A stretch of DNA of 64,000 bases from contig JAXHVO010000049.1 in assembly GCA_034189135.1 (NCBI GenBank), positions 1-64,000 on the forward strand, given 5' to 3'. This DNA is from Thermodesulfobacteriota bacterium (GTDB lineage: Bacteria; Desulfobacterota; Desulfobacteria; Desulfobacterales; JAUWMJ01). The notes below the pieces were generated by a model, which had not been told where the DNA came from, did not search any database, and saw only the letters and a list, made by a program, of their open reading frames with translations. The position numbers and the translations under genes are program-made. Below, in pieces: positions 1-64,000 of the stretch; positions within the stretch are counted from its first letter, which is position 1, and each line of letters starts with the position of its first letter.

Positions 1-86
1 CTTGGATTTTGGTCACAGAATCAGCGCTGTTACCTTTAATCCAAAAGGAGCATTTTTTAAATACTCAGCATAGCTTTTGCCATTCT

Positions 87-107
87 CCCCAGCTTAGCTG
101 GGGGTTT
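87..107 (+). terminator. Short GC-rich hairpin with T run (terminator-like or element end)
   Basis: A perfect 7-bp stem (CCCCAGC, loop TTA, GCTGGGG) is followed by GTTT. It lies just upstream of the point where homology to diaminopropionate ammonia-lyase begins. It could be a weak intrinsic terminator. A hairpin like this is also typical of IS200/IS605-type element ends, which would fit the broken gene next to it. No transposase is visible in the window, so the origin is open. Confidence 0.4.
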
Positions 108-123
108 AGCTCTGTAATTAGGG

Positions 124-1020
124 TTGGATGCACATAAATTTGCCTTTGAACAAATCGCATCACAGTCCTCAAAGTTCCGAAATTTGACCTTGGTTACAGC
201 TACCGATGGCAATCACGGACGGGCAGTTGCCTGGACTGCCAACAGGCTGGGCTGTCACGCAGTTATTTATCTGCCGAAAGGTTCATCAACAATACGCCTT
301 GAAGCCATACGTCACTATGGAGCGAAAGCATCCATCATTGAGGGTAATTATGATGATGCGGTGAAATTAGCTGCAAAACAGTCCAATGAAAAAGGCTGGA
401 TTTTAATTCAGGACACATCCTGGCCGGGAAATGAGAAAATCCCCATTAATATTATGCAGGGCTATATTACTTTGCTCACAGAAGCGTTTGATCAATTGGA
501 TGAAAGATGGCCTTCCCATATTTTTGTGCAGGCCGGAGTTGGATCCCTTGCCGCAGCACTTCAAGCATTTTTATGCAATTGTCATGATAAACCCAGGCCT
601 TTTTTTACGGTGGTTGAACCGACGGAAGCACCCTGTTTTTATAAATCCATGGACATAGGTAACGGAAAACCGCATATTGTTCATGGAGATCTGGACACAA
701 TCATGGCGGGCCTGGCATGTGGTGAACCGAGTAAAATTGCCTGGGACATCCTAAGTCAAAATGCAGATGCATTTATCGCCTGCTCGGATCATGTCGCCAT
801 AAAAGGCATGCGTATACTCGGCAACCCGCTTCAAGGAGATGAGCGTGTCGTATCCGGTGAGTCCGGAGCCGTAACCACCGGTCTTGTTTATGAAATCATG
901 AGCAATTCCAGGTGGAATAAATTGACTGAGCAACTTGGATTGGGAGAGGATTCCAGGGTATTGTTAATTTCCACTGAAGGTGATACAGATCCTGAATATT
1001 ATCGTAAAGTTGTATGGTAA
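124..1020 (+). pseudogene. Diaminopropionate ammonia-lyase, 5'-truncated
   Basis: The protein matches the PLP-dependent 2,3-diaminopropionate ammonia-lyase family (DpaL/YgeX, about 400 residues), which converts diaminopropionate to pyruvate and ammonia. Visible motifs are TATDGNHGR near residue 28 (its Asp corresponds to E. coli Asp120), QDTSWPG near residue 97, the glycine-rich AGVGSLAAAL, SGESGAV and STEGDTD. Only the C-terminal three quarters is present. The family's first roughly 95 residues, which carry the Schiff-base lysine in the NAFK motif, are missing, and a TAA lies in frame at 115-117. The only start is a TTG at 124 with no convincing ribosome binding site. Without the lysine it cannot be a normal lyase, so I read it as a remnant. 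The reading frame is otherwise intact, so the break may be recent. Confidence 0.75.
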
Positions 1021-1086
1021 TCACTCTGTTGGATTATTTATGAGTTTATCAGTCGCTTATCCTAAACCGGAATAGAGACCAAACAC

Positions 1087-1476
1087 ATGTCATCGAAGAA
1101 GGCAAAAACAGAGATTAGCAGGGTGGATCAGGTGGTTGCCGCTGCCCGACGCGATCAGGAACGTTTGGAAAAGACCTATCGTGAGAAAGCACTTAAGATG
1201 TTCCCCTGGATCTGTGCACGGTGTGGGAGGGAATTCACCTGGAAGAAACTTCGGGAGCTCACGGTTCATCACAAAGATCACAATCACAACTACAATCCCC
1301 CTGACGGAAGCAACTGGGAACTGCTGTGCATCTACTGTCATGACAATGAACACTCGCGACATCTGGATGAACAATGTCATGGTATGTCGACACCGGAGGA
1401 CGATCAAAAACTGTCTTCCACCCACCGGCCGTTCGCTGGTCTGGATGCCCTGCTAAAAGGCAAAAACAACAGCTGA
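1087..1476 (+). CDS. YajD-type HNH nuclease family protein
   Basis: A 129-residue protein with a zinc-bound HNH fold. CARCGRE near residue 39 and CIYCHDNEH near residue 91 supply the metal cysteines, and HHKDHNHN near residue 61 supplies the HNH histidines. Length and motif order fit the YajD family of small HNH proteins, whose cellular role is not established. The N-terminal 40 residues are charged and probably helical. The ATG at 1087 has only a weak upstream purine stretch. It lies 66 bases after the truncated lyase and 30 bases before plsC, so it may share a transcript with plsC. Confidence 0.75.
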   Translation: MSSKKAKTEISRVDQVVAAARRDQERLEKTYREKALKMFPWICARCGREFTWKKLRELTVHHKDHNHNYNPPDGSNWELLCIYCHDNEHSRHLDEQCHGMSTPEDDQKLSSTHRPFAGLDALLKGKNNS

Positions 1477-1506
1477 TCAGTCCGGGGTAAGGTAGGTTAT
1501 AAATTT

Positions 1507-2256
1507 ATGATCAATCGTATCATTGCCGCCAGTTTACTTGTATTCATAGCATTAAGTTCAGTTTTATTTTATGTAATGGCCGTTTTACTATGGCTTTGTA
1601 CGGTCTGGTTTGACCGACGTCTGGTTGCCCTGCACTTTTTTACATCGTTCTGGGCATCTGTATATTTATGGGTAATGCCAGCCTGGTCGGTTTCGGCCAA
1701 AGGTCGAAAAAAAGTTAAAAAGGGGAAAACATATATGGTGGTATCCAACCATCAGTCCCAGCTTGATATCCTGATCGCCTTCAGATTGTTTTTTCCTTTT
1801 AAATGGGTTTCTAAGGCCGAAGTGTTCAAGCTTCCCCTTATCGGATGGAACATGGTTCTTAACCGATATATTAAATTGAAACGGGGTAATAAGGAGAGCG
1901 TTGAGCAAATGATGATTGACTGTGAGAAAAACCTTTCAAATGGGAGCTCGGTCTATTTTTTCCCTGAAGGAACCCGGTCATATAACGGAATAGTAAAAGA
2001 ATTCAAGACAGGGGCCTTTATCCTGGCTCACAAAATGAAAATACCTATTTTGCCAATTGTAATCAATGGGTCTAAAAATGCGCTTCCCAAGCACAGCCTG
2101 AACTTTCATGGCAAGCATCGTATCAGGATCGAAGTTTTGGATGAGCTACCCTATGAATCTTTTGCGCAACTATCGGTGGAAAAAACCGCACGGAAAGTCA
2201 GAAAAATAATTACTCAGCATGTTTATGAGCACAGAGAAGCGCCTCTGTCCGCATAA
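1507..2256 (+). CDS. plsC: 1-acyl-sn-glycerol-3-phosphate acyltransferase
   Basis: A PlsC-family acyltransferase that acylates lysophosphatidic acid to phosphatidic acid at the inner membrane. The catalytic NHQSQLD (HX4D) lies near residue 81 and the glycerophosphate-binding FPEGTRS near residue 152. Residues 5-30 and 40-62 are hydrophobic and should anchor the protein. The 249-residue length is normal. The start at 1507 is preceded by a GGTAAGGTAGG stretch. The FmdB gene follows after 17 bases and is probably co-transcribed. Confidence 0.88.
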   Translation: MINRIIAASLLVFIALSSVLFYVMAVLLWLCTVWFDRRLVALHFFTSFWASVYLWVMPAWSVSAKGRKKVKKGKTYMVVSNHQSQLDILIAFRLFFPFKWVSKAEVFKLPLIGWNMVLNRYIKLKRGNKESVEQMMIDCEKNLSNGSSVYFFPEGTRSYNGIVKEFKTGAFILAHKMKIPILPIVINGSKNALPKHSLNFHGKHRIRIEVLDELPYESFAQLSVEKTARKVRKIITQHVYEHREAPLSA

Positions 2257-2273
2257 TAATAAAAGGACCACCC

Positions 2274-2768
2274 ATGCCCATATATGAATTTTATTGCAAA
2301 AATTGTAACACCATATTTAACTTTTTCTCTAAAACCATCAATACCCATAAAAGGCCGAAATGTCCTAAATGTAAAACTGCCACGCTTTCAAGGCAGATGT
2401 CGGCTTTTGCCTTCACCGGGAAAGCGACTGAGGACAGCGATATGGAAGACCTGCCTTTTGACGAAAGTAAAATGGAACAAGCAATGAATATGCTTGCCGG
2501 TGAAGCTGATAAAATCAATGAAGATGATCCCGGACAGGCTGCAAATCTTATGCGGAAACTTACCGATATGACGGGAATGCAACTCGGACCTGGAATGGAA
2601 GAGGCGCTCAGCCGAATGGAAAAAGGCGAGGACTCTGAAAAAATCGAAGCGGAAATGGGCGATATCTTGGAAGGGGAAGAACCCTTCTTGTTTCCAGGTA
2701 AAACAGGTTCTGGGAAAAAGAAAAAACATCTCAAACCACTTGTAGATGAGACGCTTTATGACCTGTAA
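2274..2768 (+). CDS. FmdB-family zinc ribbon protein
   Basis: The first 45 residues are the FmdB zinc-ribbon: CKNC near residue 8 and CPKC near residue 35, with the typical MPIYEFYC opening. The remaining 120 residues are acidic and rich in Met, Glu and Asp, which is common in the Desulfobacterota versions. The fmdB family was named as a putative regulator of formamidase, but the function of this form is not known. It follows plsC by 17 bases and an AAAAGGACC ribosome binding site. Confidence 0.8.
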   Translation: MPIYEFYCKNCNTIFNFFSKTINTHKRPKCPKCKTATLSRQMSAFAFTGKATEDSDMEDLPFDESKMEQAMNMLAGEADKINEDDPGQAANLMRKLTDMTGMQLGPGMEEALSRMEKGEDSEKIEAEMGDILEGEEPFLFPGKTGSGKKKKHLKPLVDETLYDL

Positions 2769-2806
2769 CCGAACAGGGAAGATTATCGATTAACGGATGG
2801 AAACCT

Positions 2807-3328
2807 TTGAAAAAAGAACTTTTACAAAAAATAGAGGTCAAACAAGGAGATATCACTAAACTCAAGGTCGATGCCATTGTGAACGCCGCTAACCAATCTC
2901 TTCTTGGAGGCGGCGGTGTCGATGGAGCAATCCATCGAGCGGCAGGGCCTGAGCTGCTGAAAGAATGCAGGATTATTGGAAGATGCCCAATAGGAGAGGC
3001 AAGGATAACGAGCGGGTATGATCTTTTTGCCAGATATGTGATCCATACCGTTGGCCCGGTTTACAGCGGAAAGCCTAAAGACAGCCGCCTGCTGGCACAA
3101 TGCTACCTAAACAGTTTGAAGCTTGGAGTAGATCATCATGTTAGATCCATTGCATTTCCGGCCATCAGTTGTGGAGTATATGGCTATCCGGTAAAAGATG
3201 CATGCCGGATTGCAGTGGATACCACATCCGGCTTTCTCGATAAAAACAGGTCCATTGAAAAGGTCATGTTTGTCCTTTTTTCCGCGGAAAATTTAAAAAT
3301 TTATGAGGCTTACCTGTCGAAAGCCTAA
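2807..3328 (+). CDS. Macrodomain protein, probable O-acetyl-ADP-ribose deacetylase
   Basis: A single macrodomain of 173 residues. NAANQSLLGGGGVDGAI near residue 26 binds ADP-ribose, and AISCGVYGYP near residue 119 forms the second binding loop. These match the MacroD/YmdB class, which removes acetyl or ADP-ribosyl groups from ADP-ribose derivatives. Translation must start at the TTG at 2807; the nearby ATG at 2797 is out of frame. It is 38 bases downstream of the FmdB gene and may end that transcript. Its physiological substrate cannot be told from sequence. Confidence 0.85.
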   Translation: MKKELLQKIEVKQGDITKLKVDAIVNAANQSLLGGGGVDGAIHRAAGPELLKECRIIGRCPIGEARITSGYDLFARYVIHTVGPVYSGKPKDSRLLAQCYLNSLKLGVDHHVRSIAFPAISCGVYGYPVKDACRIAVDTTSGFLDKNRSIEKVMFVLFSAENLKIYEAYLSKA

Positions 3329-3347
3329 AAACGACGTATTTTCTTTA

Positions 3348-3376
3348 TTGACAAACACGACGCCCGCCATTACCTT
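3348..3376 (+). promoter_or_regulatory. Candidate sigma70 promoter of the selenoprotein gene
   Basis: TTGACA at 3348-3353, a 17-base spacer and TACCTT at 3371-3376. It lies about 70 bases upstream of the selenoprotein ATG, in the gap after the macrodomain gene. The -35 box is perfect; the -10 box keeps only the most conserved positions. Confidence 0.45.
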
Positions 3377-3443
3377 TAGCGAAACCCAAATAAACCGAAG
3401 ACAGCTTTCATGATGGAGGGCTTATCTTAAAAAGGAGGATAAA

Positions 3444-3758
3444 ATGGTTGAGGTAACAGAATCGGCTACGAAACAGATTGCCGAGTATTTTGATGGGAAG
3501 GAAATATCCCCCATACGGATTTTCTTGAACGAAGGCGGTTGAGGGGGGCCTTCTCTGGCAATGGCTCTGGATGAGCCAAAAGACAGTGATGAAGTTTATG
3601 AAATTGAAGGATTCAAATATATTGCTGATAAAGATTTCATGGAAAAAGCAAAACCGGTAAAAATTGATTTTACCTCATACGGCTTTAAACTTTCCAGCAA
3701 TATCGATTTTGGTTCAAGCTGTTCAGGCTGTTCTACTAGCGGTTCCTGCTGCAGCTAG
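3444..3758 (+). CDS. HesB/IscA-like selenoprotein (in-frame TGA = Sec33)
   Basis: The real gene runs from ATG 3444 (AAAGGAGG just upstream) through an in-frame TGA at 3540-3542 to TAG at 3756-3758, 104 residues in all. The same family elsewhere has Cys at this place (...LNEGGCGGPSLAMALD...), so the TGA very probably encodes selenocysteine. A hairpin 21-35 bases after the TGA is a good bacterial SECIS (listed separately). Homology is continuous across the TGA, with no frameshift. The C-terminus is Cys-rich (SSCSGCSTSGSCCS), a likely metal or redox site. The fold is that of A-type iron-sulfur carriers; HesB-like selenoproteins are a known family in anaerobic Desulfobacterota. Automatic annotation would call this a pseudogene or a 65-residue protein from 3561. 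Confidence 0.88.
3563..3577 (+). promoter_or_regulatory. Bacterial SECIS hairpin
   Basis: GGCUC, loop UGGAU, GAGCC: a perfect 5-bp stem with two guanines in a 5-base loop. The loop guanines lie 27 bases after the TGA at 3540-3542, inside the window where bacterial SECIS elements bind SelB. It lies within the coding sequence, as bacterial SECIS elements do. Confidence 0.75.
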
Positions 3759-4135
3759 AGCATAGATTTATTTAATTTCGATGAAGACGTAAAAAAATAT
3801 CATCGATGTCACCAATAAAATACAAAGGGCAATACTCACAGGGTATTGCCCTTTGTTGTTGTTGACTGTTTTTCTCAGTAATGTTAGTGAGTGATTTGGT
3901 AAAAATTTAAACCTCCCGCTAAAAAGCTGATAGACCGGAAAGACATACAAAATGTTTATTGTTACGGCTTTATCGTATGTTGACTAGGTACGAAATGCAT
4001 CACCAAATCCCGCTGTACTGAAACGGGAATGTTGTTACCAAACCACCATATTTGAAATGATGCCACTGGCAACCCTCCATAAATGAAGCGTGTAAGCCCA
4101 ACCATACTGAATAGACCGATACTTAAGGTGAACCT
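3759..4135. other. Intergenic spacer, 377 bases
   Basis: Apart from the terminator at 3823-3855 I see no coding region. The sequence before the next gene ends in AAGGTGAACCT, a usable ribosome binding site for the ATG at 4136. Confidence 0.5.
3823..3861 (+). terminator. Intrinsic terminator after the selenoprotein gene
   Basis: A perfect 13-bp stem (CAAAGGGCAATAC at 3823-3835 and its complement at 3843-3855) with a 7-base loop is followed by a T-rich stretch. It would end the selenoprotein transcript and isolate it from the 776-residue protein downstream. Confidence 0.85.
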
Positions 4136-6466
4136 ATGAATGAGCAAGCTTTTAATTATCTGTCAGGTATGCCCCATTTTTCTTTTTTGCCTAAAAGTGA
4201 ATTAAAAAAAATTTCCGATAAGTCATCCTTCCAAAGCTATCCCAAAGATACTCTCTATGCAGTTCAAAATAAGACAAAGATAGACAGTATCTTTGTGGTG
4301 GAAAAGGGTTCCTTCTCTCTTTATGAAGAAAAACAGGGAGAAAAAAAATTAATCGGTCATATTAAGCCGGGAGAAGTGTTTGGAGGAATTACCCTGTTGA
4401 TGAATGGAGGAATATCCTTAAGAACGGTCATCGTTGACAATGACTGCTCCGGCTACTTGATTCCCCAAGAGGATTTTATAGATCATTGCACCCGCAACAA
4501 AGACTTCTACGAATATTTTGTTAAAAACTTCAGTAAACACATTTTTGATGACTCCCTAAGTTCAATTATTGAAACAGGTCAGGCAAAACATTTCCTGTCA
4601 CGCCTGGATCCGTTTTCCTTTCTTCCCTCAGAAGAAACTGCTCAACTAGCCGAAAAACTTACCATGGTACAGCATCCTAAAAATACGGTTTTATTCGTTC
4701 AGGAACGATCCAGAGTGGGATATCTGTATATTCTCCAAAAAGGTTCGGCGGAAAGATATTACGAAGAAAACTATAACAAAACCATGCGTGAGATGTTAAG
4801 CGAGGGAGACACTTACGGCGGGATATCCATGCTGGTAAATGACGGCATCTCGGTTAGAACTTTCAGGGTTATCGAAAAATCGTATTTTTATCTTCTGCCC
4901 AAAAAGATCTTTTTAGACATTTGCTCACGCTACAAAGCATTCACCGAATATTTTACCGATACTTTCGGTAAACGGATGCTGGAAAAATCGTATGCTTGCA
5001 TTATTGCAAAAACAATGCAGCCTGAAGAAGAAGGCCTGCAATTTTTCAATCGCACTGTGGCAAGCCTTCATATGAAAAAGCCTGTTTTTGGGAACACAAC
5101 TTTGTCGATTCGCGATGCAGCTGAAATGATGAGCCGGAATAAAATCAGTTCTCTTTTTATCAATACACCGAATGGCGATTGCACTGGAGTACTCACTGAA
5201 AAAGACCTGGCAAAAAAGGTGGTTGCCACTGGATATGATACCTCAAAGCCTGTTTCAGATATCATGTCCACCCCAGTGCGAACAATACCGGACCAGTCGC
5301 TTATTTTTGAAGCCCTTATGAAGATGATGCAGGAAGATATTCGGCATCTTGCGGTTACCGATGCTGATGAAAAAGTTACCGGAATTATTACCAACCGTGA
5401 CCTGTTGACCGCCCAGGGCCAATCTCCTGTTTTCCTTATCCGGGAAATTTCAGCAGCAGGCAGCATGGAGGAAATCATCAACAGGCATAACAAGCTTCCC
5501 CAGCAAATCCGGAGCCTGATTACCGGAGGAGCGAAGGCGGAAAACTTAACCCGATTTATCACCACAGTGTCCAGCACAATTCTCGACAAACTGATAGAAT
5601 TCACCATCGATGCACTGGGACCGCCGCCTGTTGAATTTGTGTTTATGATTTTAGGAAGCGAGGGCAGAAGGGAACAAACCCTTAAAACCGATCAGGATAA
5701 CGCGATTATTTATGAAGATGTTCCCCAAAAGAATGAACAGGAGGTAAAACAGTATTTTCTTAAATTCGGTGAAAAAGTATGTGGTCTGCTCGACCAGGCG
5801 GGATATGCATTTTGCCTGGGTGGTGTAATGGCAAAAAACCCCAAATGGTGCCAGCCTTTGTCTACCTGGAAAAATTATTTTTCAAACTGGATCCATGCTG
5901 CCGAAGCTGAAGATTTGCTCCAGGCCAGTATTTTTTTTGACTTTCGCACAGGATACGGAAATAAGTACTTCATCGATTCGTTACACCGGCATCTTTTTGA
6001 TTCTTTAGAGGGATGGTCGGGGTTTTTTCGCCATCTGACGGAGAACGCATTATTCTTCAAACCACCGCTTGGTTTTTTTAAAAGCTTTGTCGTTGAATCT
6101 AAAGGAAAACACCGCAATGCGTTGGATATTAAAAGCGCCATGACGCCCATCGTCGACTTTGCCAGAATTTATGCATTGAAAAATAAGATCGAAGAAACAA
6201 ATACTTTTGAAAGACTGCGTCAGCTATACATGAAAAAGATTCTATCCAGGGAGGAATATGAAGAACTTGAAAGGGCGTACAGTTTTCTCCTGCAGCTCCG
6301 GTTAGCCCGCCAGATCACATCGGTCATTGATGAAAAGGCTGAACCCGACAACTATATAAAACCGAAAGCCCTAACCCATATTGAACAGAAGATGTTAAAG
6401 GAAATCTTCGTAAGAATCGAAAAATTTCAGTCAAAGCTGAATTTTGAGTTCATCGGCATTGCCTAA
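4136..6466 (+). CDS. cNMP-binding / CBS / DUF294 nucleotidyltransferase-like signalling protein
   Basis: A 776-residue cytoplasmic multidomain sensor. Two cyclic-nucleotide-binding-like domains (about 15-130 and 155-275) are followed by a CBS pair (about 310-425). Next comes a DUF294 nucleotidyltransferase-like domain with GSEGRR at 507-512 and a DQD acidic motif at 519-521, and then a DUF294 C-terminal helical domain (about 620-765). This architecture resembles the GlnD-related regulators that bind adenine nucleotides; an enzymatic activity has not been established for the family as far as I know. The tandem cNMP domains are near-duplicates. It stands alone between the terminator and the convergent diadenylate cyclase gene. 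Confidence 0.85.
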   Translation: MNEQAFNYLSGMPHFSFLPKSELKKISDKSSFQSYPKDTLYAVQNKTKIDSIFVVEKGSFSLYEEKQGEKKLIGHIKPGEVFGGITLLMNGGISLRTVIVDNDCSGYLIPQEDFIDHCTRNKDFYEYFVKNFSKHIFDDSLSSIIETGQAKHFLSRLDPFSFLPSEETAQLAEKLTMVQHPKNTVLFVQERSRVGYLYILQKGSAERYYEENYNKTMREMLSEGDTYGGISMLVNDGISVRTFRVIEKSYFYLLPKKIFLDICSRYKAFTEYFTDTFGKRMLEKSYACIIAKTMQPEEEGLQFFNRTVASLHMKKPVFGNTTLSIRDAAEMMSRNKISSLFINTPNGDCTGVLTEKDLAKKVVATGYDTSKPVSDIMSTPVRTIPDQSLIFEALMKMMQEDIRHLAVTDADEKVTGIITNRDLLTAQGQSPVFLIREISAAGSMEEIINRHNKLPQQIRSLITGGAKAENLTRFITTVSSTILDKLIEFTIDALGPPPVEFVFMILGSEGRREQTLKTDQDNAIIYEDVPQKNEQEVKQYFLKFGEKVCGLLDQAGYAFCLGGVMAKNPKWCQPLSTWKNYFSNWIHAAEAEDLLQASIFFDFRTGYGNKYFIDSLHRHLFDSLEGWSGFFRHLTENALFFKPPLGFFKSFVVESKGKHRNALDIKSAMTPIVDFARIYALKNKIEETNTFERLRQLYMKKILSREEYEELERAYSFLLQLRLARQITSVIDEKAEPDNYIKPKALTHIEQKMLKEIFVRIEKFQSKLNFEFIGIA

Positions 6467-6597
6467 GGATAATTTCAAATGTCAATAATTATGAATATCC
6501 GGCATACGGTTAAATTTTTTCAACATAGCCAGGCGGGATGCACCGATAAGAGAGAGGTGAAATCGTTTTCTGCATCTATTTTTATTTGGGTAAGCCA

Positions 6598-7776
6598 TTA
6601 ATGAATTTTCTCTTGCTGGCGATTTAAAATAACCCTGATATTTTTAGGCGTTACATGATTAATATTCACACCCAGAGGCAAATCAATATTTTTTGCAAAC
6701 AACCTGATCTGGTGAGTCCCGGAAGATAATTTTTTAAGATCTACATAAACCCGGACATCCTGTTCCTTAAGCGACTTTATGCTGTTCCTGCTTCCGGAAA
6801 GACCCAGGCTGACTGTTTTAGCAGAGTGTTTATCCAGAACAAGTTCAGAAGGGATATTCACATGCTTTACCTGAGCGGTAATACTGATTTTAACTTCCTG
6901 CTGACTTGCAAGAATCAGCCATGCGATTGACACCATAGCCATGGCGCCAAGTTTCGCCCTCCAGTTTTTGATAAAAACCGCACTTAAAATTTCTTTTGGC
7001 GTCACCGAGGGGCTTTTAGTAATCCCCAGCCAATCTTTAAGCTTTTCAGCCAAAAGCTCCGGCTTTTGCCAAGTTTGGATTTCACCATCCGCCACTGTAG
7101 ACACTTCGGACCGTTCTTCGGACACCACCAGGCAAACCACATCTGTCTTTTCTGAAAGGCCCAGCGCAGCTCGATGACGGGTGCCATATTGTTCCGGAAT
7201 CCCCTTTTTTTCCGACAAGGGAAGAATACAGCCCATTTTTGTAAGTCGATCTTGAGAAATGACCGCAGCGCCATCATGTGCGGGAGAAAGATGGCTGAAG
7301 ATACTTTTAATTAATGAAGGCTCTGGAAGAGCCATTATGGTATGGCCCGCATGAAGAAATTCATCAGGGTTGTCATTCCTGACCAGCACGATCAGGGCAC
7401 CTGTTTTTTCATCGGCCAGTTCAAAAACTGTTCCAACAAGATCCTTTAAAAAAACACCGTGAAAGTTGCGTTTTCTGGATCTAAGATAACGAAGGGGGCT
7501 GACCTTTTCTAATACCTGCCTAATTTCGGACTGAAACAGTATCAGTAAAAGGATTAACAGTACCTGCCATAGAACTTGAAAAACACGGGTGGTGAGAAAA
7601 AACCCCCACATCTTTGCCAGGGAATAAATCGCTCCAAGTACCAAGAGACCGATAAGGACTCGAAGTGCACGAGTTTCTTTAAACCAGATATACAGATGGT
7701 AAGCAACAAAGGTAAGAAAAAGAATGTCTGCGAAATCACGTAACGTTGGCACTGGAATTAAATCTAACAAAAACAT
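6598..7776 (-). CDS. Membrane diadenylate cyclase CdaA fused to a YbbR/CdaR domain
   Basis: Makes cyclic di-AMP from two ATP. Three transmembrane segments (about 17-31, 38-55, 66-82) precede a DAC domain with both catalytic motifs, DGA at 168-170 and RHR at 200-202. That half matches CdaA/DacA. A fourth membrane helix (about 274-290) then leads to one YbbR repeat (about 292-390), the extracytoplasmic module of CdaR, which regulates CdaA. In Firmicutes these are separate neighbouring genes; here they are one 392-residue chain. No glmM lies next to it. It is convergent with the cNMP/CBS gene. Confidence 0.88.
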   Translation of the reverse strand: MFLLDLIPVPTLRDFADILFLTFVAYHLYIWFKETRALRVLIGLLVLGAIYSLAKMWGFFLTTRVFQVLWQVLLILLLILFQSEIRQVLEKVSPLRYLRSRKRNFHGVFLKDLVGTVFELADEKTGALIVLVRNDNPDEFLHAGHTIMALPEPSLIKSIFSHLSPAHDGAAVISQDRLTKMGCILPLSEKKGIPEQYGTRHRAALGLSEKTDVVCLVVSEERSEVSTVADGEIQTWQKPELLAEKLKDWLGITKSPSVTPKEILSAVFIKNWRAKLGAMAMVSIAWLILASQQEVKISITAQVKHVNIPSELVLDKHSAKTVSLGLSGSRNSIKSLKEQDVRVYVDLKKLSSGTHQIRLFAKNIDLPLGVNINHVTPKNIRVILNRQQEKIH

Positions 7777-7927
7777 GATTATTTTATCGGATTATTAATA
7801 CGAAACTTGAGTAACTAATACATATGTATTCATTCAGTTCAATGCAAACTAGGCCCAAATGAGTCCGGTCCTCAGGATAAGCTTAAGATCGAACAGCTTT
7901 GCAAAATTCTAAAATGTGACACGCATA

Positions 7928-8272
7928 TTACTCGCTTTCAAATGGTTTACCACACTCTTTGCAGCGCCCGTCAGGACCAATAACTCCGATACAACTCCCG
8001 TCACTGCACAGCCTGCGGTTCTCCCATTCTATATCCGCCGGTGATTTTTCTTCTTCATTATTTCCTGATTGCATGGAGACGTCATCATCTTCTTTTGCCA
8101 CAGGTTCTTCGTCAAAATCCGCTTTCAGATTTGAAATCTCTTTGGGCAGCTCACCTTCATAAGGCTTGCCGCATTCCTTGCAGCGCCCGTCAGAACCAAT
8201 GACTCCGATACAATTTCCGTCACTGCACAGTCTGCGGTTCTCCCATTCTATATCTGCTCGACTTTTACTCAT
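7928..8272 (-). CDS. Small acidic protein with two Cys-rich zinc-ribbon-like repeats
   Basis: A 114-residue protein built of a motif present twice: ENRRLCSDGNCIGVIG followed by DGRCKECGKPY (about residues 10-40 and 83-113). Each repeat has four cysteines in a C-x4-C...C-x2-C arrangement, as in zinc ribbons or rubredoxin-like knuckles. An acidic, low-complexity linker joins them. The two halves are nearly identical in DNA as well, so the duplication is recent or under homogenisation. No function is known to me. It diverges from the small gene at 8530. Confidence 0.7.
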   Translation of the reverse strand: MSKSRADIEWENRRLCSDGNCIGVIGSDGRCKECGKPYEGELPKEISNLKADFDEEPVAKEDDDVSMQSGNNEEEKSPADIEWENRRLCSDGSCIGVIGPDGRCKECGKPFESE

Positions 8273-8362
8273 TTATCATGCTCCATAACATTGATGAACT
8301 CGAAAAAATTCGAATTCATAAAATTTTAATTGCTATACTCCTGCAGAACAGTTGATGGAAAA

Positions 8363-8385
8363 GGTTCGAGGATTTCACTCGAACC
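8363..8385. other. 8-bp perfect hairpin in a divergent spacer
   Basis: GGTTCGAG, 7-base loop, CTCGAACC. It sits between the divergent genes starting at 8272 and 8530, and no T run follows on either side, so it is not an intrinsic terminator. It could be an operator for the divergent pair or a leader hairpin. The stem resembles a tRNA T-arm, but no tRNA surrounds it. Confidence 0.35.
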
Positions 8386-8529
8386 CTGAATCCCTAACTC
8401 CGTATGATCCTAAAAGATTCATTTCCAAATATCATCATAAACGAATAAACTCAACACCATTTTTTGTTTGCATATTTAAAAAAAGCCATTAATTTAGATA
8501 ATACATCAATTAAAAAAAGGAGAAGCTCA

Positions 8530-8745
8530 ATGAAATTTTTTATTGAAGAAGGAAATATAGGCAATGACGCAACCAAAGAACAGACATTGGAATTGATAAA
8601 GATGTTAAAAAAAATGGGTTGGGATGTTGAGTATGGAAGGGGAAAAAACAAAGCAACCGATATTTCTGAGTTTGGTCAGGAGGAAACTGTTTCGGATTCC
8701 TTTTCCAAAGATTTTATGGACTGTATTGCCAAACTTGGGCTATGA
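8530..8745 (+). CDS. Small uncharacterised protein
   Basis: 71 residues, starting MKFFIEEGN. I chose ATG 8530 over the in-frame ATG at 8464 because AAAAGGAG lies directly upstream and the extra 22 residues are Lys/Asn-rich and leader-like. The protein is polar, with a predicted amphipathic helix around residues 15-30 and a second at the C-terminus. No motif or family is recognised. It is followed by the radical SAM gene after 82 bases. Confidence 0.6.
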   Translation: MKFFIEEGNIGNDATKEQTLELIKMLKKMGWDVEYGRGKNKATDISEFGQEETVSDSFSKDFMDCIAKLGL

Positions 8746-8827
8746 AATCCCTTGTGTTCTTTGCTGCTTTATGTTTGAAGGAAGAACTACGGTTTAAAAT
8801 TTACTTTTAGAGGAAATCTAACAAACC

Positions 8828-9697
8828 ATGCATTATGAAGGAAACATTATAAGGCCGCCCAGCGAGGCAAACAGCATTTTGTTGCAGGTGACTGTGGGGT
8901 GCTCACGTAATAAGTGTACATTTTGCGGAACCTACAGAGGTGAACGCTTTAAAATAAAACCCGACTCTCTTATTATGCAAGATATTGCTTTTGCGGCCAA
9001 TTATTCCAAGCGTCAACGCAGGGTCTTTCTGTGCGATGGAGATGTGCTGATCATCCCCCAAAAAAGACTGATTAAAATTCTTAAGGAAATTGAAAAGCAG
9101 CTTCCCTGGGTCACCCGGGTCGGTGTTTATGCCAATGCAAAAAGCTTGAATATGAAAAGCCCTGATGAACTAAAGGAGCTTAAAGCACACGGGCTTGGTA
9201 TCGCTTATATGGGTCTTGAAACAGGCGATGACGTCACCTTAAAAAATATAAACAAAGGTGCGACCTCACAGCATATGATTGATATGGGGAAAAAGGCCAG
9301 AGCAGCCGGAATCAAGCTTTCAATTACAGTTCTTCTGGGAATTGCAGGGAAAGAGCGCTCTAAGGTACATGCCAGAGAAACCGGAAGGGTTCTTTCAGCC
9401 ATAGATCCTGAATATGTGGGTGCCTTAAGTTTAATGCTCATACCCGGCACCCCTTTATGCAATGACTATGAATCCGGCAAGTTTTTACTCCCTGATCCCG
9501 ATCAAATGCTTGAAGAGCTGAGAATCATGATTGCGCATACCAACCTTTCAAGGGGACTATTCCATGCGAACCACGCTTCGAATTACCTTCCCATACGGGC
9601 GAGACTGCCAAAGGATAAAGAAGCTACGTTGGAACTGATCGACGAAGCCCTTGCAGGCAGGATAGAGCTGAAACCCGAATATTTAAGAGCGCTTTAA
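8828..9697 (+). CDS. Radical SAM protein of unknown substrate
   Basis: A 289-residue radical SAM enzyme. CSRNKCTFC near residue 25 is the CX3CX2C motif that ligates the 4Fe-4S cluster, and YMGLETGD near residue 133 is the SAM-binding GxE-type strand. The fold resembles Elp3/MiaB-like domains but has no accessory TRAM, B12 or extra cluster domain. The substrate cannot be inferred; no neighbouring gene gives a clue. The ATG at 8828 has AGAGGAAAT upstream. Confidence 0.8.
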   Translation: MHYEGNIIRPPSEANSILLQVTVGCSRNKCTFCGTYRGERFKIKPDSLIMQDIAFAANYSKRQRRVFLCDGDVLIIPQKRLIKILKEIEKQLPWVTRVGVYANAKSLNMKSPDELKELKAHGLGIAYMGLETGDDVTLKNINKGATSQHMIDMGKKARAAGIKLSITVLLGIAGKERSKVHARETGRVLSAIDPEYVGALSLMLIPGTPLCNDYESGKFLLPDPDQMLEELRIMIAHTNLSRGLFHANHASNYLPIRARLPKDKEATLELIDEALAGRIELKPEYLRAL

Positions 9698-9698
9698 T

Positions 9699-9831
9699 CC
9701 TGATGACATGCTAAACAGGCTCATCTAATGCATGGGTAAGGTTATACAGAAAATCGACATGATTATATGCATAGCTTTTCCCTGAAAAATCGTTACGCCT
9801 TACTTATGAGCCTTTTTGTACGACCATCAGG
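9699..9831. repeat. Imperfect 26-base inverted repeat (133-nt hairpin)
   Basis: Arms at 9699-9724 and 9806-9831 share CCTGATG at the outer ends and AGGCTCAT at the inner ends, with the same 11-base distance between the blocks (about 18 of 26 positions pair). The 81-base loop holds no gene. It may be a decayed small inverted-repeat element or a structured leader of the transketolase transcript. Confidence 0.4.
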
Positions 9832-9876
9832 TACTTATTAACCATTTTAACATCTTAACAAAAGGAGATTTAAATC

Positions 9877-11901
9877 ATGAATGAAGGCTTGTCAGCCGGC
9901 CAGGAAAAAATAGACCAACTCTGCATAAATACGATCCGTACCCTTTCCATTGATGCGGTACAAACAGCCAACTCCGGACATCCCGGAGCGCCAATGGGGC
10001 TTGCTCCTGCTGCGTATGTCCTGTGGACCAAGATTTTAAGGCACAATCCACAAAATCCCGACTGGCCGGACAGGGATCGATTTGTCCTCTCAGGGGGGCA
10101 TGCCTCCATGCTTCTTTACAGCCTTCTGCATCTTACCGGATATGATCTCAACCTTGATGATTTGAAAAATTTCAGGCAATGGGAAAGCAAAACCCCGGGA
10201 CACCCGGAATATGCGCATACTCCAGGAGTGGAAACCACCACCGGACCCCTTGGACAGGGATTTGCCAATGCGGTGGGTATGGCGTTGGCCGAACAGTACC
10301 TTGCAACCTTTTTCAACCGAGAAGATGCTGAAATCATAGACCACTATACCTATATGTTTTGTGGAGACGGAGATATGATGGAAGGAATCTCATCCGAGGC
10401 CGCATCCCTGGCCGGACACCTGGGGCTGTCCAAGCTGATTTGTATTTACGATAACAATAAGATTTCCATTGAAGGTGGTACGAACATCGCCTTTACGGAA
10501 GATGTGGCCCTTCGATTTAAAGCTTACAACTGGCATGTGCTAAAGGTCGATGACGGCAATGACATTGTTTCCATTAAAAATGCTCTCGAAGAATCAAAGG
10601 CGGAAACAAAAAGGCCTTCCCTAATTTTGCTTAGCACCCAGATCGCTTTTGGCAGTCCCAACAAACAGGGCTCGGCCGATGCCCACGGCGCTCCGCTGGG
10701 TGAAGAAGAGGTCCGTCTGACTAAGGAACGCCTGGGATTTCCCGTTGATGATTCTTTCCATGTGCCAGAGGAAGTTTACGCTTTCTGTCGAAAGAGTGTA
10801 GAAAGGGGAAAGGCGACCCAGGCACAATGGCAGAAGAAATTTAATGCCTATCAAACCGAGTATCCCGACCTTGCCGCCCAATGGACCCATGCAATAAAAG
10901 GTAACCTCCCTGCGCAATGGGACTCTGTTTTGCCTCAATTTAAACCTGCTGACGGCCCAATTGCCACCCGAGCTGCATCGGGCAAAGTATTAAATGCAAT
11001 TGCCGAAAAAATGCCTCTCCTTTTGGGAGGCTCAGCTGATCTCGCCCCGTCTAACAAGACCGTTATCGATTCTTCCTCCGATTTTCAAAAAAATAACTAC
11101 AATGGACGAAACATCCGCTTTGGTGTACGTGAACATGCAATGGGCGGAATCATGAACGGTATCAGCCTTCATGGGAGCCTTAAGCCTTACGGGGGTACTT
11201 TTCTCGTCTTTGCCGATTACATGCGTTCTCCCATACGCCTTGCCGCGCTTATGAAGCTTCCCGTGATCTATGTATTTACCCACGACAGTATCGCAGTGGG
11301 GGAAGACGGGCCGACCCACCAACCAGTTGAACAGATAGCCTCCCTGCGTGCCATACCGGGACTGACGGTTATCCGCCCGGCAGATGCTCCTGAAACAGCC
11401 GAAGCCTGGCGGCTGGCTGTCAAAAATTCGGACGGCCCCGTTGCACTGATCTTAAGTCGTCAAAAACTTCCCATACTGGACAGAAGCAAATATGCTGCTG
11501 CTGACGGGCTGGCAAAAGGCGCCTATATTCTGACCGATTCGGCCCAAAAACCTGAAATTATCCTCCTCGCCACCGGATCAGAAGTGTCGATCACCCTTGA
11601 AGCAGGGAAGGAGCTTATGGGAAAGGGCATTCAGACCCGGGTGGTGAGTATGCCAAGCTGGGAATTGTTTGAAAAAACATCGCAGGAATACAAAGACATG
11701 GTTCTCCTGCCCGATGTCACTGCTCGAATTGGTGTAGAAGCAGGTATTTCCATGGGATGGGAACGATATGTCACCGGCGCAGGGAAAACCATCGATATGG
11801 CTGGATTTGGCGCTTCAGCACCCGGAGGAACTCTGTTGGAAAAATTCGGCTTTACATCAGAAAATATCGTGCAAACAGCTAGGAAACTTTTGGATCGCTA
11901 A
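9877..11901 (+). CDS. tkt: Transketolase
   Basis: A full-length 674-residue transketolase of the non-oxidative pentose phosphate pathway; it moves two-carbon units between ketose and aldose phosphates using thiamine diphosphate. Visible are GHPGAPMG near residue 32, [16 protein letters not shown] near residue 73, [18 protein letters not shown], the ThDP/metal motif GDGDMMEG...DNNKISIEG (about 163-195), and [16 protein letters not shown] in the pyrimidine domain. The ATG at 9877 has AAAAGGAG 9 bases upstream. It is monocistronic as far as the sequence shows. Confidence 0.96.
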
Positions 11902-11966
11902 ATATCGCAGTCAGGATGACCGCTCAGGTGAATAGCCTGAAGGTTGAAGACTTTTAGGGGCAAACC

Positions 11967-12059
11967 ATGCACAATCATTATTTGTCTCCACTTGAAGCAA
12001 AGATTATCGAAACAGAGAAAATCTTGAATGGTTTAATTCGATCATTGCAAAATGATTGA
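11967..12059 (+). CDS. Possible 30-residue small protein
   Basis: ATG 11967 follows TAGGGGC with good spacing and opens 30 codons to TGA at 12057-12059. The peptide is charged and could form one amphipathic helix (SPLEAKIIETEKILNGL). A repeated AGGTTGAAG/CTTCAACCT pair flanks the reading frame. No family is recognised. This is a suggestion only. Confidence 0.3.
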   Translation: MHNHYLSPLEAKIIETEKILNGLIRSLQND

Positions 12060-12165
12060 TATACTTCAGCCTTCAACCTAAACACCTGAACGATTACCTC
12101 TTTTCAACAACATAATTTCAATTTTTGAAATTTGGTGCAGCTGAATAATAAAACGGAGATATACC

Positions 12166-12453
12166 ATGGATTATAAAATAATGTTAACCACCTTCGGTAT
12201 GGTCTTTTTAGCCGAACTGGGAGATAAAACTCAGCTTGCCACCTTCTGTCTTTCAGCAGATCACAGTGCAAAATTTTCAGTGTTTTTTGGTTCTGCGGGT
12301 GCACTGGTTTTAAGCTCTCTTATTGCTGTGCTTTGCGGTGTAGCGTTCCGCAGTTTTGCGCCAACAACTTACATCAAAATTGGCGCCGGCCTCTTTTTTA
12401 TAACTGTTGGGATATGGACACTCTATTCTGCGGTTAAAGCTTGTTCAGTATAA
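12166..12453 (+). CDS. Half-size UPF0016 (GDT1/TMEM165) family transporter
   Basis: 95 residues with three predicted membrane helices and one family signature, ELGDKTQLAT, near residue 17. UPF0016 proteins transport Mn2+ or Ca2+; the usual form has two such repeats in about 190-230 residues. A single-repeat form would have to dimerise. No second half-size gene is adjacent; the sequence after the stop is a repeat element. The frame is clean, so this is a complete small gene and not an obvious fragment. Confidence 0.75.
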   Translation: MDYKIMLTTFGMVFLAELGDKTQLATFCLSADHSAKFSVFFGSAGALVLSSLIAVLCGVAFRSFAPTTYIKIGAGLFFITVGIWTLYSAVKACSV

Positions 12454-12890
12454 ATATAACTCAGGAACCGGGGAGTTTTTCAATCTCCACACTGGCTATC
12501 AGGTGAATCATCCCATAGCGACTGTAGGCTTTAACAATATTCTGGAAAATTTTTCGTTCGGCAGCTATCTCGCTGAGATTGGATTTGAACCAGCCCCAGC
12601 AAATAAGTTCCCACGGCGAAAATGATCGTCTCTGCCGGTATGGATATAACTGAGAAGATAGGGGCGCGTACAGAGTGTTGGACTTATTTGTTAAGGCTGA
12701 TACGGGCAAATGACCGCTTCTCCGGATGAACCACTAACAAATATTAAAGCTCAAACGGTTCACAAAAAAGGCTATTGATAAGAAACTTCCCGATAACTCA
12801 TATAACTGTGGTTTATTGATTTAGTAAAAAGTTAACCCCTGAATCTTGTATAAAAATGAATAAGAAACTATACTTACTATGGAGTGCTCT
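12454..12890. other. Intergenic spacer with a decayed repeat element
   Basis: 437 bases without a supported gene. The middle is copy 1 of the MITE-like family (12502-12732). The tail (about 12760-12800) also matches the sequence after copy 2: a GGTTCAYAAAAAAGGCYATTGAT block in both places. Confidence 0.6.
12502..12732. repeat. MITE-like element, decayed copy 1
   Basis: Shares a long core with the element at 14329-14568, for example CTATCTCGCTGAGA near 12563 and GATTTGAACCAGCCCCA near 12582. The right end keeps the terminal sequence (TTTGTTAAGGCTGATACGGG...); the left end has drifted. A minus-strand reading frame is open in both copies and gives similar peptides (PYRQRRS...WGWFKS.LSEIAA), but this is most likely a by-product of recent common origin. 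Confidence 0.7.
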
Positions 12891-14006
12891 ATGCGAAAAG
12901 TAATACTTGTTTTTTCTGTTTTCCTTATCAGTACTTCCTTTGTGCTTGCCGAAACGAGCCTTGAACCCTCTTATTTTCCTTCACTGATTTCCAGTATCCG
13001 AATCAAGACCCCTTTATCTTTCTGCGATGAAGAGGTTCCGCTGGATAACAGGGAGGTCCTGGAGCGACTTGAAAAAGAAATTTTAATTACACTTTCCGAC
13101 CGGACTCAGGTCATTCTTTGGATAAAGCGATCCAACAGATATATGCCGTATATCGAAGAAATATTGAAGGAAAATAATTTGCCTGGCGATCTTAAATATG
13201 TCGCTATTATTGAGAGCGCCTTAAGACCCCATGCCGGTTCACGGAAAGGGGCTATCGGATTCTGGCAGTTTATGAAGGAAACGGGTCTCAACTACGGTTT
13301 GATCATTGACAAATACAAGGATGAACGCAGAAACATTTTTGCTTCCACAAAAGCGGCCGTTAACTACTTCAGGGCACTTTATGCCGATCTTGGTTCATGG
13401 ACACTATCTGCCGCAGCTTATAACATGGGTGAGGATAAACTAAAATCGGAAATACAGGAGCAAAAAGTCAGTAACTATTACAAGCTATACCTTTCCATCG
13501 AAACCCAAAGGTATATTCTCAGGATCATTGCTGCCAAGCTAATCTTATCCGATCTTGAAAAATACGGGTTTATATTAAATGAGAGCGATCTTTACCCCCC
13601 GCTGCAATTCGATCGTATTGACCTGACATTATCCCAAAGAGTTCCCATCCATATCATTGCCCAGTCCGCAGGAACATATTTTAAAGCCATAAAGGATCTA
13701 AACCCTGAACTCAGGGGACATTATATCTGCGAAGGCGCTCACTCAATTCTGGTGCCTAAAGGCAGCGCGGTGGATTTTCATCCAAGATTTGAAAAAAATT
13801 TTGCAGCGTGGTCATCAGAAAATAACGAACGTACTTATTTAGTAAAAAAGGGTGATCATCTGACTGCAATTGCCGAGCGATTTAACGTTTCTTTGCAAGA
13901 CCTTCTTATATGGAATAATCTGAAACTTAAAAATCACATACATCCGGGAGATCGGCTGACTGTTTACCTGGATGAAAAACAGCAGGGTAAAGAGATTAAA
14001 AAATAA
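12891..14006 (+). CDS. LysM lytic transglycosylase, MltD-like
   Basis: A murein hydrolase of 371 residues that cleaves peptidoglycan glycan strands to 1,6-anhydro products. It has a signal peptide (residues 1-20, ending near VLAE), an SLT domain with catalytic Glu in IESALRPHAGSRKGA and FWQFMKETGLNYGL (about 100-215), and one LysM at the C-terminus (about 315-362, YLVKKGDHLTAIAERF). I start at ATG 12891, not 12879, because GGAG lies 6 bases upstream and the signal peptide begins there. It ends in a TAATG overlap with the HNH gene, so the two are translationally coupled. Confidence 0.85.
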   Translation: MRKVILVFSVFLISTSFVLAETSLEPSYFPSLISSIRIKTPLSFCDEEVPLDNREVLERLEKEILITLSDRTQVILWIKRSNRYMPYIEEILKENNLPGDLKYVAIIESALRPHAGSRKGAIGFWQFMKETGLNYGLIIDKYKDERRNIFASTKAAVNYFRALYADLGSWTLSAAAYNMGEDKLKSEIQEQKVSNYYKLYLSIETQRYILRIIAAKLILSDLEKYGFILNESDLYPPLQFDRIDLTLSQRVPIHIIAQSAGTYFKAIKDLNPELRGHYICEGAHSILVPKGSAVDFHPRFEKNFAAWSSENNERTYLVKKGDHLTAIAERFNVSLQDLLIWNNLKLKNHIHPGDRLTVYLDEKQQGKEIKK

Positions 14007-14290
14007 TGAAACCTTTTGCATTCGACCTTGATGAAGCGGACATAAAAAGGCAGCGCCATAAAGCAAGACAGCTCAGAGAGTCCCAGTGGTGGAAGCGGTG
14101 TCTGGCAAAAGGTATATGCCATTACTGCAAACGCCCGACCCCTGCCAAAGAATTGACCATGGACCATATCGTTCCTGTTTCACGCGGTGGGAAAAGTACC
14201 AAGGGTAATGTGGTCCCTGCCTGTAAAGAATGTAACAATAAAAAAAAGCAGCTCCTTCCCATAGAGTGGGATGAATACCTGAAAAGCTGA
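14006..14290 (+). CDS. Small HNH endonuclease-family protein
   Basis: 94 residues. CHYC near residue 38 and CKEC near residue 73 bind zinc; MDHIVPVSRGGKST near residue 53 carries the HNH histidine and the NVVPAC strand follows. The 1-base overlap with the transglycosylase stop (TAATG) indicates coupled translation. Such stand-alone HNH proteins are widespread and mostly uncharacterised. Confidence 0.75.
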   Translation: MKPFAFDLDEADIKRQRHKARQLRESQWWKRCLAKGICHYCKRPTPAKELTMDHIVPVSRGGKSTKGNVVPACKECNNKKKQLLPIEWDEYLKS

Positions 14291-14698
14291 TTTAAAGCCA
14301 AATAAGGGATAGGGGGGAATCTCTACTCAGTTCGTCCTGGGAAGCGCCCATTTGCCCGTACAAGCGTTAACAAAAATATCGAGAAACTGACGTACGGCAG
14401 CTATCTCGCTGAGACTGGATTTGAACCAGCCCCAATAAACAGATTCCCACGGCGGCAATGATCGTCTCTGCCTGTATGGGTTTAACTGAAAAGATAGGGG
14501 GCGTGTACGGAGTGTTGTACTATTTGTTAACGCTTGTACGGGCAAATGGGCGCTTCCCCGGACGAACTTAAAGTTTCATGCATCGTTGGGTCCAGTTGGG
14601 TATGAAAATTCATGAAAAACAGTATCACAATCATTAAATCCCAAGGGGTTCATAAAAAAGGCCATTGATGAGAACCTCCCCGATTCTTTAGCTAAATA
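14291..14698. other. Intergenic spacer occupied by a MITE-like element
   Basis: 408 bases between the HNH gene and the convergent crotonase gene. Most of it is the repeat at 14329-14568. The following 100 bases resemble the tail after copy 1 and the block at 26200-26255 (TTTCATGCATCGTTG...AACAGTATCACA). No gene is supported. Confidence 0.6.
14329..14568. mobile_element. MITE-like element, copy 2, with 46-bp terminal inverted repeats
   Basis: The left end (14329-14374, AGTTCGTCCTGGGAAGCG...) and right end (14523-14568) are reverse complements with a single mismatch in 46 bases. The whole element is 240 bases and encodes no transposase. Copy 1 (12.5 kb) is a diverged relative, and 26155-26192 looks like a collapsed end pair. 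A clear target duplication is not visible. The element would be moved by a transposase encoded elsewhere, if it is still mobile. Confidence 0.8.
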
Positions 14699-15475
14699 CT
14701 ACCGATTTTTCCACCTCGGTACATTTTTTTCAATAAAGGCTTTAATACCGTTTTGGGCATCCTCGGCCATTAAATTCATGGTGATGGTATGTTTGGCATA
14801 ATCAAGGGCTTTATCATCCGTCTGGTCTGCCTGCGCATAAAAACCCTGCTTGCCGATTGCTAACACAAACCTGCTTGATTCGGCAATCTGACCTGCCATC
14901 TTTCGAGTCTCTTGGTCTAAGTCCTGGTAGCTGACCACTTTGTTAATCAAACCCAGTTCTTTTGCTTCCTGTGCTGAAAAATAACGCCCGGTCAAAAGCA
15001 TTTCCATTGCTGCTTTTCTGCCGATTGCCCGTGTAATTGCCACCATGGGCGTGGTACAAAAAAGACCAATTTTTACCCCTGGAGTGGAAAACTTGGCCCC
15101 CTCCTCGGCTACAATAAGATCACACCAGGCTGCCAGCTGGCACCCGGCAGCAGTGGCCACTCCCTGCACCTGGGCAATCACGGGCTGTGGAATTTCATGA
15201 ATCATCTGCATCATCTTGGTACATTGATCAAAGATAAACTTGTATTCCTTTATGCCGTCACTGATCATTTCTTTCATATAATGCCCGGCGCAAAAATGCC
15301 TTCCAGCAGCTTTAAGAATAATGACTTTAACGGATTCATCTGCAGATACCGCAGATAAAGCATGTATTATTTCCCCAATCATTTGCTTAGATAATGCATT
15401 GATTTTTTCAGGGCGGTTTAATGTTAAAAATGCTATTTCTCCTTCAGTAGCAAACAGAATTTCTTTATATTTCAT
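14699..15475 (-). CDS. ECHDC3-like crotonase-fold protein
   Basis: 258 residues of the enoyl-CoA hydratase/isomerase superfamily. I start at the ATG at 15475 because GGGAGG lies just upstream; an extra 20 Arg-rich residues from 15535 look non-coding. RPEKINALS near residue 21, the CoA and oxyanion-hole segment FCAGHYMKEM near residue 65, and GVATAAGCQLAAWCD near residue 107 are clear. Its nearest known type is ECHDC3. Compared with classic enoyl-CoA hydratase, the first catalytic Glu (QPE) is replaced by Gly (TPG); the second (AMEM) is kept. So it may not hydrate enoyl-CoA. Confidence 0.8.
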   Translation of the reverse strand: MKYKEILFATEGEIAFLTLNRPEKINALSKQMIGEIIHALSAVSADESVKVIILKAAGRHFCAGHYMKEMISDGIKEYKFIFDQCTKMMQMIHEIPQPVIAQVQGVATAAGCQLAAWCDLIVAEEGAKFSTPGVKIGLFCTTPMVAITRAIGRKAAMEMLLTGRYFSAQEAKELGLINKVVSYQDLDQETRKMAGQIAESSRFVLAIGKQGFYAQADQTDDKALDYAKHTITMNLMAEDAQNGIKAFIEKNVPRWKNR

Positions 15476-15573
15476 GCGCCGTCGCCTCCCTCGCAAAGAT
15501 AAAAGTCTTCGCTGCTGCTGCAATCCAGGATACATATCTTATGGAAATTTATGCCTATGTGTTTACCAACAAA

Positions 15574-15606
15574 AAATTGACAATTTGCGCCAAAAATTGA
15601 CAATTT
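15574..15606. promoter_or_regulatory. Two palindromic operator-like sites, AAATTGACAATTT
   Basis: The 13-base palindrome AAATTGACAATTT occurs at 15574-15586 and again at 15594-15606, exactly 20 bases apart (about two helix turns). They lie 100-130 bases upstream of the minus-strand crotonase gene, a plausible place for a dimeric regulator to bind cooperatively. The regulator is unknown. Confidence 0.5.
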
Positions 15607-15763
15607 TCGTCATAAGAATGACGCTTTTTGTCTCTTTTGTAAAACATATTTTTGGCTATGCGATGTAACTATTTGTTAATACAGCTAATAAAAATTTTTA
15701 TCACTTTGGCACGAATATTGAATGTACTCACTGTAACTGTTTAAATTTTTACTATTTTTTGAA

Positions 15764-16092
15764 TATGTCGTTCTTTGATTAGAAAATCCATTTTAAGGCT
15801 TCTCATGTGTGCGTGCATCTTTTCAGACGGGTGTCAAAATAAGAAAATAATTAGACATGCACCGAACGAGAATAACGGCATTACGGGAAGCCGACTTTTT
15901 ATATATTGAATGTCGCCATGATAACGGGTCAGAGTTTTTCACCATTTTTTTAGTATGTCGCTCTTTGATTAGAAAATTCATTTTAAGACTTCTCATGTGT
16001 GCGTGCATCTTTTCAGACGGATGTCAATAATAAGAATAAAATTAGACATGCACCGAACGAGAATAACGGCATTACGGGAAGTCGACTTTTTT
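15764..16092. repeat. Direct repeat, two ~138-bp copies with 190-bp period
   Basis: Copy A is 15764-15900 and copy B 15954-16092, about 92 percent identical by eye, starting TATGTCG and ending GGAAG-CGACTTTTT. Each copy has nested arms (GTGCA...TGTC...GACATGCAC) that could fold, and runs of 20 or more bases are identical (around CATGTGTGCGTGCATC and CATGCACCGAACGAG). The repeated unit encodes no protein. Confidence 0.8.
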
Positions 16093-16237
16093 ACATAGGG
16101 AAATATCAATCCCGGGTATTCTACAAATACGGATAGAACATTTCTTCAATTGGCTGTGTTTGATTGACTCCACCCCGAATGGGGATGACGGCTCAACGGA
16201 CATAAAAAAGCGCTGAAACAAACTTTTAAATCCTCAG

Positions 16238-16273
16238 AAAAAGGGCAGAGCCTTAAAAGGCTCTGCCCTTTTT
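16238..16273. terminator. Bidirectional intrinsic terminator
   Basis: A 15-bp stem (AAAAAGGGCAGAGCC / GGCTCTGCCCTTTTT) around a 6-base loop, with A and T runs on both sides. On the minus strand it lies directly after the stop of the membrane protein gene at 16321. On the plus strand it would end any transcript crossing the repeat region. Confidence 0.85.
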
Positions 16274-16320
16274 TATTATTTGAAATTTGTATAAACGGAA
16301 GACCTTATTGAAACAGTCTG

Positions 16321-17409
16321 TTATCTATTTTTCATCCAAGATCCGGGTATTAACCCTCCAATCACTGCACACTCCAGACCGAACGGAAGATATCCTGCAT
16401 ACCCCAGTATCGGCATCTCAAAAATTGGAAAACGATGAACGAATGAAATGCTGTACTCCCATTTTGCCAGACTGAAATAATTCCACGTCTCCCAGAAACA
16501 TCCGCATATAAGAGCCGCCAAGGCAGAAGATATCACCATGCGCCAGTCACCGGCAGCAATTCCAGATAAAGCATGATTTTCTTCAAACAGTGTCATGACT
16601 GAAATAATGATAACAAAAGGAGAAATCCAGACAAGGGGAAAAAGATAATCCGGCCACACCCCAACCCCGAAAAGCCCGATCCCTGACAAAACAAGGCTGA
16701 CTGTGGCCACCGGCTTGGATTTAGCCTTTTTAATTTTTAAAAAATTTACAAAGCCTGTCTCAAGCCATGAAGAAGTAAAAATCAAATCCCTGGTTCCCAA
16801 CACGGCTGGAAGAACCGTTGAAAATGAAAGGGTTGCATACAAAAAATATTCCCCGGGACTAAAATCAACCCCCACATAATACCAGTTTTGCACAAACCGG
16901 TTTAAGTATTCAAAAAACCACCAGAATATTGCACTGACAGGAAAAAGCAAAACAAAATATCCAGCCCGGTTGATCATCATACAATACCCGGTTCTTCCAT
17001 AGCAAAGTGCATTGACGACCAGGATAAAGGAAATCCATAGGGGAAAAAATGTATGTGGCTGAAAACAGGCAAACCATGAAAACCGTGTCCATGCAAAAAG
17101 CCAGGCAACAATGCCGGTGAAAACGCCAACCCAGCCCCACCAGGGAAAAGAAAATTTAGTTAAATAACCGGTGCGGTCGGATTTGAAACCCTTAAAGCCT
17201 CTGACTATCAGGGGGAAAACTGTTGCGATAATGAAAAGAGCGTAAGCGGCAAAAACAATCCACGAAAAGGATGCATGGCTGATATGTTGCGATTTTGGAG
17301 GAAATTCAAAATATGGCGTAAGCGAATACCCGGCCAGTATTACTCCTAAAAGGGGCAGCATAATCAGCATCCCGGCCAGAATAAAAAATTTTAGTAAAAT
17401 ACCTTTCAT
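16321..17409 (-). CDS. Uncharacterised polytopic membrane protein
   Basis: 362 residues with about ten predicted membrane helices, very rich in Phe and Trp. The most distinctive stretch is near the C-terminus: CFWETWNYFSLAKWEYS followed by FEMPILGYAGYLPFGLE, which carries conserved-looking charged residues within membrane segments. No catalytic motif or known family is recognised. It may be in one transcript with the upstream small reading frame and the YhhN gene on the same strand. Confidence 0.6.
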   Translation of the reverse strand: MKGILLKFFILAGMLIMLPLLGVILAGYSLTPYFEFPPKSQHISHASFSWIVFAAYALFIIATVFPLIVRGFKGFKSDRTGYLTKFSFPWWGWVGVFTGIVAWLFAWTRFSWFACFQPHTFFPLWISFILVVNALCYGRTGYCMMINRAGYFVLLFPVSAIFWWFFEYLNRFVQNWYYVGVDFSPGEYFLYATLSFSTVLPAVLGTRDLIFTSSWLETGFVNFLKIKKAKSKPVATVSLVLSGIGLFGVGVWPDYLFPLVWISPFVIIISVMTLFEENHALSGIAAGDWRMVISSALAALICGCFWETWNYFSLAKWEYSISFVHRFPIFEMPILGYAGYLPFGLECAVIGGLIPGSWMKNR

Positions 17410-17436
17410 ATCACCATGGCTTTCTTATTCATATGT

Positions 17437-17583
17437 TTACCCCATTTTGCTAACCGCCTGTTTAACTTCATCCACATGCCATCTCGCTTTAATCACTTTG
17501 GTCCCTTTTCTTACGGAAAGTATCCTTGGTGCTATCCCCGTTTCGGCTATGGTCCGCCCCTCGAATAGGCCCGCTTCCGCCAT
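17437..17583 (-). CDS. Possible 48-residue protein or gene remnant
   Basis: A minus-strand frame from ATG 17583 to TAA 17437 gives a protein-like peptide (EGRTIAETGIAPRIL, then KVIKARWHVDEVKQAVS). The same frame stays open upstream for another 19 codons to a TAG, with a GGAGGT near 17645, so the true start may be a non-ATG codon. It sits between two co-directional membrane protein genes. The composition is typical of coding DNA, but I recognise no family. It could be the tail of a decayed gene. Confidence 0.4.
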   Translation of the reverse strand: MAEAGLFEGRTIAETGIAPRILSVRKGTKVIKARWHVDEVKQAVSKMG

Positions 17584-17654
17584 ATAAAAGTGGCTAAGGA
17601 GCAATTCCAAATGCTTTTTTCTATCTATGGCATTTGGCTAATATACCTCCGATG

Positions 17655-18320
17655 TTACCTCTCCGATCTTTTTACCAGTCCCACTGAAAATGCCAGTAAA
17701 AATTGGGCGGTGTAATATAACGGAAGCCCGATGAGGCGATTATAAAAATGCTCCATGACGAATCGCTGATGCGCCACGAATATATCTGAAACATAGAAAG
17801 ACATTGCGCCCGCCAAGATAAGCCAGGCGCCCAACCTTGGAACTTCGGGGTTGCGAAACACCGCCCACGCACCGGCCACCATCAGGGAAATCACCACAAT
17901 ATAGAATGTAACCGGCACGAGCATATTTCCCAAATGGGGTAAAAGCCACAGGTAAATGCATCCACTGATCGCGGTGACCAGGATGTTAACCGGATTGATC
18001 CAGTACACGCACCGGGTAAGGATAGTAAACGCACCAATATATAGTACATGACCCGCAAGAAAGGCCACCAGCCCGACTCTGAAAGCGGTCAACCCTGGCA
18101 AAGCCAGACACACATCTCCCATAAGTCCGAAAATAAGTCCTATAAGAACCAATTTGAAATATCTGGGTAAGCTCTTGGGTTGGGTCACCGCGATGATTAC
18201 GAATAGAATAGAAAGTGGCGTCTTGAACATCAACACCAACCAGTTGTTTCCGGTACTCTCCGCCCCCACAAGGGCAACCAGAAGGCTGACCGCGACAAAG
18301 ATCAACAGATTCCTAAGCAT
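17655..18320 (-). CDS. YhhN family protein, probable lysoplasmalogenase
   Basis: 221 residues with about eight membrane helices and the YhhN/TMEM86 signature GDVCLALP near residue 68, followed by LVAFLAGHVLYIGAF. TMEM86 members hydrolyse the vinyl ether bond of lysoplasmalogens; anaerobic bacteria commonly contain plasmalogens, so the activity is plausible. Activity of bacterial members is less well established. The start has GGAGGG upstream. Confidence 0.78.
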   Translation of the reverse strand: MLRNLLIFVAVSLLVALVGAESTGNNWLVLMFKTPLSILFVIIAVTQPKSLPRYFKLVLIGLIFGLMGDVCLALPGLTAFRVGLVAFLAGHVLYIGAFTILTRCVYWINPVNILVTAISGCIYLWLLPHLGNMLVPVTFYIVVISLMVAGAWAVFRNPEVPRLGAWLILAGAMSFYVSDIFVAHQRFVMEHFYNRLIGLPLYYTAQFLLAFSVGLVKRSER

Positions 18321-18410
18321 TTGCCCTCCTTTACTGCCCGTTTCTCTTTACAAGGGTATGGCTATTCTTAGGCCTGGTTTTATCCAGTGAAGAAAATACA
18401 GATTGAAAAA

Positions 18411-20366
18411 CTAGTTCGATTTTTCCATCAAGCGCCTCTGTTCCAAACGCGATTTGAGTTTGGAAAACTTATTCATGTCGGTATGGGGCAGGAACAAAGC
18501 CGCCACATAATGATCCATATAGGAAGCCGTTTCCGATAACTCAAAATTGGTCATCTTTTTGGTCACCTCTCCCACATCCATACGAATGTGGTTGGACAGC
18601 GCGCTCATTCTTGCACCCATCAGTGAGCTGTTTCCAATAAAGGTAATCTTACCCGGATCCATTTCTGGCAGCAGACCGATGGTCATCGCTTTTTCCAAAT
18701 CCACATAGCTGCCAAATCCTCCGGCCAGGATAATATGTTCTATCATTTCCATATCCATTCCCACTTCATCCAGAAGGGTCTGAGCTCCGCTGTATATGGC
18801 CCCTTTGGCCCGAATGAGGTTTTCAATGTCGATTTCCGTCAAAACAATATCTCTGTCAATCTGGGTATCCTCTTTCCAGGCAACCACATATTCCCATACA
18901 CCATCGGTCTCACGGATACGCTGTGTTTTCAAGTCCCGGTTGAATTTTCCCTGATTGTCAATAATCCCCATTTCAAACATGGTCGCCACCATGATGATCA
19001 GCCCGGAACCGCATATACCCTTGGGCCTTGTATTTCCGATGGTGATATTCATCGGTTCCAGGGTTATGGGGTTTACCGAAAAATCTTCAATTGCCCCTTT
19101 GGCCGCACGCATGCCGAACTGTATCCCCCCACCCTCAAATGCCGGACCGGCGGAACAGGCGGCGCAGGCAAGCCAGTCTTGGTTGCCGATCACAATTTCG
19201 GCATTGGTGCCAATATCCATGAAAAGGGTTAATTCTTCACTTCGGTAAATACCGGAACCCATCACACCGGCAACAATATCTCCTCCCACATAGCTTGAAA
19301 TTTGCGGGTAGACCAGGGCTTCAACATGATCCCCCAGGTCAAGACCCAAACTTACTGCGTTTATCGGTGGATAAATGGTCGCCGCCGGCACATAGGGGCC
19401 ACGCCGGATGTACCTTGGATTCACTTTTAAAAACAGCTGGCTCATGGTGGTGTTCCCGGCCAGGGTAATGGTCGACACCTCGTCACGCTCAATCTTGCCC
19501 TGCTTAATAATTTTACCAATGATATGATTAATCGATTTAATAACCACTTCGTGGAGCTTTTCCAGGCCGCCGGGCTTTTCCGCATACACAATCCGAGTGA
19601 TCACATCCTCTCCATAGCTGATCTGTCGGTTAAAATCACCGGCCTGAGCGATGATGTTGCCGTTGGTAAGATCGATTAGTTCACCATAAACCGTTGTTGT
19701 TCCGATATCCACGGCAATGGCAAAACTCCGGTTGGTGGTATCTCCCGGCTCCACATGAATGATGTTTGATTTCCTGCCTTTCTGGACAGGCCGGGAAAGG
19801 GTCGCCGTCACTTTAAAATTATCTTCCCTGAGCACATCCGGCAGTTTTCGAATCACCGGAAGACTGACTACCAGGCGGTGCTCATCATGGTTCAGTTTCA
19901 AAAATCCGATCAGCCGGGTGGTGTCCGGGAGGTTATCCTGTTTGGAAGGTTCCGGCAGTTCAAGATATTTCTTCTCCACCGGCGGTACGAAAAGCCCCTC
20001 TTCTTTTAATGCCTCAAAATCCGGCTGCTTTATAAGTGCCGTTCGCCTGGCGGTGCTTTGCATATTCAGCACCTTTGCATCCACCTCTGACTCCACAGGG
20101 ACGCGAACCGTCACATTTCCTCGAATGATGGATTTACAGGCCAGACGATACCCTTTTTCTATATCAGCCTTACTCAGCTTCTCGCTAATTCCCCCCTCTA
20201 TATTTCCCTGTTCTATAATGACACGGCATTTCCCACAGACCCCCTCCCCTCCACAGGAGGCATTTATATGGACTCCGGCTTCCATGGCCGCCCGTATCAG
20301 ACGCTCACCGTCCTCAACCCTGATCTCCTTGTTGTGTGGAAGAAATAATACTTTGTAATCACTCAT
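18411..20366 (-). CDS. RACo-like ATP-dependent activator of corrinoid proteins
   Basis: 651 residues. The N-terminus is a plant-type 2Fe-2S ferredoxin domain (CGGEGVCGKC near residue 39, fourth Cys near residue 76). The rest is a linker plus the ASKHA-type RACo/DUF4445 region: DIGTTTVYGELIDL near residue 219, MDIGTNAEIVIGN near residue 387, and CGSGLI and GGFGSYVDLEKA near the C-terminus. Such proteins use ATP to reduce Co(II) corrinoid proteins back to active Co(I) in the Wood-Ljungdahl pathway or methyltransferase systems. No methyltransferase or corrinoid protein gene is next to it, so its partner is not shown. Confidence 0.87.
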   Translation of the reverse strand: MSDYKVLFLPHNKEIRVEDGERLIRAAMEAGVHINASCGGEGVCGKCRVIIEQGNIEGGISEKLSKADIEKGYRLACKSIIRGNVTVRVPVESEVDAKVLNMQSTARRTALIKQPDFEALKEEGLFVPPVEKKYLELPEPSKQDNLPDTTRLIGFLKLNHDEHRLVVSLPVIRKLPDVLREDNFKVTATLSRPVQKGRKSNIIHVEPGDTTNRSFAIAVDIGTTTVYGELIDLTNGNIIAQAGDFNRQISYGEDVITRIVYAEKPGGLEKLHEVVIKSINHIIGKIIKQGKIERDEVSTITLAGNTTMSQLFLKVNPRYIRRGPYVPAATIYPPINAVSLGLDLGDHVEALVYPQISSYVGGDIVAGVMGSGIYRSEELTLFMDIGTNAEIVIGNQDWLACAACSAGPAFEGGGIQFGMRAAKGAIEDFSVNPITLEPMNITIGNTRPKGICGSGLIIMVATMFEMGIIDNQGKFNRDLKTQRIRETDGVWEYVVAWKEDTQIDRDIVLTEIDIENLIRAKGAIYSGAQTLLDEVGMDMEMIEHIILAGGFGSYVDLEKAMTIGLLPEMDPGKITFIGNSSLMGARMSALSNHIRMDVGEVTKKMTNFELSETASYMDHYVAALFLPHTDMNKFSKLKSRLEQRRLMEKSN

Positions 20367-20406
20367 TGATATGACTCCTTTTTATCTGGTGCATTAACAA
20401 ATAGGG

Positions 20407-21156
20407 TTAGCCATTGTTTTTTCTTTTATTGGGTGGATGATACGGGGTGGGAGCCGGTTGCGGAACCGGAATCTTCCTGGGATCAGGATATTGATCACGA
20501 AGTTTAAACCATTGGTCAACCTGATAAGTTAAATGAAGTAAACGAGCATTTATAATTTTTCGATACTTTTCCAATTGTTCCTTGCTATCACTTGCAGGAA
20601 CATAAATCGGTTCTCGATCAATGATCATAACCAATTTAGAAAAGGGTGTTGGGATAATGGTACGATCCCAGCTATTCACTCGAATATTCGATTCGGCATA
20701 CCATATATGCAGAAGAATCGGTGCACCGGTTCTGGCTGCAGCCTTAACTATTCCGTGTTTAGAAACATAAGGTGGACCTTTGGGGCCGTCAATAGCAAGC
20801 CCGCCTACATTTCCTCTTTTAACATGTTCAATAAATATCTCTAAAGCCTCCTGCCCTCCTTTACCAATACCGCTGCTCCCCCGTGGTGTAACATATCCAA
20901 AAAACCGCAAAAGAGAGGTTAATAACTCACCATCCCGGCTGCGGCTTGTCATCAACGCTCCGTTTAAATTTCTAAAATAGTATACCGTAAAGAGCATCGA
21001 CCGGTGCCAACTGGCACTAAGTGCTCTGCCTTGATTTTCACGGATACATTTTGTTAATTCCCTGTGGCCAAAAATATACTTCCTACAGGAAATAAATAAT
21101 AAGTACATCAATATCCAAACAAAAAAACTTCCGCAAAACGCTGCCAATTTATTCAT
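20407..21156 (-). CDS. DUF374 lysophospholipid acyltransferase-like protein
   Basis: 249 residues. An N-terminal membrane anchor (about 5-25) precedes a DUF374 domain: SWHRSML near residue 49, SRSRDGELL near residue 72, and AIDGPKGPP near residue 125, the family's signature. DUF374 proteins belong to the PlsC-like acyltransferase superfamily and often act on lipid A or similar lipids. The C-terminus is Pro- and Lys-rich. It follows the RACo gene's start by about 40 bases on the same strand. Confidence 0.8.
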   Translation of the reverse strand: MNKLAAFCGSFFVWILMYLLFISCRKYIFGHRELTKCIRENQGRALSASWHRSMLFTVYYFRNLNGALMTSRSRDGELLTSLLRFFGYVTPRGSSGIGKGGQEALEIFIEHVKRGNVGGLAIDGPKGPPYVSKHGIVKAAARTGAPILLHIWYAESNIRVNSWDRTIIPTPFSKLVMIIDREPIYVPASDSKEQLEKYRKIINARLLHLTYQVDQWFKLRDQYPDPRKIPVPQPAPTPYHPPNKRKNNG

Positions 21157-21573
21157 TAAAAAATGCTTCGAATTATTTTTTTTGCTAAAAGGTTATTCTA
21201 CACGTCTTTCAATCAGTTGGGTCTATATTGAGATAATCCAATAAAGGAATGCGTTATATTTGTCAAGGTTAAGACCACGGATTGAGGCGGAAAAACTCCG
21301 GCAGAAGCTGGATCTTTGATAACCGGTAAGAGTTGTTAACTTTTTATCAAATTGTTAATTAAAATTAGGTAAACTTTTTCCCTTACAGACTTAATTTAGG
21401 CATTTTATTCCCACAGTTTTAGATCAGGAAAGGAAGACTTCTTTATAACTACTTGAAAATCAAACACATAATACAATGCAGGCAATTTGGTATAAATTTT
21501 GCTCACAACTAGTTTTAAACCAGCTTGATACTCACATTCTTCCAACTTCAAATATTATATCAAAGGATTAGAG
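21157..21573. other. Divergent intergenic region, 417 bases
   Basis: It separates the DUF374 gene (minus) from the glycosyltransferase gene (plus). Apart from a sigma54-like site at 21487-21503, it is AT-rich and holds no gene that I can support. Confidence 0.5.
21487..21503 (+). promoter_or_regulatory. Candidate sigma54 promoter
   Basis: TTTGG at 21486-21490 and TTTTGCT ending at 21503, with exactly 10 bases between the GG (21489-21490) and GC (21501-21502) dinucleotides, as required for RpoN promoters. The -24 element (TTGGTA) fits fairly and the -12 element (TTGCT) well. A transcript would start near 21514, 60 bases before the glycosyltransferase ATG. Confidence 0.4.
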
Positions 21574-22917
21574 ATGCGTAAAAACATAGGTTTTATTTCC
21601 ACTCGCTTTTCCGGAACTGACGGAGTTTCCTTGGAGTCGAGCAAATGGGCCGAAGTTTTTGAAAATAGCGGACACTGCTGTTTCTGGTTCGCAGGAAAAC
21701 TGGATAGAGAAAAGGAAAAAAGTTTTCTTGTCCCTGAAGCACATTTTCAGCATAAACAAAATGTATGGATTAACCAAAGGGTTTTGGGCGAAAAAAAAAG
21801 AGAATCTTCCGTAACTGAATCGATTCACGCTTTAAGATCGTATTTAAAATTTAAACTTGAAACATTTATCGCTCGGTTTAACATCGAGCTTTTAGTCGTT
21901 GAAAACGCCCTGACTATCCCGATGAACATTCCCCTGGGCATCGCTTTGGCGGAATACATTTCTGAAACACAAATTCCCACCATTGCCCATCACCATGATT
22001 TTTACTGGGAAAGGACCCGGTTTTCCGTCAATGCCGTTGGCGAATATCTTACCATGGCGTTCCCTCCTAACCTTCCCAATATTCAACATGTGGTGATTAA
22101 TTCTGCCGCACAAAAAGAACTGGCCCATCGCCGGGGAATTTCGGCTACAATTATTCCCAATGTTCTGGATTTTGAAAATCCTCCTTTAATGAATGGAAAA
22201 CGTACCAAGGATTTTGACAAAAAATTTGGATTGAAAGTGGATCACACCATGATTTTACAACCGACCCGGATGATAAGGAGAAAAGGGATCGAACTTGCCA
22301 TAGAACTGGTCAAGGCGTTGGATAGTAAGCGCTGCAAACTGATTATATCCCATGAATACGGAGACGAGGGACTGGAATACGTGGAATGGATTAAAGAACA
22401 CGCATCCGATCATGGGGTAGATCTTCGTATTGCGGAAAGCGATATTGCAAGCCCGTGGAACAATAACGGAGACCATCAACAGAATTGTTCTCTGTGGAAC
22501 GTCTATCGCCATGCAGATTTTATTACCTTCCCCAGTCTTGCGGAGGGATTCGGCAATGCCTTTCTTGAAGCCATTTATTTTAAGAAACCGATACTGATCA
22601 ACCGCTACGATACTTATGTCACGGATATCGAGCCCAAAGGGTTTGACCTGGTTGCCATTGACGGATTTTTAACCAGAAAGGCAGTTCAAAGCGTGAGGGA
22701 TATATTAAGCTCGCCCATACGAAGAAAAAGAATGGTGGATAAAAATTATGAAATTGCCTCTGCCTGCTATTCCTACTCCGTGCTTCGAAAGCACCTCAAT
22801 ACCATGATACAGAGTATCTTCGGCGACAGCGCCCCCCGGATATGCTTTGAACCGACCTGTCGACAGCACAAGCCATGCTTAAAGGAAAAGAAGTATCCTG
22901 CCCAGGTATCTGGATAA
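21574..22917 (+). CDS. GT4-type glycosyltransferase
   Basis: 447 residues with a GT-B fold. The N-terminal domain starts with the acceptor-side strand (FISTRFSGTDGVSLES). The C-terminal domain has PTRMIRRKGIELAIEL near residue 230 and the nucleotide-sugar EX7E motif in SLAEGFGNAFLEAIY near residue 321. It would transfer a sugar from a nucleotide donor to an unknown acceptor. The C-terminal 20 residues contain two Cys and many basic residues. No other glycan genes are adjacent. Confidence 0.82.
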   Translation: MRKNIGFISTRFSGTDGVSLESSKWAEVFENSGHCCFWFAGKLDREKEKSFLVPEAHFQHKQNVWINQRVLGEKKRESSVTESIHALRSYLKFKLETFIARFNIELLVVENALTIPMNIPLGIALAEYISETQIPTIAHHHDFYWERTRFSVNAVGEYLTMAFPPNLPNIQHVVINSAAQKELAHRRGISATIIPNVLDFENPPLMNGKRTKDFDKKFGLKVDHTMILQPTRMIRRKGIELAIELVKALDSKRCKLIISHEYGDEGLEYVEWIKEHASDHGVDLRIAESDIASPWNNNGDHQQNCSLWNVYRHADFITFPSLAEGFGNAFLEAIYFKKPILINRYDTYVTDIEPKGFDLVAIDGFLTRKAVQSVRDILSSPIRRKRMVDKNYEIASACYSYSVLRKHLNTMIQSIFGDSAPRICFEPTCRQHKPCLKEKKYPAQVSG

Positions 22918-23006
22918 AAGCTGTCTGCATTTATCACCTGCATACCTTTCACAAAAAGTATGTTTTATTAATTCGATTATATTGGTATAGTCTTTCCCAT
23001 AAACAT

Positions 23007-23032
23007 TTTCCGTTTTAAATGATGAAAAACTC
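23007..23032 (-). repeat. Dispersed 28-bp repeat, copy R1
   Basis: The minus strand reads GAGTTTTTCATCATTTAAAACGGAA, matching the copies at 26089 and 48660 with only one or two changes. It sits in the gap between the glycosyltransferase and EcsC genes. Confidence 0.65.
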
Positions 23033-23090
23033 GTATAGAAGAAATCGTATAGAAAGAACAGTTTAACCATTTTATAATTAAAGGAAAATC

Positions 23091-23870
23091 ATGAATTTTC
23101 AGCAAGCAGATTTGAATGATTTAATAAAAGCAAAGACGTTACTGGAGCACCCGGGTATTGCAGCAAAAATCACCCATTTACTTGGTACCCCAATCGAGAA
23201 AGGATTTGGCCTTCTGCCGGAAAATTGGAACGTAAAAATCGGGGAAGTAACCCAGGAAGCACTATCCAAGGCAATTCATGCAGCAGTTTTTACCATGAAA
23301 GATTCGCAGGGTAAAGACGCATCAAATATCTGGCATAAAATAGCGGTGGCAACCACAGGTGGCCTGGGAGGTTTCTTTGGACTGCCGGCATTGGCAGTAG
23401 AACTGCCCATATCTACCACCATCATGCTTCGATCCATCGCTGATATTGCGAGAAGCGAAGGTGAAACAATCAGTAGCATTGAGTCTCAACTGGCGTGTAT
23501 CGAGGTATTTGCTTTAGGTGGGTCCAGCCAAGCTGATGATGCTGCTGAATCGGGTTATTTCGCCGTTCGTGCAGCATTGGCACGATCGGTGACAAAGGCG
23601 GCTGAATATCTAACAGAAAAAGGTCTGGCTGAAGAAGGCGCCCCTGCTCTTGTTCGGCTGATCATGCAGATTGCAGAGCGCTTCAGTATTCAAGTATCGG
23701 AAAAAGCTGCAGCGCAAGCAGTTCCTGCCATAGGAGCGGCAGGAGGAGCCATTATCAATACATTATTTATTGATCATTTTCAGGATATGGCCCGTGGTCA
23801 TTTTATCATACGTCGCCTGGAAAGAAAATATGGGAAAGCAACCGTGGAAGCGACATACAAGAGTGTTTAG
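23091..23870 (+). CDS. EcsC family protein
   Basis: 259 residues with the EcsC-domain pattern: a Gly-rich hydrophobic segment TTGGLGGFFGLPALAVE near residue 85, the ELPISTTIMLRSIADIAR helix, and a second Ala/Gly-rich segment, AVPAIGAAGGAIINT, near residue 210. EcsC proteins are membrane-associated and their function is unknown; they were named after a gene in the Bacillus ecs operon. The ATG at 23091 follows AAAGGAAA. Confidence 0.75.
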   Translation: MNFQQADLNDLIKAKTLLEHPGIAAKITHLLGTPIEKGFGLLPENWNVKIGEVTQEALSKAIHAAVFTMKDSQGKDASNIWHKIAVATTGGLGGFFGLPALAVELPISTTIMLRSIADIARSEGETISSIESQLACIEVFALGGSSQADDAAESGYFAVRAALARSVTKAAEYLTEKGLAEEGAPALVRLIMQIAERFSIQVSEKAAAQAVPAIGAAGGAIINTLFIDHFQDMARGHFIIRRLERKYGKATVEATYKSV

Positions 23871-23905
23871 AAGCGGTCGGTGGCCGGTAAAATAATATGC
23901 GGCTC

Positions 23906-25588
23906 TTATTGATTATCTTCAATCCACGGAAAGTTTAAATTAAAAGTTGACCCTACACCCACTTTGGATTTCGCTGTGAGTGTTCCCCCCAATCTTTCCG
24001 CAAATCTCTGCACTATGGGCAACCCGAGACCTGAGCCTTTGGTGCCTTTGGTGGTAAAAAAGAGCTGAAATACTGCATTCATCCGGTCTGGTTCGATCCC
24101 GCAACCATTGTCGCTGACAGCGATGTTGAGATGATTTTGTTCGTCAATACTTGTCGAAATAGTAATGATACTTTTGTTTTTCTCTTTAACCGCATCATTG
24201 GCGTTGACCAACAGGTTGAGCAGGGCGCGCTGCAAACCGGATTCATCCATCATCCATTTCCTGAGATTTGGATCAAGGTCCACCACCAATTTATTTCCCT
24301 TGTCGTTAAGATCGTCTTGAAAAACACGACGATAATTGAGCACTAGCGAATTAATATCAAGCAACTCCAATTTAACTGGATGCACACGTGTAAAATCGAG
24401 CATATCGGTGGATAGTTTGTTTATCTGATCAAGGTATCGGCTTAAAACCTGCCAGATTTTTTGCAGCTTTTTATCCGCCTTACCGTTTACATACGTACTC
24501 ATCAATTCTTCAGCGCCCTGATTGATATGCTGCAAATTTTTGATATTATGAGCCATATTTGTGATGGTCAGGCCCACGGCCGCCATTTTTTCGTTCTGTA
24601 AAGCCTCTTTCTGTAAACGATGATTCTCTATGGTGAAGGCCATTTCATTTGCTACAGCGGCGGTAAATTCCAGATCGTTTTGGGTAAAAGCATCCATTAT
24701 CTGGCTGGTATCCAGATGAAACACGCCGATTACTCTCTCTCTGACCATGAGCGGGACACACAAAATGGAATTAAGATCATGCACCATGATGGATTCCCCC
24801 GTTTCAAAACGGGAATCATCCATGGCATCCCGGCTGACCAATGCAAGTTTTTCTTTAACCACCTTGTTAATGATTGTTTTGCTGACCGGAATAACCTCTC
24901 CATCGGGATTTTTATCACGATATTTAACCACACGTGCTTCAAGAGGATCTTTTGGAGTTGATCTAAGCATAGCCACCACCCGTTCCGCTGAAGGAAGGGC
25001 GTTGAATATGAAATCGGTCCCCATATTCAAAATTTCATTCACATTTTTTGCATATCTTAATTTGTCGTTCAACCGGTACAGCAGTAACAGTCGGTTGCGA
25101 TCACTCAGCGCTTGTGCTGTACTGACGTCTTCTTCGTCTTTTGGATCAAGAAATGTCTGAGCCGCGGATTCTGCCTTGTGTGCGATCATATCAGGCAGCT
25201 GGACATCATCCTCTTGGAGAGAAACGGTATCTTCAGTGGATGCATAGGTTAAATCAGAATCAACATGCGCCGGGTCTTTGAGTGCAAATATAAAAGACCG
25301 GTCACCGAACATAATCTGGTCATTATGCTTAAGAACAATATTTTTGATTCGTTTTTTGTTTACGTACGTACCGTTATATGATTCTAAATCAGACAGAAGA
25401 TACTTGCCATCGATTAATGATATCTTTGCATGATTGCGGGATACCGATCCCTGGGCAAGATAGATGGTGTTTGATCGATTTCGCCCTATCGTTATGACAC
25501 CCGGATCAAGACGAATTGGTCTGGAAAATGTTTCTTCCGGCAGGGGAATAAGATAGACGTATGGAATATCAGGAAGATTATCCGTCAT
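23906..25588 (-). CDS. FHA-GAF sensor histidine kinase
   Basis: 560 residues, cytoplasmic. An FHA domain comes first (about 20-105: GRNRSNTIYL, SVSRNHAKIS, NGTYVN), then a GAF domain (about 175-325), a HisKA-like helix with phospho-acceptor His in NMAHNIKN (about 350), and an HATPase domain (DNGCGIEPDR, then GSGLGLPIVQRFAE). The FHA domain suggests input from a phospho-threonine protein, i.e. cross-talk with Ser/Thr kinases. It stands alone without a response regulator. The start codon overlaps the end of a short upstream frame on the same strand. Confidence 0.87.
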   Translation of the reverse strand: MTDNLPDIPYVYLIPLPEETFSRPIRLDPGVITIGRNRSNTIYLAQGSVSRNHAKISLIDGKYLLSDLESYNGTYVNKKRIKNIVLKHNDQIMFGDRSFIFALKDPAHVDSDLTYASTEDTVSLQEDDVQLPDMIAHKAESAAQTFLDPKDEEDVSTAQALSDRNRLLLLYRLNDKLRYAKNVNEILNMGTDFIFNALPSAERVVAMLRSTPKDPLEARVVKYRDKNPDGEVIPVSKTIINKVVKEKLALVSRDAMDDSRFETGESIMVHDLNSILCVPLMVRERVIGVFHLDTSQIMDAFTQNDLEFTAAVANEMAFTIENHRLQKEALQNEKMAAVGLTITNMAHNIKNLQHINQGAEELMSTYVNGKADKKLQKIWQVLSRYLDQINKLSTDMLDFTRVHPVKLELLDINSLVLNYRRVFQDDLNDKGNKLVVDLDPNLRKWMMDESGLQRALLNLLVNANDAVKEKNKSIITISTSIDEQNHLNIAVSDNGCGIEPDRMNAVFQLFFTTKGTKGSGLGLPIVQRFAERLGGTLTAKSKVGVGSTFNLNFPWIEDNQ

Positions 25589-25645
25589 AATAACACGATC
25601 CCCGGTGTTTTCCGGTCATAACGAAAGGCGCTGCCGGAATTTTTA

Positions 25646-25789
25646 TCAATCAATATCATCTTTGAGTCCGATTTTTGAAAAATCCTGTTCGGCGAAAACG
25701 GATTGGGTTGAAATCTCGATATGGGTACCATGATCGTATAAATCACCATGCTTGGTATTCTTCGTTATGAAATGCCCCTTCTCATCCAA
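25646..25789 (-). CDS. Possible 47-residue protein or decayed C-terminal fragment
   Basis: A minus-strand frame from TTG 25789 to TGA 25646 gives a polar, protein-like peptide (HFITKNTKHGDLYDHGTH, then DFSKIGLKDDID). A TAG precedes the TTG in frame by one codon and no ribosome binding site is clear, so it may be the tail of a lost gene. It lies just upstream of the FHA kinase gene on the same strand. Confidence 0.3.
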   Translation of the reverse strand: MDEKGHFITKNTKHGDLYDHGTHIEISTQSVFAEQDFSKIGLKDDID

Positions 25790-26029
25790 ATACTAAAAAG
25801 TTATATTTTATCAGATTGAGCATATATTGTCAACAAACCGTAATTCCTAGACTGACTGTTTGTTGGGATTAAAACTGAGAGGGCAATCTTTAAAAACCCA
25901 AAGGTTTAAAGGTGCCCGGTAGTTGTAAAAATATCGGCACTCACGCCAAACTCTTTTATATACAATCATCTTGTCAAAATTAAAGATACATGATAGTTTA
26001 AGATAACTATAGTCATTCCCCTAAATTTG

Positions 26030-26117
26030 TTCCGTTTTGAATGAAGAAACTGTCTGAGTGTATGAGTCTGAAGCGGACAAGTATAAGGGTTTTTCATCGT
26101 TTAAAACGGAATATATT
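26030..26117. repeat. Dispersed repeat, copy R2, as an inverted pair
   Basis: The right arm (26089-26117, GTTTTTCATCGTTTAAAACG...) is the best-preserved copy of the dispersed repeat. The left arm (26030-26050, TTCCGTTTTGAATGAAGAAAC) is a related inverted copy, so the 88 bases form a hairpin-capable unit. It resembles a small palindromic (REP/MITE-like) element. Confidence 0.65.
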
Positions 26118-26154
26118 CATTAGAAACAAACATTCGTTTTTCCATCTTAGTTTG

Positions 26155-26260
26155 GTTCGTCCGTGAAATCGCCTGTTTGCCCGGACAAACCTTAGGTTTC
26201 ATGCATCGTTGTGCCCGGTCGGCCATGAAAAATTATGACAAACAGTATCACATGAAAGGA
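26155..26260. repeat. Collapsed derivative of the MITE-like family
   Basis: GGTTCGTCCGTGAAATCG...CCCGGACAAACC (26155-26192) resembles the two ends of the 14.33-kb element joined without its middle. It is followed by the same tail found after copy 2 (TTTCATGCATCGTTG near 26198, AACAGTATCACA near 26239). The AAAGGAGA before the lipoprotein gene begins right after it, so the element abuts that gene's control region. Confidence 0.6.
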
Positions 26261-26268
26261 GACAGGCA

Positions 26269-26877
26269 GTGAAACACAGATTATTAATGATTCCCATCTT
26301 ATTAATGGTTATTATCAGTTGCAGTTATCATGTCCCATTAAGCCACCAGCTGGTTGTACCCAATTCTCCCCAACCAAAGTATGATCAAAAAATACTGGTG
26401 GTGATGTCCAGAGCACAGGCTCAGAAGGTAATAGAGTATTCTCCCCAGCTGGGTGACACCTATGTATTTAAGGGGGGACCCGCATTAAAAGACCTGGTTA
26501 TTGATATATTGGGTCAACTTTATAAAAAAGTCGCTTATGCCGAATCCAGAGATATGGCGAACACCAGCTATGATCTGGCTGTTGAAGTAAGTTTAAAAAG
26601 CCATGAGATATCAATGAATATATACAAGGGCAATACCGTAAAACTTGGCATTGATTATACCATCTATGATCCCAAAGGAACGCTTATAAAAAACATACCC
26701 ACTCACACCTCTTCAATGGATAAATACAGTGGCGGTGAGCTGGTTACAACCTTTGTGGTTGGGGCTTTTTATAATATTGGTAAAATGAAAGAAAAAACAG
26801 GTGCCGCCTGGGACAAGGCGGCAATAAACTCCATTGGAAAATTAATAGACCACCTGTTGATCATCACCAAGCCTTAG
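26269..26877 (+). CDS. Lipoprotein, YajG-like
   Basis: 202 residues with a lipoprotein signal peptide: a hydrophobic core at residues 6-16 and lipobox VIISC, so Cys18 would be lipidated. The mature part has the pattern of YajG-type lipoproteins (ILVVMSRAQ, then LKDLVIDILGQLYKKVAYAE). The role is unknown; it would sit in the cell envelope. The start at 26269 is a GTG with AAAGGAGAC upstream. It stands alone, preceded by repeats. Confidence 0.65.
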   Translation: MKHRLLMIPILLMVIISCSYHVPLSHQLVVPNSPQPKYDQKILVVMSRAQAQKVIEYSPQLGDTYVFKGGPALKDLVIDILGQLYKKVAYAESRDMANTSYDLAVEVSLKSHEISMNIYKGNTVKLGIDYTIYDPKGTLIKNIPTHTSSMDKYSGGELVTTFVVGAFYNIGKMKEKTGAAWDKAAINSIGKLIDHLLIITKP

Positions 26878-27051
26878 CATTGATCCAATGGTAGATTGAA
26901 TGAATACCGGGCCAAACAAAAAACCGTGCCTTTTTTTCATCTTTACGGTCAATTTTGAGACAGCCTGAAAATCTTTATGATACCGGGTTGTATTCCATTT
27001 GGCCAAAAGCCCGGGTGGCTCGGTGATTTCTGCTAGATTAAAAAGGCCTGA

Positions 27052-27732
27052 TTAGGCACTTTCATAGCAACTTTCAACATCACCATAGCTTTTGGCGCCC
27101 AAAAAATCGGCAATTGCTCTGTCATAAGCGGCGGTGTGTTCAAACGCCTTTTGTGCCAGACCGTATCTGAGCTTAAGTGATATCGATCCGTTATTTGCCT
27201 GCATATGGGATAAAATGGTTGCATAATCCAAAGGATCAACAACCGATGCAACCCTGATGAAGTTTTTGGCACTGGCTCTGATCATGCAGGGCCCGCCGAT
27301 ATCTATATTGCCCCTGGCCTGTTCAGTCGTCACATCGGGTTTTGCAATCGTCTCTTTAAATGGATAAAGATTGACAATCACCATGTCAATGGGCACACTG
27401 TCTGTTCTTTTCAGGTCTTGACTGTGAGAGTCATTATAGGTTTCGGTTAAAAGACCCAGATAGATTTTAAAATCGAGCGTCTTTACCAGGCCTCCCTGAG
27501 TTTCCGGCTGACCGGTGTAGTCTGAAACCTGCATCAGATACGATCCGAAACCTTCTCCAAGAATTTCTTTGATCCGGTTAAAAGTCCCCCCGGTTGAAAA
27601 CAGTTTTATCTGTGGATTTATCCTGATAAGCTGTGGAACCAATTCGTCCAAGCCGTTTTTATCCGATACGCTCACAAGTACATTTTTTACCTTTACCAGA
27701 TCATCTATTTTTTGAACCACATTAATGCCCAT
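27052..27732 (-). CDS. Stand-alone IMP cyclohydrolase (PurH N-terminal domain)
   Basis: 226 residues that align only with the IMP cyclohydrolase half of bifunctional PurH, which closes FAICAR to IMP in the last step of purine synthesis. Visible are VSVSDKNGL near residue 20, FSTGGT near residue 45, VNLYPFKET near residue 120 and IDIGGPCMIRASAKN near residue 143. The AICAR formyltransferase domain is absent and no such gene is adjacent, so that step must be encoded elsewhere. Its gene follows the HD protein gene by 5 bases, and the cupin, HD and cyclohydrolase genes form one minus-strand unit. Confidence 0.85.
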   Translation of the reverse strand: MGINVVQKIDDLVKVKNVLVSVSDKNGLDELVPQLIRINPQIKLFSTGGTFNRIKEILGEGFGSYLMQVSDYTGQPETQGGLVKTLDFKIYLGLLTETYNDSHSQDLKRTDSVPIDMVIVNLYPFKETIAKPDVTTEQARGNIDIGGPCMIRASAKNFIRVASVVDPLDYATILSHMQANNGSISLKLRYGLAQKAFEHTAAYDRAIADFLGAKSYGDVESCYESA

Positions 27733-27737
27733 AACGT

Positions 27738-28403
27738 TTACCTTTCTCCTTTATACTCTTTTAAAAACTGATTAAAAAAATGATCCATGAATGCATGACG
27801 TTCATCTGCCAGTTTCCTGCCCTCTCTGGTCAATATTCGATCCCGAATTTTACAAAGCTTTACCTTATACTCTCTGTAACCCGTGTCATCCACTGAATAT
27901 GGCTTTGTATTTTCTATATTCACCTGAGGATTATGAAGCCTGGCACCTACCTCCCCGGCAAAGAGAAATGCCCTTGCCACTCCCACGGCACCGATTGCAT
28001 CAAGTTTGTCCGCATCGAACAATACCTTGGCTTCTTTTGTCTCCGGGATATGGTTCCCCCTGAATCGATGGGATCTGATGCAGTGAATAATATTTTGTTT
28101 TTGTTTTTTTGAAAGGGAAAGTCTATCTACGATGGGTTCTGCCATCTGAGCACCCTTTTGTGCGTGACACACCACACCGTTTGAAGCATCCTGGGTTGAC
28201 CGGCCGATATCGTGCAAATATGCGGCAATGAGTAGCACATCCATATCAACGCCTTCAGCCCTGCCGATTTGTTCACACAGCCGGCAGACCCGAAGTGTAT
28301 GCTCCCAGTCATGGCTGCCGCGGGCCCCACTAAAATGCCCCTTTGCTACTTCCCGAATATCATGAAGCACATTATCCACCCAGTTTGTAGTGTTTTTTGA
28401 CAT
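27738..28403 (-). CDS. HD-domain phosphohydrolase
   Basis: 221 residues with a full HD motif set: SHDWEHTLRVC near residue 29, AAYLHDIGRS near residue 65, and FDADKLDAIGAVG near residue 127. These metal-dependent phosphohydrolases act on nucleotides or related phosphoesters; the linked purine gene suggests a nucleotide substrate, but this is inference. From ATG 28403 it overlaps the cupin gene by 32 bases; a GTG at 28370, just after the cupin stop, is an alternative start. Confidence 0.8.
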   Translation of the reverse strand: MSKNTTNWVDNVLHDIREVAKGHFSGARGSHDWEHTLRVCRLCEQIGRAEGVDMDVLLIAAYLHDIGRSTQDASNGVVCHAQKGAQMAEPIVDRLSLSKKQKQNIIHCIRSHRFRGNHIPETKEAKVLFDADKLDAIGAVGVARAFLFAGEVGARLHNPQVNIENTKPYSVDDTGYREYKVKLCKIRDRILTREGRKLADERHAFMDHFFNQFLKEYKGER

Positions 28404-28650
28404 TATGGCGAATACTCCAGGTGCATGACATTCCTTCAGGGAAAGAGACCAGATCTCCCTTTTTCATTTCAACCGGATCCCCGCCATCAGGGGTGACCAC
28501 CACCTCACCTTCAAGGAAATAACAAGTTTCATCCTCACTATAAGTCCAGGGAAATTCCGACACTTCCTTTGTCCAAATCGGCCAATCATAAATTCCATCC
28601 CTCTGCAACCGATTTTCATCGAGATTTCGTTCAACTTTGATTTTACTCAT
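28372..28650 (-). CDS. Small cupin protein
   Basis: 92 residues forming one cupin barrel of the DUF861/cupin_3 type: TWTYSED-like strand FPWTYSEDETCYFLEGEV near residue 33 and KKGDLVSFPEGMSCTW near residue 64. The classic His metal ligands are largely missing, as in many cupin_3 proteins. Related proteins include EutQ-like and ureidoglycine-related cupins, but the function here is unknown. AGGAGGT precedes the ATG at 28650. It is first in the cupin-HD-cyclohydrolase unit. Confidence 0.72.
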   Translation of the reverse strand: MSKIKVERNLDENRLQRDGIYDWPIWTKEVSEFPWTYSEDETCYFLEGEVVVTPDGGDPVEMKKGDLVSFPEGMSCTWSIRHNVKKHYKLGG

Positions 28651-28911
28651 GCTGACCTCCTAACCAGAACAAACCTGAAAAAAAGATTTTTTATCACCAA
28701 AAGGCAAAAGGCCCTCGATACGATCTGTGGAGACTAAGGCTTAGGCGAAAACACGTAACAGAATCCGGCAACGCAACCACACCTTGTTGGCAGAAAGCCA
28801 CCATCAATGGCCTATACAATGTTGCTACGCGTTTTGTTTTTATTACTATTTTCATGGCACAAATTCAAGCGACTTTATTATCCACATTACTCCACCAGTA
28901 TTTAAATGCTC

Positions 28912-28941
28912 TTGACAGTGTTAACATTAATGAATTATTAT
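28912..28941 (+). promoter_or_regulatory. dcw promoter candidate P1
   Basis: TTGACA at 28912-28917, an 18-base spacer and TATTAT at 28936-28941, a good sigma70-type match. It lies about 120 bases upstream of mraZ. Confidence 0.55.
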
Positions 28942-28970
28942 AAAAACTATATACAAATGATATTTTTTTC

Positions 28971-28999
28971 TTGACATCTATTGATAAATGTAGTTTTAT
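28971..28999 (+). promoter_or_regulatory. dcw promoter candidate P2
   Basis: TTGACA at 28971-28976, a 17-base spacer and TTTTAT at 28994-28999. A transcript would start near 29006, right at the first TGG box of the MraZ operator, so bound MraZ would block it. Confidence 0.55.
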
Positions 29000-29009
29000 T
29001 GATACAAAG

Positions 29010-29034
29010 TGGATAAAAGTGGCTATATATGGAG
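29010..29034 (+). promoter_or_regulatory. MraZ operator: three TGG boxes at 10-bp spacing
   Basis: TGGAT (29010), TGGCT (29020) and TGGAG (29030), each separated by 5 bases. In E. coli MraZ represses the dcw operon by binding TGGGN direct repeats with this 5-base spacing. The spacing, the location between promoter and mraZ, and the co-located regulator gene together support autoregulation; the third G of the consensus is not kept. Confidence 0.65.
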
Positions 29035-29062
29035 AATTTTTAACCATCTCGCAGGGTGATTT

Positions 29063-29509
29063 ATGTTTAGAGGCAGCTCGGTTCATACCATAGATTCCAA
29101 AGGAAGGATTATCATTCCGGCACGATTTCGTAACCTGATCAAAGCCGAAAACTCTAACAGTCTCATGGTTTCAAAGCTGGATAAATGCCTGGTGGCCTAT
29201 CCGATTGAAGAATGGCATAGAGTCGAGTCAAAGATTTTGTCCCTGGCTGAAAAAAGTGACACCATGCGGCGTTTCAGAAGAGTTTTTATCGGCGGCGCTT
29301 CTGAATGCCCCTGTGATAAACAGGATAGAATTCTGATACCACCTTTATTAAGACAGTACGCCGATTTCAAAAAGGAAATTACCCTTGTTGGCGTACTTAC
29401 CCATTTTGAAATCTGGTGCCGGGAACAATGGGAAAAAGAAAATTTGGCTATGGAAAAAGATATGAAAAACGAAGAGGTAAGAAAAGAAATTGCAGGATTA
29501 GGACTTTGA
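29063..29509 (+). CDS. mraZ: Transcriptional regulator MraZ
   Basis: 148 residues with two SpoVT/AbrB-like DNA-binding halves: DSKGRIIIPARFR near residue 10 and DKQDRILIPPLLR near residue 83. MraZ forms a ring oligomer and represses its own dcw operon. First gene of the cluster; rsmH starts 4 bases after its stop. GCAGGGTGA precedes the ATG. Confidence 0.93.
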   Translation: MFRGSSVHTIDSKGRIIIPARFRNLIKAENSNSLMVSKLDKCLVAYPIEEWHRVESKILSLAEKSDTMRRFRRVFIGGASECPCDKQDRILIPPLLRQYADFKKEITLVGVLTHFEIWCREQWEKENLAMEKDMKNEEVRKEIAGLGL

Positions 29510-29513
29510 TTTC

Positions 29514-30452
29514 ATGCAATATCATCATATTCCTGCAATGCCTGTGGAAGTAGCCGGTTACCTTAATTGCAGGCCGGGAAAAACCTATGTAGACTGCACC
29601 CTGGGAGGCTGCGGCCATGCGGTGGATATTTGCAAAAGAATTATTCCCGACGGTCTGTTGATAGGCATAGATCAGGATATGGATGCCATTAAAAATGCAA
29701 AAATAAAACTGAGGCCGTATGAACACTGTATCCACCTCTTTAATGACAACTTTACAAATCTGAAAACTATTCTTTCACATCTGAATATCTCTTCAGCAGA
29801 TGGCATTCTGCTCGACCTCGGGCTTTCACTTTATCAACTCGAATCAAGCGGACGCGGGTTCAGTTTCCAAAGGGATGAACCTTTAGATATGCGGATGAAT
29901 ATCCAGTCGGCGATTACTGCTGAAGAAATTATCAACAAATCGAGTGAAGAGCGCCTTAGAAAAATTTTTTCAGATTACGGCGAAGAACACCGTGCAAAAC
30001 AGATTGCACACAAACTAGTAAAAATAAGAAAACACAAACCGATCAAAACCAGCGAACAACTGGCCGGAATCGTCGCCGGTGCCGCCACCAAAGGAAAACC
30101 TGTATATCAAAAAATTCATCCGGCTACCAGAGTCTTTATGGCGCTCAGGATTGCGGTGAACAAAGAATTAGAAAGACTGGAATCGTTCATGGAAAATGTG
30201 GCTGATTATTTAAATCCCGGTGGGCGACTATGCGTACTGTCATTTCATTCTCTTGAAGACCGGATAGTAAAACGCAAAATAAAAATCCTTGAAAAAGGAT
30301 GTATCTGCCCACCACAGTTTCCAAAATGTGTTTGCAACAAAAAAAGTGTGCTGCGCTCTTTGACCAAAAGGGTCATTCGTCCGACTAAAGAAGAAATCGC
30401 AAAAAATCCCATGGCCAGAAGTGCGAGGCTAAGAGCGGCAGAAAAAATATAA
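29514..30452 (+). CDS. rsmH: 16S rRNA (cytosine-N4)-methyltransferase
   Basis: 312 residues. Methylates C1402 of 16S rRNA using S-adenosylmethionine. The opening HHIPAMPVEV, the SAM loop DCTLGGCGHA near residue 26, GIDQD near residue 46, RGFSFQRDEPLDMRM near residue 117 and SFHSLEDRIVKR near residue 243 are all typical. Four bases separate it from mraZ, and ftsL follows after 15 bases. Confidence 0.95.
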   Translation: MQYHHIPAMPVEVAGYLNCRPGKTYVDCTLGGCGHAVDICKRIIPDGLLIGIDQDMDAIKNAKIKLRPYEHCIHLFNDNFTNLKTILSHLNISSADGILLDLGLSLYQLESSGRGFSFQRDEPLDMRMNIQSAITAEEIINKSSEERLRKIFSDYGEEHRAKQIAHKLVKIRKHKPIKTSEQLAGIVAGAATKGKPVYQKIHPATRVFMALRIAVNKELERLESFMENVADYLNPGGRLCVLSFHSLEDRIVKRKIKILEKGCICPPQFPKCVCNKKSVLRSLTKRVIRPTKEEIAKNPMARSARLRAAEKI

Positions 30453-30467
30453 ATTTTACAGAATATT

Positions 30468-30752
30468 ATGGAAAAAGATATTCGTCACATTAAAAATATC
30501 AGAACCTGGATAATTTTTTTATTTGTTTTTATCGCACTGCTTCTTATTTACACATGGTGCAGGATTCAGTGTGTCCAGACAGGCTATGAAATATCAAAAG
30601 CAGTAAAAATAAATGAACAGCGCATGGCTCGTAATAACAACCTGAAAATCGAACATGCGTGGTTGAAATCTCCGGAGCGTATCGCAACAAAAGCAAAAGA
30701 AGAGCTCGGCTTAATCATGCCGACAGCCAAGCAAATAATTGTAATTCCATGA
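30468..30752 (+). CDS. ftsL: Cell division protein FtsL-like
   Basis: 94 residues: a short basic cytoplasmic tail, one membrane helix (about 15-32) and a periplasmic coiled-coil region ending in the LKSPERIATKAKEELGL motif typical of FtsL. FtsL bridges FtsB/FtsQ to FtsWI in the divisome. The assignment rests on this topology and on its place between rsmH and ftsI, since FtsL sequences diverge strongly. Its stop overlaps the ftsI start (ATGA). Confidence 0.82.
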   Translation: MEKDIRHIKNIRTWIIFLFVFIALLLIYTWCRIQCVQTGYEISKAVKINEQRMARNNNLKIEHAWLKSPERIATKAKEELGLIMPTAKQIIVIP

Positions 30753-32503
30753 AATCAATCAAAAAAAGACATATAAATTTTCGCCTGGCTTTGGTCATTT
30801 TTCTTTTTATAATTTTATTTACTGCCATAGGTGCCAGAGCTGTATATCTGCAAGTTTATTGTGGCCCGTGGCTTGCCCAAAAAGCAGCCGATCAGTATGA
30901 AAGATCCTTTGAACTGGCAGGGAACCGCGGAACCATTTACGATACTAACTTTGCCAAGATGGCTGTAAGTAATCTGGCAACCTCCATTGCCGCGTATCCC
31001 AAACAAATAAAAAATGCAGGGGAGTCGGCAAAAGTACTTTCACCCATATTGAAGGTGAACAGGAAAATCCTGAAAGAAAAACTTATCAGTGAAAAGCCAT
31101 TTGTATGGATCAAGCGTCAGTCTTCACCGAATGAAACAAAAGCAGTAAAAAAACTCAAGCTCGAAGGAATCGCTTTTATTCCCGAATACAACCGCTTTTA
31201 TCCTCTAAAAACACTGGCTGCCCAGGTGATTGGCTTTACCGGTACAGACGGTAATGGCCTGGAAGGAATCGAATTTTATTACGATTCATATTTAAGAGGC
31301 ACCAAGGGCAACTTTACTATCTTAAAAGATGCGTTTGGCAATGGATTTGTCTCAGGAGAAGGAAATGTTCCTGATCATAGCGGAAAGAATATTATACTTA
31401 CAATAGACAAAACCATTCAATACATCACCGAAAATGCCCTGGAAAGAACCGTAACATCTTTTTCAGCCAAATCCGGAATGGCCATTGTAATGGTGCCAAA
31501 AACAGGGGCCATGCTGGCCATTGCGCACTACCCTTTTTTTAATCCGAATTCTTTTAAATACTTCCGAAGGGAGCTGTGGAGAAACAGGGCAATCACCGAT
31601 CCGTTTGAGCCTGGATCAACCATGAAAATTTTCAGTGCTGCCGCGGCAATACAATCCGGCGGGTCATCACCGAATACCATCTATTTCTGTGAAAACGGCG
31701 CGTACAAGATAGGAAGGAAGACAATCCATGACAACGCATCACATGGATGGCTTTCCTTGCAGCAGATTGTCAAATACTCCAGCAATATCGGTGCGGTAAA
31801 AATCAGTGAAAAAATAGGACCCGAACGTCTATACAGTACCCTGCGTCATTTTGGTTTCGGGACAAAAACCGGAATCGACTGCCCAGGTGAAACTGCCGGT
31901 AGTTTGGCCCTTTATAAGCAATGGACCAAATTAGATACCGGGGCAATTTCCTTTGGCCACGGTATTTCAGTATCTGCCGTTCAACTGGTCGAAGCGGTTT
32001 CAGCCATCGCAAACGATGGGATTCTCATGAAGCCTTACCTGGTAAAGGCTATTACAGATAAGAATGGTCAGTATATCCATCGCTTCAAACCGCGAAAAAT
32101 GAGGAGGGTCATTTCAACCCGTACGGCAAAAGAGATCGCAAAAATAATGAAAACCGTAATTACCAGAAACGGTACAGGGACGCTGGCCGCTCTTGAGGGA
32201 TATTCTGTTTGTGGAAAGACAGGAACCTCTCAGAAAATCGGTAAAGACGGAACTTACTCCGAAGATAAATATATCGCATCTTTTACCGGGTTTACTCCTG
32301 CAGAAAATCCTGAAATTGCTGTTTTGGTAGTCATTGATGAACCTGTGGAAAAGTATTACGGCGGGATTGTTGCTGCCCCTGCATTTAAGAAAATTGCCCA
32401 TGAAACGCTTAATCACCTGAACATATCTCCCACAGTTGAGTTGAACAAATTGACTTTTTCATTAAAAAAGAGGCCAGAGGGTGAAACTTTCCAGGATACT
32501 TAA
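30749..32503 (+). CDS. ftsI: Division-specific transpeptidase (penicillin-binding protein 3)
   Basis: 584 residues. One N-terminal membrane helix (about 10-32), a pedestal domain, then the transpeptidase domain with SXXK (GSTMK, catalytic Ser), SXN (YSSN) and KTGT (GKTGTSQK). It cross-links septal peptidoglycan. I place the start at ATG 30749, which overlaps the ftsL stop as ATGA; a longer in-frame start at 30659 would run inside ftsL. The protein ends shortly after the transpeptidase domain, without a PASTA domain. The stop lies 23 bases inside murE. Confidence 0.92.
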   Translation: MKSIKKRHINFRLALVIFLFIILFTAIGARAVYLQVYCGPWLAQKAADQYERSFELAGNRGTIYDTNFAKMAVSNLATSIAAYPKQIKNAGESAKVLSPILKVNRKILKEKLISEKPFVWIKRQSSPNETKAVKKLKLEGIAFIPEYNRFYPLKTLAAQVIGFTGTDGNGLEGIEFYYDSYLRGTKGNFTILKDAFGNGFVSGEGNVPDHSGKNIILTIDKTIQYITENALERTVTSFSAKSGMAIVMVPKTGAMLAIAHYPFFNPNSFKYFRRELWRNRAITDPFEPGSTMKIFSAAAAIQSGGSSPNTIYFCENGAYKIGRKTIHDNASHGWLSLQQIVKYSSNIGAVKISEKIGPERLYSTLRHFGFGTKTGIDCPGETAGSLALYKQWTKLDTGAISFGHGISVSAVQLVEAVSAIANDGILMKPYLVKAITDKNGQYIHRFKPRKMRRVISTRTAKEIAKIMKTVITRNGTGTLAALEGYSVCGKTGTSQKIGKDGTYSEDKYIASFTGFTPAENPEIAVLVVIDEPVEKYYGGIVAAPAFKKIAHETLNHLNISPTVELNKLTFSLKKRPEGETFQDT

Positions 32504-34079
32504 GGCAGTCAAAGTAAATAGTATTTACCGTACAGGTAAACAGACTGCACCAAAAGATGGTTTTAAGCAAAATTTAAATCATGATCCTGATATTGGTTCG
32601 CTGCACTACAGAGCACAGGAAGTTCATCCCGGGGGGTTATTTGTAGCCATACCAGGGCTTGTTTCAGATGGTCATGATTTTATTGACCAGGCCCGTATCA
32701 GAGGCGCTTTGGCTGTTGTATCACAAAAACCGGTTCAATCTGATCACTCACTTATCCAAAACACCAGGCTGAACGAAGATGATTTAACAGTCATTGAAGT
32801 TGATAACTCCAGGAAAGCTCTGGCAGAAATATCGGCAGCCTTTTTCGGAAACCCGTCGCAACAACTGAATTTAACGGGAATAACCGGAACAAACGGGAAG
32901 ACAACAACCGCATATCTTATTGAAAGTATACTGGTTGCCGCTGGAATAAACACAGGGGTTATCGGTACCATAAACTACCGATATAATGGTAAGGTTTTCG
33001 AAAACCCGGTAACCACACCGGAATCACTCGATTTGCAGAAAATCCTGGCGGGAATGCTGAAAGAAGGGGTCACTCACGTTGTGCTGGAGGTGTCTTCCCA
33101 CGCCATTGATCTCTACAGGATAGAAAACTGCTGGATGGATACGGGCGTGTTTACAAATTTAACCCAAGACCACCTCGATTATCATGGTGATATGAATTCC
33201 TACTGGCTTTGCAAGAAAAAAATGTTTATCGAGCATCTGCCTTCAGGGATTAAAAAAGACCGTGCGCTCGCTGTAATCAATCGTGATAATTCGAAAGGAA
33301 GAGAACTTTTCAATATACTTCCTGTTGGTGGCATTTCCACCGGGCATTCAACAGATAACATGATATGGCCGAAAATGATTACACATAACTTAAATGGTAT
33401 TACGGGAAAGATTTCAACACCTGCCGGAAGCTTCGATTTCAAGTCGTCGCTGGTGGGAAAACATAATATAGAAAATATTCTCTCTGCCACGGGTGTGGGA
33501 ATCGCTCTCGATCTTTCTTTAGACACTATTAAGAAAGGCCTAGAAAATGTTTTCTTTATACCCGGACGCCTTGAAAGAATTGCCGGAAATAATGGACGTT
33601 TTGTATATGTAGATTATGCGCATACACCTGATGCTCTGGGCAATGTATTGGCTTCTTTAAAAGCAGTTTCGCCGAAAAAAATAATATGTGTATTTGGATG
33701 TGGAGGAGACAGGGACAGAGGCAAACGGCCGATTATGGGCGAGGTAGTCGGAAAACTTTGCGACCTGGCAATAGTCACTTCTGACAATCCTCGAACTGAG
33801 AATCCAGATAAAATTATAGATCAGATTATTTCCGGATTAAAAAAATCATGCCACCATCAATACAGCCGGTCAAGCCTTAAAACTGGTTTGAAAGAAAAGG
33901 GTTATGTGATCGAACCGGACCGTAGAAGTGCAATAAAACTTGGCATCGATGTTTCCCGCCAGGGGGATACTGTACTTATCGCCGGAAAGGGTCATGAAAC
34001 CTATCAGATCATGGGCAAAGATATAATCGCCTTTGATGATAGAAAAGAAGCAAAACAGGCACTTATGAATGAAGCTTAA
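32481..34079 (+). CDS. murE: UDP-MurNAc-tripeptide synthetase (MurE)
   Basis: 532 residues. Adds the third amino acid to UDP-MurNAc-L-Ala-D-Glu. ATP-binding GITGTNGKTTTAYL near residue 134, and the specificity motif DNPRTE near residue 436, which selects meso-diaminopimelate; GKGHETYQ near the C-terminus also fits. The N-terminal 35 residues are a little longer than in many MurE. It starts at GTG 32481 with AGAGG upstream, overlapping ftsI by 23 bases. Confidence 0.95.
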   Translation: MKLSRILKAVKVNSIYRTGKQTAPKDGFKQNLNHDPDIGSLHYRAQEVHPGGLFVAIPGLVSDGHDFIDQARIRGALAVVSQKPVQSDHSLIQNTRLNEDDLTVIEVDNSRKALAEISAAFFGNPSQQLNLTGITGTNGKTTTAYLIESILVAAGINTGVIGTINYRYNGKVFENPVTTPESLDLQKILAGMLKEGVTHVVLEVSSHAIDLYRIENCWMDTGVFTNLTQDHLDYHGDMNSYWLCKKKMFIEHLPSGIKKDRALAVINRDNSKGRELFNILPVGGISTGHSTDNMIWPKMITHNLNGITGKISTPAGSFDFKSSLVGKHNIENILSATGVGIALDLSLDTIKKGLENVFFIPGRLERIAGNNGRFVYVDYAHTPDALGNVLASLKAVSPKKIICVFGCGGDRDRGKRPIMGEVVGKLCDLAIVTSDNPRTENPDKIIDQIISGLKKSCHHQYSRSSLKTGLKEKGYVIEPDRRSAIKLGIDVSRQGDTVLIAGKGHETYQIMGKDIIAFDDRKEAKQALMNEA

Positions 34080-35544
34080 ATCACCAAAAACAAGACGGCG
34101 TCACACCAAAAAATCAAAATCCGAATTCAAAAATCGGATACTGTGGACTGCTGCCGACGTTATTGAAGCAACAGGTGGAAAGCTTATCTGCGGTAATCCA
34201 CATGACAGATTTACAGGCATCAGCATTGACTCCCGCAGTGTTATAGCAAACGAACTGTTTGTCGCAATCAAAGGGGAGACTCATGATGGTCACAGTTTTG
34301 CTGCAGATGTGATCCGCCAGGGGATATCAGGACTGGTTATAAATAAAGATAAGGCAAACGATCTTCCCGTTGAAGAATGGAAGAAAAATAAGATTGTATG
34401 CCTTGCAACAAATAATACCACCAAAGCTCTTGGCGATCTGGCCTCTTTTCATAGGAAGCGAACGAATGTGACGGTTGTCGCCATCACCGGATCAAACGGT
34501 AAAACCACTACCAGAGAAATGACTGCTTCCGTTGTTGGGCAGTGTTTTGAAACACTTTCAAGCAGAGGAAATTTTAACAATGAAATAGGCCTCCCCCTCA
34601 CCCTCCTCAAGCTTGACCACGGCCATAAATTGGCCGTGGTTGAGCTTGGCATGAATGCTCCGGGAGAAATAGCAAGGCTCGGTGCAATGTGCATGCCTGA
34701 CATTGGTGTGATCACCAATATCGGTCCTGCGCACCTTAAAGGGGTTGGCTCCATCGAAGGGGTGATGCATGCAAAAGGAGAACTTTTAGATAAAATCAAA
34801 ACCGGCGGCACTGCTGTTCTCAATGCAGATGATCACAGGGTTTTGCACCTGGCAAGCAATGCCCCCGTAAATGTAATTTTTTTCGGCATGTCTGATGAGG
34901 CCACCAGCCGCGCTGAACGAATTACGGAGACAGGCCGTGGTATATCATTTACCCTTGTTTTACCGGAAGAAACAGGTCCCATAGATCTTAAAACTCCCGG
35001 CATTTTTATGGTGTCAAACGCCCTGGCTGCAGCCGCCGTTGGATATAAACTGGGATTGTCGGCAAAAGAGATAAAAACAGGTCTTGAGGATTTCAAACCG
35101 GTCCACGGAAGAATGAATATTCTCCATACGGACAGAGGGATCAATCTGATAGACGATACTTATAATGCCAATCCGGGTTCCATGAAACAAGCATTAAAAA
35201 CGCTAACCATGCTTAAAAAAAATAATAGAGGGATATTCATTGCCGGAGACATGTTTGAGCTCGGAAGACATGCCGTACAGATGCATAAAGAAATTGGTGC
35301 TGTGGCTGCCGACTCCGGTATTAGTATGCTTTATGTCACGGGAGAATATTCAAAAGATGTCGTATCTGGTGCTTCCGCCGGTGGCATGATAGCAGAAAAT
35401 ATTTTTACCGGAAGTAAAAAAGAAATTATTGATGATCTAACTGGACGCCTCCGGGCAAATGACTGGGTCCTGGTAAAAGGTTCAAGAGCGATGAAAATGG
35501 AAGAAGTTGTGGCAGGATTGATGAATATCCAACCGCATAAGTAA
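34069..35544 (+). CDS. murF: UDP-MurNAc-tripeptide-D-Ala-D-Ala ligase (MurF)
   Basis: 491 residues. Adds D-Ala-D-Ala to complete the UDP-MurNAc-pentapeptide. Visible are IDSRSV near residue 53, the ATP loop ITGSNGKTTTRE near residue 141, NNEIGLP near residue 169 and DDTYNANPGSM near residue 362. The start overlaps murE by 11 bases. An N-terminal Lys/Arg-rich extension of about 25 residues precedes the first domain. Confidence 0.95.
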   Translation: MKLKSPKTRRRHTKKSKSEFKNRILWTAADVIEATGGKLICGNPHDRFTGISIDSRSVIANELFVAIKGETHDGHSFAADVIRQGISGLVINKDKANDLPVEEWKKNKIVCLATNNTTKALGDLASFHRKRTNVTVVAITGSNGKTTTREMTASVVGQCFETLSSRGNFNNEIGLPLTLLKLDHGHKLAVVELGMNAPGEIARLGAMCMPDIGVITNIGPAHLKGVGSIEGVMHAKGELLDKIKTGGTAVLNADDHRVLHLASNAPVNVIFFGMSDEATSRAERITETGRGISFTLVLPEETGPIDLKTPGIFMVSNALAAAAVGYKLGLSAKEIKTGLEDFKPVHGRMNILHTDRGINLIDDTYNANPGSMKQALKTLTMLKKNNRGIFIAGDMFELGRHAVQMHKEIGAVAADSGISMLYVTGEYSKDVVSGASAGGMIAENIFTGSKKEIIDDLTGRLRANDWVLVKGSRAMKMEEVVAGLMNIQPHK

Positions 35545-35628
35545 GGATAGCTACTTTGAAATTCGACATTCCATATGCGGTTAAATAATCACTTAATTCA
35601 ATGATACTGAAGAACGGCTGTTAAAATT

Positions 35629-36708
35629 ATGCTTTACCACCTACTCTATCCGTTACACACGACGTTTTCGGCATTTAATGTATTCAAATACATAACCTTT
35701 CGGGCTATTTATGCAAGCCTGACGGCCTTTTTAATCTGTTTTCTTCTGGGTCCATGGGTCATCAAAAAATTGGGCCGAATGCAAGTGGGCCAGTATATAC
35801 AAAAAGACGGTCCCGAAGCCCACCACAAAAAAGCAGGCACACCCACGATGGGAGGGACGCTTATCATTTCGTCAATTGTATTATCAACACTCCTGTGGAC
35901 CCAGTTAACTAATTTTTATATATGGATAATACTTTTTGTAATTGTGGGTTATGGCCTTATCGGGTTTGTGGATGACTACCTCATGCAGGTTAAGAAGCGC
36001 AACAAGGGGCTGAGCGTCCGCAAAAAGTTTATACTTCAGAGTGTCATAGCCGTAGTTGCCGGTTTCCTGGTTTGCTCCCATCCTGGCTTTAATACCCAGG
36101 TAACCATTCCCTTTTTCAAAAACATTTCACCGGACCTGGGATGGGGGTATGTCCTGTTTGCCACACTGGTTATTGTTGGCGCTTCAAATGCAGTAAACCT
36201 GACAGACGGTCTTGATGGCCTTGCCATAGGGCCGGTTATTATTGCTTCAGTGACCTATATGTTTTTTGCTTATATTGCCGGTCATATAAAAATTTCCGAC
36301 TATCTCCAAATTAACTATGTGGCGGGTTGTGGTGAAGCGGCCATATTCTGTGGGGCCCTGGCCGGAGCAGGCATGGGATTTTTATGGTTCAACACATACC
36401 CTGCTCAAGTTTTCATGGGGGATGTAGGCTCTCTCCCACTAGGAGCCTCTCTCGGAACGGTGGCGGTGGTGACCAAACAGGAAATACTTCTGGTGCTGGT
36501 GGGTGGGCTTTTTGTGGTAGAAGCTCTTTCAGTGATTTTCCAGGTCGGTTTTTTTAAAATGACCAACGGCAGAAGAATCTTTAAAATGGCGCCGCTACAC
36601 CATCATTTTGAATTAAAAGGATGGCCCGAACCAAAAGTCATTGTTCGATTCTGGATCATTGCAATTGCGCTTGCACTTATATCAATGAGTACGCTTAAGC
36701 TAAGATAA
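35629..36708 (+). CDS. mraY: Phospho-MurNAc-pentapeptide translocase
   Basis: 359 residues with about ten membrane helices. Transfers phospho-MurNAc-pentapeptide to undecaprenyl phosphate, giving lipid I. Visible are [12 protein letters not shown] near residue 66, the catalytic Asp pair [15 protein letters not shown] near residue 115, [12 protein letters not shown] near residue 189 and [13 protein letters not shown] near residue 322. Its stop overlaps the murD start (TAATG). Confidence 0.96.
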
Positions 36709-38099
36709 TGAATCTGTTTAAAAAAAAAGTTTTGGTGGTGGGCCTCGGAATAACCGGGGTAGCGACCGCACGCTTTCTTAATAAAATGGGTGCGGTGGTG
36801 ACAGTAACCGACATGGCAGAAGAAGATGAGCTTGGCCAGCATGTGGCAACCATTCGCGAACTCGGTATAAATATGAAACTCGGTAGCCATGAAAACCGCA
36901 CCTTTGAGAATGTAGATATGATTGTGCTGAGCCCTGGAGTCCCTCATGACATTCCTCAGATTCAACAGGCTAAAAATAAAGGAGTCAACGTACTTGGTGA
37001 AATTGAACTTGCATCAAAATTTATTGACCAGCCTGTGATTGCCATCACAGGCACCAACGGGAAAACGACCACCACTACTCTTCTGGGCGAAATGCTGAAA
37101 AGTTCCGGTTTTAATGTTTTTGTCGGCGGAAATATCGGTAGTCCACTTATCGGGTATGTTGACAGTGAGAAAAAGGCTGAAATTATTGTGCTGGAGGTAA
37201 GTAGTTTTCAGCTCGATACCATAGAAAGTTTCAGACCCAAACTAAGTGTGTTGTTAAACATAACTGAAGATCATCTGGATCGGTATCCTGATTTTACCGC
37301 CTATGTAAAATCAAAATGTCGGATTTTCGAAAATCAGAAAGCTGGCGATACAGCTGTGTTAAACGGTGGTGATCCTTTAATCCGTAAATATACAAAAAAC
37401 ATAAACAGCAGAAAACTGTTTTTTACGGCAAGAAAGAATAGTGAGGCAGGCGCAACCATAAATGGACAAAATATCAACATATATTTCGATGGCAGTTGTA
37501 CATCTCCAATTCCTTTAAGTATCGATCTCTCCCGGACCCGTATTCGGGGGAAGCACAATATTGAAAACGTCTCCGCAGCGTGTCTTGCAGCTCTATCAGA
37601 AGGCGGAACCATTGAGGGGATACAAACTGCGCTAAATCGCTTCAAGGGGCTCCCGCACCGACTTGAATATGTTGCCACGGTGAATGGCGTAAAGTATTTC
37701 AACGATTCAAAGGCGACCAATGTTGATGCAGTCACCCGGGCTCTGGAGTGCTTCAACGATCGGGTCATCCTGATAATGGGAGGTCGCAACAAGGGGGCCG
37801 ATTTTGATTTGTTTAGAGATACTATTCGGCGTATGACCAAAAAAATTATCGCTATCGGAGAAGCAAAAGAAAATATAATATCTTCTTTTAATAAGGTTGT
37901 CCCTGTAAATACTGCCTTAACAATGGAAGATGCCGTTCTTAAGGCGCGGGACACCGCACAACCGGGAGATGTTGTTCTCTTATCTCCCGCTTGTTCAAGC
38001 TTTGACATGTATCACGATTATGGCCATAGGGGCAAAGTCTTTTGCCAGGCGGTTGAACGACTGGAAAAGGGCGGAGGAAAAACCGGTGACCAGCCATAA
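36708..38099 (+). CDS. murD: UDP-MurNAc-L-alanine:D-glutamate ligase
   Basis: 463 residues. Adds D-Glu to UDP-MurNAc-L-Ala. An N-terminal Rossmann domain (VVGLGITGVATARFL), the ATP loop GTNGKTTTTTLLGEML near residue 116, NITEDHLDRY near residue 184 and FNDSKATNVDA near residue 329 are seen. One base overlaps mraY, and ftsW begins 14 bases before its stop. Confidence 0.96.
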   Translation: MNLFKKKVLVVGLGITGVATARFLNKMGAVVTVTDMAEEDELGQHVATIRELGINMKLGSHENRTFENVDMIVLSPGVPHDIPQIQQAKNKGVNVLGEIELASKFIDQPVIAITGTNGKTTTTTLLGEMLKSSGFNVFVGGNIGSPLIGYVDSEKKAEIIVLEVSSFQLDTIESFRPKLSVLLNITEDHLDRYPDFTAYVKSKCRIFENQKAGDTAVLNGGDPLIRKYTKNINSRKLFFTARKNSEAGATINGQNINIYFDGSCTSPIPLSIDLSRTRIRGKHNIENVSAACLAALSEGGTIEGIQTALNRFKGLPHRLEYVATVNGVKYFNDSKATNVDAVTRALECFNDRVILIMGGRNKGADFDLFRDTIRRMTKKIIAIGEAKENIISSFNKVVPVNTALTMEDAVLKARDTAQPGDVVLLSPACSSFDMYHDYGHRGKVFCQAVERLEKGGGKTGDQP

Positions 38100-39204
38100 A
38101 CAAAAACCGCAGGGTGCTGCATACGATATAAAACTTCTGTTTCCAGTTCTTTTTCTGGTCGGCATTGGTATTGTCATGGTTTACAGCGCCAGTTCCGCTG
38201 TTGCGCTAAAAAAATTTTCCAACGACTATTTTTTTTTAAAAAAACAGGCATTTTTTGCCCTGACCGGCATTATTGCACTGGTTGCCTGCAGGCATTTTCC
38301 ATACAAATATTTTCGCTCTTTGACATATCCGTTTTTGATTGTTGCCATACTTCTCCTTGTCGCCATTAAACTTTTCGGCCTTGGATATTCTGCCGGAGGT
38401 TCTATGCGCTGGTTAAGGATCGGCAGTTTCACGTTTCAACCCTCGGAATTTGCCAGGTTTGCATTAATCATCTACCTCGCCTATTCCATGGATAAAAAAA
38501 AAGAACATATTAAAGATTTTTCCGTTGGCTTTCTGCCGCATCTTTTGGTGCTTGGCATATTTACTGCGCTTATACTAATGCAACCGGATTTTGGCAGCGT
38601 GGTTATCGTGGGCCTTATCACCTGGCTCATGTTGTTTGTTGGCGGCGCACGGATTTCTCATCTTTTGTTATCCTTGGTCTTTATTATGCCTGCCGCATAT
38701 ATTTTTATGATCAGTGCCGAATATAGAATTAAACGTATAATAAGCTTTTTGGATCCATGGCAATACCCGACAGATGAGGGATACCAGATTATCCACTCTC
38801 TCATGGCGTTTGGTACGGGAGGAATTTGGGGAACAGGTATCGGCAAAGGGTATCAAAAACTATTCTATCTTCCCGAACCCCATACCGATTTCATTTTTTC
38901 CGTCATTGGTGAGGAACTCGGTCTTATCGGTATTTTTTTTATTTTAGCACTTTACGTGCTGATTTTCTGGAGAGGAATCTATATCGCCAGAAATGCTGAA
39001 GATACCTTCGGCACCTTTATTGCGGCGGGGCTCACCACCGCCATTGTGCTTCAGGTCTGCGTCAACATGGGGGTTAGCTTGGGTCTTCTCCCCACCAAGG
39101 GGTTGACCTTACCCTTTTTAAGTTATGGCGGCACATCACTTTTGATAAACATGGCATCCATCGGAATACTGTTAAATATTGGAGCGTCTAAAAAAAATGC
39201 ATAA
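38086..39204 (+). CDS. ftsW: Septal peptidoglycan polymerase FtsW
   Basis: 372 residues, SEDS family, ten membrane helices. Polymerises lipid II at the septum with FtsI. YSASSAVA near residue 28, QPDFGSVVIVG near residue 164 and GLLPTKGLTLPFLSYGG near residue 325 are family motifs. I start at GTG 38086, with GGAGG 8 bases upstream; longer in-frame starts would lie deep within murD. It overlaps murD by 14 bases. Confidence 0.93.
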   Translation: MTSHKQKPQGAAYDIKLLFPVLFLVGIGIVMVYSASSAVALKKFSNDYFFLKKQAFFALTGIIALVACRHFPYKYFRSLTYPFLIVAILLLVAIKLFGLGYSAGGSMRWLRIGSFTFQPSEFARFALIIYLAYSMDKKKEHIKDFSVGFLPHLLVLGIFTALILMQPDFGSVVIVGLITWLMLFVGGARISHLLLSLVFIMPAAYIFMISAEYRIKRIISFLDPWQYPTDEGYQIIHSLMAFGTGGIWGTGIGKGYQKLFYLPEPHTDFIFSVIGEELGLIGIFFILALYVLIFWRGIYIARNAEDTFGTFIAAGLTTAIVLQVCVNMGVSLGLLPTKGLTLPFLSYGGTSLLINMASIGILLNIGASKKNA

Positions 39205-39380
39205 CAATTGGACCACATTGATAAACAAATCTAAAGGTTGGTAGTGTTAACTGATTTTTTAAATATCGAAAGCGGAATTCATTTTTCCTTGTTCGCTATT
39301 TTGCGGTTCAAAACAGATGGGCAAAACTGTCGTTATCATAAATTTACTGATCATTTTACATAAGTCAGGCATATTTTTTC

Positions 39381-40526
39381 ATGTTCAGGGGAACAAAAAA
39401 TCGGCGCAAAGAACAAAGTGATAACGCTATTCGTATAATAATAGCGGGTGGCGGCACAGGCGGTCATCTTTTTCCGGCAATTGCAATTGCCCAAGAGTTT
39501 ATGGCAACGGATTCCAAAAACAAAGTTATGTTTGTATCCACCGGCAACCCTTTTGAATCATCTGTGGTGAAAAAGGCAGGCTTCACCCTTAAACCGGTTA
39601 CGGCTGAAGGTATCAAAGGACGGGGCCGGTGGAGCCAGTTGAGATCAATATGGAAAATTCCCCTTGGAATATTTGAATCAATGCGAATTATAAAAAATTT
39701 TAAACCGGACGTGGTGATTGGCGTCGGCAGTTATGCATCAGGACCGGTGGCCATTGGAGCCTGGTGTATGAGGAAAAAACTTGTTCTTCATGAGCAAAAT
39801 ATTTTGCCGGGCATTACAAACCGCATTTTGTCTCGTTTTGCCCACAGGATTTATGTTTCGTTTAAAAACACCAGCGCAAACTTTAATCCCGAAAAAGTGG
39901 TTTATACAGGAAATCCTTTGCGAACAGAGTTTTTGCATAAATTTAAAGAAAGAAACAATAACGCCCCATCCGAGCAAAAGCATCCGTTTACTGTTCTGAT
40001 CCTTGGTGGCAGTCAGGGTGCTCACAGTATTAATGAGGCTGTAATCAACGCCCTTGGGTATTTAAAAGGAAACCCCGACTTTTATTTCATCCACCAGACC
40101 GGAAAACAGGATAAAGAAACAGTGAAGAAGGCTTATAAAGATCAAAGCGTTTCCAGCATGGTCAAATCGTTTTTCCATGATATGCCAAAGCAATACCAAA
40201 GGGCTGACCTTATCATATGCAGGGCCGGTGCAACCACTGTGGCTGAACTTGCTTCTGTTGGAAAGGGAGTAATTTTTATACCATATCCCTTTGCTGCGGA
40301 CAATCACCAGGTCTTAAACGCCCGCACGTTCACAGAATCCGGTGCAGCCGAAATGATCCTGCAAAAGGATCTCTCCGGTCAAATACTTGTGGAAAGAATT
40401 AAATACTATGCGTCAAATAAAAAGGCGCTTGAAGTAATGTCAATTAGAGCCAAAAGTCTCGCTAAGCCCGATGCTGCAAAAGCTATTGTTAAAGATTGTT
40501 ACAGGTTACTCAGCTCAAGTGGATAA
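39381..40526 (+). CDS. murG: Lipid II synthase MurG
   Basis: 381 residues, GT28 family. Transfers GlcNAc from UDP-GlcNAc to lipid I on the inner face of the membrane. GGGTGGHLFPAIAIA near residue 24, HEQNILPGITNR near residue 136, GGSQGAHSIN near residue 209 and CRAGATTVAELASVG near residue 279. A basic N-terminal tail of 16 residues may help membrane contact. A 176-base gap separates it from ftsW, the longest within the first half of the cluster. Confidence 0.95.
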   Translation: MFRGTKNRRKEQSDNAIRIIIAGGGTGGHLFPAIAIAQEFMATDSKNKVMFVSTGNPFESSVVKKAGFTLKPVTAEGIKGRGRWSQLRSIWKIPLGIFESMRIIKNFKPDVVIGVGSYASGPVAIGAWCMRKKLVLHEQNILPGITNRILSRFAHRIYVSFKNTSANFNPEKVVYTGNPLRTEFLHKFKERNNNAPSEQKHPFTVLILGGSQGAHSINEAVINALGYLKGNPDFYFIHQTGKQDKETVKKAYKDQSVSSMVKSFFHDMPKQYQRADLIICRAGATTVAELASVGKGVIFIPYPFAADNHQVLNARTFTESGAAEMILQKDLSGQILVERIKYYASNKKALEVMSIRAKSLAKPDAAKAIVKDCYRLLSSSG

Positions 40527-40674
40527 ACTGAAAACTGTGAGATTACTTCAAGCTACAACCCAAATACTTTAGTCGTTACCTAATTTATAGGCAACACTGT
40601 GAGCAGTTAAAAATAATGGAGTCGTATTTTCCCTAATTCGCCGTTTTGCATCATGACGGAGATAAAAACCAATT

Positions 40675-42042
40675 ATGTATCTTAAAAAATATCATATACA
40701 CTTTGTTGGAATCGGCGGGATCGGAATGAGTGGTATTGCGGAGCTGCTGATTAATCTCGGCTACAAGGTTTCCGGTTCCGATGTGAAATCATCAGATATT
40801 ACCAGGCGGCTAAAAAAGCTTGGTGGAATTATTTTTAAAGGTCACCGGAAAAATCATATCAGCGACTCAGATGTAGTGGTGGTATCTTCTGCAATTAATG
40901 AAAAAAATGCGGAAGTAATGGCTGCAAAAGAAATGTCTATACCTGTCATACCAAGAGCAGAAATGCTGGCAGAACTTATGCGCCTGAAATACAGTGTGGC
41001 TGTTGCCGGTGCTCACGGCAAAACATCGACCACATCTATTGTCTCTACTGTTCTCGAAAAAGGTGGGCTTGACCCGACTGTTGTTATCGGAGGAAAGCTG
41101 AAAAGCATCGGTTCCAATGCACTATTAGGACATGGGGATTTCATTGTGGCCGAAGCAGATGAGAGTGACGGGTCGTTTCTGAAAATGTCTCCCACCATCG
41201 CAGTCGTGACAAACATAGACAGAGAACATCTCGATTTCTATGCAGATCTGGACGACATCAAAAATGCATTTTTAAGCTTCATTGACCGGATACCCTTTTA
41301 TGGTCTTGCCGTACTTTGTCTTGATAATGAGCCGGTACAGAGGCTTATCCCGGAAATCAAAAAACGCTTTACTACCTATGGGATGAGTACCCAGGCAGAC
41401 TTCCAGGCAAAAAATGTTGAATTTGACGGGTTGAAAAGCAGGTTTTCAATCCATCACAATGGAAAATTACTTGGTGACATAACGCTGAACCTTCCAGGCA
41501 TTCATAATGTGTATAATTCAATGGCAGGCATTGCCGTCGGAACTGAACTTGATATTGATTTTGAAGTGATTAAAAATGCTCTGGAGAAAGTTGAAGGTGT
41601 TCAACGCCGTCTTGAAATCAAGGGAGAAAAAAATGGAGTGATCATTGTTGACGACTATGGTCATCACCCCACTGAAATCAAAGTAACGCTTCAGGCTGCT
41701 AAGGAAAGCTGGCCGGATAGGAGAAAGGTCGTCGTATTTCAACCCCATCGTTATACCAGAACCAGGGCTCTGTTTGATGATTTCACCCGTGCTTTTTACC
41801 AGTCGGATGTATTGGTTGTTCTTCCTGTTTATTCAGCAGGAGAGAAAAAACTCGAAGGGGTGGAGAGTGATCTTATGTGTGAAAAAATCAGGGCACATGG
41901 CCACAAGCTGGTTATCGGCAAAAAAAGCATCAACGGAGCAGTTTCCCATTTGAAGAAGGTTTTAAAGCCGGGAGATATCCTTCTTACTCTGGGGGCTGGA
42001 GATGTCTGGAAAGTTGGAGAAGAAGTATTAAAAACAATATAG
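40675..42042 (+). CDS. murC: UDP-MurNAc:L-alanine ligase
   Basis: 455 residues. Adds the first amino acid to UDP-MurNAc. IHFVGIGGIGMSGIAELL near residue 8, the ATP loop AGAHGKTSTTSIVS near residue 110, EADESDGSFLKM near residue 160 and DYGHHPTEI near residue 327. A 148-base gap after murG and a GACGGAG ribosome binding site precede it. Confidence 0.96.
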   Translation: MYLKKYHIHFVGIGGIGMSGIAELLINLGYKVSGSDVKSSDITRRLKKLGGIIFKGHRKNHISDSDVVVVSSAINEKNAEVMAAKEMSIPVIPRAEMLAELMRLKYSVAVAGAHGKTSTTSIVSTVLEKGGLDPTVVIGGKLKSIGSNALLGHGDFIVAEADESDGSFLKMSPTIAVVTNIDREHLDFYADLDDIKNAFLSFIDRIPFYGLAVLCLDNEPVQRLIPEIKKRFTTYGMSTQADFQAKNVEFDGLKSRFSIHHNGKLLGDITLNLPGIHNVYNSMAGIAVGTELDIDFEVIKNALEKVEGVQRRLEIKGEKNGVIIVDDYGHHPTEIKVTLQAAKESWPDRRKVVVFQPHRYTRTRALFDDFTRAFYQSDVLVVLPVYSAGEKKLEGVESDLMCEKIRAHGHKLVIGKKSINGAVSHLKKVLKPGDILLTLGAGDVWKVGEEVLKTI

Positions 42043-42125
42043 GCTGGCAGGCCGGGATGATAGGAGACTTATGTAATCATGGTTTCCCAGCTGTTTGACC
42101 TATTAATCCGAGTCAGGGCTAAAAT

Positions 42126-43073
42126 ATGCCATTGGAATCTGATGCAATAAATTGGCTGGCAAGCCGTTTCAAAGACCGCGCCAAATTTGACGAACCGATG
42201 TCCAGGCATACTCATTTTAAGGTGGGAGGACCGGCCGATGCATTCGTTGCTCCTGAAAACAGAGAAGACCTTGCACAGCTTGTTGTTTGGGCCGGCAGCA
42301 AGGGAATCCCTTGGCTTATAGTTGGAGACGGGACCAACCTACTTGTTAAGGATCATGGAATTCGCGGAATTGTCGTGGTTTTAACAAAGTGTACTGAAAA
42401 AATATCTAAAAAAGCAGAAAATAAGCGGGAAGTATTTATAACCGCGCCGGCAGGTGTAAAATTGCAGGAGCTATGCTCATTTGCCATAAAAAGAGGTCTC
42501 GGAGGGATGAAATATGCCGTAGGCATTCCAGGCTCAGTGGGTGGCGCTATTAGCATGAATGCAGGAACGGCATATGGCTCAACAGCGGATGTTCTGGATG
42601 ACGTCTTGATCATGCTTCCCGATGGTCAAACCAGAGGAATAAATAAGATTGAAATTGATTTTTCTTACAGAAATCTTTCTTTTAGAAAAAACATCGGTAC
42701 CGATAAAGACCGAGCCATTATCCTTGAGGGCTCTTTTCGTCTTTATCCTTTTGATTCAGCAACGCTGGAAAAAGAAGCCCAAGAGATTCTGCGAATGAGA
42801 AAAAAAAAGCAGCCCATTAACCTTCCCAGCGCAGGAAGTTTTTTTAAAAATCCTCCACAGGGAAAATCTGCCGGCCGGCTTATTGAACAAGCAGGATTAA
42901 AAGGAAAAATAATCGGGGGAGCGCAAGTTTCCCCTAAGCATGCAAATTTCATCATAAACACAGAGCGGGCATCTGCTTCAGACATACTTCGACTGATGGA
43001 ATTTGTTCAGCAAACCGTATTTAAAACTTTCAACATTGAACTTGAACCAGAGGTGAAAATTGTTGGGTCGTAA
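42126..43073 (+). CDS. murB: UDP-N-acetylenolpyruvoylglucosamine reductase
   Basis: 315 residues, FAD-dependent. Reduces UDP-enolpyruvyl-GlcNAc to UDP-MurNAc with NADPH. RHTHFKVGGPADAF near residue 26, GDGTNLL near residue 66, GIPGSVGGAISMNAG near residue 131, and PSAGSFFKNP near residue 237, whose Ser is catalytic. Type I MurB by its length and motifs. It overlaps ftsQ by 14 bases. Confidence 0.95.
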   Translation: MPLESDAINWLASRFKDRAKFDEPMSRHTHFKVGGPADAFVAPENREDLAQLVVWAGSKGIPWLIVGDGTNLLVKDHGIRGIVVVLTKCTEKISKKAENKREVFITAPAGVKLQELCSFAIKRGLGGMKYAVGIPGSVGGAISMNAGTAYGSTADVLDDVLIMLPDGQTRGINKIEIDFSYRNLSFRKNIGTDKDRAIILEGSFRLYPFDSATLEKEAQEILRMRKKKQPINLPSAGSFFKNPPQGKSAGRLIEQAGLKGKIIGGAQVSPKHANFIINTERASASDILRLMEFVQQTVFKTFNIELEPEVKIVGS

Positions 43074-43929
43074 GCCTATCCGACCGAATCATTACCGGCG
43101 GCCTGCAAAAAAGAAGGATAGATATCCTTCGGATTTACTGCGTACGCTTTATAAAGCAACAGCGGGACTAGCTGTTTTATGCGTGATAAGCAGCGTCTTT
43201 GTATTCATTTACGATTTCATCATCCAGTGTGACTGTTTTGAAGCAAAAAACCTGACCGTTAGCGGAAATCACATGTTTTCCGACAAACAGATCATCCATC
43301 AGGCAAATCTTAAAAACGGAGTCAATATTTTTTGGGTTAACCTGGCAATCGCTAAAAAAAGACTTCTGGCGCACCCTTGGATTGAAGAAGCCGATATCAG
43401 CAGAAAACTTCCTGCCGGCATAAATATCAGCATAAAAGAACATCAAGCTGTGGCAATTGTCGACTTTGGACGTCGTTTTCTTATAAATGATAAGGGAAAG
43501 ATGTTTAAAGAATGGGCTGCCGGAGACCCGGATGCTCTTCCGGTCATTAACGGGCTTAGATATTCTGATATTTCTATTGCTTCTGAACTGTGCTCACATG
43601 ACAGGAAAAAAAGTAACATATCTTTATACATGAGAGAACGCAGCAACCCGTTTGAGGCTGTAATGGATATTTTACGCCTGGGTCAAAGGGCTGAAAGCGT
43701 TCTTCCCAATAAAAGCATCAGACAAATTATGGTGGACAAAGAAATAGGAATTACAATTTATGCGTTCAATAAAATTAAAGAAATAAAGCTGGGATATAAA
43801 AATTATGCGGATAAATATGATCTGCTACAAAAAGTACTTCTTTATATAAAAAAAATAAATCGCTTTCAAGATCCGGTTTCAATCGACTTGAATAACTTTA
43901 ATCGTGTGGTAGTGAATCTGGCGAGATGA
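43060..43929 (+). CDS. ftsQ: Cell division protein FtsQ
   Basis: 289 residues: a basic cytoplasmic tail, one membrane helix (about 33-52), a POTRA domain (about 62-132, LTVSGNHMFSDKQIIHQANL) and a C-terminal beta domain. FtsQ links FtsBL to early divisome proteins. The start is a TTG at 43060 with AGAGGTG upstream, inside the end of murB; no nearer ATG fits. No ddl gene lies between murB and ftsQ, unlike in many Gram-negative clusters. Confidence 0.9.
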   Translation: MLGRKPIRPNHYRRPAKKKDRYPSDLLRTLYKATAGLAVLCVISSVFVFIYDFIIQCDCFEAKNLTVSGNHMFSDKQIIHQANLKNGVNIFWVNLAIAKKRLLAHPWIEEADISRKLPAGINISIKEHQAVAIVDFGRRFLINDKGKMFKEWAAGDPDALPVINGLRYSDISIASELCSHDRKKSNISLYMRERSNPFEAVMDILRLGQRAESVLPNKSIRQIMVDKEIGITIYAFNKIKEIKLGYKNYADKYDLLQKVLLYIKKINRFQDPVSIDLNNFNRVVVNLAR

Positions 43930-43996
43930 AGCATGTAAAACATTTGGTAACCGTTGGACAGTCGCCATCTAGTTTTAATGCCATAAGGAGGTTAAA

Positions 43997-45223
43997 ATGC
44001 AGGAACAGGAAAATATTGTTGTCGGGCTTGACATAGGGACAACGAAAATCTGCGCCGTAGTTGGCGAAGTCTCCAAAAATGAAATAAATATTATCGGTAT
44101 TGGAACACATCCTTCCATCGGGCTTAGAAAGGGCGTGGTGGTAAACATAGAATCAACCGTTGAATCGATAAAAAAGGCAGTGGAAGAGGCGGAACTTATG
44201 TCCGGATGTGAAATCTCATCCGTATATGCCGGTATTGCAGGCGGCCATATTACCGGTTTTAACAGCCGTGGAATTGTTGCCATTAAAGGATCGGAAATCA
44301 CCGAAAATGATGTTGACCGGGTGATCGATGCAGCACGTGCTGTGGCAATTCCCATGGACCGCGAAGTGATACATGTTCTTCCCCAGGAATTCATGGTGGA
44401 TGATGAGCCGGGCATTCAGAATCCTGTAGGTATGGCAGGTGTCAGGCTTGAAGCAAAGATCCATATCGTCACCGGTGCGGTGACATCTGCCCATAACATT
44501 GTCAAATGTGCAAACCGGTCCGGTCTTGATGTGTATGACATTGTCCTCGAATCGCTGGCTTCGGGTGAAGCGGTACTCACCGATGAAGAAAAGGATCTGG
44601 GCACGGCCCTTTTAGACCTGGGTGGAGGAACAACAGATCTGGCGATTTTTTCTGCTAAAAATATCAAGCATACATTTGTACTTGGTCTTGGCGGTAATAA
44701 CCTTACCAACGATATTGCAGTCGGCTTACGTGCGACTCATGCGGATGCGGAAAAGATAAAAATGAAATACGGAACTTGTATTTCCAGTAGTATAAACAGC
44801 GAAGAAACCATTGAGGTTCCGGGTATGGGAGGACGTGAATCGAGAAAACTGCCAAGACAGATTCTGGGTGAAATATTAGAGCCGCGTATGGAAGAAATCT
44901 TTGCCCTGGTGCAAAGGGAAATATACAGAGCGGGAATGGAGAATCTTATTCCCTCCGGAATGGTTATTACCGGAGGTACGGCACTCCTTGACGGTGTGGT
45001 CGATGTAGCCGAATCAATATTTGACCTTCCCACACGCCTTGGGAAGCCAAGGGCGATCAGTGGTCTCGTCGATGTGGTTAATAATCCGATGTATGCCACC
45101 GGGGTCGGGCTGGTTTTATATGGTGCCAAAAACAAAACAAAGGATAAATTCAGGATTCGCGATAATAATATTTTCAACCGTATCATCGGACGGATGAAAA
45201 AATGGTTTAAGGACGTGGTCTAA
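43997..45223 (+). CDS. ftsA: Cell division protein FtsA
   Basis: 408 residues, actin-like. Tethers FtsZ to the membrane. GLDIGTTKICAVVGE near residue 11, the SHS2 domain (about 85-165), LLDLGGGTTDLAIF near residue 205 and a C-terminal amphipathic helix (GRMKKWFKDVV) that inserts into the membrane. AGGAGG lies 7 bases before the ATG. Confidence 0.96.
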   Translation: MQEQENIVVGLDIGTTKICAVVGEVSKNEINIIGIGTHPSIGLRKGVVVNIESTVESIKKAVEEAELMSGCEISSVYAGIAGGHITGFNSRGIVAIKGSEITENDVDRVIDAARAVAIPMDREVIHVLPQEFMVDDEPGIQNPVGMAGVRLEAKIHIVTGAVTSAHNIVKCANRSGLDVYDIVLESLASGEAVLTDEEKDLGTALLDLGGGTTDLAIFSAKNIKHTFVLGLGGNNLTNDIAVGLRATHADAEKIKMKYGTCISSSINSEETIEVPGMGGRESRKLPRQILGEILEPRMEEIFALVQREIYRAGMENLIPSGMVITGGTALLDGVVDVAESIFDLPTRLGKPRAISGLVDVVNNPMYATGVGLVLYGAKNKTKDKFRIRDNNIFNRIIGRMKKWFKDVV

Positions 45224-45224
45224 T

Positions 45225-45267
45225 AAGTGACTAAAGTGTCTAAAATGAGCTAAAGTGACTGAAGTTA
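45225..45267 (+). repeat. Short degenerate tandem repeat, TAAAGTG-like
   Basis: Immediately after the ftsA stop, four to five copies of an AAGTGNNTA-like unit (AAGTGACTAAAGTGTCTAA...) occur. It makes a short direct repeat without coding value. Confidence 0.5.
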
Positions 45268-45292
45268 ACGTGTTTCATCGTAAACGCCACAC

Positions 45293-45375
45293 GATGTGAG
45301 TTACGGGTTTCGTGGTACGAGTTATAAAAAGGGATTATTTCCGATTAACAACTCGCAACCCGCAACTCGTAACAT
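45293..45375. repeat. Imperfect inverted repeat between ftsA and ftsZ
   Basis: The left part (45293-45324, GAGTTACGGGTTTCG) and right part (45349-45375, CAACTCGCAACCCGCAACTC) are near complements. Repeats built of GAGTTRCGRGTT units are scattered in many Desulfobacterota-type genomes. Here it lies in the 263-base gap before ftsZ and could affect read-through from ftsA. Confidence 0.5.
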
Positions 45376-45486
45376 GGGCCAATCAATTCGGCATAGTCGT
45401 TTGTCTCTGGCCGGGCCCAAAGGATCAGTTTTTTGAGGTAAAAATAAATGCTTATCATTAACACTCTTTAAACGGGAGGTGGGGAA

Positions 45487-46665
45487 ATGTTTACATATGT
45501 AGACAATGAAAAATCAGCTAAAATCAAGGTTATTGGGGTCGGCGGAGCTGGAGGCAATGCCATTAACAACATGATTATGTCCAAGCTCCAGGGGGTGAAA
45601 TTTATTACAGCCAACACCGATGCACAGTCCCTTGAAATTTCAAATGCACCTGTCAAAATCCAGTTGGGGGAAGAACTCACTCAAGGGCTGGGGGCGGGCG
45701 CCAATCCAGAAATCGGGAGGGAAGCAGCCATCGAAAGCCGTGATGCCATCGCCAATGCGCTTGAAGGCAGCCACATGGTGTTTATCACAGCAGGATTCGG
45801 CGGCGGCACCGGCACCGGCGCTGCCCCGGTAATTGCAGAAATATGTAAAGATATTGGAGCACTGACAGTTGCCGTGGTGACGAAACCGTTTTCATTTGAA
45901 GGGAAAAAACGGGCAAAGCAGGCAGAAGAAGGGATAGATGCATTAAAGCTGGTTGTCGATACAGCCATTACCATTCCGAATGACAGGTTAAGAGGAGTGG
46001 CCTCAAAAAATGCAACCATGCTGGAAATGTTCAGGAAAGCGGACGAAGTTTTGCTCCATTCAGTTAAGGGGATCACCGATCTAATCATGATGCCGGGATT
46101 GGTAAATCTTGACTTTGCCGATGTAAAGACGACTATGTCCAAGGCCGGTATGGCTATTATGGGTATCGGAATTGCAAGTGGTGATGACCGTGCAACAATG
46201 GCCGCTGAACGTGCCATTTCTCATCCTCTTCTTGAAGATATCTCTATTTCGGGCGCACGCGGTGTTTTAATGAACATAACCAGCACCAGTGACTTGACGA
46301 TGGAAGAAATGACCGAAGCATCCGATCGGATATATAACGAAGTCGGAGATGATGCGGATATTATCTGGGGCGCGGTTGTGGAAGATAGCCTTGGCGATGA
46401 AATGAGGGTGACCGTCATTGCCACGGGAATCGGTTCTGAACCTGAGCTATCTCAAAACCACATGGAACTTGCACGCAAAGGTAAAGTCCGGGATATTACT
46501 CAGTCTGATCTACAGAATGCACAGAACCTAGATGTCCCTACCTTTATCCGCAGGCAGGAAGCGGTCGGCGAATCCGGAGGTGCAACATACAGGGGCCATA
46601 AAGGACTTGTCATCGATAACAACGATCTTGATGTGCCGACCTTTTTAAGAAGGAAAGCGGATTAA
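45487..46665 (+). CDS. ftsZ: Cell division protein FtsZ, with a doubled C-terminal peptide
   Basis: 392 residues. Tubulin-like GTPase that forms the division ring. GVGGAGGNAINNM near residue 17, GGGTGTGAAP near residue 105 and NNMIM/TANTDAQ strands are normal. The C-terminal conserved peptide that binds FtsA and other partners occurs twice: LDVPTFIRR at 348-356 and LDVPTFLRRKAD at 381-392, 33 residues apart. The GGGAGGTGGGG ribosome binding site is strong. A 263-base gap with repeats precedes it. Confidence 0.96.
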   Translation: MFTYVDNEKSAKIKVIGVGGAGGNAINNMIMSKLQGVKFITANTDAQSLEISNAPVKIQLGEELTQGLGAGANPEIGREAAIESRDAIANALEGSHMVFITAGFGGGTGTGAAPVIAEICKDIGALTVAVVTKPFSFEGKKRAKQAEEGIDALKLVVDTAITIPNDRLRGVASKNATMLEMFRKADEVLLHSVKGITDLIMMPGLVNLDFADVKTTMSKAGMAIMGIGIASGDDRATMAAERAISHPLLEDISISGARGVLMNITSTSDLTMEEMTEASDRIYNEVGDDADIIWGAVVEDSLGDEMRVTVIATGIGSEPELSQNHMELARKGKVRDITQSDLQNAQNLDVPTFIRRQEAVGESGGATYRGHKGLVIDNNDLDVPTFLRRKAD

Positions 46666-46753
46666 GGGCTAAAGCTGAGTGATTGATGATTGATTCATAT
46701 GGGCAAATAAGGTATCTTTACTCCAGAGATACTTAAAAAAATCATTATCACTG

Positions 46754-48490
46754 ATGGCTAAAAAAACACCTGAAAGATTTGTTGATACAGAGATCGGTAC
46801 AATACACAAAAACACCGGCGGACGTATCAAGGTAGCACTGGGTTATCCGAACAGATATCATGTCGGCATGTCGAATCTTGGCTTTCAAACAACCTATCGG
46901 CTGCTCAACGAAATTGAGCCGGTTGCTTGCGAAAGATTTTTCCAGCCGGAAAACGCCCGCCAGGCAACCGGCCGGATAACAACTATAGAATCCGGAATTC
47001 CGGTTTCTGAATTCGATATCATCGCTTTTTCCGTTTCATTTGAAAATGATTATCCAAATATTGCGGCCCTCCTCGCAAAGGCAGGTCTCCCGCTGCAATC
47101 GAATGACAGAGGAACCCCCCACCCCCTCGTCATTGCAGGGGGAGTCGCCTGCTTTTTAAATCCGGAACCCATTTCTGAATACATTGACCTCTTTCTCATC
47201 GGTGAAGCTGAAGAGATGCTCTTTGACTTTTTCGAGTTTTATCAGCCGGATACAAATAAGAAAATATGCCTTCAAACCATTGCCCAGAATGTGCCGGGCG
47301 CATATGTACCTGCATTTTACAAGCCTTCTTATAATAATGACGGTACCCTCGCCTCTGTTAAACCAGTCTGCGATGTTCCGGAAAAAATCACCCGTCCCTT
47401 TGTAAAAGATCTTTCTCATGAATCGACTTGCAGCACAATCATCACGCCGAACACAACCTTTGACAGTACTTTTTTAATCGAAGTCAGCAGGGGATGCCCG
47501 CATGGATGTCGTTTCTGCAGTGCCGGGTTTATATACAGACCGCCAAGATTCAGACCCATCGGGCTCCTTAAAGAAAATATGAATTGGGGAATGGCCATGA
47601 CCAATAAAATCGGTCTGGTCGGCGCTTCCGTATCAGACCTTCCGGGTATCGGAAAAATTTGCCAGCAGGCCCTGAAAAAGGATATCAGGATATCATTCAG
47701 CTCATTCAGAGCCGATGCACTGTCTTCCGAGCTTCTTTCGGTACTCAGTAAAAGTAAAATTAAAACCGCCACCATTGCCCCAGATGCCGGTTCTGAGCGT
47801 TTGCGCAAGGTAATTAACAAAGGAATTACTGAGGAAGATATTCTTGCAGCAACCGAAACCCTGGTTAAAAACGGCATTTTCAATTTAAAGCTATATTTCA
47901 TGGTAGGACTCCCCACTGAAACCATGGATGATGTCGATGAAATCATGGCACTGTGTAAAAAAATTAAACACCGGTTTTTAAAGTCCAGCCGGCCCCAAAA
48001 GCGTATGGGTGAAATAACAGTAAGCCTCAACTGTTTTGTCCCCAAACCCTTTACCCCCTTTCAGTGGTGCGCCATGGAGGAGGTCAGCACCCTGAAAAGG
48101 AAAATAAAAAAAATAAAAACCGGTTTAAAAAAAGTCGCCAATGTGCGTGTAAATGCAGATATCCCCCGCTGGGCCTATATTCAGGCGCTGCTTTCCCGTG
48201 GTGACCGGAAAGTGGCCCGTATTTTATATTTATTCCAAAAGACCGGCGCTAACTGGGCCCAAACACTCAAGGAATCACCTCTGAACCCGGATTTTTACGT
48301 TCTCAGAAAACGCTCTTTTGGCGAGCTTTTCCCCTGGGATTTTATTGACCATGGAATCAAAAAGAATTTTCTTAAAAAAGAGTATAAAAAAGGACTCCAA
48401 GCCGAAACATCGCCCCCCTGCCCCATGGAATCCTGCAACATCTGTGGAGTCTGCAATGAAAAAACACAAAAACCGTACCCGCCTATCTGA
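46754..48490 (+). CDS. Large radical SAM protein (TIGR03960-like, B12-binding N-domain)
   Basis: 578 residues. The N-terminal 200 residues resemble a cobalamin-binding-type Rossmann fold (NRYHVGMSNLGFQTTYRLL, LVIAGGVACFLNPEPI). The radical SAM core has CPHGCRFC (CX3CX2C) near residue 250. The C-terminus ends in a Cys cluster (CPMESCNICGVC), a possible extra metal site. Proteins of this type are widespread near rne/rng genes, fused or next to a DUF2344 partner; that partner is not adjacent here. The substrate is unknown. Confidence 0.82.
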   Translation: MAKKTPERFVDTEIGTIHKNTGGRIKVALGYPNRYHVGMSNLGFQTTYRLLNEIEPVACERFFQPENARQATGRITTIESGIPVSEFDIIAFSVSFENDYPNIAALLAKAGLPLQSNDRGTPHPLVIAGGVACFLNPEPISEYIDLFLIGEAEEMLFDFFEFYQPDTNKKICLQTIAQNVPGAYVPAFYKPSYNNDGTLASVKPVCDVPEKITRPFVKDLSHESTCSTIITPNTTFDSTFLIEVSRGCPHGCRFCSAGFIYRPPRFRPIGLLKENMNWGMAMTNKIGLVGASVSDLPGIGKICQQALKKDIRISFSSFRADALSSELLSVLSKSKIKTATIAPDAGSERLRKVINKGITEEDILAATETLVKNGIFNLKLYFMVGLPTETMDDVDEIMALCKKIKHRFLKSSRPQKRMGEITVSLNCFVPKPFTPFQWCAMEEVSTLKRKIKKIKTGLKKVANVRVNADIPRWAYIQALLSRGDRKVARILYLFQKTGANWAQTLKESPLNPDFYVLRKRSFGELFPWDFIDHGIKKNFLKKEYKKGLQAETSPPCPMESCNICGVCNEKTQKPYPPI

Positions 48491-48659
48491 TATACATTCC
48501 GGGCAACCTGAGCATAAATCTCACCCCTTTTAAAAAAAATCTAAAGAATTTCTAAAAATAGCCGAAAGTTAACCATAGAGGTATATATTTGAAAAAGATA
48601 TCAAAATATATCGGGCACTGTTATGGAGAAAAACCATCTTTATGATTTCTTATTTACGA

Positions 48660-48688
48660 GTTTTTCATCGCTTAAAACGGAATATATT
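48660..48688 (+). repeat. Dispersed 28-bp repeat, copy R3
   Basis: GTTTTTCATCGCTTAAAACG... matches the copy at 26089 at 28 of 29 positions. It lies in the 286-base gap between the radical SAM gene and the hybrid kinase; the rest of that gap holds no gene that I can support. Confidence 0.7.
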
Positions 48689-48776
48689 TAGATGAAACAG
48701 TATAAATATATCCACAATACAGTTTTTAAGCTGAGGCAACTCCAATTTGAGCGGTGAGTTGGTTGAGGAGACTAAG

Positions 48777-51700
48777 ATGACTATAGGGGACATAATTCAT
48801 CGATTTTTTGGCAAAAATATGATTGCTATTTGGCTGCGTAAGCAAAAACAAAAGATATTTACCCGGAGTGAACAAAAAGCCAAACAATACCTTGATATTG
48901 CCGGTGTAATCATTTTGGCCTTAGACATGGATGGAAATATCACCCTGATCAACGAACTCGGGCTAAAAGTCCTTGGCTATCGAAAGGAAGAAATGCTGGG
49001 GAAAAACTGGTTCAGGACCTGCCTGCCAGATCGAATTCAACAAGAGGTTTTAGATGTTCACCGTCAATTAATGCAGGGTGAGATAGCGCAGGCCGAATTC
49101 TACGAAAATATAATCCTAAGAAAGGATGGCGGCGAAAGAATCATTTCCTGGCACAACGCCGTTTCTCGAAATTCAAATGGTGAAATCACCGGCACGCTAA
49201 GCTCAGGAGAAGACATCACCAAGCGGAAGCAGGTGGAAAAGGCCCTGTTAGAAAGCGAAAAAAAATATCGAAGCATTTTTGAAAATGCCGTCGAAGGATT
49301 TTTCCAGAGCACACCGGAAGGTCGTTTTATCAATGTTAACCCAGCCTTTGCCAGGATGCTTGGTTATACATCTCCTGAAGAGCTCATTTCCGCCATTTCC
49401 GATATTGCAACACAGGTCTACACAGACCCTAAAGATCGAGACCGGTATCGGCAACTTCTTAAAGAGTCTGGATCCGTAGATATTTTCGAGTCCAAGGTCC
49501 AGCGTAAAGACGGTTCGCATATATGGGTATCCGAGAGTGCCCGCGCTATTTTTGATGAAAACGGCAAGATCGTCCGCTACGAAGGCAATATGAGTGACAT
49601 CACCAAGCGTAGAGAGGCCGAGATGGAGCTCAAAGAAATTAACGATCAGCTTGAACAGGCCATTGCAAGTGCAAACCAGATGGCGATGGAAGCTGAAATG
49701 GCAAATATGGCCAAGAGCGCGTTTTTGGCCAACATGAGCCATGAAATACGTACTCCTATGAACGGAATACTCGGCTTTGCAGATTTACTCCTTGAAGAAG
49801 AATTGTCCCTGGAGCAGCGGGAAGCTGCTGAAACCATAAAAAAGAGCGGTGAAAATCTTTTAAGTCTGATCAATAACATCCTCGATCTTTCCAAAGTGGA
49901 AAGCAAAAAAATAGAACTTGAAACCATTCCCTTTAACCTGGAAAGCCTGATACTTGATGTGGGTGAGCTGGTCAGAACAAATATCGGCGAAAAGCCTGTT
50001 GAAATAAACTGTCAAATTGGCGACATCCATACCAACCTGATGGGTGACCCCACCAGGTTAAGGCAAATCATCACCAATCTTACCGGAAATGCGATCAAAT
50101 TCACCCAAGAGGGAGAGATTGTAATCGGCGTCACCACCTCTAAAGAAGATGGCCAAGAAGTGACACTTACCTTTTATATAAGAGACACCGGTATAGGTAT
50201 TCCCCCCGATAAGGTGGAGACTATTTTCGAATCATTTACCCAAGCGGATGACAGCACCACCAGGGAATACGGAGGAACCGGCCTGGGACTGACCATTTCT
50301 AAAAAGTTTGCCGAATTGATGGGTGGCGAAATGTGGGTCGAAAGTCCGGCGGATTCTCAAACATCATGCGACAGTCATCCAGTCAATGTTGGTCCTGGTG
50401 GTGGCCCTGGAAGTGTTTTCTATTTCACCGCCGTATTTAAAAAAGATGTTCGAGCTTCAAAGCAGCCTGTGCCCCTTAACATTGATTCCCTTAAAGGAAA
50501 GTCGATACTTATTGTCGATGACAATGAAACCGCCCTTATGGTCGCAGCAGAAATAGTCAAAAGAGCAAAAATGGTGCCGGTATTAGCCAAGAGCGGCGAA
50601 GAAGCACTTGATCTCCTGAAAGAAAAGCCCTTGGTCAACGGGCATTCATCATCAGAAACACAAAAAGCAAATGACCATTACCCTGAAGCGGCTCTGATCG
50701 ATATTGCCCTGCCGGGTATATCCGGCCATGAACTGGCAAGTAAAATATCCGCACGAACCGGCGGCAAAACCAAGATGATCGCCCTGTCAGGCAATCTTTT
50801 TTCAGGTGCCTCGGCTGAATCTAAAAAGGCCGGCTTTTCCGGTTTTTTACCCAAACCTGTACGCCCAAAAATTTTGATGGATTTGATTAGAACAATTCTT
50901 GGCTCAGGAGAAAAACAGCCTCAAGATATTGTTACCCAACACAGCGTTAAGGAGGCTGTCTCCCACGATATAAGGATCCTCTATGCAGAAGATAATCAGG
51001 TCAACCAACTGCTGGGAAAAAAGATGTTCAAGCGTATGGGATATAATAACGTAGAAATCGTTCCTGACGGCCTTATAGCGGTAAATCGAGTCAAAGAAAA
51101 CAGCCATTATGACATTATCTTTATGGATCTGCAGATGCCGAATATGGGGGGTCTGGAAGCCACAGGCGCCATTAGAAAGTGGGAAACCAAGTCTAGCGAT
51201 GATCGTTCACCGCTTGCAGAACAAGGCGACAAACCATCAACTCATATACCGATTGTGGCACTTACCGCAAATGCCATGAAAGGAGATCGGGGGATGTGTA
51301 TTGAGGCCGGCATGGATGACTATATGACCAAGCCGTTTAAACGTGAAGATATTCAAGCAATGATCAGCAAGTGGGTTTCCAAAGTCAAAGCAGAGCCGCT
51401 GGTTCCTAAAAAAGCAAAAATACTCCTGGTTGAAGATGATGAGAAGATGCGAAATTCCATCATCCGTCTTCTGCGAAAAGAAATGCCGGCCACCACAGTA
51501 ATGACCGCCGAAGACGGCATCGATGCCTCCGCCAAACTGGGTAGTTTTGCGCCGGACCTAATACTTACAGATATTATGATGCCGCGCATGGATGGAGCGG
51601 AATTCGTCAGGTACGTCCGCAAAACCGACCGATACGCAAAAACAAAAATAATCGCATTGACCGTGCTGCATCAGGATGATTCACGGGTTTTGGATATTAT

Positions 51701-51785
51701 AGATGTCGGGGTTGAAAATGTCATTTATAAAACCAACACAAATGAGGATATTGTTTTAGCTCTAAAGAATGCTCTTGGGGCTTAA
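48777..51785 (+). CDS. Hybrid sensor kinase, PAS-PAS-HK-REC-REC-REC
   Basis: 1002 residues without a clear membrane span. Two PAS domains (about 35-150 and 155-275), a coiled coil, HisKA with His322 in SHEIRTPMNG, HATPase (RDTGIGIPPDKVE, GGTGLGLTISK), then three receivers: about 575-715 (Asp642 in LIDIALPG), about 730-870 (MDLQMPNMGG) and about 880-1000 (TDIMMPRMDG). All three keep the acidic pocket, phospho-Asp and Lys. I start at ATG 48777 because GAGGAG lies 7 bases upstream; the in-frame TTG at 48747 is weaker. It heads a signalling cassette with its own HPt partner. Confidence 0.9.
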   Translation: MTIGDIIHRFFGKNMIAIWLRKQKQKIFTRSEQKAKQYLDIAGVIILALDMDGNITLINELGLKVLGYRKEEMLGKNWFRTCLPDRIQQEVLDVHRQLMQGEIAQAEFYENIILRKDGGERIISWHNAVSRNSNGEITGTLSSGEDITKRKQVEKALLESEKKYRSIFENAVEGFFQSTPEGRFINVNPAFARMLGYTSPEELISAISDIATQVYTDPKDRDRYRQLLKESGSVDIFESKVQRKDGSHIWVSESARAIFDENGKIVRYEGNMSDITKRREAEMELKEINDQLEQAIASANQMAMEAEMANMAKSAFLANMSHEIRTPMNGILGFADLLLEEELSLEQREAAETIKKSGENLLSLINNILDLSKVESKKIELETIPFNLESLILDVGELVRTNIGEKPVEINCQIGDIHTNLMGDPTRLRQIITNLTGNAIKFTQEGEIVIGVTTSKEDGQEVTLTFYIRDTGIGIPPDKVETIFESFTQADDSTTREYGGTGLGLTISKKFAELMGGEMWVESPADSQTSCDSHPVNVGPGGGPGSVFYFTAVFKKDVRASKQPVPLNIDSLKGKSILIVDDNETALMVAAEIVKRAKMVPVLAKSGEEALDLLKEKPLVNGHSSSETQKANDHYPEAALIDIALPGISGHELASKISARTGGKTKMIALSGNLFSGASAESKKAGFSGFLPKPVRPKILMDLIRTILGSGEKQPQDIVTQHSVKEAVSHDIRILYAEDNQVNQLLGKKMFKRMGYNNVEIVPDGLIAVNRVKENSHYDIIFMDLQMPNMGGLEATGAIRKWETKSSDDRSPLAEQGDKPSTHIPIVALTANAMKGDRGMCIEAGMDDYMTKPFKREDIQAMISKWVSKVKAEPLVPKKAKILLVEDDEKMRNSIIRLLRKEMPATTVMTAEDGIDASAKLGSFAPDLILTDIMMPRMDGAEFVRYVRKTDRYAKTKIIALTVLHQDDSRVLDIIDVGVENVIYKTNTNEDIVLALKNALGA

Positions 51786-51823
51786 TCACTCAACCATTTA
51801 CTTAAATTAAGGGGACACAGACC

Positions 51824-52153
51824 ATGGAACTTGAAAAATTAGCAAAAAATCTGGGCCTTGATCAGGAGGACATCAGAGAACTATTTGAACTTTATGTAGA
51901 AACCACCACCACGGATCTTGCTGAACTAAAAGGAGCCATTGAAGCAAATGATGCACAGCTTGCTCATACAAGGGCCCATTCCATAAAAGGTGCATCAGGA
52001 AATCTCGGCCTCGATGAAATGTATGATCTGGCAAAACAGATTGATGACCGCGCACGAGTAAACTCTTTAGCTGGACTGGAGGAGCTGACACATACCCTGG
52101 AACAAAAATACAACCGCCTGGTAATCGAATTCAAAGAAATCGACCCACCATAA
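51824..52153 (+). CDS. HPt phosphotransfer protein
   Basis: 109 residues, one HPt four-helix domain with the phospho-accepting His52 in AHSIKGASGNLG. It would carry phosphate between receivers of the neighbouring proteins. It begins 38 bases after the hybrid kinase and 48 bases before the receiver-kinase, all on one strand. Confidence 0.88.
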   Translation: MELEKLAKNLGLDQEDIRELFELYVETTTTDLAELKGAIEANDAQLAHTRAHSIKGASGNLGLDEMYDLAKQIDDRARVNSLAGLEELTHTLEQKYNRLVIEFKEIDPP

Positions 52154-52201
52154 AGTTTTATTCTATTTATCTCATTTAACCGATATCGGAAAAGGTGAAT
52201 T

Positions 52202-53407
52202 ATGAAGATCCTTATCGTAGAAGATGATCCGGTTTCCCAAAAACTTTTGGAAAAAATAGTCTTGCGTGAAGGCTATGAAGCAATCCTGACAAATAACGGG
52301 AAAAGTGCATTCGAGATTGTTAAAAAAGAAGCGGTTGAAATGGTCATTACCGACTGGATGATGCCGAAAATGGATGGACTCAAATTATGCCGGGAGATCA
52401 GGCAAGCACACCTTTCCAGATATCTTTATGTTATTTTACTGACAGCCAAAGACCATCCTGAAGATGTCTTAGCAGCGCTTGATGCCGGTGCGGATGACTA
52501 TATGACAAAGCCGTTTAATCCTGATGAACTAAAAGCCAGGATACTTTCCGGTAAGCGTATTATCGAGCTGGAAGAGAGCCAGAAAAAGACCAACGCCCAA
52601 CTTCTCCAATCTGAAAAGATGGCTTCGGTGGGCCAGCTTGCCGCAGGTGTGGCCCATGAAATCAACAACCCAACCGGATTTGTAAGCAGTAACCTGAAAA
52701 CATTGACTGATTATCAACATGATCTTAACAACCTGTTAAAGCATTACAGAAAATTAGTTGTCGATTTAAAGGAAAGCCACCGGGAAAAGCTGTCTTCCAC
52801 CGTGGAAAAGCAATTAGAGCAGATTTCAAGCCTTGAAGATGGAGCTGATATCGATTTCATCCTGAAAGATATTATGGACCTGATTGGAGATTGCCGAGAA
52901 GGAACCGAGCGGATTAAAAAGATCGTCCATGACCTGAAAGACTTTGCTCATCCCGGGGAAGATAAAATTCAATCCGTAAATATAAATGATGGGATTGAAA
53001 CAACACTGAACGTGGTATGGAACGAGCTTAAATACAAGGCCACTGTTACTAAAAAATTCGGCAAGCTGCCCATGGTCAAATGCTATCCCCAGCAGCTTAA
53101 CCAGGTTTTTATGAATCTGTTGGTAAATGCTGCACAGGCCATAGAAAAGCAGGGACAAATCAGCATTTCGACCTGGGCCGATAACGGGTTTGTGGAAATA
53201 GAAATAAAAGATACCGGATCAGGGATTGACAAAAAACACCTTGGCAGGGTTTTCGATCCGTTTTTTACCACCAAGGATGTGGGTAAAGGAACGGGGCTGG
53301 GCTTAAACGTTGCATATAATATTATTAAAAAACATAACGGAACCATTGATGTGAAAAGCCAGGTGGGGAACGGGACTGTTTTTAGAATTAGAATGCCGGT
53401 TACCTGA
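52202..53407 (+). CDS. Receiver-histidine kinase (REC-HisKA-HATPase)
   Basis: 401 residues. N-terminal receiver (1-120) with acidic EDD, Asp51 in TDWMMPKMDG and Lys103 in TKPF; a coiled coil; HisKA with His152 in AAGVAHEINNPTGF; HATPase with DTGSGIDKKH and GTGLGLNVAYNI. A kinase whose input is a receiver can be switched on by phosphate from another kinase, so it can act as the second stage of the relay. AAAAGGTGA precedes the ATG. Confidence 0.9.
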   Translation: MKILIVEDDPVSQKLLEKIVLREGYEAILTNNGKSAFEIVKKEAVEMVITDWMMPKMDGLKLCREIRQAHLSRYLYVILLTAKDHPEDVLAALDAGADDYMTKPFNPDELKARILSGKRIIELEESQKKTNAQLLQSEKMASVGQLAAGVAHEINNPTGFVSSNLKTLTDYQHDLNNLLKHYRKLVVDLKESHREKLSSTVEKQLEQISSLEDGADIDFILKDIMDLIGDCREGTERIKKIVHDLKDFAHPGEDKIQSVNINDGIETTLNVVWNELKYKATVTKKFGKLPMVKCYPQQLNQVFMNLLVNAAQAIEKQGQISISTWADNGFVEIEIKDTGSGIDKKHLGRVFDPFFTTKDVGKGTGLGLNVAYNIIKKHNGTIDVKSQVGNGTVFRIRMPVT

Positions 53408-53434
53408 AGTAAAACATCGGCGAAAACCAATAAG

Positions 53435-54322
53435 ATGTATTTGGCCGAAAAGAAATTCATTATGGATTCTAAAGCAATCATGAAAAGGCTGGAGCGGATG
53501 GAAGATCTTCCAACCCTCCCACCCATCCTTATCAAGGTAAACCGTCTGCTGGAAGATGTTAACACCTCCGCCAAATCACTGAGTGACACCATAGGAAAAG
53601 ACCAGTCCATGGTGGTAAAAATATTAAGACTGGTTAATTCCGCTTTTTACGGCTTTAGGTCCAGGATAAGCGATATTTCCAATGCCGTGGTGCTGCTGGG
53701 ATTTAACACCATCAGAAACGCTGTGATCTCTGTTTCTATCATCAAACCGTTTAGCGGAAAAAATAACCTGGAGGGCTTTGATATAACCGAGTTCTGGAAA
53801 CATTCGATTGCGGTAGCCGTGACAAGCAAAAGACTTGCCGAAAAGTGCCGTATTGAATCTCCGGATAACTGCTTTGTTGCCGGCCTACTTCATGATATCG
53901 GCAAATTGGTTTTATCACAGCATTTTCCAGATCTTTTTGCCAGGATATGGATAACAGCTCAGAAAGAAAACCTCACCTTTTATGAAGCGGAAAAAAGGGA
54001 AATTTCGCTAAACCATCCCATAATAGGAAGCTTCCTGGCAAAAAGATGGCAGTTTCCGGATCACCTGGTTGACGCGGTTAAATGTCATCATGCGGTTCGA
54101 AAAGACGTTAGCAATTATGAGCTGCTTCTCATTGTTTACGGAGCCGATATGATTGTGAATCACTATGCAGTGACACCCGAAAAAACCATCGACATATCCG
54201 CTGTGCACCCTGATGCAGTTGAAATGCTGCAATTTTGCCTGAAAAACACCAGCGAGTGGTATGTCACGCTTAAAGAAGAAATCGAATCTGCTTGTCACTT
54301 TTTCCTTAAACAAGAGGAATAA
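53435..54322 (+). CDS. HDOD domain protein
   Basis: 295 residues. An HDOD domain fills residues 20-220: LPTLPPILIKVNRLLED, ILRLVNSAFYGF, and AGLLHDIGKLVLSQHF near residue 150. The HD-type residues are partly kept here (HDIGK). HDOD proteins are regulatory relatives of HD phosphohydrolases and often serve as outputs of two-component systems. An alternative start is the ATG at 53462. It sits within the kinase cassette. Confidence 0.83.
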   Translation: MYLAEKKFIMDSKAIMKRLERMEDLPTLPPILIKVNRLLEDVNTSAKSLSDTIGKDQSMVVKILRLVNSAFYGFRSRISDISNAVVLLGFNTIRNAVISVSIIKPFSGKNNLEGFDITEFWKHSIAVAVTSKRLAEKCRIESPDNCFVAGLLHDIGKLVLSQHFPDLFARIWITAQKENLTFYEAEKREISLNHPIIGSFLAKRWQFPDHLVDAVKCHHAVRKDVSNYELLLIVYGADMIVNHYAVTPEKTIDISAVHPDAVEMLQFCLKNTSEWYVTLKEEIESACHFFLKQEE

Positions 54323-54336
54323 ATAAGGCAATTACG

Positions 54337-55176
54337 GTGAATAAAATGAAACAGAATCGTCACACAGTACTATGTGTGGATGACGATAAGAACATCCTGC
54401 GATCATTAATACGCCTGTTAAGAAAAGAAAACTACAGGCTGTTAACCGCATCTTGTGGTGAAGAAGGGCTTAAAGTTCTGGAAAAAAATGAGGTCCACAT
54501 GGTCATATCCGACCAGAGGATGCCGAACATGAGCGGTACGGAATTTCTGGCTGCTTTAAAGGAAAAGTATCCTGATGTTCTAAGAATAATACTTTCCGGT
54601 TATACGGAGGTGGATTCCATTACTGAATCCATAAACAAGGGGCATATTTATAAATTCCTGTTAAAACCCTGGAACGATGAGAATTTAAAACTGGAAATCA
54701 AACAGGCCCTTGAACAGTACGATCTTATCCAGGCCAATAAGAAACTTCATGAAAAGGTGGTCCGGCAAAATAATGCACTAAAACAGATTAACCAAAACCT
54801 GGAAAAGCTGGTACTAGAAAGAACGAAAACCCTTGAAATTCAAAATCAGGCCCTGGAACTTTCCAGGGCAATACTTGAAGAACTACCTTTTCCGGTAATT
54901 GGTATCAGCGCAGAAGGTATGATTGCTTTGGCCAATAAAGCAACGATGGCCCTATCGTTCAACGGCGAACACATCAATGTCGGAGGGAGTCTAGCGGATT
55001 TTTTTTCAAATGAGGTGGAACGCACAGTGACCGAAGTGCTCACATCGGGTACACCCTGTTTAATTGAAGGATACCGGCTGGCCGAATTGACATGTGACAT
55101 TGATTTAATCCCCCTTTCCGGAAGATTTAGCGACAAGGGAATCATTCTTACCTTAAAGGAGTATGAGATAAAGTAG
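54337..55176 (+). CDS. Response regulator with coiled coil and PAS-like domain
   Basis: 279 residues. A receiver (8-125) with DDD, Asp59 in SDQRMPNMSG and a LKPW instead of the usual TKP motif, as in RpfG-type regulators; then a coiled coil (about 130-175) and a PAS-like domain (about 180-275). There is no DNA-binding or enzymatic output domain, so it probably works by protein contact. GTG 54337 is the first start; ATG 54346 is as likely. It is 14 bases after the HDOD gene. Confidence 0.82.
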   Translation: MNKMKQNRHTVLCVDDDKNILRSLIRLLRKENYRLLTASCGEEGLKVLEKNEVHMVISDQRMPNMSGTEFLAALKEKYPDVLRIILSGYTEVDSITESINKGHIYKFLLKPWNDENLKLEIKQALEQYDLIQANKKLHEKVVRQNNALKQINQNLEKLVLERTKTLEIQNQALELSRAILEELPFPVIGISAEGMIALANKATMALSFNGEHINVGGSLADFFSNEVERTVTEVLTSGTPCLIEGYRLAELTCDIDLIPLSGRFSDKGIILTLKEYEIK

Positions 55177-55286
55177 CTGTTCACGGCTTGAATTTTGAAA
55201 TTCGAAAGCAGCAATTGGTAGCACAAATTTCTAATTTCAACATTTGGTGCACGCTTAGGAAACTTCTAATAGTATAGGAGAAAATC

Positions 55287-55655
55287 ATGAAGAGGCTTAA
55301 AATTGTCTCCCCCATTTCAACAAAAAATTCTGACAGCATTGAATTAATTACCATGTCACTTCAAAACCTTGATCATGATCTTTATTTTTTTTTAGATACA
55401 AATGAATTGTTTGCCATGAATAAAAAAGATGTTGATATCATTTTGCTTGAACCTGATATGCATTCATGGCAGTGGCTGAATATATCCATTAAGGCGAATC
55501 AAATCCTTCCTGGAATTCCGCTGGTACTTTTTTCACTCGAAGCAAATGCTGAAAATGGTTTCTTTCGCCTATCCGACGATGCGCATGTTTTTCTGGCTGA
55601 TAATGTTAAATCTCTGATGGAGAATTTAGACTATATCGTAAAAACAAAAAAATAA
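55287..55655 (+). CDS. Degenerate receiver-like protein
   Basis: 122 residues with the strand pattern of a receiver (RLKIVSPIS, VDIILLEPDMHSW, GIPLVLFSLEA, DAHVFLADNVKSLMENL). The acidic pair at the first strand is missing, and the phospho-Asp position is Glu55 (LLEPD). So it cannot be phosphorylated normally and may mimic the active state or act as a docking partner. It ends the signalling cassette. Confidence 0.62.
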   Translation: MKRLKIVSPISTKNSDSIELITMSLQNLDHDLYFFLDTNELFAMNKKDVDIILLEPDMHSWQWLNISIKANQILPGIPLVLFSLEANAENGFFRLSDDAHVFLADNVKSLMENLDYIVKTKK

Positions 55656-55925
55656 TTTCAAAAGAGAGTCCGTGTCAACAAACCGTACATAAAAAACTCT
55701 AAAATAAAACATCCGCGCCAAATAAACGTTTTGATCTCTAACAAACTGTTTTTCCTTATTAAAGTGATAAATCGTTACTTATTTCATATCACTCCTTAAT
55801 CGTTCTTTATTTATTTTATCTTCTGATTTTTATCGTAAAAAACCCTTGAATGATTTTTATGATTGTGCTACGCATGCCTGCATAATGACTCTTTTGTTTT
55901 CCCAATAATCAAAACTTGATGGTAC

Positions 55926-55945
55926 TGTAAAAATTGTTTTTTACA
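55926..55945. promoter_or_regulatory. Palindromic operator candidate upstream of rnf
   Basis: TGTAAAAA, 4 bases, TTTTTACA: a perfect 8-bp palindrome with the TGT...ACA ends common to CRP/FNR- and Rex-type sites. It lies 122 bases upstream of the cytochrome ATG. The binding protein is not known. Confidence 0.5.
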
Positions 55946-55961
55946 AAAGAGCTCGCTTAAA

Positions 55962-56003
55962 TTACAGAGATTATTCTGTTATACTAGTTGGTTATCTCTG
56001 TAA
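55962..56003. promoter_or_regulatory. Inverted repeat around a possible -10 box
   Basis: TTACAGAGAT at 55962-55971 and ATCTCTGTAA at 55994-56003 are perfect complements with a 22-base interval. A TATACT at 55980-55985 lies between them; no strong -35 box precedes it. A dimeric regulator on these arms would cover the promoter. A 5'-leader stem is the alternative. Confidence 0.5.
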
Positions 56004-56066
56004 GCCCCTCCTTCTGTAATAAATTTAACTTTTTACAAATTCACCCATCTTGAAAGGAAGCGATAT

Positions 56067-56507
56067 ATGACTTCAAAAAAAGAACTGCGGGTGGCATATA
56101 CCCTGGCAATTATTTTATTTGCTGTGGGTGTTTTAAGCTATGCCATTTCCGCCTTTTCCGCCAAAACACCGGACAGCCCGATGAGATTAATGTTCAAAGG
56201 TGTGGCGGGAAAAGTTTTATTCGACCACAAAACACATACGGAAGATGCAGGATATGGCATTTCCTGCAACCAATGCCATCACCATCCCGAAGAAGATGAA
56301 GCTGCACTTCGTGCATGTGGGGACTGTCATCTTTTTTCAGAAAAAGAAGCTTCTCCTGCCAAGGCATGTGCTGAATGCCATGAGGCCGACGAAATTGAAG
56401 ACTCGGAGGTCCAAAAAAGAGTAGATGCCTTTCATTCGCAGTGCATTAACTGTCACAAAGAAAATGAAGCCGGCCCTGAAAAATGTGCATCGTGCCATGT
56501 CATGTAA
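56067..56507 (+). CDS. Rnf-associated multihaem cytochrome c (c3-like)
   Basis: 146 residues. An N-terminal hydrophobic segment (about 9-30) exports or anchors the protein; the rest is periplasmic. Five haem-attachment motifs are visible: CNQCH, CGDCH, CAECH, CINCH and CASCH. FDHKTHTE before the first one is the typical cytochrome c3 axial His pattern. It is first in the operon with rnfCDGEAB, so it probably exchanges electrons between Rnf and the periplasmic cytochrome pool. AAAGGAAGCG precedes the ATG. Confidence 0.87.
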   Translation: MTSKKELRVAYTLAIILFAVGVLSYAISAFSAKTPDSPMRLMFKGVAGKVLFDHKTHTEDAGYGISCNQCHHHPEEDEAALRACGDCHLFSEKEASPAKACAECHEADEIEDSEVQKRVDAFHSQCINCHKENEAGPEKCASCHVM

Positions 56508-56589
56508 CCATGCAGTCTATCAATATTTTTCTTCGTATTCTTGTGCCTTTGTTGCGGGAAAAATAATACCATAAATAAAAGGTTCCACT

Positions 56590-57873
56590 ATGATAAAAAG
56601 ATCATTTTTCGCTTTAGCAACACCCCGTTTTGAATATCAAACTCTCTCGGATGAGTTACCTGAACCTGAAGAAATTTCCGGTTCGCAAAATGTTACCCTT
56701 TTATTACGCACTTTCCCGGAACAAAAGGATACAACTTTATCTGCCAAGGAAGGCGATAAAATTAGAACCGGGCAAAAACTGGTATTAAACCGGGATGATC
56801 ATTATGCAATCTCTTCCGTTACGGGGAATATATCCTCCATCTCTTCTTTTACCGGTGATTTTGGCGCTTATTACACTGCGGTCTCGATTGATGTTTCCGA
56901 CAATGAAGAGATAGACGAACAATTTGAAAAATATGCCAAAACACCCTCCCTTGATACAGTGAGGAATTTTCTTGCCTGTGTTCCGGGTAATCTGCCGGTA
57001 AACTCACTGATTAATCCCGAGAAACCGATCAAAACCATTGTTATTTCAGGGTGTGATGATGATCTTCTGGTTTATACCAACCAGTACATCGTCACAGCCG
57101 CCATTGACTCGATAAAATCCGGAATTGGCATATTAAAAAATCTAACCGGTGCAGATGAGGTCATCATCGTTTTGCCCCACGGTTTTAAGCATAAATTCGG
57201 TGATATTAACGCCCGAATCCATACTGTTGGTCCCTATTACCCTGCCGCATCTCCCCATTTGATTATGCGGAACATTCTGAGCCGGATCGTACCCGCAGGC
57301 AAACATTTTGAAGATTATGGCGTATGCTTTATAACACCGGAAGCTGCGGCTTCCGTGGGTCATGCCTTTACCAGCGGAAAAATACCCACTAAAAAAACAA
57401 TCACTGTGATCGATAAAAATGAAACCGTTAAGCTTGCAGTTGCAGACATCGGTACTCCCATCCGGGACATTCTAACCGCACTCGACATTACCCTTATTGA
57501 AAAAGACAGAATTGTTCTGGGTGGACCAATGACAGGTCACGCTGTATATTCAGATGAACATCCAATCATGCCGGATACCGATGCCATCATGATCCAGGGC
57601 TCAGAAAATATTTCACCGGTGTCCGATTACCCCTGTATAAACTGTGGGGACTGTATCAGGATTTGTCCTGCAAAAATACCGATTAACCTGCTGGTCCGCT
57701 TTCTTGAAGCAGGACAATATGAGGAGGCTGCGGACCATTATGACCTTTACTCCTGTATCGAATGTGGTCTTTGCAGCCTTGTCTGTGTATCCAAAATTCC
57801 CATTTTTCAATACATAAAGCTGGCAAAATATGAGCTAGGACGGATGAGTGAAGCGGAGGAGGTAGATGAGTAA
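56590..57873 (+). CDS. rnfC: Rnf complex subunit C
   Basis: 427 residues. Peripheral subunit of the Rnf ferredoxin:NAD+ oxidoreductase, which couples electron flow to Na+ or H+ transport. An N-terminal biotinyl/lipoyl-like region, an NADH/FMN-binding-type domain (about 130-300), and two 4Fe-4S motifs: CINCGDCIRICP near residue 351 and CIECGLCSLVC near residue 390. It overlaps rnfD by 8 bases. Confidence 0.92.
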   Translation: MIKRSFFALATPRFEYQTLSDELPEPEEISGSQNVTLLLRTFPEQKDTTLSAKEGDKIRTGQKLVLNRDDHYAISSVTGNISSISSFTGDFGAYYTAVSIDVSDNEEIDEQFEKYAKTPSLDTVRNFLACVPGNLPVNSLINPEKPIKTIVISGCDDDLLVYTNQYIVTAAIDSIKSGIGILKNLTGADEVIIVLPHGFKHKFGDINARIHTVGPYYPAASPHLIMRNILSRIVPAGKHFEDYGVCFITPEAAASVGHAFTSGKIPTKKTITVIDKNETVKLAVADIGTPIRDILTALDITLIEKDRIVLGGPMTGHAVYSDEHPIMPDTDAIMIQGSENISPVSDYPCINCGDCIRICPAKIPINLLVRFLEAGQYEEAADHYDLYSCIECGLCSLVCVSKIPIFQYIKLAKYELGRMSEAEEVDE

Positions 57874-58825
57874 TCAAAAAAAATTTATAGTATCCCATGC
57901 TCCTTTCTGGCATGACGGAAGCAATATCACCCAAAGAAGTTATCATATCATGATAGCGGCTTTGCCTGCAGTTTTATTTGGAATGTTTCAATACGGACTT
58001 CCTGCTGTGGCGGTCGTATCTTTTTCCGTCTCCTGTGCAATTTTCTGGGAACTTGCCATGAATTTTGCGACCAAACGCTCCGTAACCATAGGAGATGGTA
58101 ATGCTGCTCTCATCGGTCTAATGTTTGCCATGCTCGTTCCGGCCACTTTTCCCTGGTGGGCGGTACTGACAGGTACTTTTGTTGCGGTGATTATCGGCAA
58201 ACAGATTTTCGGCGGAATCGGAAGCAATGCGTTTAATCCGGTGGTTCTCGCCATTGCCATTTTAATGGTATCATGGAAAGACCTTTTTGATTTTGATGAA
58301 GCCCTGTTAAATTATGATCTTGGGTTTACCATGCTCTATCCCATCGCCGCACTTAAGCATTTCGGCACGACCTCAATAGAATCCTTTACTGCAGGTAATC
58401 TATTACTGGGAAAACACACCGGGGGCATCGGCGCCACATTCGGCTTGGGCCTGATTATTGGCGGAATTTATCTTATCATCAGGGGATTTATCCGTTGGGA
58501 AATCTGTATGACTTTTCTGCTTGCCGTTTTCGCAACCGCGCTGATTTTTAATTTGTATGACGGTGTCCGTTTTGCAGGGCCTGTATTTCATATCCTTACC
58601 GGGTATACCCTGGTCGGCGCTTTTTTCCTGGCCACAGAGGATTCTTCATCACCGGTGAACTTTATTCCCATGCTTATGTTTGGTGCCGGTGCAGGGGCAT
58701 TGACTGTACTGATAAGAAATATCGGTGCCCATGTGGATGGAGTTATTTATGCAATTCTGGTTATGAATCTTGTAAACCCGCTTCTGGACAAGATCCGGCC
58801 AAAAGCAATTGGAAAGGTTGGTTAA
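57866..58825 (+). CDS. rnfD: Rnf complex subunit D
   Basis: 319 residues with eight to ten membrane helices, the RnfD/NqrB family. Carries covalent FMN in known systems and takes part in ion transport. NITQRSYHIMIAALPAVLFG near residue 18 and GSNAFNPVVLAIAIL near residue 112 are typical. I could not place the flavinylated Thr with certainty. It starts inside rnfC and ends one base before rnfG. Confidence 0.92.
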   Translation: MSNQKKFIVSHAPFWHDGSNITQRSYHIMIAALPAVLFGMFQYGLPAVAVVSFSVSCAIFWELAMNFATKRSVTIGDGNAALIGLMFAMLVPATFPWWAVLTGTFVAVIIGKQIFGGIGSNAFNPVVLAIAILMVSWKDLFDFDEALLNYDLGFTMLYPIAALKHFGTTSIESFTAGNLLLGKHTGGIGATFGLGLIIGGIYLIIRGFIRWEICMTFLLAVFATALIFNLYDGVRFAGPVFHILTGYTLVGAFFLATEDSSSPVNFIPMLMFGAGAGALTVLIRNIGAHVDGVIYAILVMNLVNPLLDKIRPKAIGKVG

Positions 58826-58826
58826 G

Positions 58827-59420
58827 ATGCGTGAAATGATTAAAATGGTGGTCGTTCTGACACTTTTATGCACCTTTTCAGGGGGGCTCCTTGCCGCCAT
58901 CCGTGGCGGAACAAAGGAAAGAATAGAATATCAGCAATTAAAATTCGTCAAAGGCCCTGCAATAAAAGCAATTTTGCAGGGTGCATCCAATGACCCCATC
59001 GTTGACCGTTTTAAATTAATGGATGGAAAAATTGAAAGGAGTTTTTTCGTCGGTGTATTTGACGGCAAGGCTTCTTCGGTCGCTTTTGAAAGCTTTGGCA
59101 AGGGATTCGGCGGGGACATCGGTCTCATGGTCGCAGTCAATCTTGATGATGATAATATTATAGGTGTCGGTGTGACCACGCACAGCGAAACTCCGGGTGT
59201 CGGCTCCAGGGCAAAAACAGACCCCGGTTTTGCCGCTCAGTTTAAAGGCTTGTCCATAAAAGATACATTCAAGGTCAAAACAGACGGCGGACAGGTGGAT
59301 GCCATCTCAGGGGCCACCGTCACTTCTCGGGGAGTCAGTATTGCAGCAACAGAAGCCGGGAAGATTTATCAAAAGCTAAAACCTCAAATTGCGAAAAAAT
59401 TAGAAGCATTTGCTAACTAG
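58827..59420 (+). CDS. rnfG: Rnf complex subunit G
   Basis: 197 residues. One N-terminal membrane helix (about 5-25) and a periplasmic FMN-binding domain with the flavinylation motif SGATVTS at 161-167. The start is ATG 58827, one base after the rnfD stop; an in-frame start at 58809 inside rnfD is less likely. It passes electrons across the membrane with RnfD. Confidence 0.92.
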   Translation: MREMIKMVVVLTLLCTFSGGLLAAIRGGTKERIEYQQLKFVKGPAIKAILQGASNDPIVDRFKLMDGKIERSFFVGVFDGKASSVAFESFGKGFGGDIGLMVAVNLDDDNIIGVGVTTHSETPGVGSRAKTDPGFAAQFKGLSIKDTFKVKTDGGQVDAISGATVTSRGVSIAATEAGKIYQKLKPQIAKKLEAFAN

Positions 59421-59434
59421 GAGAGGATAAAAAG

Positions 59435-60040
59435 ATGGCCAAAACTATAGTCCAGGAATTCACCAAGGGTCTTTGGGATGAAATACCACCCTTTCGACTT
59501 GTACTCGGTTTATGCCCTGTACTGGCGGTGACCAAGACAGTAGAAAACGGAATTGGCATGGGTATGGCAACCACTTTTGTCTTGGTATGTTCCAATATCC
59601 TTGTTTCATCTTTGCGTAAAGTCATTCCGCCAAAGGTAAGAATCGCCTGTTTTATTATCATTATTGCGACATTTGTTACGGTGGTGGAACTGGTGATGCA
59701 GGCATTCACTTATCCGCTTTTTCTAAAACTTGGAATTTTTATCCCTCTTATTGTGGTTAACTGTATTGTCCTTGGCCGTGCGGAAGCCTTTGCCTCTAAA
59801 AACGGTATTTTTGCCTCATTGGCGGACGGACTTGGAATTGGTATCGGATTTACACTTGCTCTCGGTTCTCTTGGAGCCATACGTGAACTTTTCGGAACCG
59901 GCATCCTGACTATATGGGAAAAACCGATACAGATTTTCGGGCCTTCCTTTCAACCCTTTACCTTTATGATTGAAGCTCCAGGGGCATTTGTCTGCCTGGG
60001 ACTTATGCTTTGTGTGATGAACATGGTGGGCTCCAAATAA
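59435..60040 (+). CDS. rnfE: Rnf complex subunit E
   Basis: 201 residues, six membrane helices. RnfE and RnfA are inverted-topology relatives that bind an iron-sulfur cluster within the membrane. KGLWDEIPPFRLVLGLCPVL near residue 11 carries the conserved Cys, and NCIVLGRAEAF near residue 109 the second. GGAGAGG lies upstream of the ATG. Confidence 0.93.
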   Translation: MAKTIVQEFTKGLWDEIPPFRLVLGLCPVLAVTKTVENGIGMGMATTFVLVCSNILVSSLRKVIPPKVRIACFIIIIATFVTVVELVMQAFTYPLFLKLGIFIPLIVVNCIVLGRAEAFASKNGIFASLADGLGIGIGFTLALGSLGAIRELFGTGILTIWEKPIQIFGPSFQPFTFMIEAPGAFVCLGLMLCVMNMVGSK

Positions 60041-60164
60041 GGCCACGAAGTTGGAAAGCTCGCAGGGCTGGTAACTAAAGAATCTCCAACCTGCTGGCTT
60101 TTCAAATTTTCTGCCTTTGCGGCAACATAAATTATGTACCGGTTTATCCGGGATGGGAGATAAA

Positions 60165-60740
60165 ATGGGTGACTACATCGTCCTTGCAATCAGCTGCATC
60201 CTTATAAATAATATCCTGCTGGCCCAGTACCTTGGCAACTGCCCTTTTTTGGGCACGTCAAAGAAAATGGAAACCGCTGTCGGCATGGCCATGGCCGTTG
60301 TATTTGTTCTGGTGATGGCAGGCGTTATTACCTGGATTTTTAACACCTATATACTGCAACAGTTTGGTCTCGAATATCTTCGCACACTCTCATTTATTCT
60401 GGTTATTGCATCGCTTGTTCAGTTTGTTGAAATGTTTTTGAAAAAGTCTATCCCTGCCCTCTATGCCGGACTGGGAATTTTTCTACCCCTTATTACCACG
60501 AACTGTGCCGTAATGGGCGTTTGCCTGATTAATGTCAACGAAGAATATACTTTTCTGCAGGCCCTGGTGACATCATTTAGCTATGCCGTTGGTTTTGGTC
60601 TTGCCCTCGTTCTTTTTGCAGGAGTGCGTGAACGCATCCTTCTCGCCAGGGTTCCAAAACCCCTCCAGGATACATCTATTGCACTGGTAACTGCAGGAAT
60701 ACTCTCTTTAACATTTTTTGCTTTTAAAGGGATGGTGTAG
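60165..60740 (+). CDS. rnfA: Rnf complex subunit A
   Basis: 191 residues, six membrane helices, the partner of RnfE. LINNILLAQYLGNCPFLG near residue 15 and TTNCAVMGVCLINV near residue 108 carry the conserved Cys ligands. I start at ATG 60165 with GGGAG upstream, because RnfA proteins begin directly with the first helix; a start at 60117 adds 16 unlikely residues. A 124-base gap separates it from rnfE. Confidence 0.93.
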   Translation: MGDYIVLAISCILINNILLAQYLGNCPFLGTSKKMETAVGMAMAVVFVLVMAGVITWIFNTYILQQFGLEYLRTLSFILVIASLVQFVEMFLKKSIPALYAGLGIFLPLITTNCAVMGVCLINVNEEYTFLQALVTSFSYAVGFGLALVLFAGVRERILLARVPKPLQDTSIALVTAGILSLTFFAFKGMV

Positions 60741-60749
60741 GAGGCAGCA

Positions 60750-62828
60750 ATGATAGAAGCCATTCTGGTCATGTTTGGTATAGGCGCAGCATGCGGACTC
60801 ACCCTTAGTGTTGCTTCTAAAGTATTTTATGTTTATGAAGATCCTCGTATTGCGGAGGTTGAATGGCATATGGCCGGAGCAAACTGCGGCGGATGTGGTT
60901 ATGCAGGTTGTTCCGCTGCAGCGGTTGCAGTTGTTGAAGGCAAGGCCCCACCCTCTGCCTGCGTGGTTGCCGGAATTGAATCCGCTGTTAATATTGCAGC
61001 CATAATGGGTGTTGACCCTGGCAGTGCCGAACCACTTATTTCTGAAAACTCTTGCCTTGGCGGAAACAGAGCGGATGATAAATACCACTATATGGGAATA
61101 AACAGCTGTCATGCGCTTGATGCTTTGTATGGTGGGAAAAGAGTGTGCAGTATCGGCTGCCTGGGGCTTGGAGACTGCATAAAGGCATGCAACTTTAACG
61201 CAATCAAGATGGGACCCAATGGTTATCCTGTGGTCGATGAAAGCAGGTGTGTCGGATGCGGTGCATGTGAAAAGGTTTGCCCTAAAAATATTCTTACCGT
61301 CAGAACCATGTCACAGCGGCTGTTGCATTTTAATGAAGAAGATGATGCCCTTGCGCCCTGTCAACAGACCTGCCCTGCTGAAATCGATATTCCGCTGTAT
61401 ATTTCACAGATCAGAGATGGCGATTACGCAGGGGCGGTTCATACCATTCGCGAACGAAATCCATTACTCCTGTCATGCGGCAGGGTCTGTCCGCATCCCT
61501 GTGAATCTTACTGCCGTCGGGGCATAGAAGACGAACCTGTTTCAATAAACCAATTAAAACGTTTTGTGGCGGACTGGGAGATGAATTCCGGGAAACGACT
61601 CCCGATTCCATGCGCACCTGATACGGGGAGACGTGTGGCCGTTGTGGGGGGAGGACCGGCAGGACTCAGCTGTGCATATTTTCTGCGCCGCCTGGGTCAC
61701 GACGTCACCATATATGAAGCCATGCCGGAAATGGGAGGAATTATTAGGTATGGAATACCTGAATATCGACTTCCCAAAAAGGTTCTGGCCTGGGAAATAG
61801 AAGGGATTTTGAACCTGGGTATTGAGCATCATACCAACATGCGGCTGGGTGTTGATTTTACTTTAGACTCACTAATCACTCAGGGATTCGATGCGATATT
61901 TCTGGGAGTCGGCGCCTGGAATGATTACAGTCTGAAAGTAGAGGGTGAAGACCTTAACGGCTGTTTTAAAGGGATAGACTTTCTGTCCAGGGTGGCCTCC
62001 GGTGAAAAAGTGCCCATTGGCCGAAGGGCTGCGGTGATCGGCGGAGGAAATTCAGCGATCGATTGTGTGCGAACCATAGTCCGCCTTGGCGCCGAAGAAG
62101 TATCTATTGTTTACCGCAGGACCCGAAAAGAGATGCCTGCAAACGAAGTCGAAATCGTTGCCGCCGAACACGAAGGAATAAAATTTCATTTTCTGGCCGC
62201 TCCTGTCCGTGTGGTGGGAGATGATAATGACCATGTGACTCATCTGGAATACCTGAAAATGGAACTTGGTGAACCGGATGCCAGCGGAAGACGCCGCCCT
62301 GTCCCCATTGAAGGATCCGAAACCCTGATGGAAATCGATATGCTTATCACAGCCATCGGCCAAACCCCTGATGTTTCCTTTACGGAAAAGGAAAGGCGTC
62401 TTAAGGATCTTGAAATTACCCGATGGAAAACCATCGACAACCATCCTGAAACATTGCAATCAAGCATTCCGTATATTTTTACCGCAGGCGATTCAGCAAC
62501 CGGACCGTCTCTGGTTGTCACCGCCATCGGAGGAGGAAGAAGGGCGGCTGCATCCATTCATCACTATCTTTCAGGAGAACCGGTTGAACCGCCCGAAAAA
62601 TCCTTGTTTCAAAAGCATATCCAAGAGTCGATTTTTGATTCAGTGGAAGGAATAACCAAAACACCCAGAGCCAAAATGCCCGAACTGGAAGTGGATGAAA
62701 GAATCAAATCTATGGATGAAGTTGACCTGGTTCTCGATGAAAAGGATGCGCTGAACGAATCCAAACGCTGCCTGTCCTGCTGCCGACTCTGTTACAACAG
62801 AGATAAGATGGCGATTAATTCGAATTAG
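60750..62828 (+). CDS. rnfB: RnfB fused to a GltD/NfnB-like NAD(P)H oxidoreductase
   Basis: 692 residues. Residues 1-195 are RnfB: membrane helix, the four-Cys cluster NCGGCGYAGC near residue 46, and two 4Fe-4S motifs (CLGLGDCIKAC and CVGCGACEKVCP). Residues 196-692 are a full GltD-type flavoprotein: the N-terminal cluster domain (CQQTCPAEIDIP, CGRVCPHPCESYC), the FAD site VAVVGGGPAGLSCAYFL, the NAD(P)H site AVIGGGNSAIDC, and TAGDSATGP near the C-terminus. A last CLSCCRLC motif may bind another cluster. A usual RnfB is about 200-330 residues. The chain would link ferredoxin, NAD(P)H and Rnf in one protein. Confidence 0.92.
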   Translation: MIEAILVMFGIGAACGLTLSVASKVFYVYEDPRIAEVEWHMAGANCGGCGYAGCSAAAVAVVEGKAPPSACVVAGIESAVNIAAIMGVDPGSAEPLISENSCLGGNRADDKYHYMGINSCHALDALYGGKRVCSIGCLGLGDCIKACNFNAIKMGPNGYPVVDESRCVGCGACEKVCPKNILTVRTMSQRLLHFNEEDDALAPCQQTCPAEIDIPLYISQIRDGDYAGAVHTIRERNPLLLSCGRVCPHPCESYCRRGIEDEPVSINQLKRFVADWEMNSGKRLPIPCAPDTGRRVAVVGGGPAGLSCAYFLRRLGHDVTIYEAMPEMGGIIRYGIPEYRLPKKVLAWEIEGILNLGIEHHTNMRLGVDFTLDSLITQGFDAIFLGVGAWNDYSLKVEGEDLNGCFKGIDFLSRVASGEKVPIGRRAAVIGGGNSAIDCVRTIVRLGAEEVSIVYRRTRKEMPANEVEIVAAEHEGIKFHFLAAPVRVVGDDNDHVTHLEYLKMELGEPDASGRRRPVPIEGSETLMEIDMLITAIGQTPDVSFTEKERRLKDLEITRWKTIDNHPETLQSSIPYIFTAGDSATGPSLVVTAIGGGRRAAASIHHYLSGEPVEPPEKSLFQKHIQESIFDSVEGITKTPRAKMPELEVDERIKSMDEVDLVLDEKDALNESKRCLSCCRLCYNRDKMAINSN

Positions 62829-62858
62829 CTCATAAGAAATAGCTGATAGCGTAAACGT

Positions 62859-63836
62859 TTACAGAGCGTTGAAATGAGAAATTGGCCCTTCATACCCCAA
62901 CGCCTTAATACACTCTTCCATATCTTGTGGAATCGGCGATTCAAAAGTCATTTTTTTTTGTAACGCCGGATGAAAAATTTTAAGACGCCATGCATGAAGC
63001 ATCTGCCTGGTGACTTTTTTTTTAAATCCAACATTCAAAAGACCGCTTCTCATCTTTCGCATACCATAGACCGGGTCGCCTATAACCGGATGGTTGATTG
63101 CAGCAAAATGCACGCGAATCTGGTGCGTCCTACCTGTCTTTAAGTTAACCTTAATGAAGGTTGCATTTTTAAACCTTTCACGAACCTCCCATAAAGTTTC
63201 GGCCTCCCTCCCCTTATTGCTCTTGGTGGACATTCGTTTTCGATGAACAGGATGTCGGCCTATGGGAAGATGAATTGAACCTGAACCAGATTTCATTTCA
63301 CCATGCACAAGGACAAGATATTCCTTTTTGATTGTTCTGGACTTGAACTGCAGGGAAAGATTTTCATGAATAGGGGAACTTTTAGCGACGACCAGCGTCC
63401 CAGATGTATCTTTGTCAAGCCGGTGTACAATTCCCGGCCTTATTTCTCCGCTGATCGTTCCGATATCAGGGCAATGATTGAGCAAAGCATTTACCAGGGT
63501 TCCTGAAAAATGGCCAGGGGCAGGATGAACCACCATCCCGGCCCTTTTGTTAATAACGATCAAATGCTCATCTTCATAAAGGATATCGATTTCAATGGAT
63601 TCGGGTGCAAATGTTGCAGGAATGGGCGCTGGAACTCTTATTTCTACTATCTCTCCGGCCTTTACCCTGTATCCGGGTTTTTTATTTTCACCCTGGACTT
63701 GAATGCGACCTTCAACAATCAACTTTGCGGCATAGGACCGCGAGCAATCCGAAATGACGGATGCCGCCACCACATCAAGGCGTTTTCCGGTATCTGATTC
63801 ATTGACAAAAACGGTCAAAGCACTCTGGTTGTGCAT
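62859..63836 (-). CDS. rluD: 23S rRNA pseudouridine synthase, RluD family
   Basis: 325 residues. An S4 RNA-binding domain (about 15-70) and the catalytic domain with Asp in GIVHRLDKDTSG near residue 132 and KTGRTHQIRVH near residue 235. It converts uridines in helix 69 of 23S rRNA. The gene faces the Rnf operon tail to tail, 30 bases apart. Its ATG has no strong ribosome binding site. Confidence 0.9.
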   Translation of the reverse strand: MHNQSALTVFVNESDTGKRLDVVAASVISDCSRSYAAKLIVEGRIQVQGENKKPGYRVKAGEIVEIRVPAPIPATFAPESIEIDILYEDEHLIVINKRAGMVVHPAPGHFSGTLVNALLNHCPDIGTISGEIRPGIVHRLDKDTSGTLVVAKSSPIHENLSLQFKSRTIKKEYLVLVHGEMKSGSGSIHLPIGRHPVHRKRMSTKSNKGREAETLWEVRERFKNATFIKVNLKTGRTHQIRVHFAAINHPVIGDPVYGMRKMRSGLLNVGFKKKVTRQMLHAWRLKIFHPALQKKMTFESPIPQDMEECIKALGYEGPISHFNAL

Positions 63837-63850
63837 GATTTTAGGAGGGA

Positions 63851-64000
63851 TTAACTTTCAGGGCTGCCTGCATTTTCCGGATCTTCCGGGTCTTCCAGAT
63901 CTTCCGGAATGAAAAATGATTTGATTTCTGTCATAATTGTCTTTTCATCGGTATTCCTGGCAGTGGACAACTCCTTAACCAAAAGTACCTGTGCGGTGTC
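63851..64000 (-). CDS. CarD-like transcription regulator, C-terminal end (partial)
   Basis: The gene runs off the window edge; only the last 49 codons are seen, ending at TAA 63851. The visible peptide (DTAQVLLVKELSTARNT, then TIMTEIKSFF) matches the C-terminal helices of CarD/CdnL-family RNA polymerase-binding proteins. An acidic, Pro/Glu/Asp-rich tail of about 18 residues follows. It precedes rluD on the same strand by 14 bases. Confidence 0.7.
   Translation of the reverse strand, partial: DTAQVLLVKELSTARNTDEKTIMTEIKSFFIPEDLEDPEDPENAGSPES

Follow-up and report, generated by a model that had tools for sequence, protein, structure and literature searches.

The gene and its UGA codon

The frame at positions 3444–3758 on the plus strand of the window, the 64-kb (64,000-nucleotide) stretch of DNA analyzed here, very probably encodes a genuine HesB/IscA-like selenoprotein, with the UGA codon at 3540–3542 predicted to specify selenocysteine 33 (Sec33). 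This identity had been proposed in a sequence-only reading of the DNA and is supported by a match to the family model NF038090, by the selenocysteine (Sec) machinery of the genome, by the presence of either TGA or a Cys codon at the same site in homologues, and by a stem that is linked to the TGA. The Shine-Dalgarno sequence, the UGA codon, the Cys-rich tail, and the two hairpins described below are likewise on the plus strand. Translation of the window gives a single frame from ATG to TAG, comprising 104 codons and the stop, with only one in-frame TGA, at codon 33 in the motif GG-U-GGPSL. A Shine-Dalgarno sequence, AGGAGG, was read directly at 3433–3438 and is followed, 5 nt downstream, by the ATG at 3444. 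The earlier description of a 104-codon frame with a good ribosome binding site and a TGA at codon 33 is exact to the base. The frame ends in a tail rich in Cys (C93, C96, C102, and C103, encoded at 3720–3755), and a strong intrinsic-terminator-like hairpin of 16 bp lies downstream of the gene at 3822–3856.

Genes for an FmdB-like and a macro-domain protein are located upstream (window positions 2274–3328). Of 80 relatives, 25 have an FmdB-like gene and 21 a macro-domain gene in the vicinity of HesB, which suggests a neighborhood shared by descent; we draw no function from it. The HesB gene had no match in the phage collection.

Family assignment

Over residues 1–95 the predicted protein scores 116.2 bits with NF038090 (NCBIfam IscA_HesB_Se, IscA/HesB family; cut-off 85), so that the homology claimed on both sides of the TGA is borne out. 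It also passes the cut-off of Pfam PF01521 (28.8 bits versus 26.3). The UGA is at a conserved Cys position and forms the motif U33-G-G-P36, in agreement with the UxGP motif of the HesB-like selenoproteins in the literature (TIGR01911, HesB_rel_seleno), from which the protein differs in scoring only 33.3 bits with that model (cut-off 66.35); the protein was therefore assigned to the sister model NF038090. Scores with the IscA, SufA, and ErpA equivalog models (31, 25, and 22 bits) are below the respective cut-offs of 151, 136, and 117. A search of the genome with PF01521 missed even the present HesB gene, and its outcome was therefore not taken to speak against further A-type carriers in the genome.

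HesB-like selenoproteins have been on record since 2005–2006 (PMC1242214, PMC1794560) and are listed in Desulfovibrio, Geobacter, Syntrophobacter, and others, with documented Sec-to-Cys exchange (PMC1794560, PMC13188914); the name "HesB-like protein" and the motif UxGP are given in PMC13188914. Because the family is already named and modeled (NF038090, PMC13188914), the term "hidden" in the sequence-only reading was an overstatement, although the identity that it gave to the gene stands. The gene is a new, ordinary member of a known HesB-like selenoprotein family for which NCBI models exist, and it shows no notable difference from the NF038090 family, whose members in this order mostly carry a TGA. 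The family is present in 252 of the 291 genomes searched, all from the same order, and most of the family matches listed contain exactly one TGA.

Conservation of the UGA codon and of the SECIS hairpin

A hairpin with the stem GGCUC/GAGCC and the loop UGGAU is predicted at 3563–3577, from +21 to +35 relative to the UGA, where a hairpin with a GG-containing loop had been described. It has the characteristics of a bacterial SECIS element, namely a position shortly after the UGA and a loop that has a G close to its beginning. The stem comprises 5 bp and is extended to 6 bp in the source genome by the pair U3562-A3578. Folding of the 67-nt local RNA gave a z-score of −0.91, which is not significant and was not used as evidence for the hairpin. 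Rfam at gathering thresholds gave no match in the 64-kb window, so no curated RNA family stands behind the hairpin. A mechanical scan of the same window for a TGA followed by a hairpin with a G-containing loop returned three further sites, apparently spurious. In view of these sites and of the ordinary folding energy, the frame and hairpin alone are not decisive.

The case is settled by conservation, which has three components. (i) The 120 distinct homologues that span the site have TGA in 103, TGC in 13, and TGT in 4; since part of the set was collected for its similarity to the present protein and Cys forms were added on purpose, the ratio of 103:17 does not represent a population frequency. 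Relatives with the TGA form include the cultured Desulfonema magnum and Desulfocicer vacuolatum. The 17 Cys forms bear out the earlier statement that the position is Cys in related proteins. (ii) The full 5-bp stem is present in 98 of the 103 TGA homologues as compared with none of the 17 Cys homologues (Fisher p = 1.4e-16, a value that overstates independence because the homologues are related to one another). In one TGA form (genome G253) the stem reads GGTTC/GAACC, a compensated pair that keeps the folding. (iii) Synonymous sites in the stem are frozen in the TGA forms: Ala41 is GCT in 102/103, Leu42 is CTG in 102/103, and Glu44 is GAG in 101/103. In the same sequences all four codons occur for each of Pro36, Ala39, and Pro45, and GAT alternates with GAC in the loop. 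In the Cys forms Ala41 also occurs with all four codons, GCT being used in 4 of the 14 that have Ala at this position.

In one relative (genome G230, contig C403), Cys and TGA copies of HesB are separated by about 0.5 kb, and the stem is whole in the TGA copy only. The most divergent hairpin observed among the TGA forms is a bulged structure, UUGCUC..GA-AGCAA, in two loci (genomes G097 and G048) from a genus that also has the second elongation factor, selB*, described below.

Selenocysteine machinery of the source genome

The source genome (4.63 Mb, 95.5% complete, 140 contigs) had been predicted to contain selA, selB, selC, and selD, and all four were found with scores above the cut-offs: selA on contig C37 (604 bits), a canonical selB on contig C140 (375 bits), selD, with an in-frame TGA of its own, on contig C62 (379 bits), and a canonical tRNA-Sec on contig C30 (75 bits). 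The components of the Sec route are thus present, and we infer their use at the HesB UGA. SelA, with selenophosphate from SelD, would generate the canonical Sec-tRNA(Sec), which SelB would bring to the UGA at 3540–3542 with the aid of the SECIS hairpin at 3563–3577, leading to the incorporation of Sec33.

About a dozen other UGA frames of known selenoprotein families were found in the genome, and the matches that contain TGA include four of FdhA type and eight of FlpD/MvhD type. As judged from these predicted genes, the genome is rich in selenoproteins. The UGA-containing FdhA and FlpD/MvhD frames are on contigs C130, C48, C55, C57, C90, C94, and C106, and one FlpD match (C130:4205–4573) contains two TGAs. 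In a check that covered FdhA, SelD, and the FlpD loci other than the last ones, the readable UGAs precede hairpins whose loops are GGUC or of GGA type, at a distance similar to that in HesB.

Predicted fold and role

The AlphaFold model of the protein has a pLDDT of 79, with values below 50 in the C-terminal tail. The best Foldseek match is IscA (1r94; E = 7.8e-7, TM 0.67–0.72), in keeping with an A-type carrier fold; further structural matches are IscA with a [2Fe-2S] cluster (1x0g), SufA, and DsrR from Allochromatium vinosum (2k4z), the last being a likeness in fold. In Aq_1857, a member of the IscA family, the conserved Cys aligns with U33, which also aligns with the first ligand position of the A-type Fe-S carriers IscA, SufA, and ErpA, which share the fold. 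The protein differs from these carriers in having a predicted Sec at that position and a tail of the form CxxC...SCC in place of CGC. In an alignment of 35 sequences in which UGA was read as Cys, residues 33, 93, and 96 are invariant.

The product would thus combine an IscA fold, Sec where IscA has its first cluster-ligand Cys, and an invariant C-terminal CxxC. From what is known of A-type carriers, Sec33 together with C93 and C96 would be expected to bind iron or an Fe-S cluster. C93 and C96 are likely to be metal or cluster ligands together with U33, and Sec33 could act as a ligand or as a redox residue; given the low pLDDT of the tail, contact between Sec33 and C93/C96 is putative. On the basis of fold and conservation, the most probable role is the binding or handing on of iron or an Fe-S cluster in the manner of an A-type carrier, and we consider the chances of such a carrier role to be about even. 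A 2026 review describes the roles assigned to HesB-like and similar selenoproteins as founded on bioinformatics (PMC13188914).

A second UGA reader and other readings of the codon

The genome contains a second UGA-decoding set, a tRNA and a selB, at C62:115831–117880, and the reading of the HesB UGA as Cys had therefore to be weighed before Sec was assigned. The tRNA (approximately C62:115831–115922) has a UCA anticodon, an 8-bp acceptor stem with A1:U72, U73 preceding CCA, and a T-stem of 4 bp that carries a bulged A, and it lies ~45 nt before the second selB, whose product has ~30% identity with canonical SelB. These features agree with those described for selC* tRNA-Cys and selB* in Desulfobacterales and Syntrophobacterales, where the tRNA is thought to carry Cys (PMC7609411). 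The tRNA features and the downstream selB* are shared with the reported sets, but the adjoining cysS* reported in Desulfobacterales (PMC7609411) is missing here: no CysRS was found in C62 between about 108 and 137.9 kb. CysRS matches above the cut-off are on contigs C129 and C27. The second of these (C27:31413–32777) lies within an open frame of 772 residues, of which the adjoining part resembles cysteine synthase, and the frame is possibly a CysK-CysRS fusion. Inspection by eye of the region downstream of the C62 set indicated genes for an HgdB-like protein, a cysteine desulfurase, a YedE-like transporter, and selD.

The presence of this set, together with the 17 homologues in which Cys functions at the site, would be consistent with decoding of the HesB UGA as Cys by the selC*-type tRNA, which has a UCA anticodon and Cys identity features, and SelB*. 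The lack of a dedicated cysS* next to selB* argues against this, as does the distribution of selB*. A search with the second SelB gave matches of at least 35% identity in about 29 of the 291 genomes (ordinary SelB gives ~30%), four candidates being scored in each genome and some genomes being incomplete. Among the matches listed, 120 of the 133 genomes with a TGA-form HesB have no selB*-like match, and in ten genomes that have selB* the HesB hairpin retains the same loop and, with a few variants, nearly the same stem as elsewhere. Nineteen genomes had no SelB match of any kind among the four candidates scored per genome and were left out as evidence. The wide absence of selB* and the similarity of the hairpins make the ordinary Sec route by far the likelier, and we regard decoding as Cys as improbable. 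We assign a similarly low probability to a dual reading, in the source genome and in its relatives with selC*/selB*, in which one hairpin would serve both SelB and SelB* so that the HesB UGA, and perhaps others, would be read as Sec or Cys depending on selenium supply.

Initiation at an in-frame ATG (3561) past the TGA, with the upstream part untranslated, is less probable still. The resulting 65-residue ORF exists mechanically, but many conserved positions of the relatives fall within residues 1–32, AGGAGG stands before 3444, and a protein begun at 3561 would lack the key residue and have an incomplete IscA fold. A pseudogene or a one-base sequencing error at the TGA, for which there is nothing to cite other than the stop codon itself and an assembly in 140 contigs, has a negligible probability and is contradicted by the comparison of homologues: the same TGA is present in 103 of the 120, one of them 93% identical, the remaining frame is intact and conserved, and the stem is conserved with TGA only.

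Implications

The assignment of Sec33 corrects the reading of one gene. The comparative evidence that the HesB hairpin is a working SECIS element is strong, in that no Cys form in the set retains the hairpin whole. The family, for which a carrier role is tentatively predicted, is found in most genomes of the order. A reader of UGA as Sec and a probable reader of UGA as Cys coexist in one genome, so that the question of which reader takes which UGA becomes testable.
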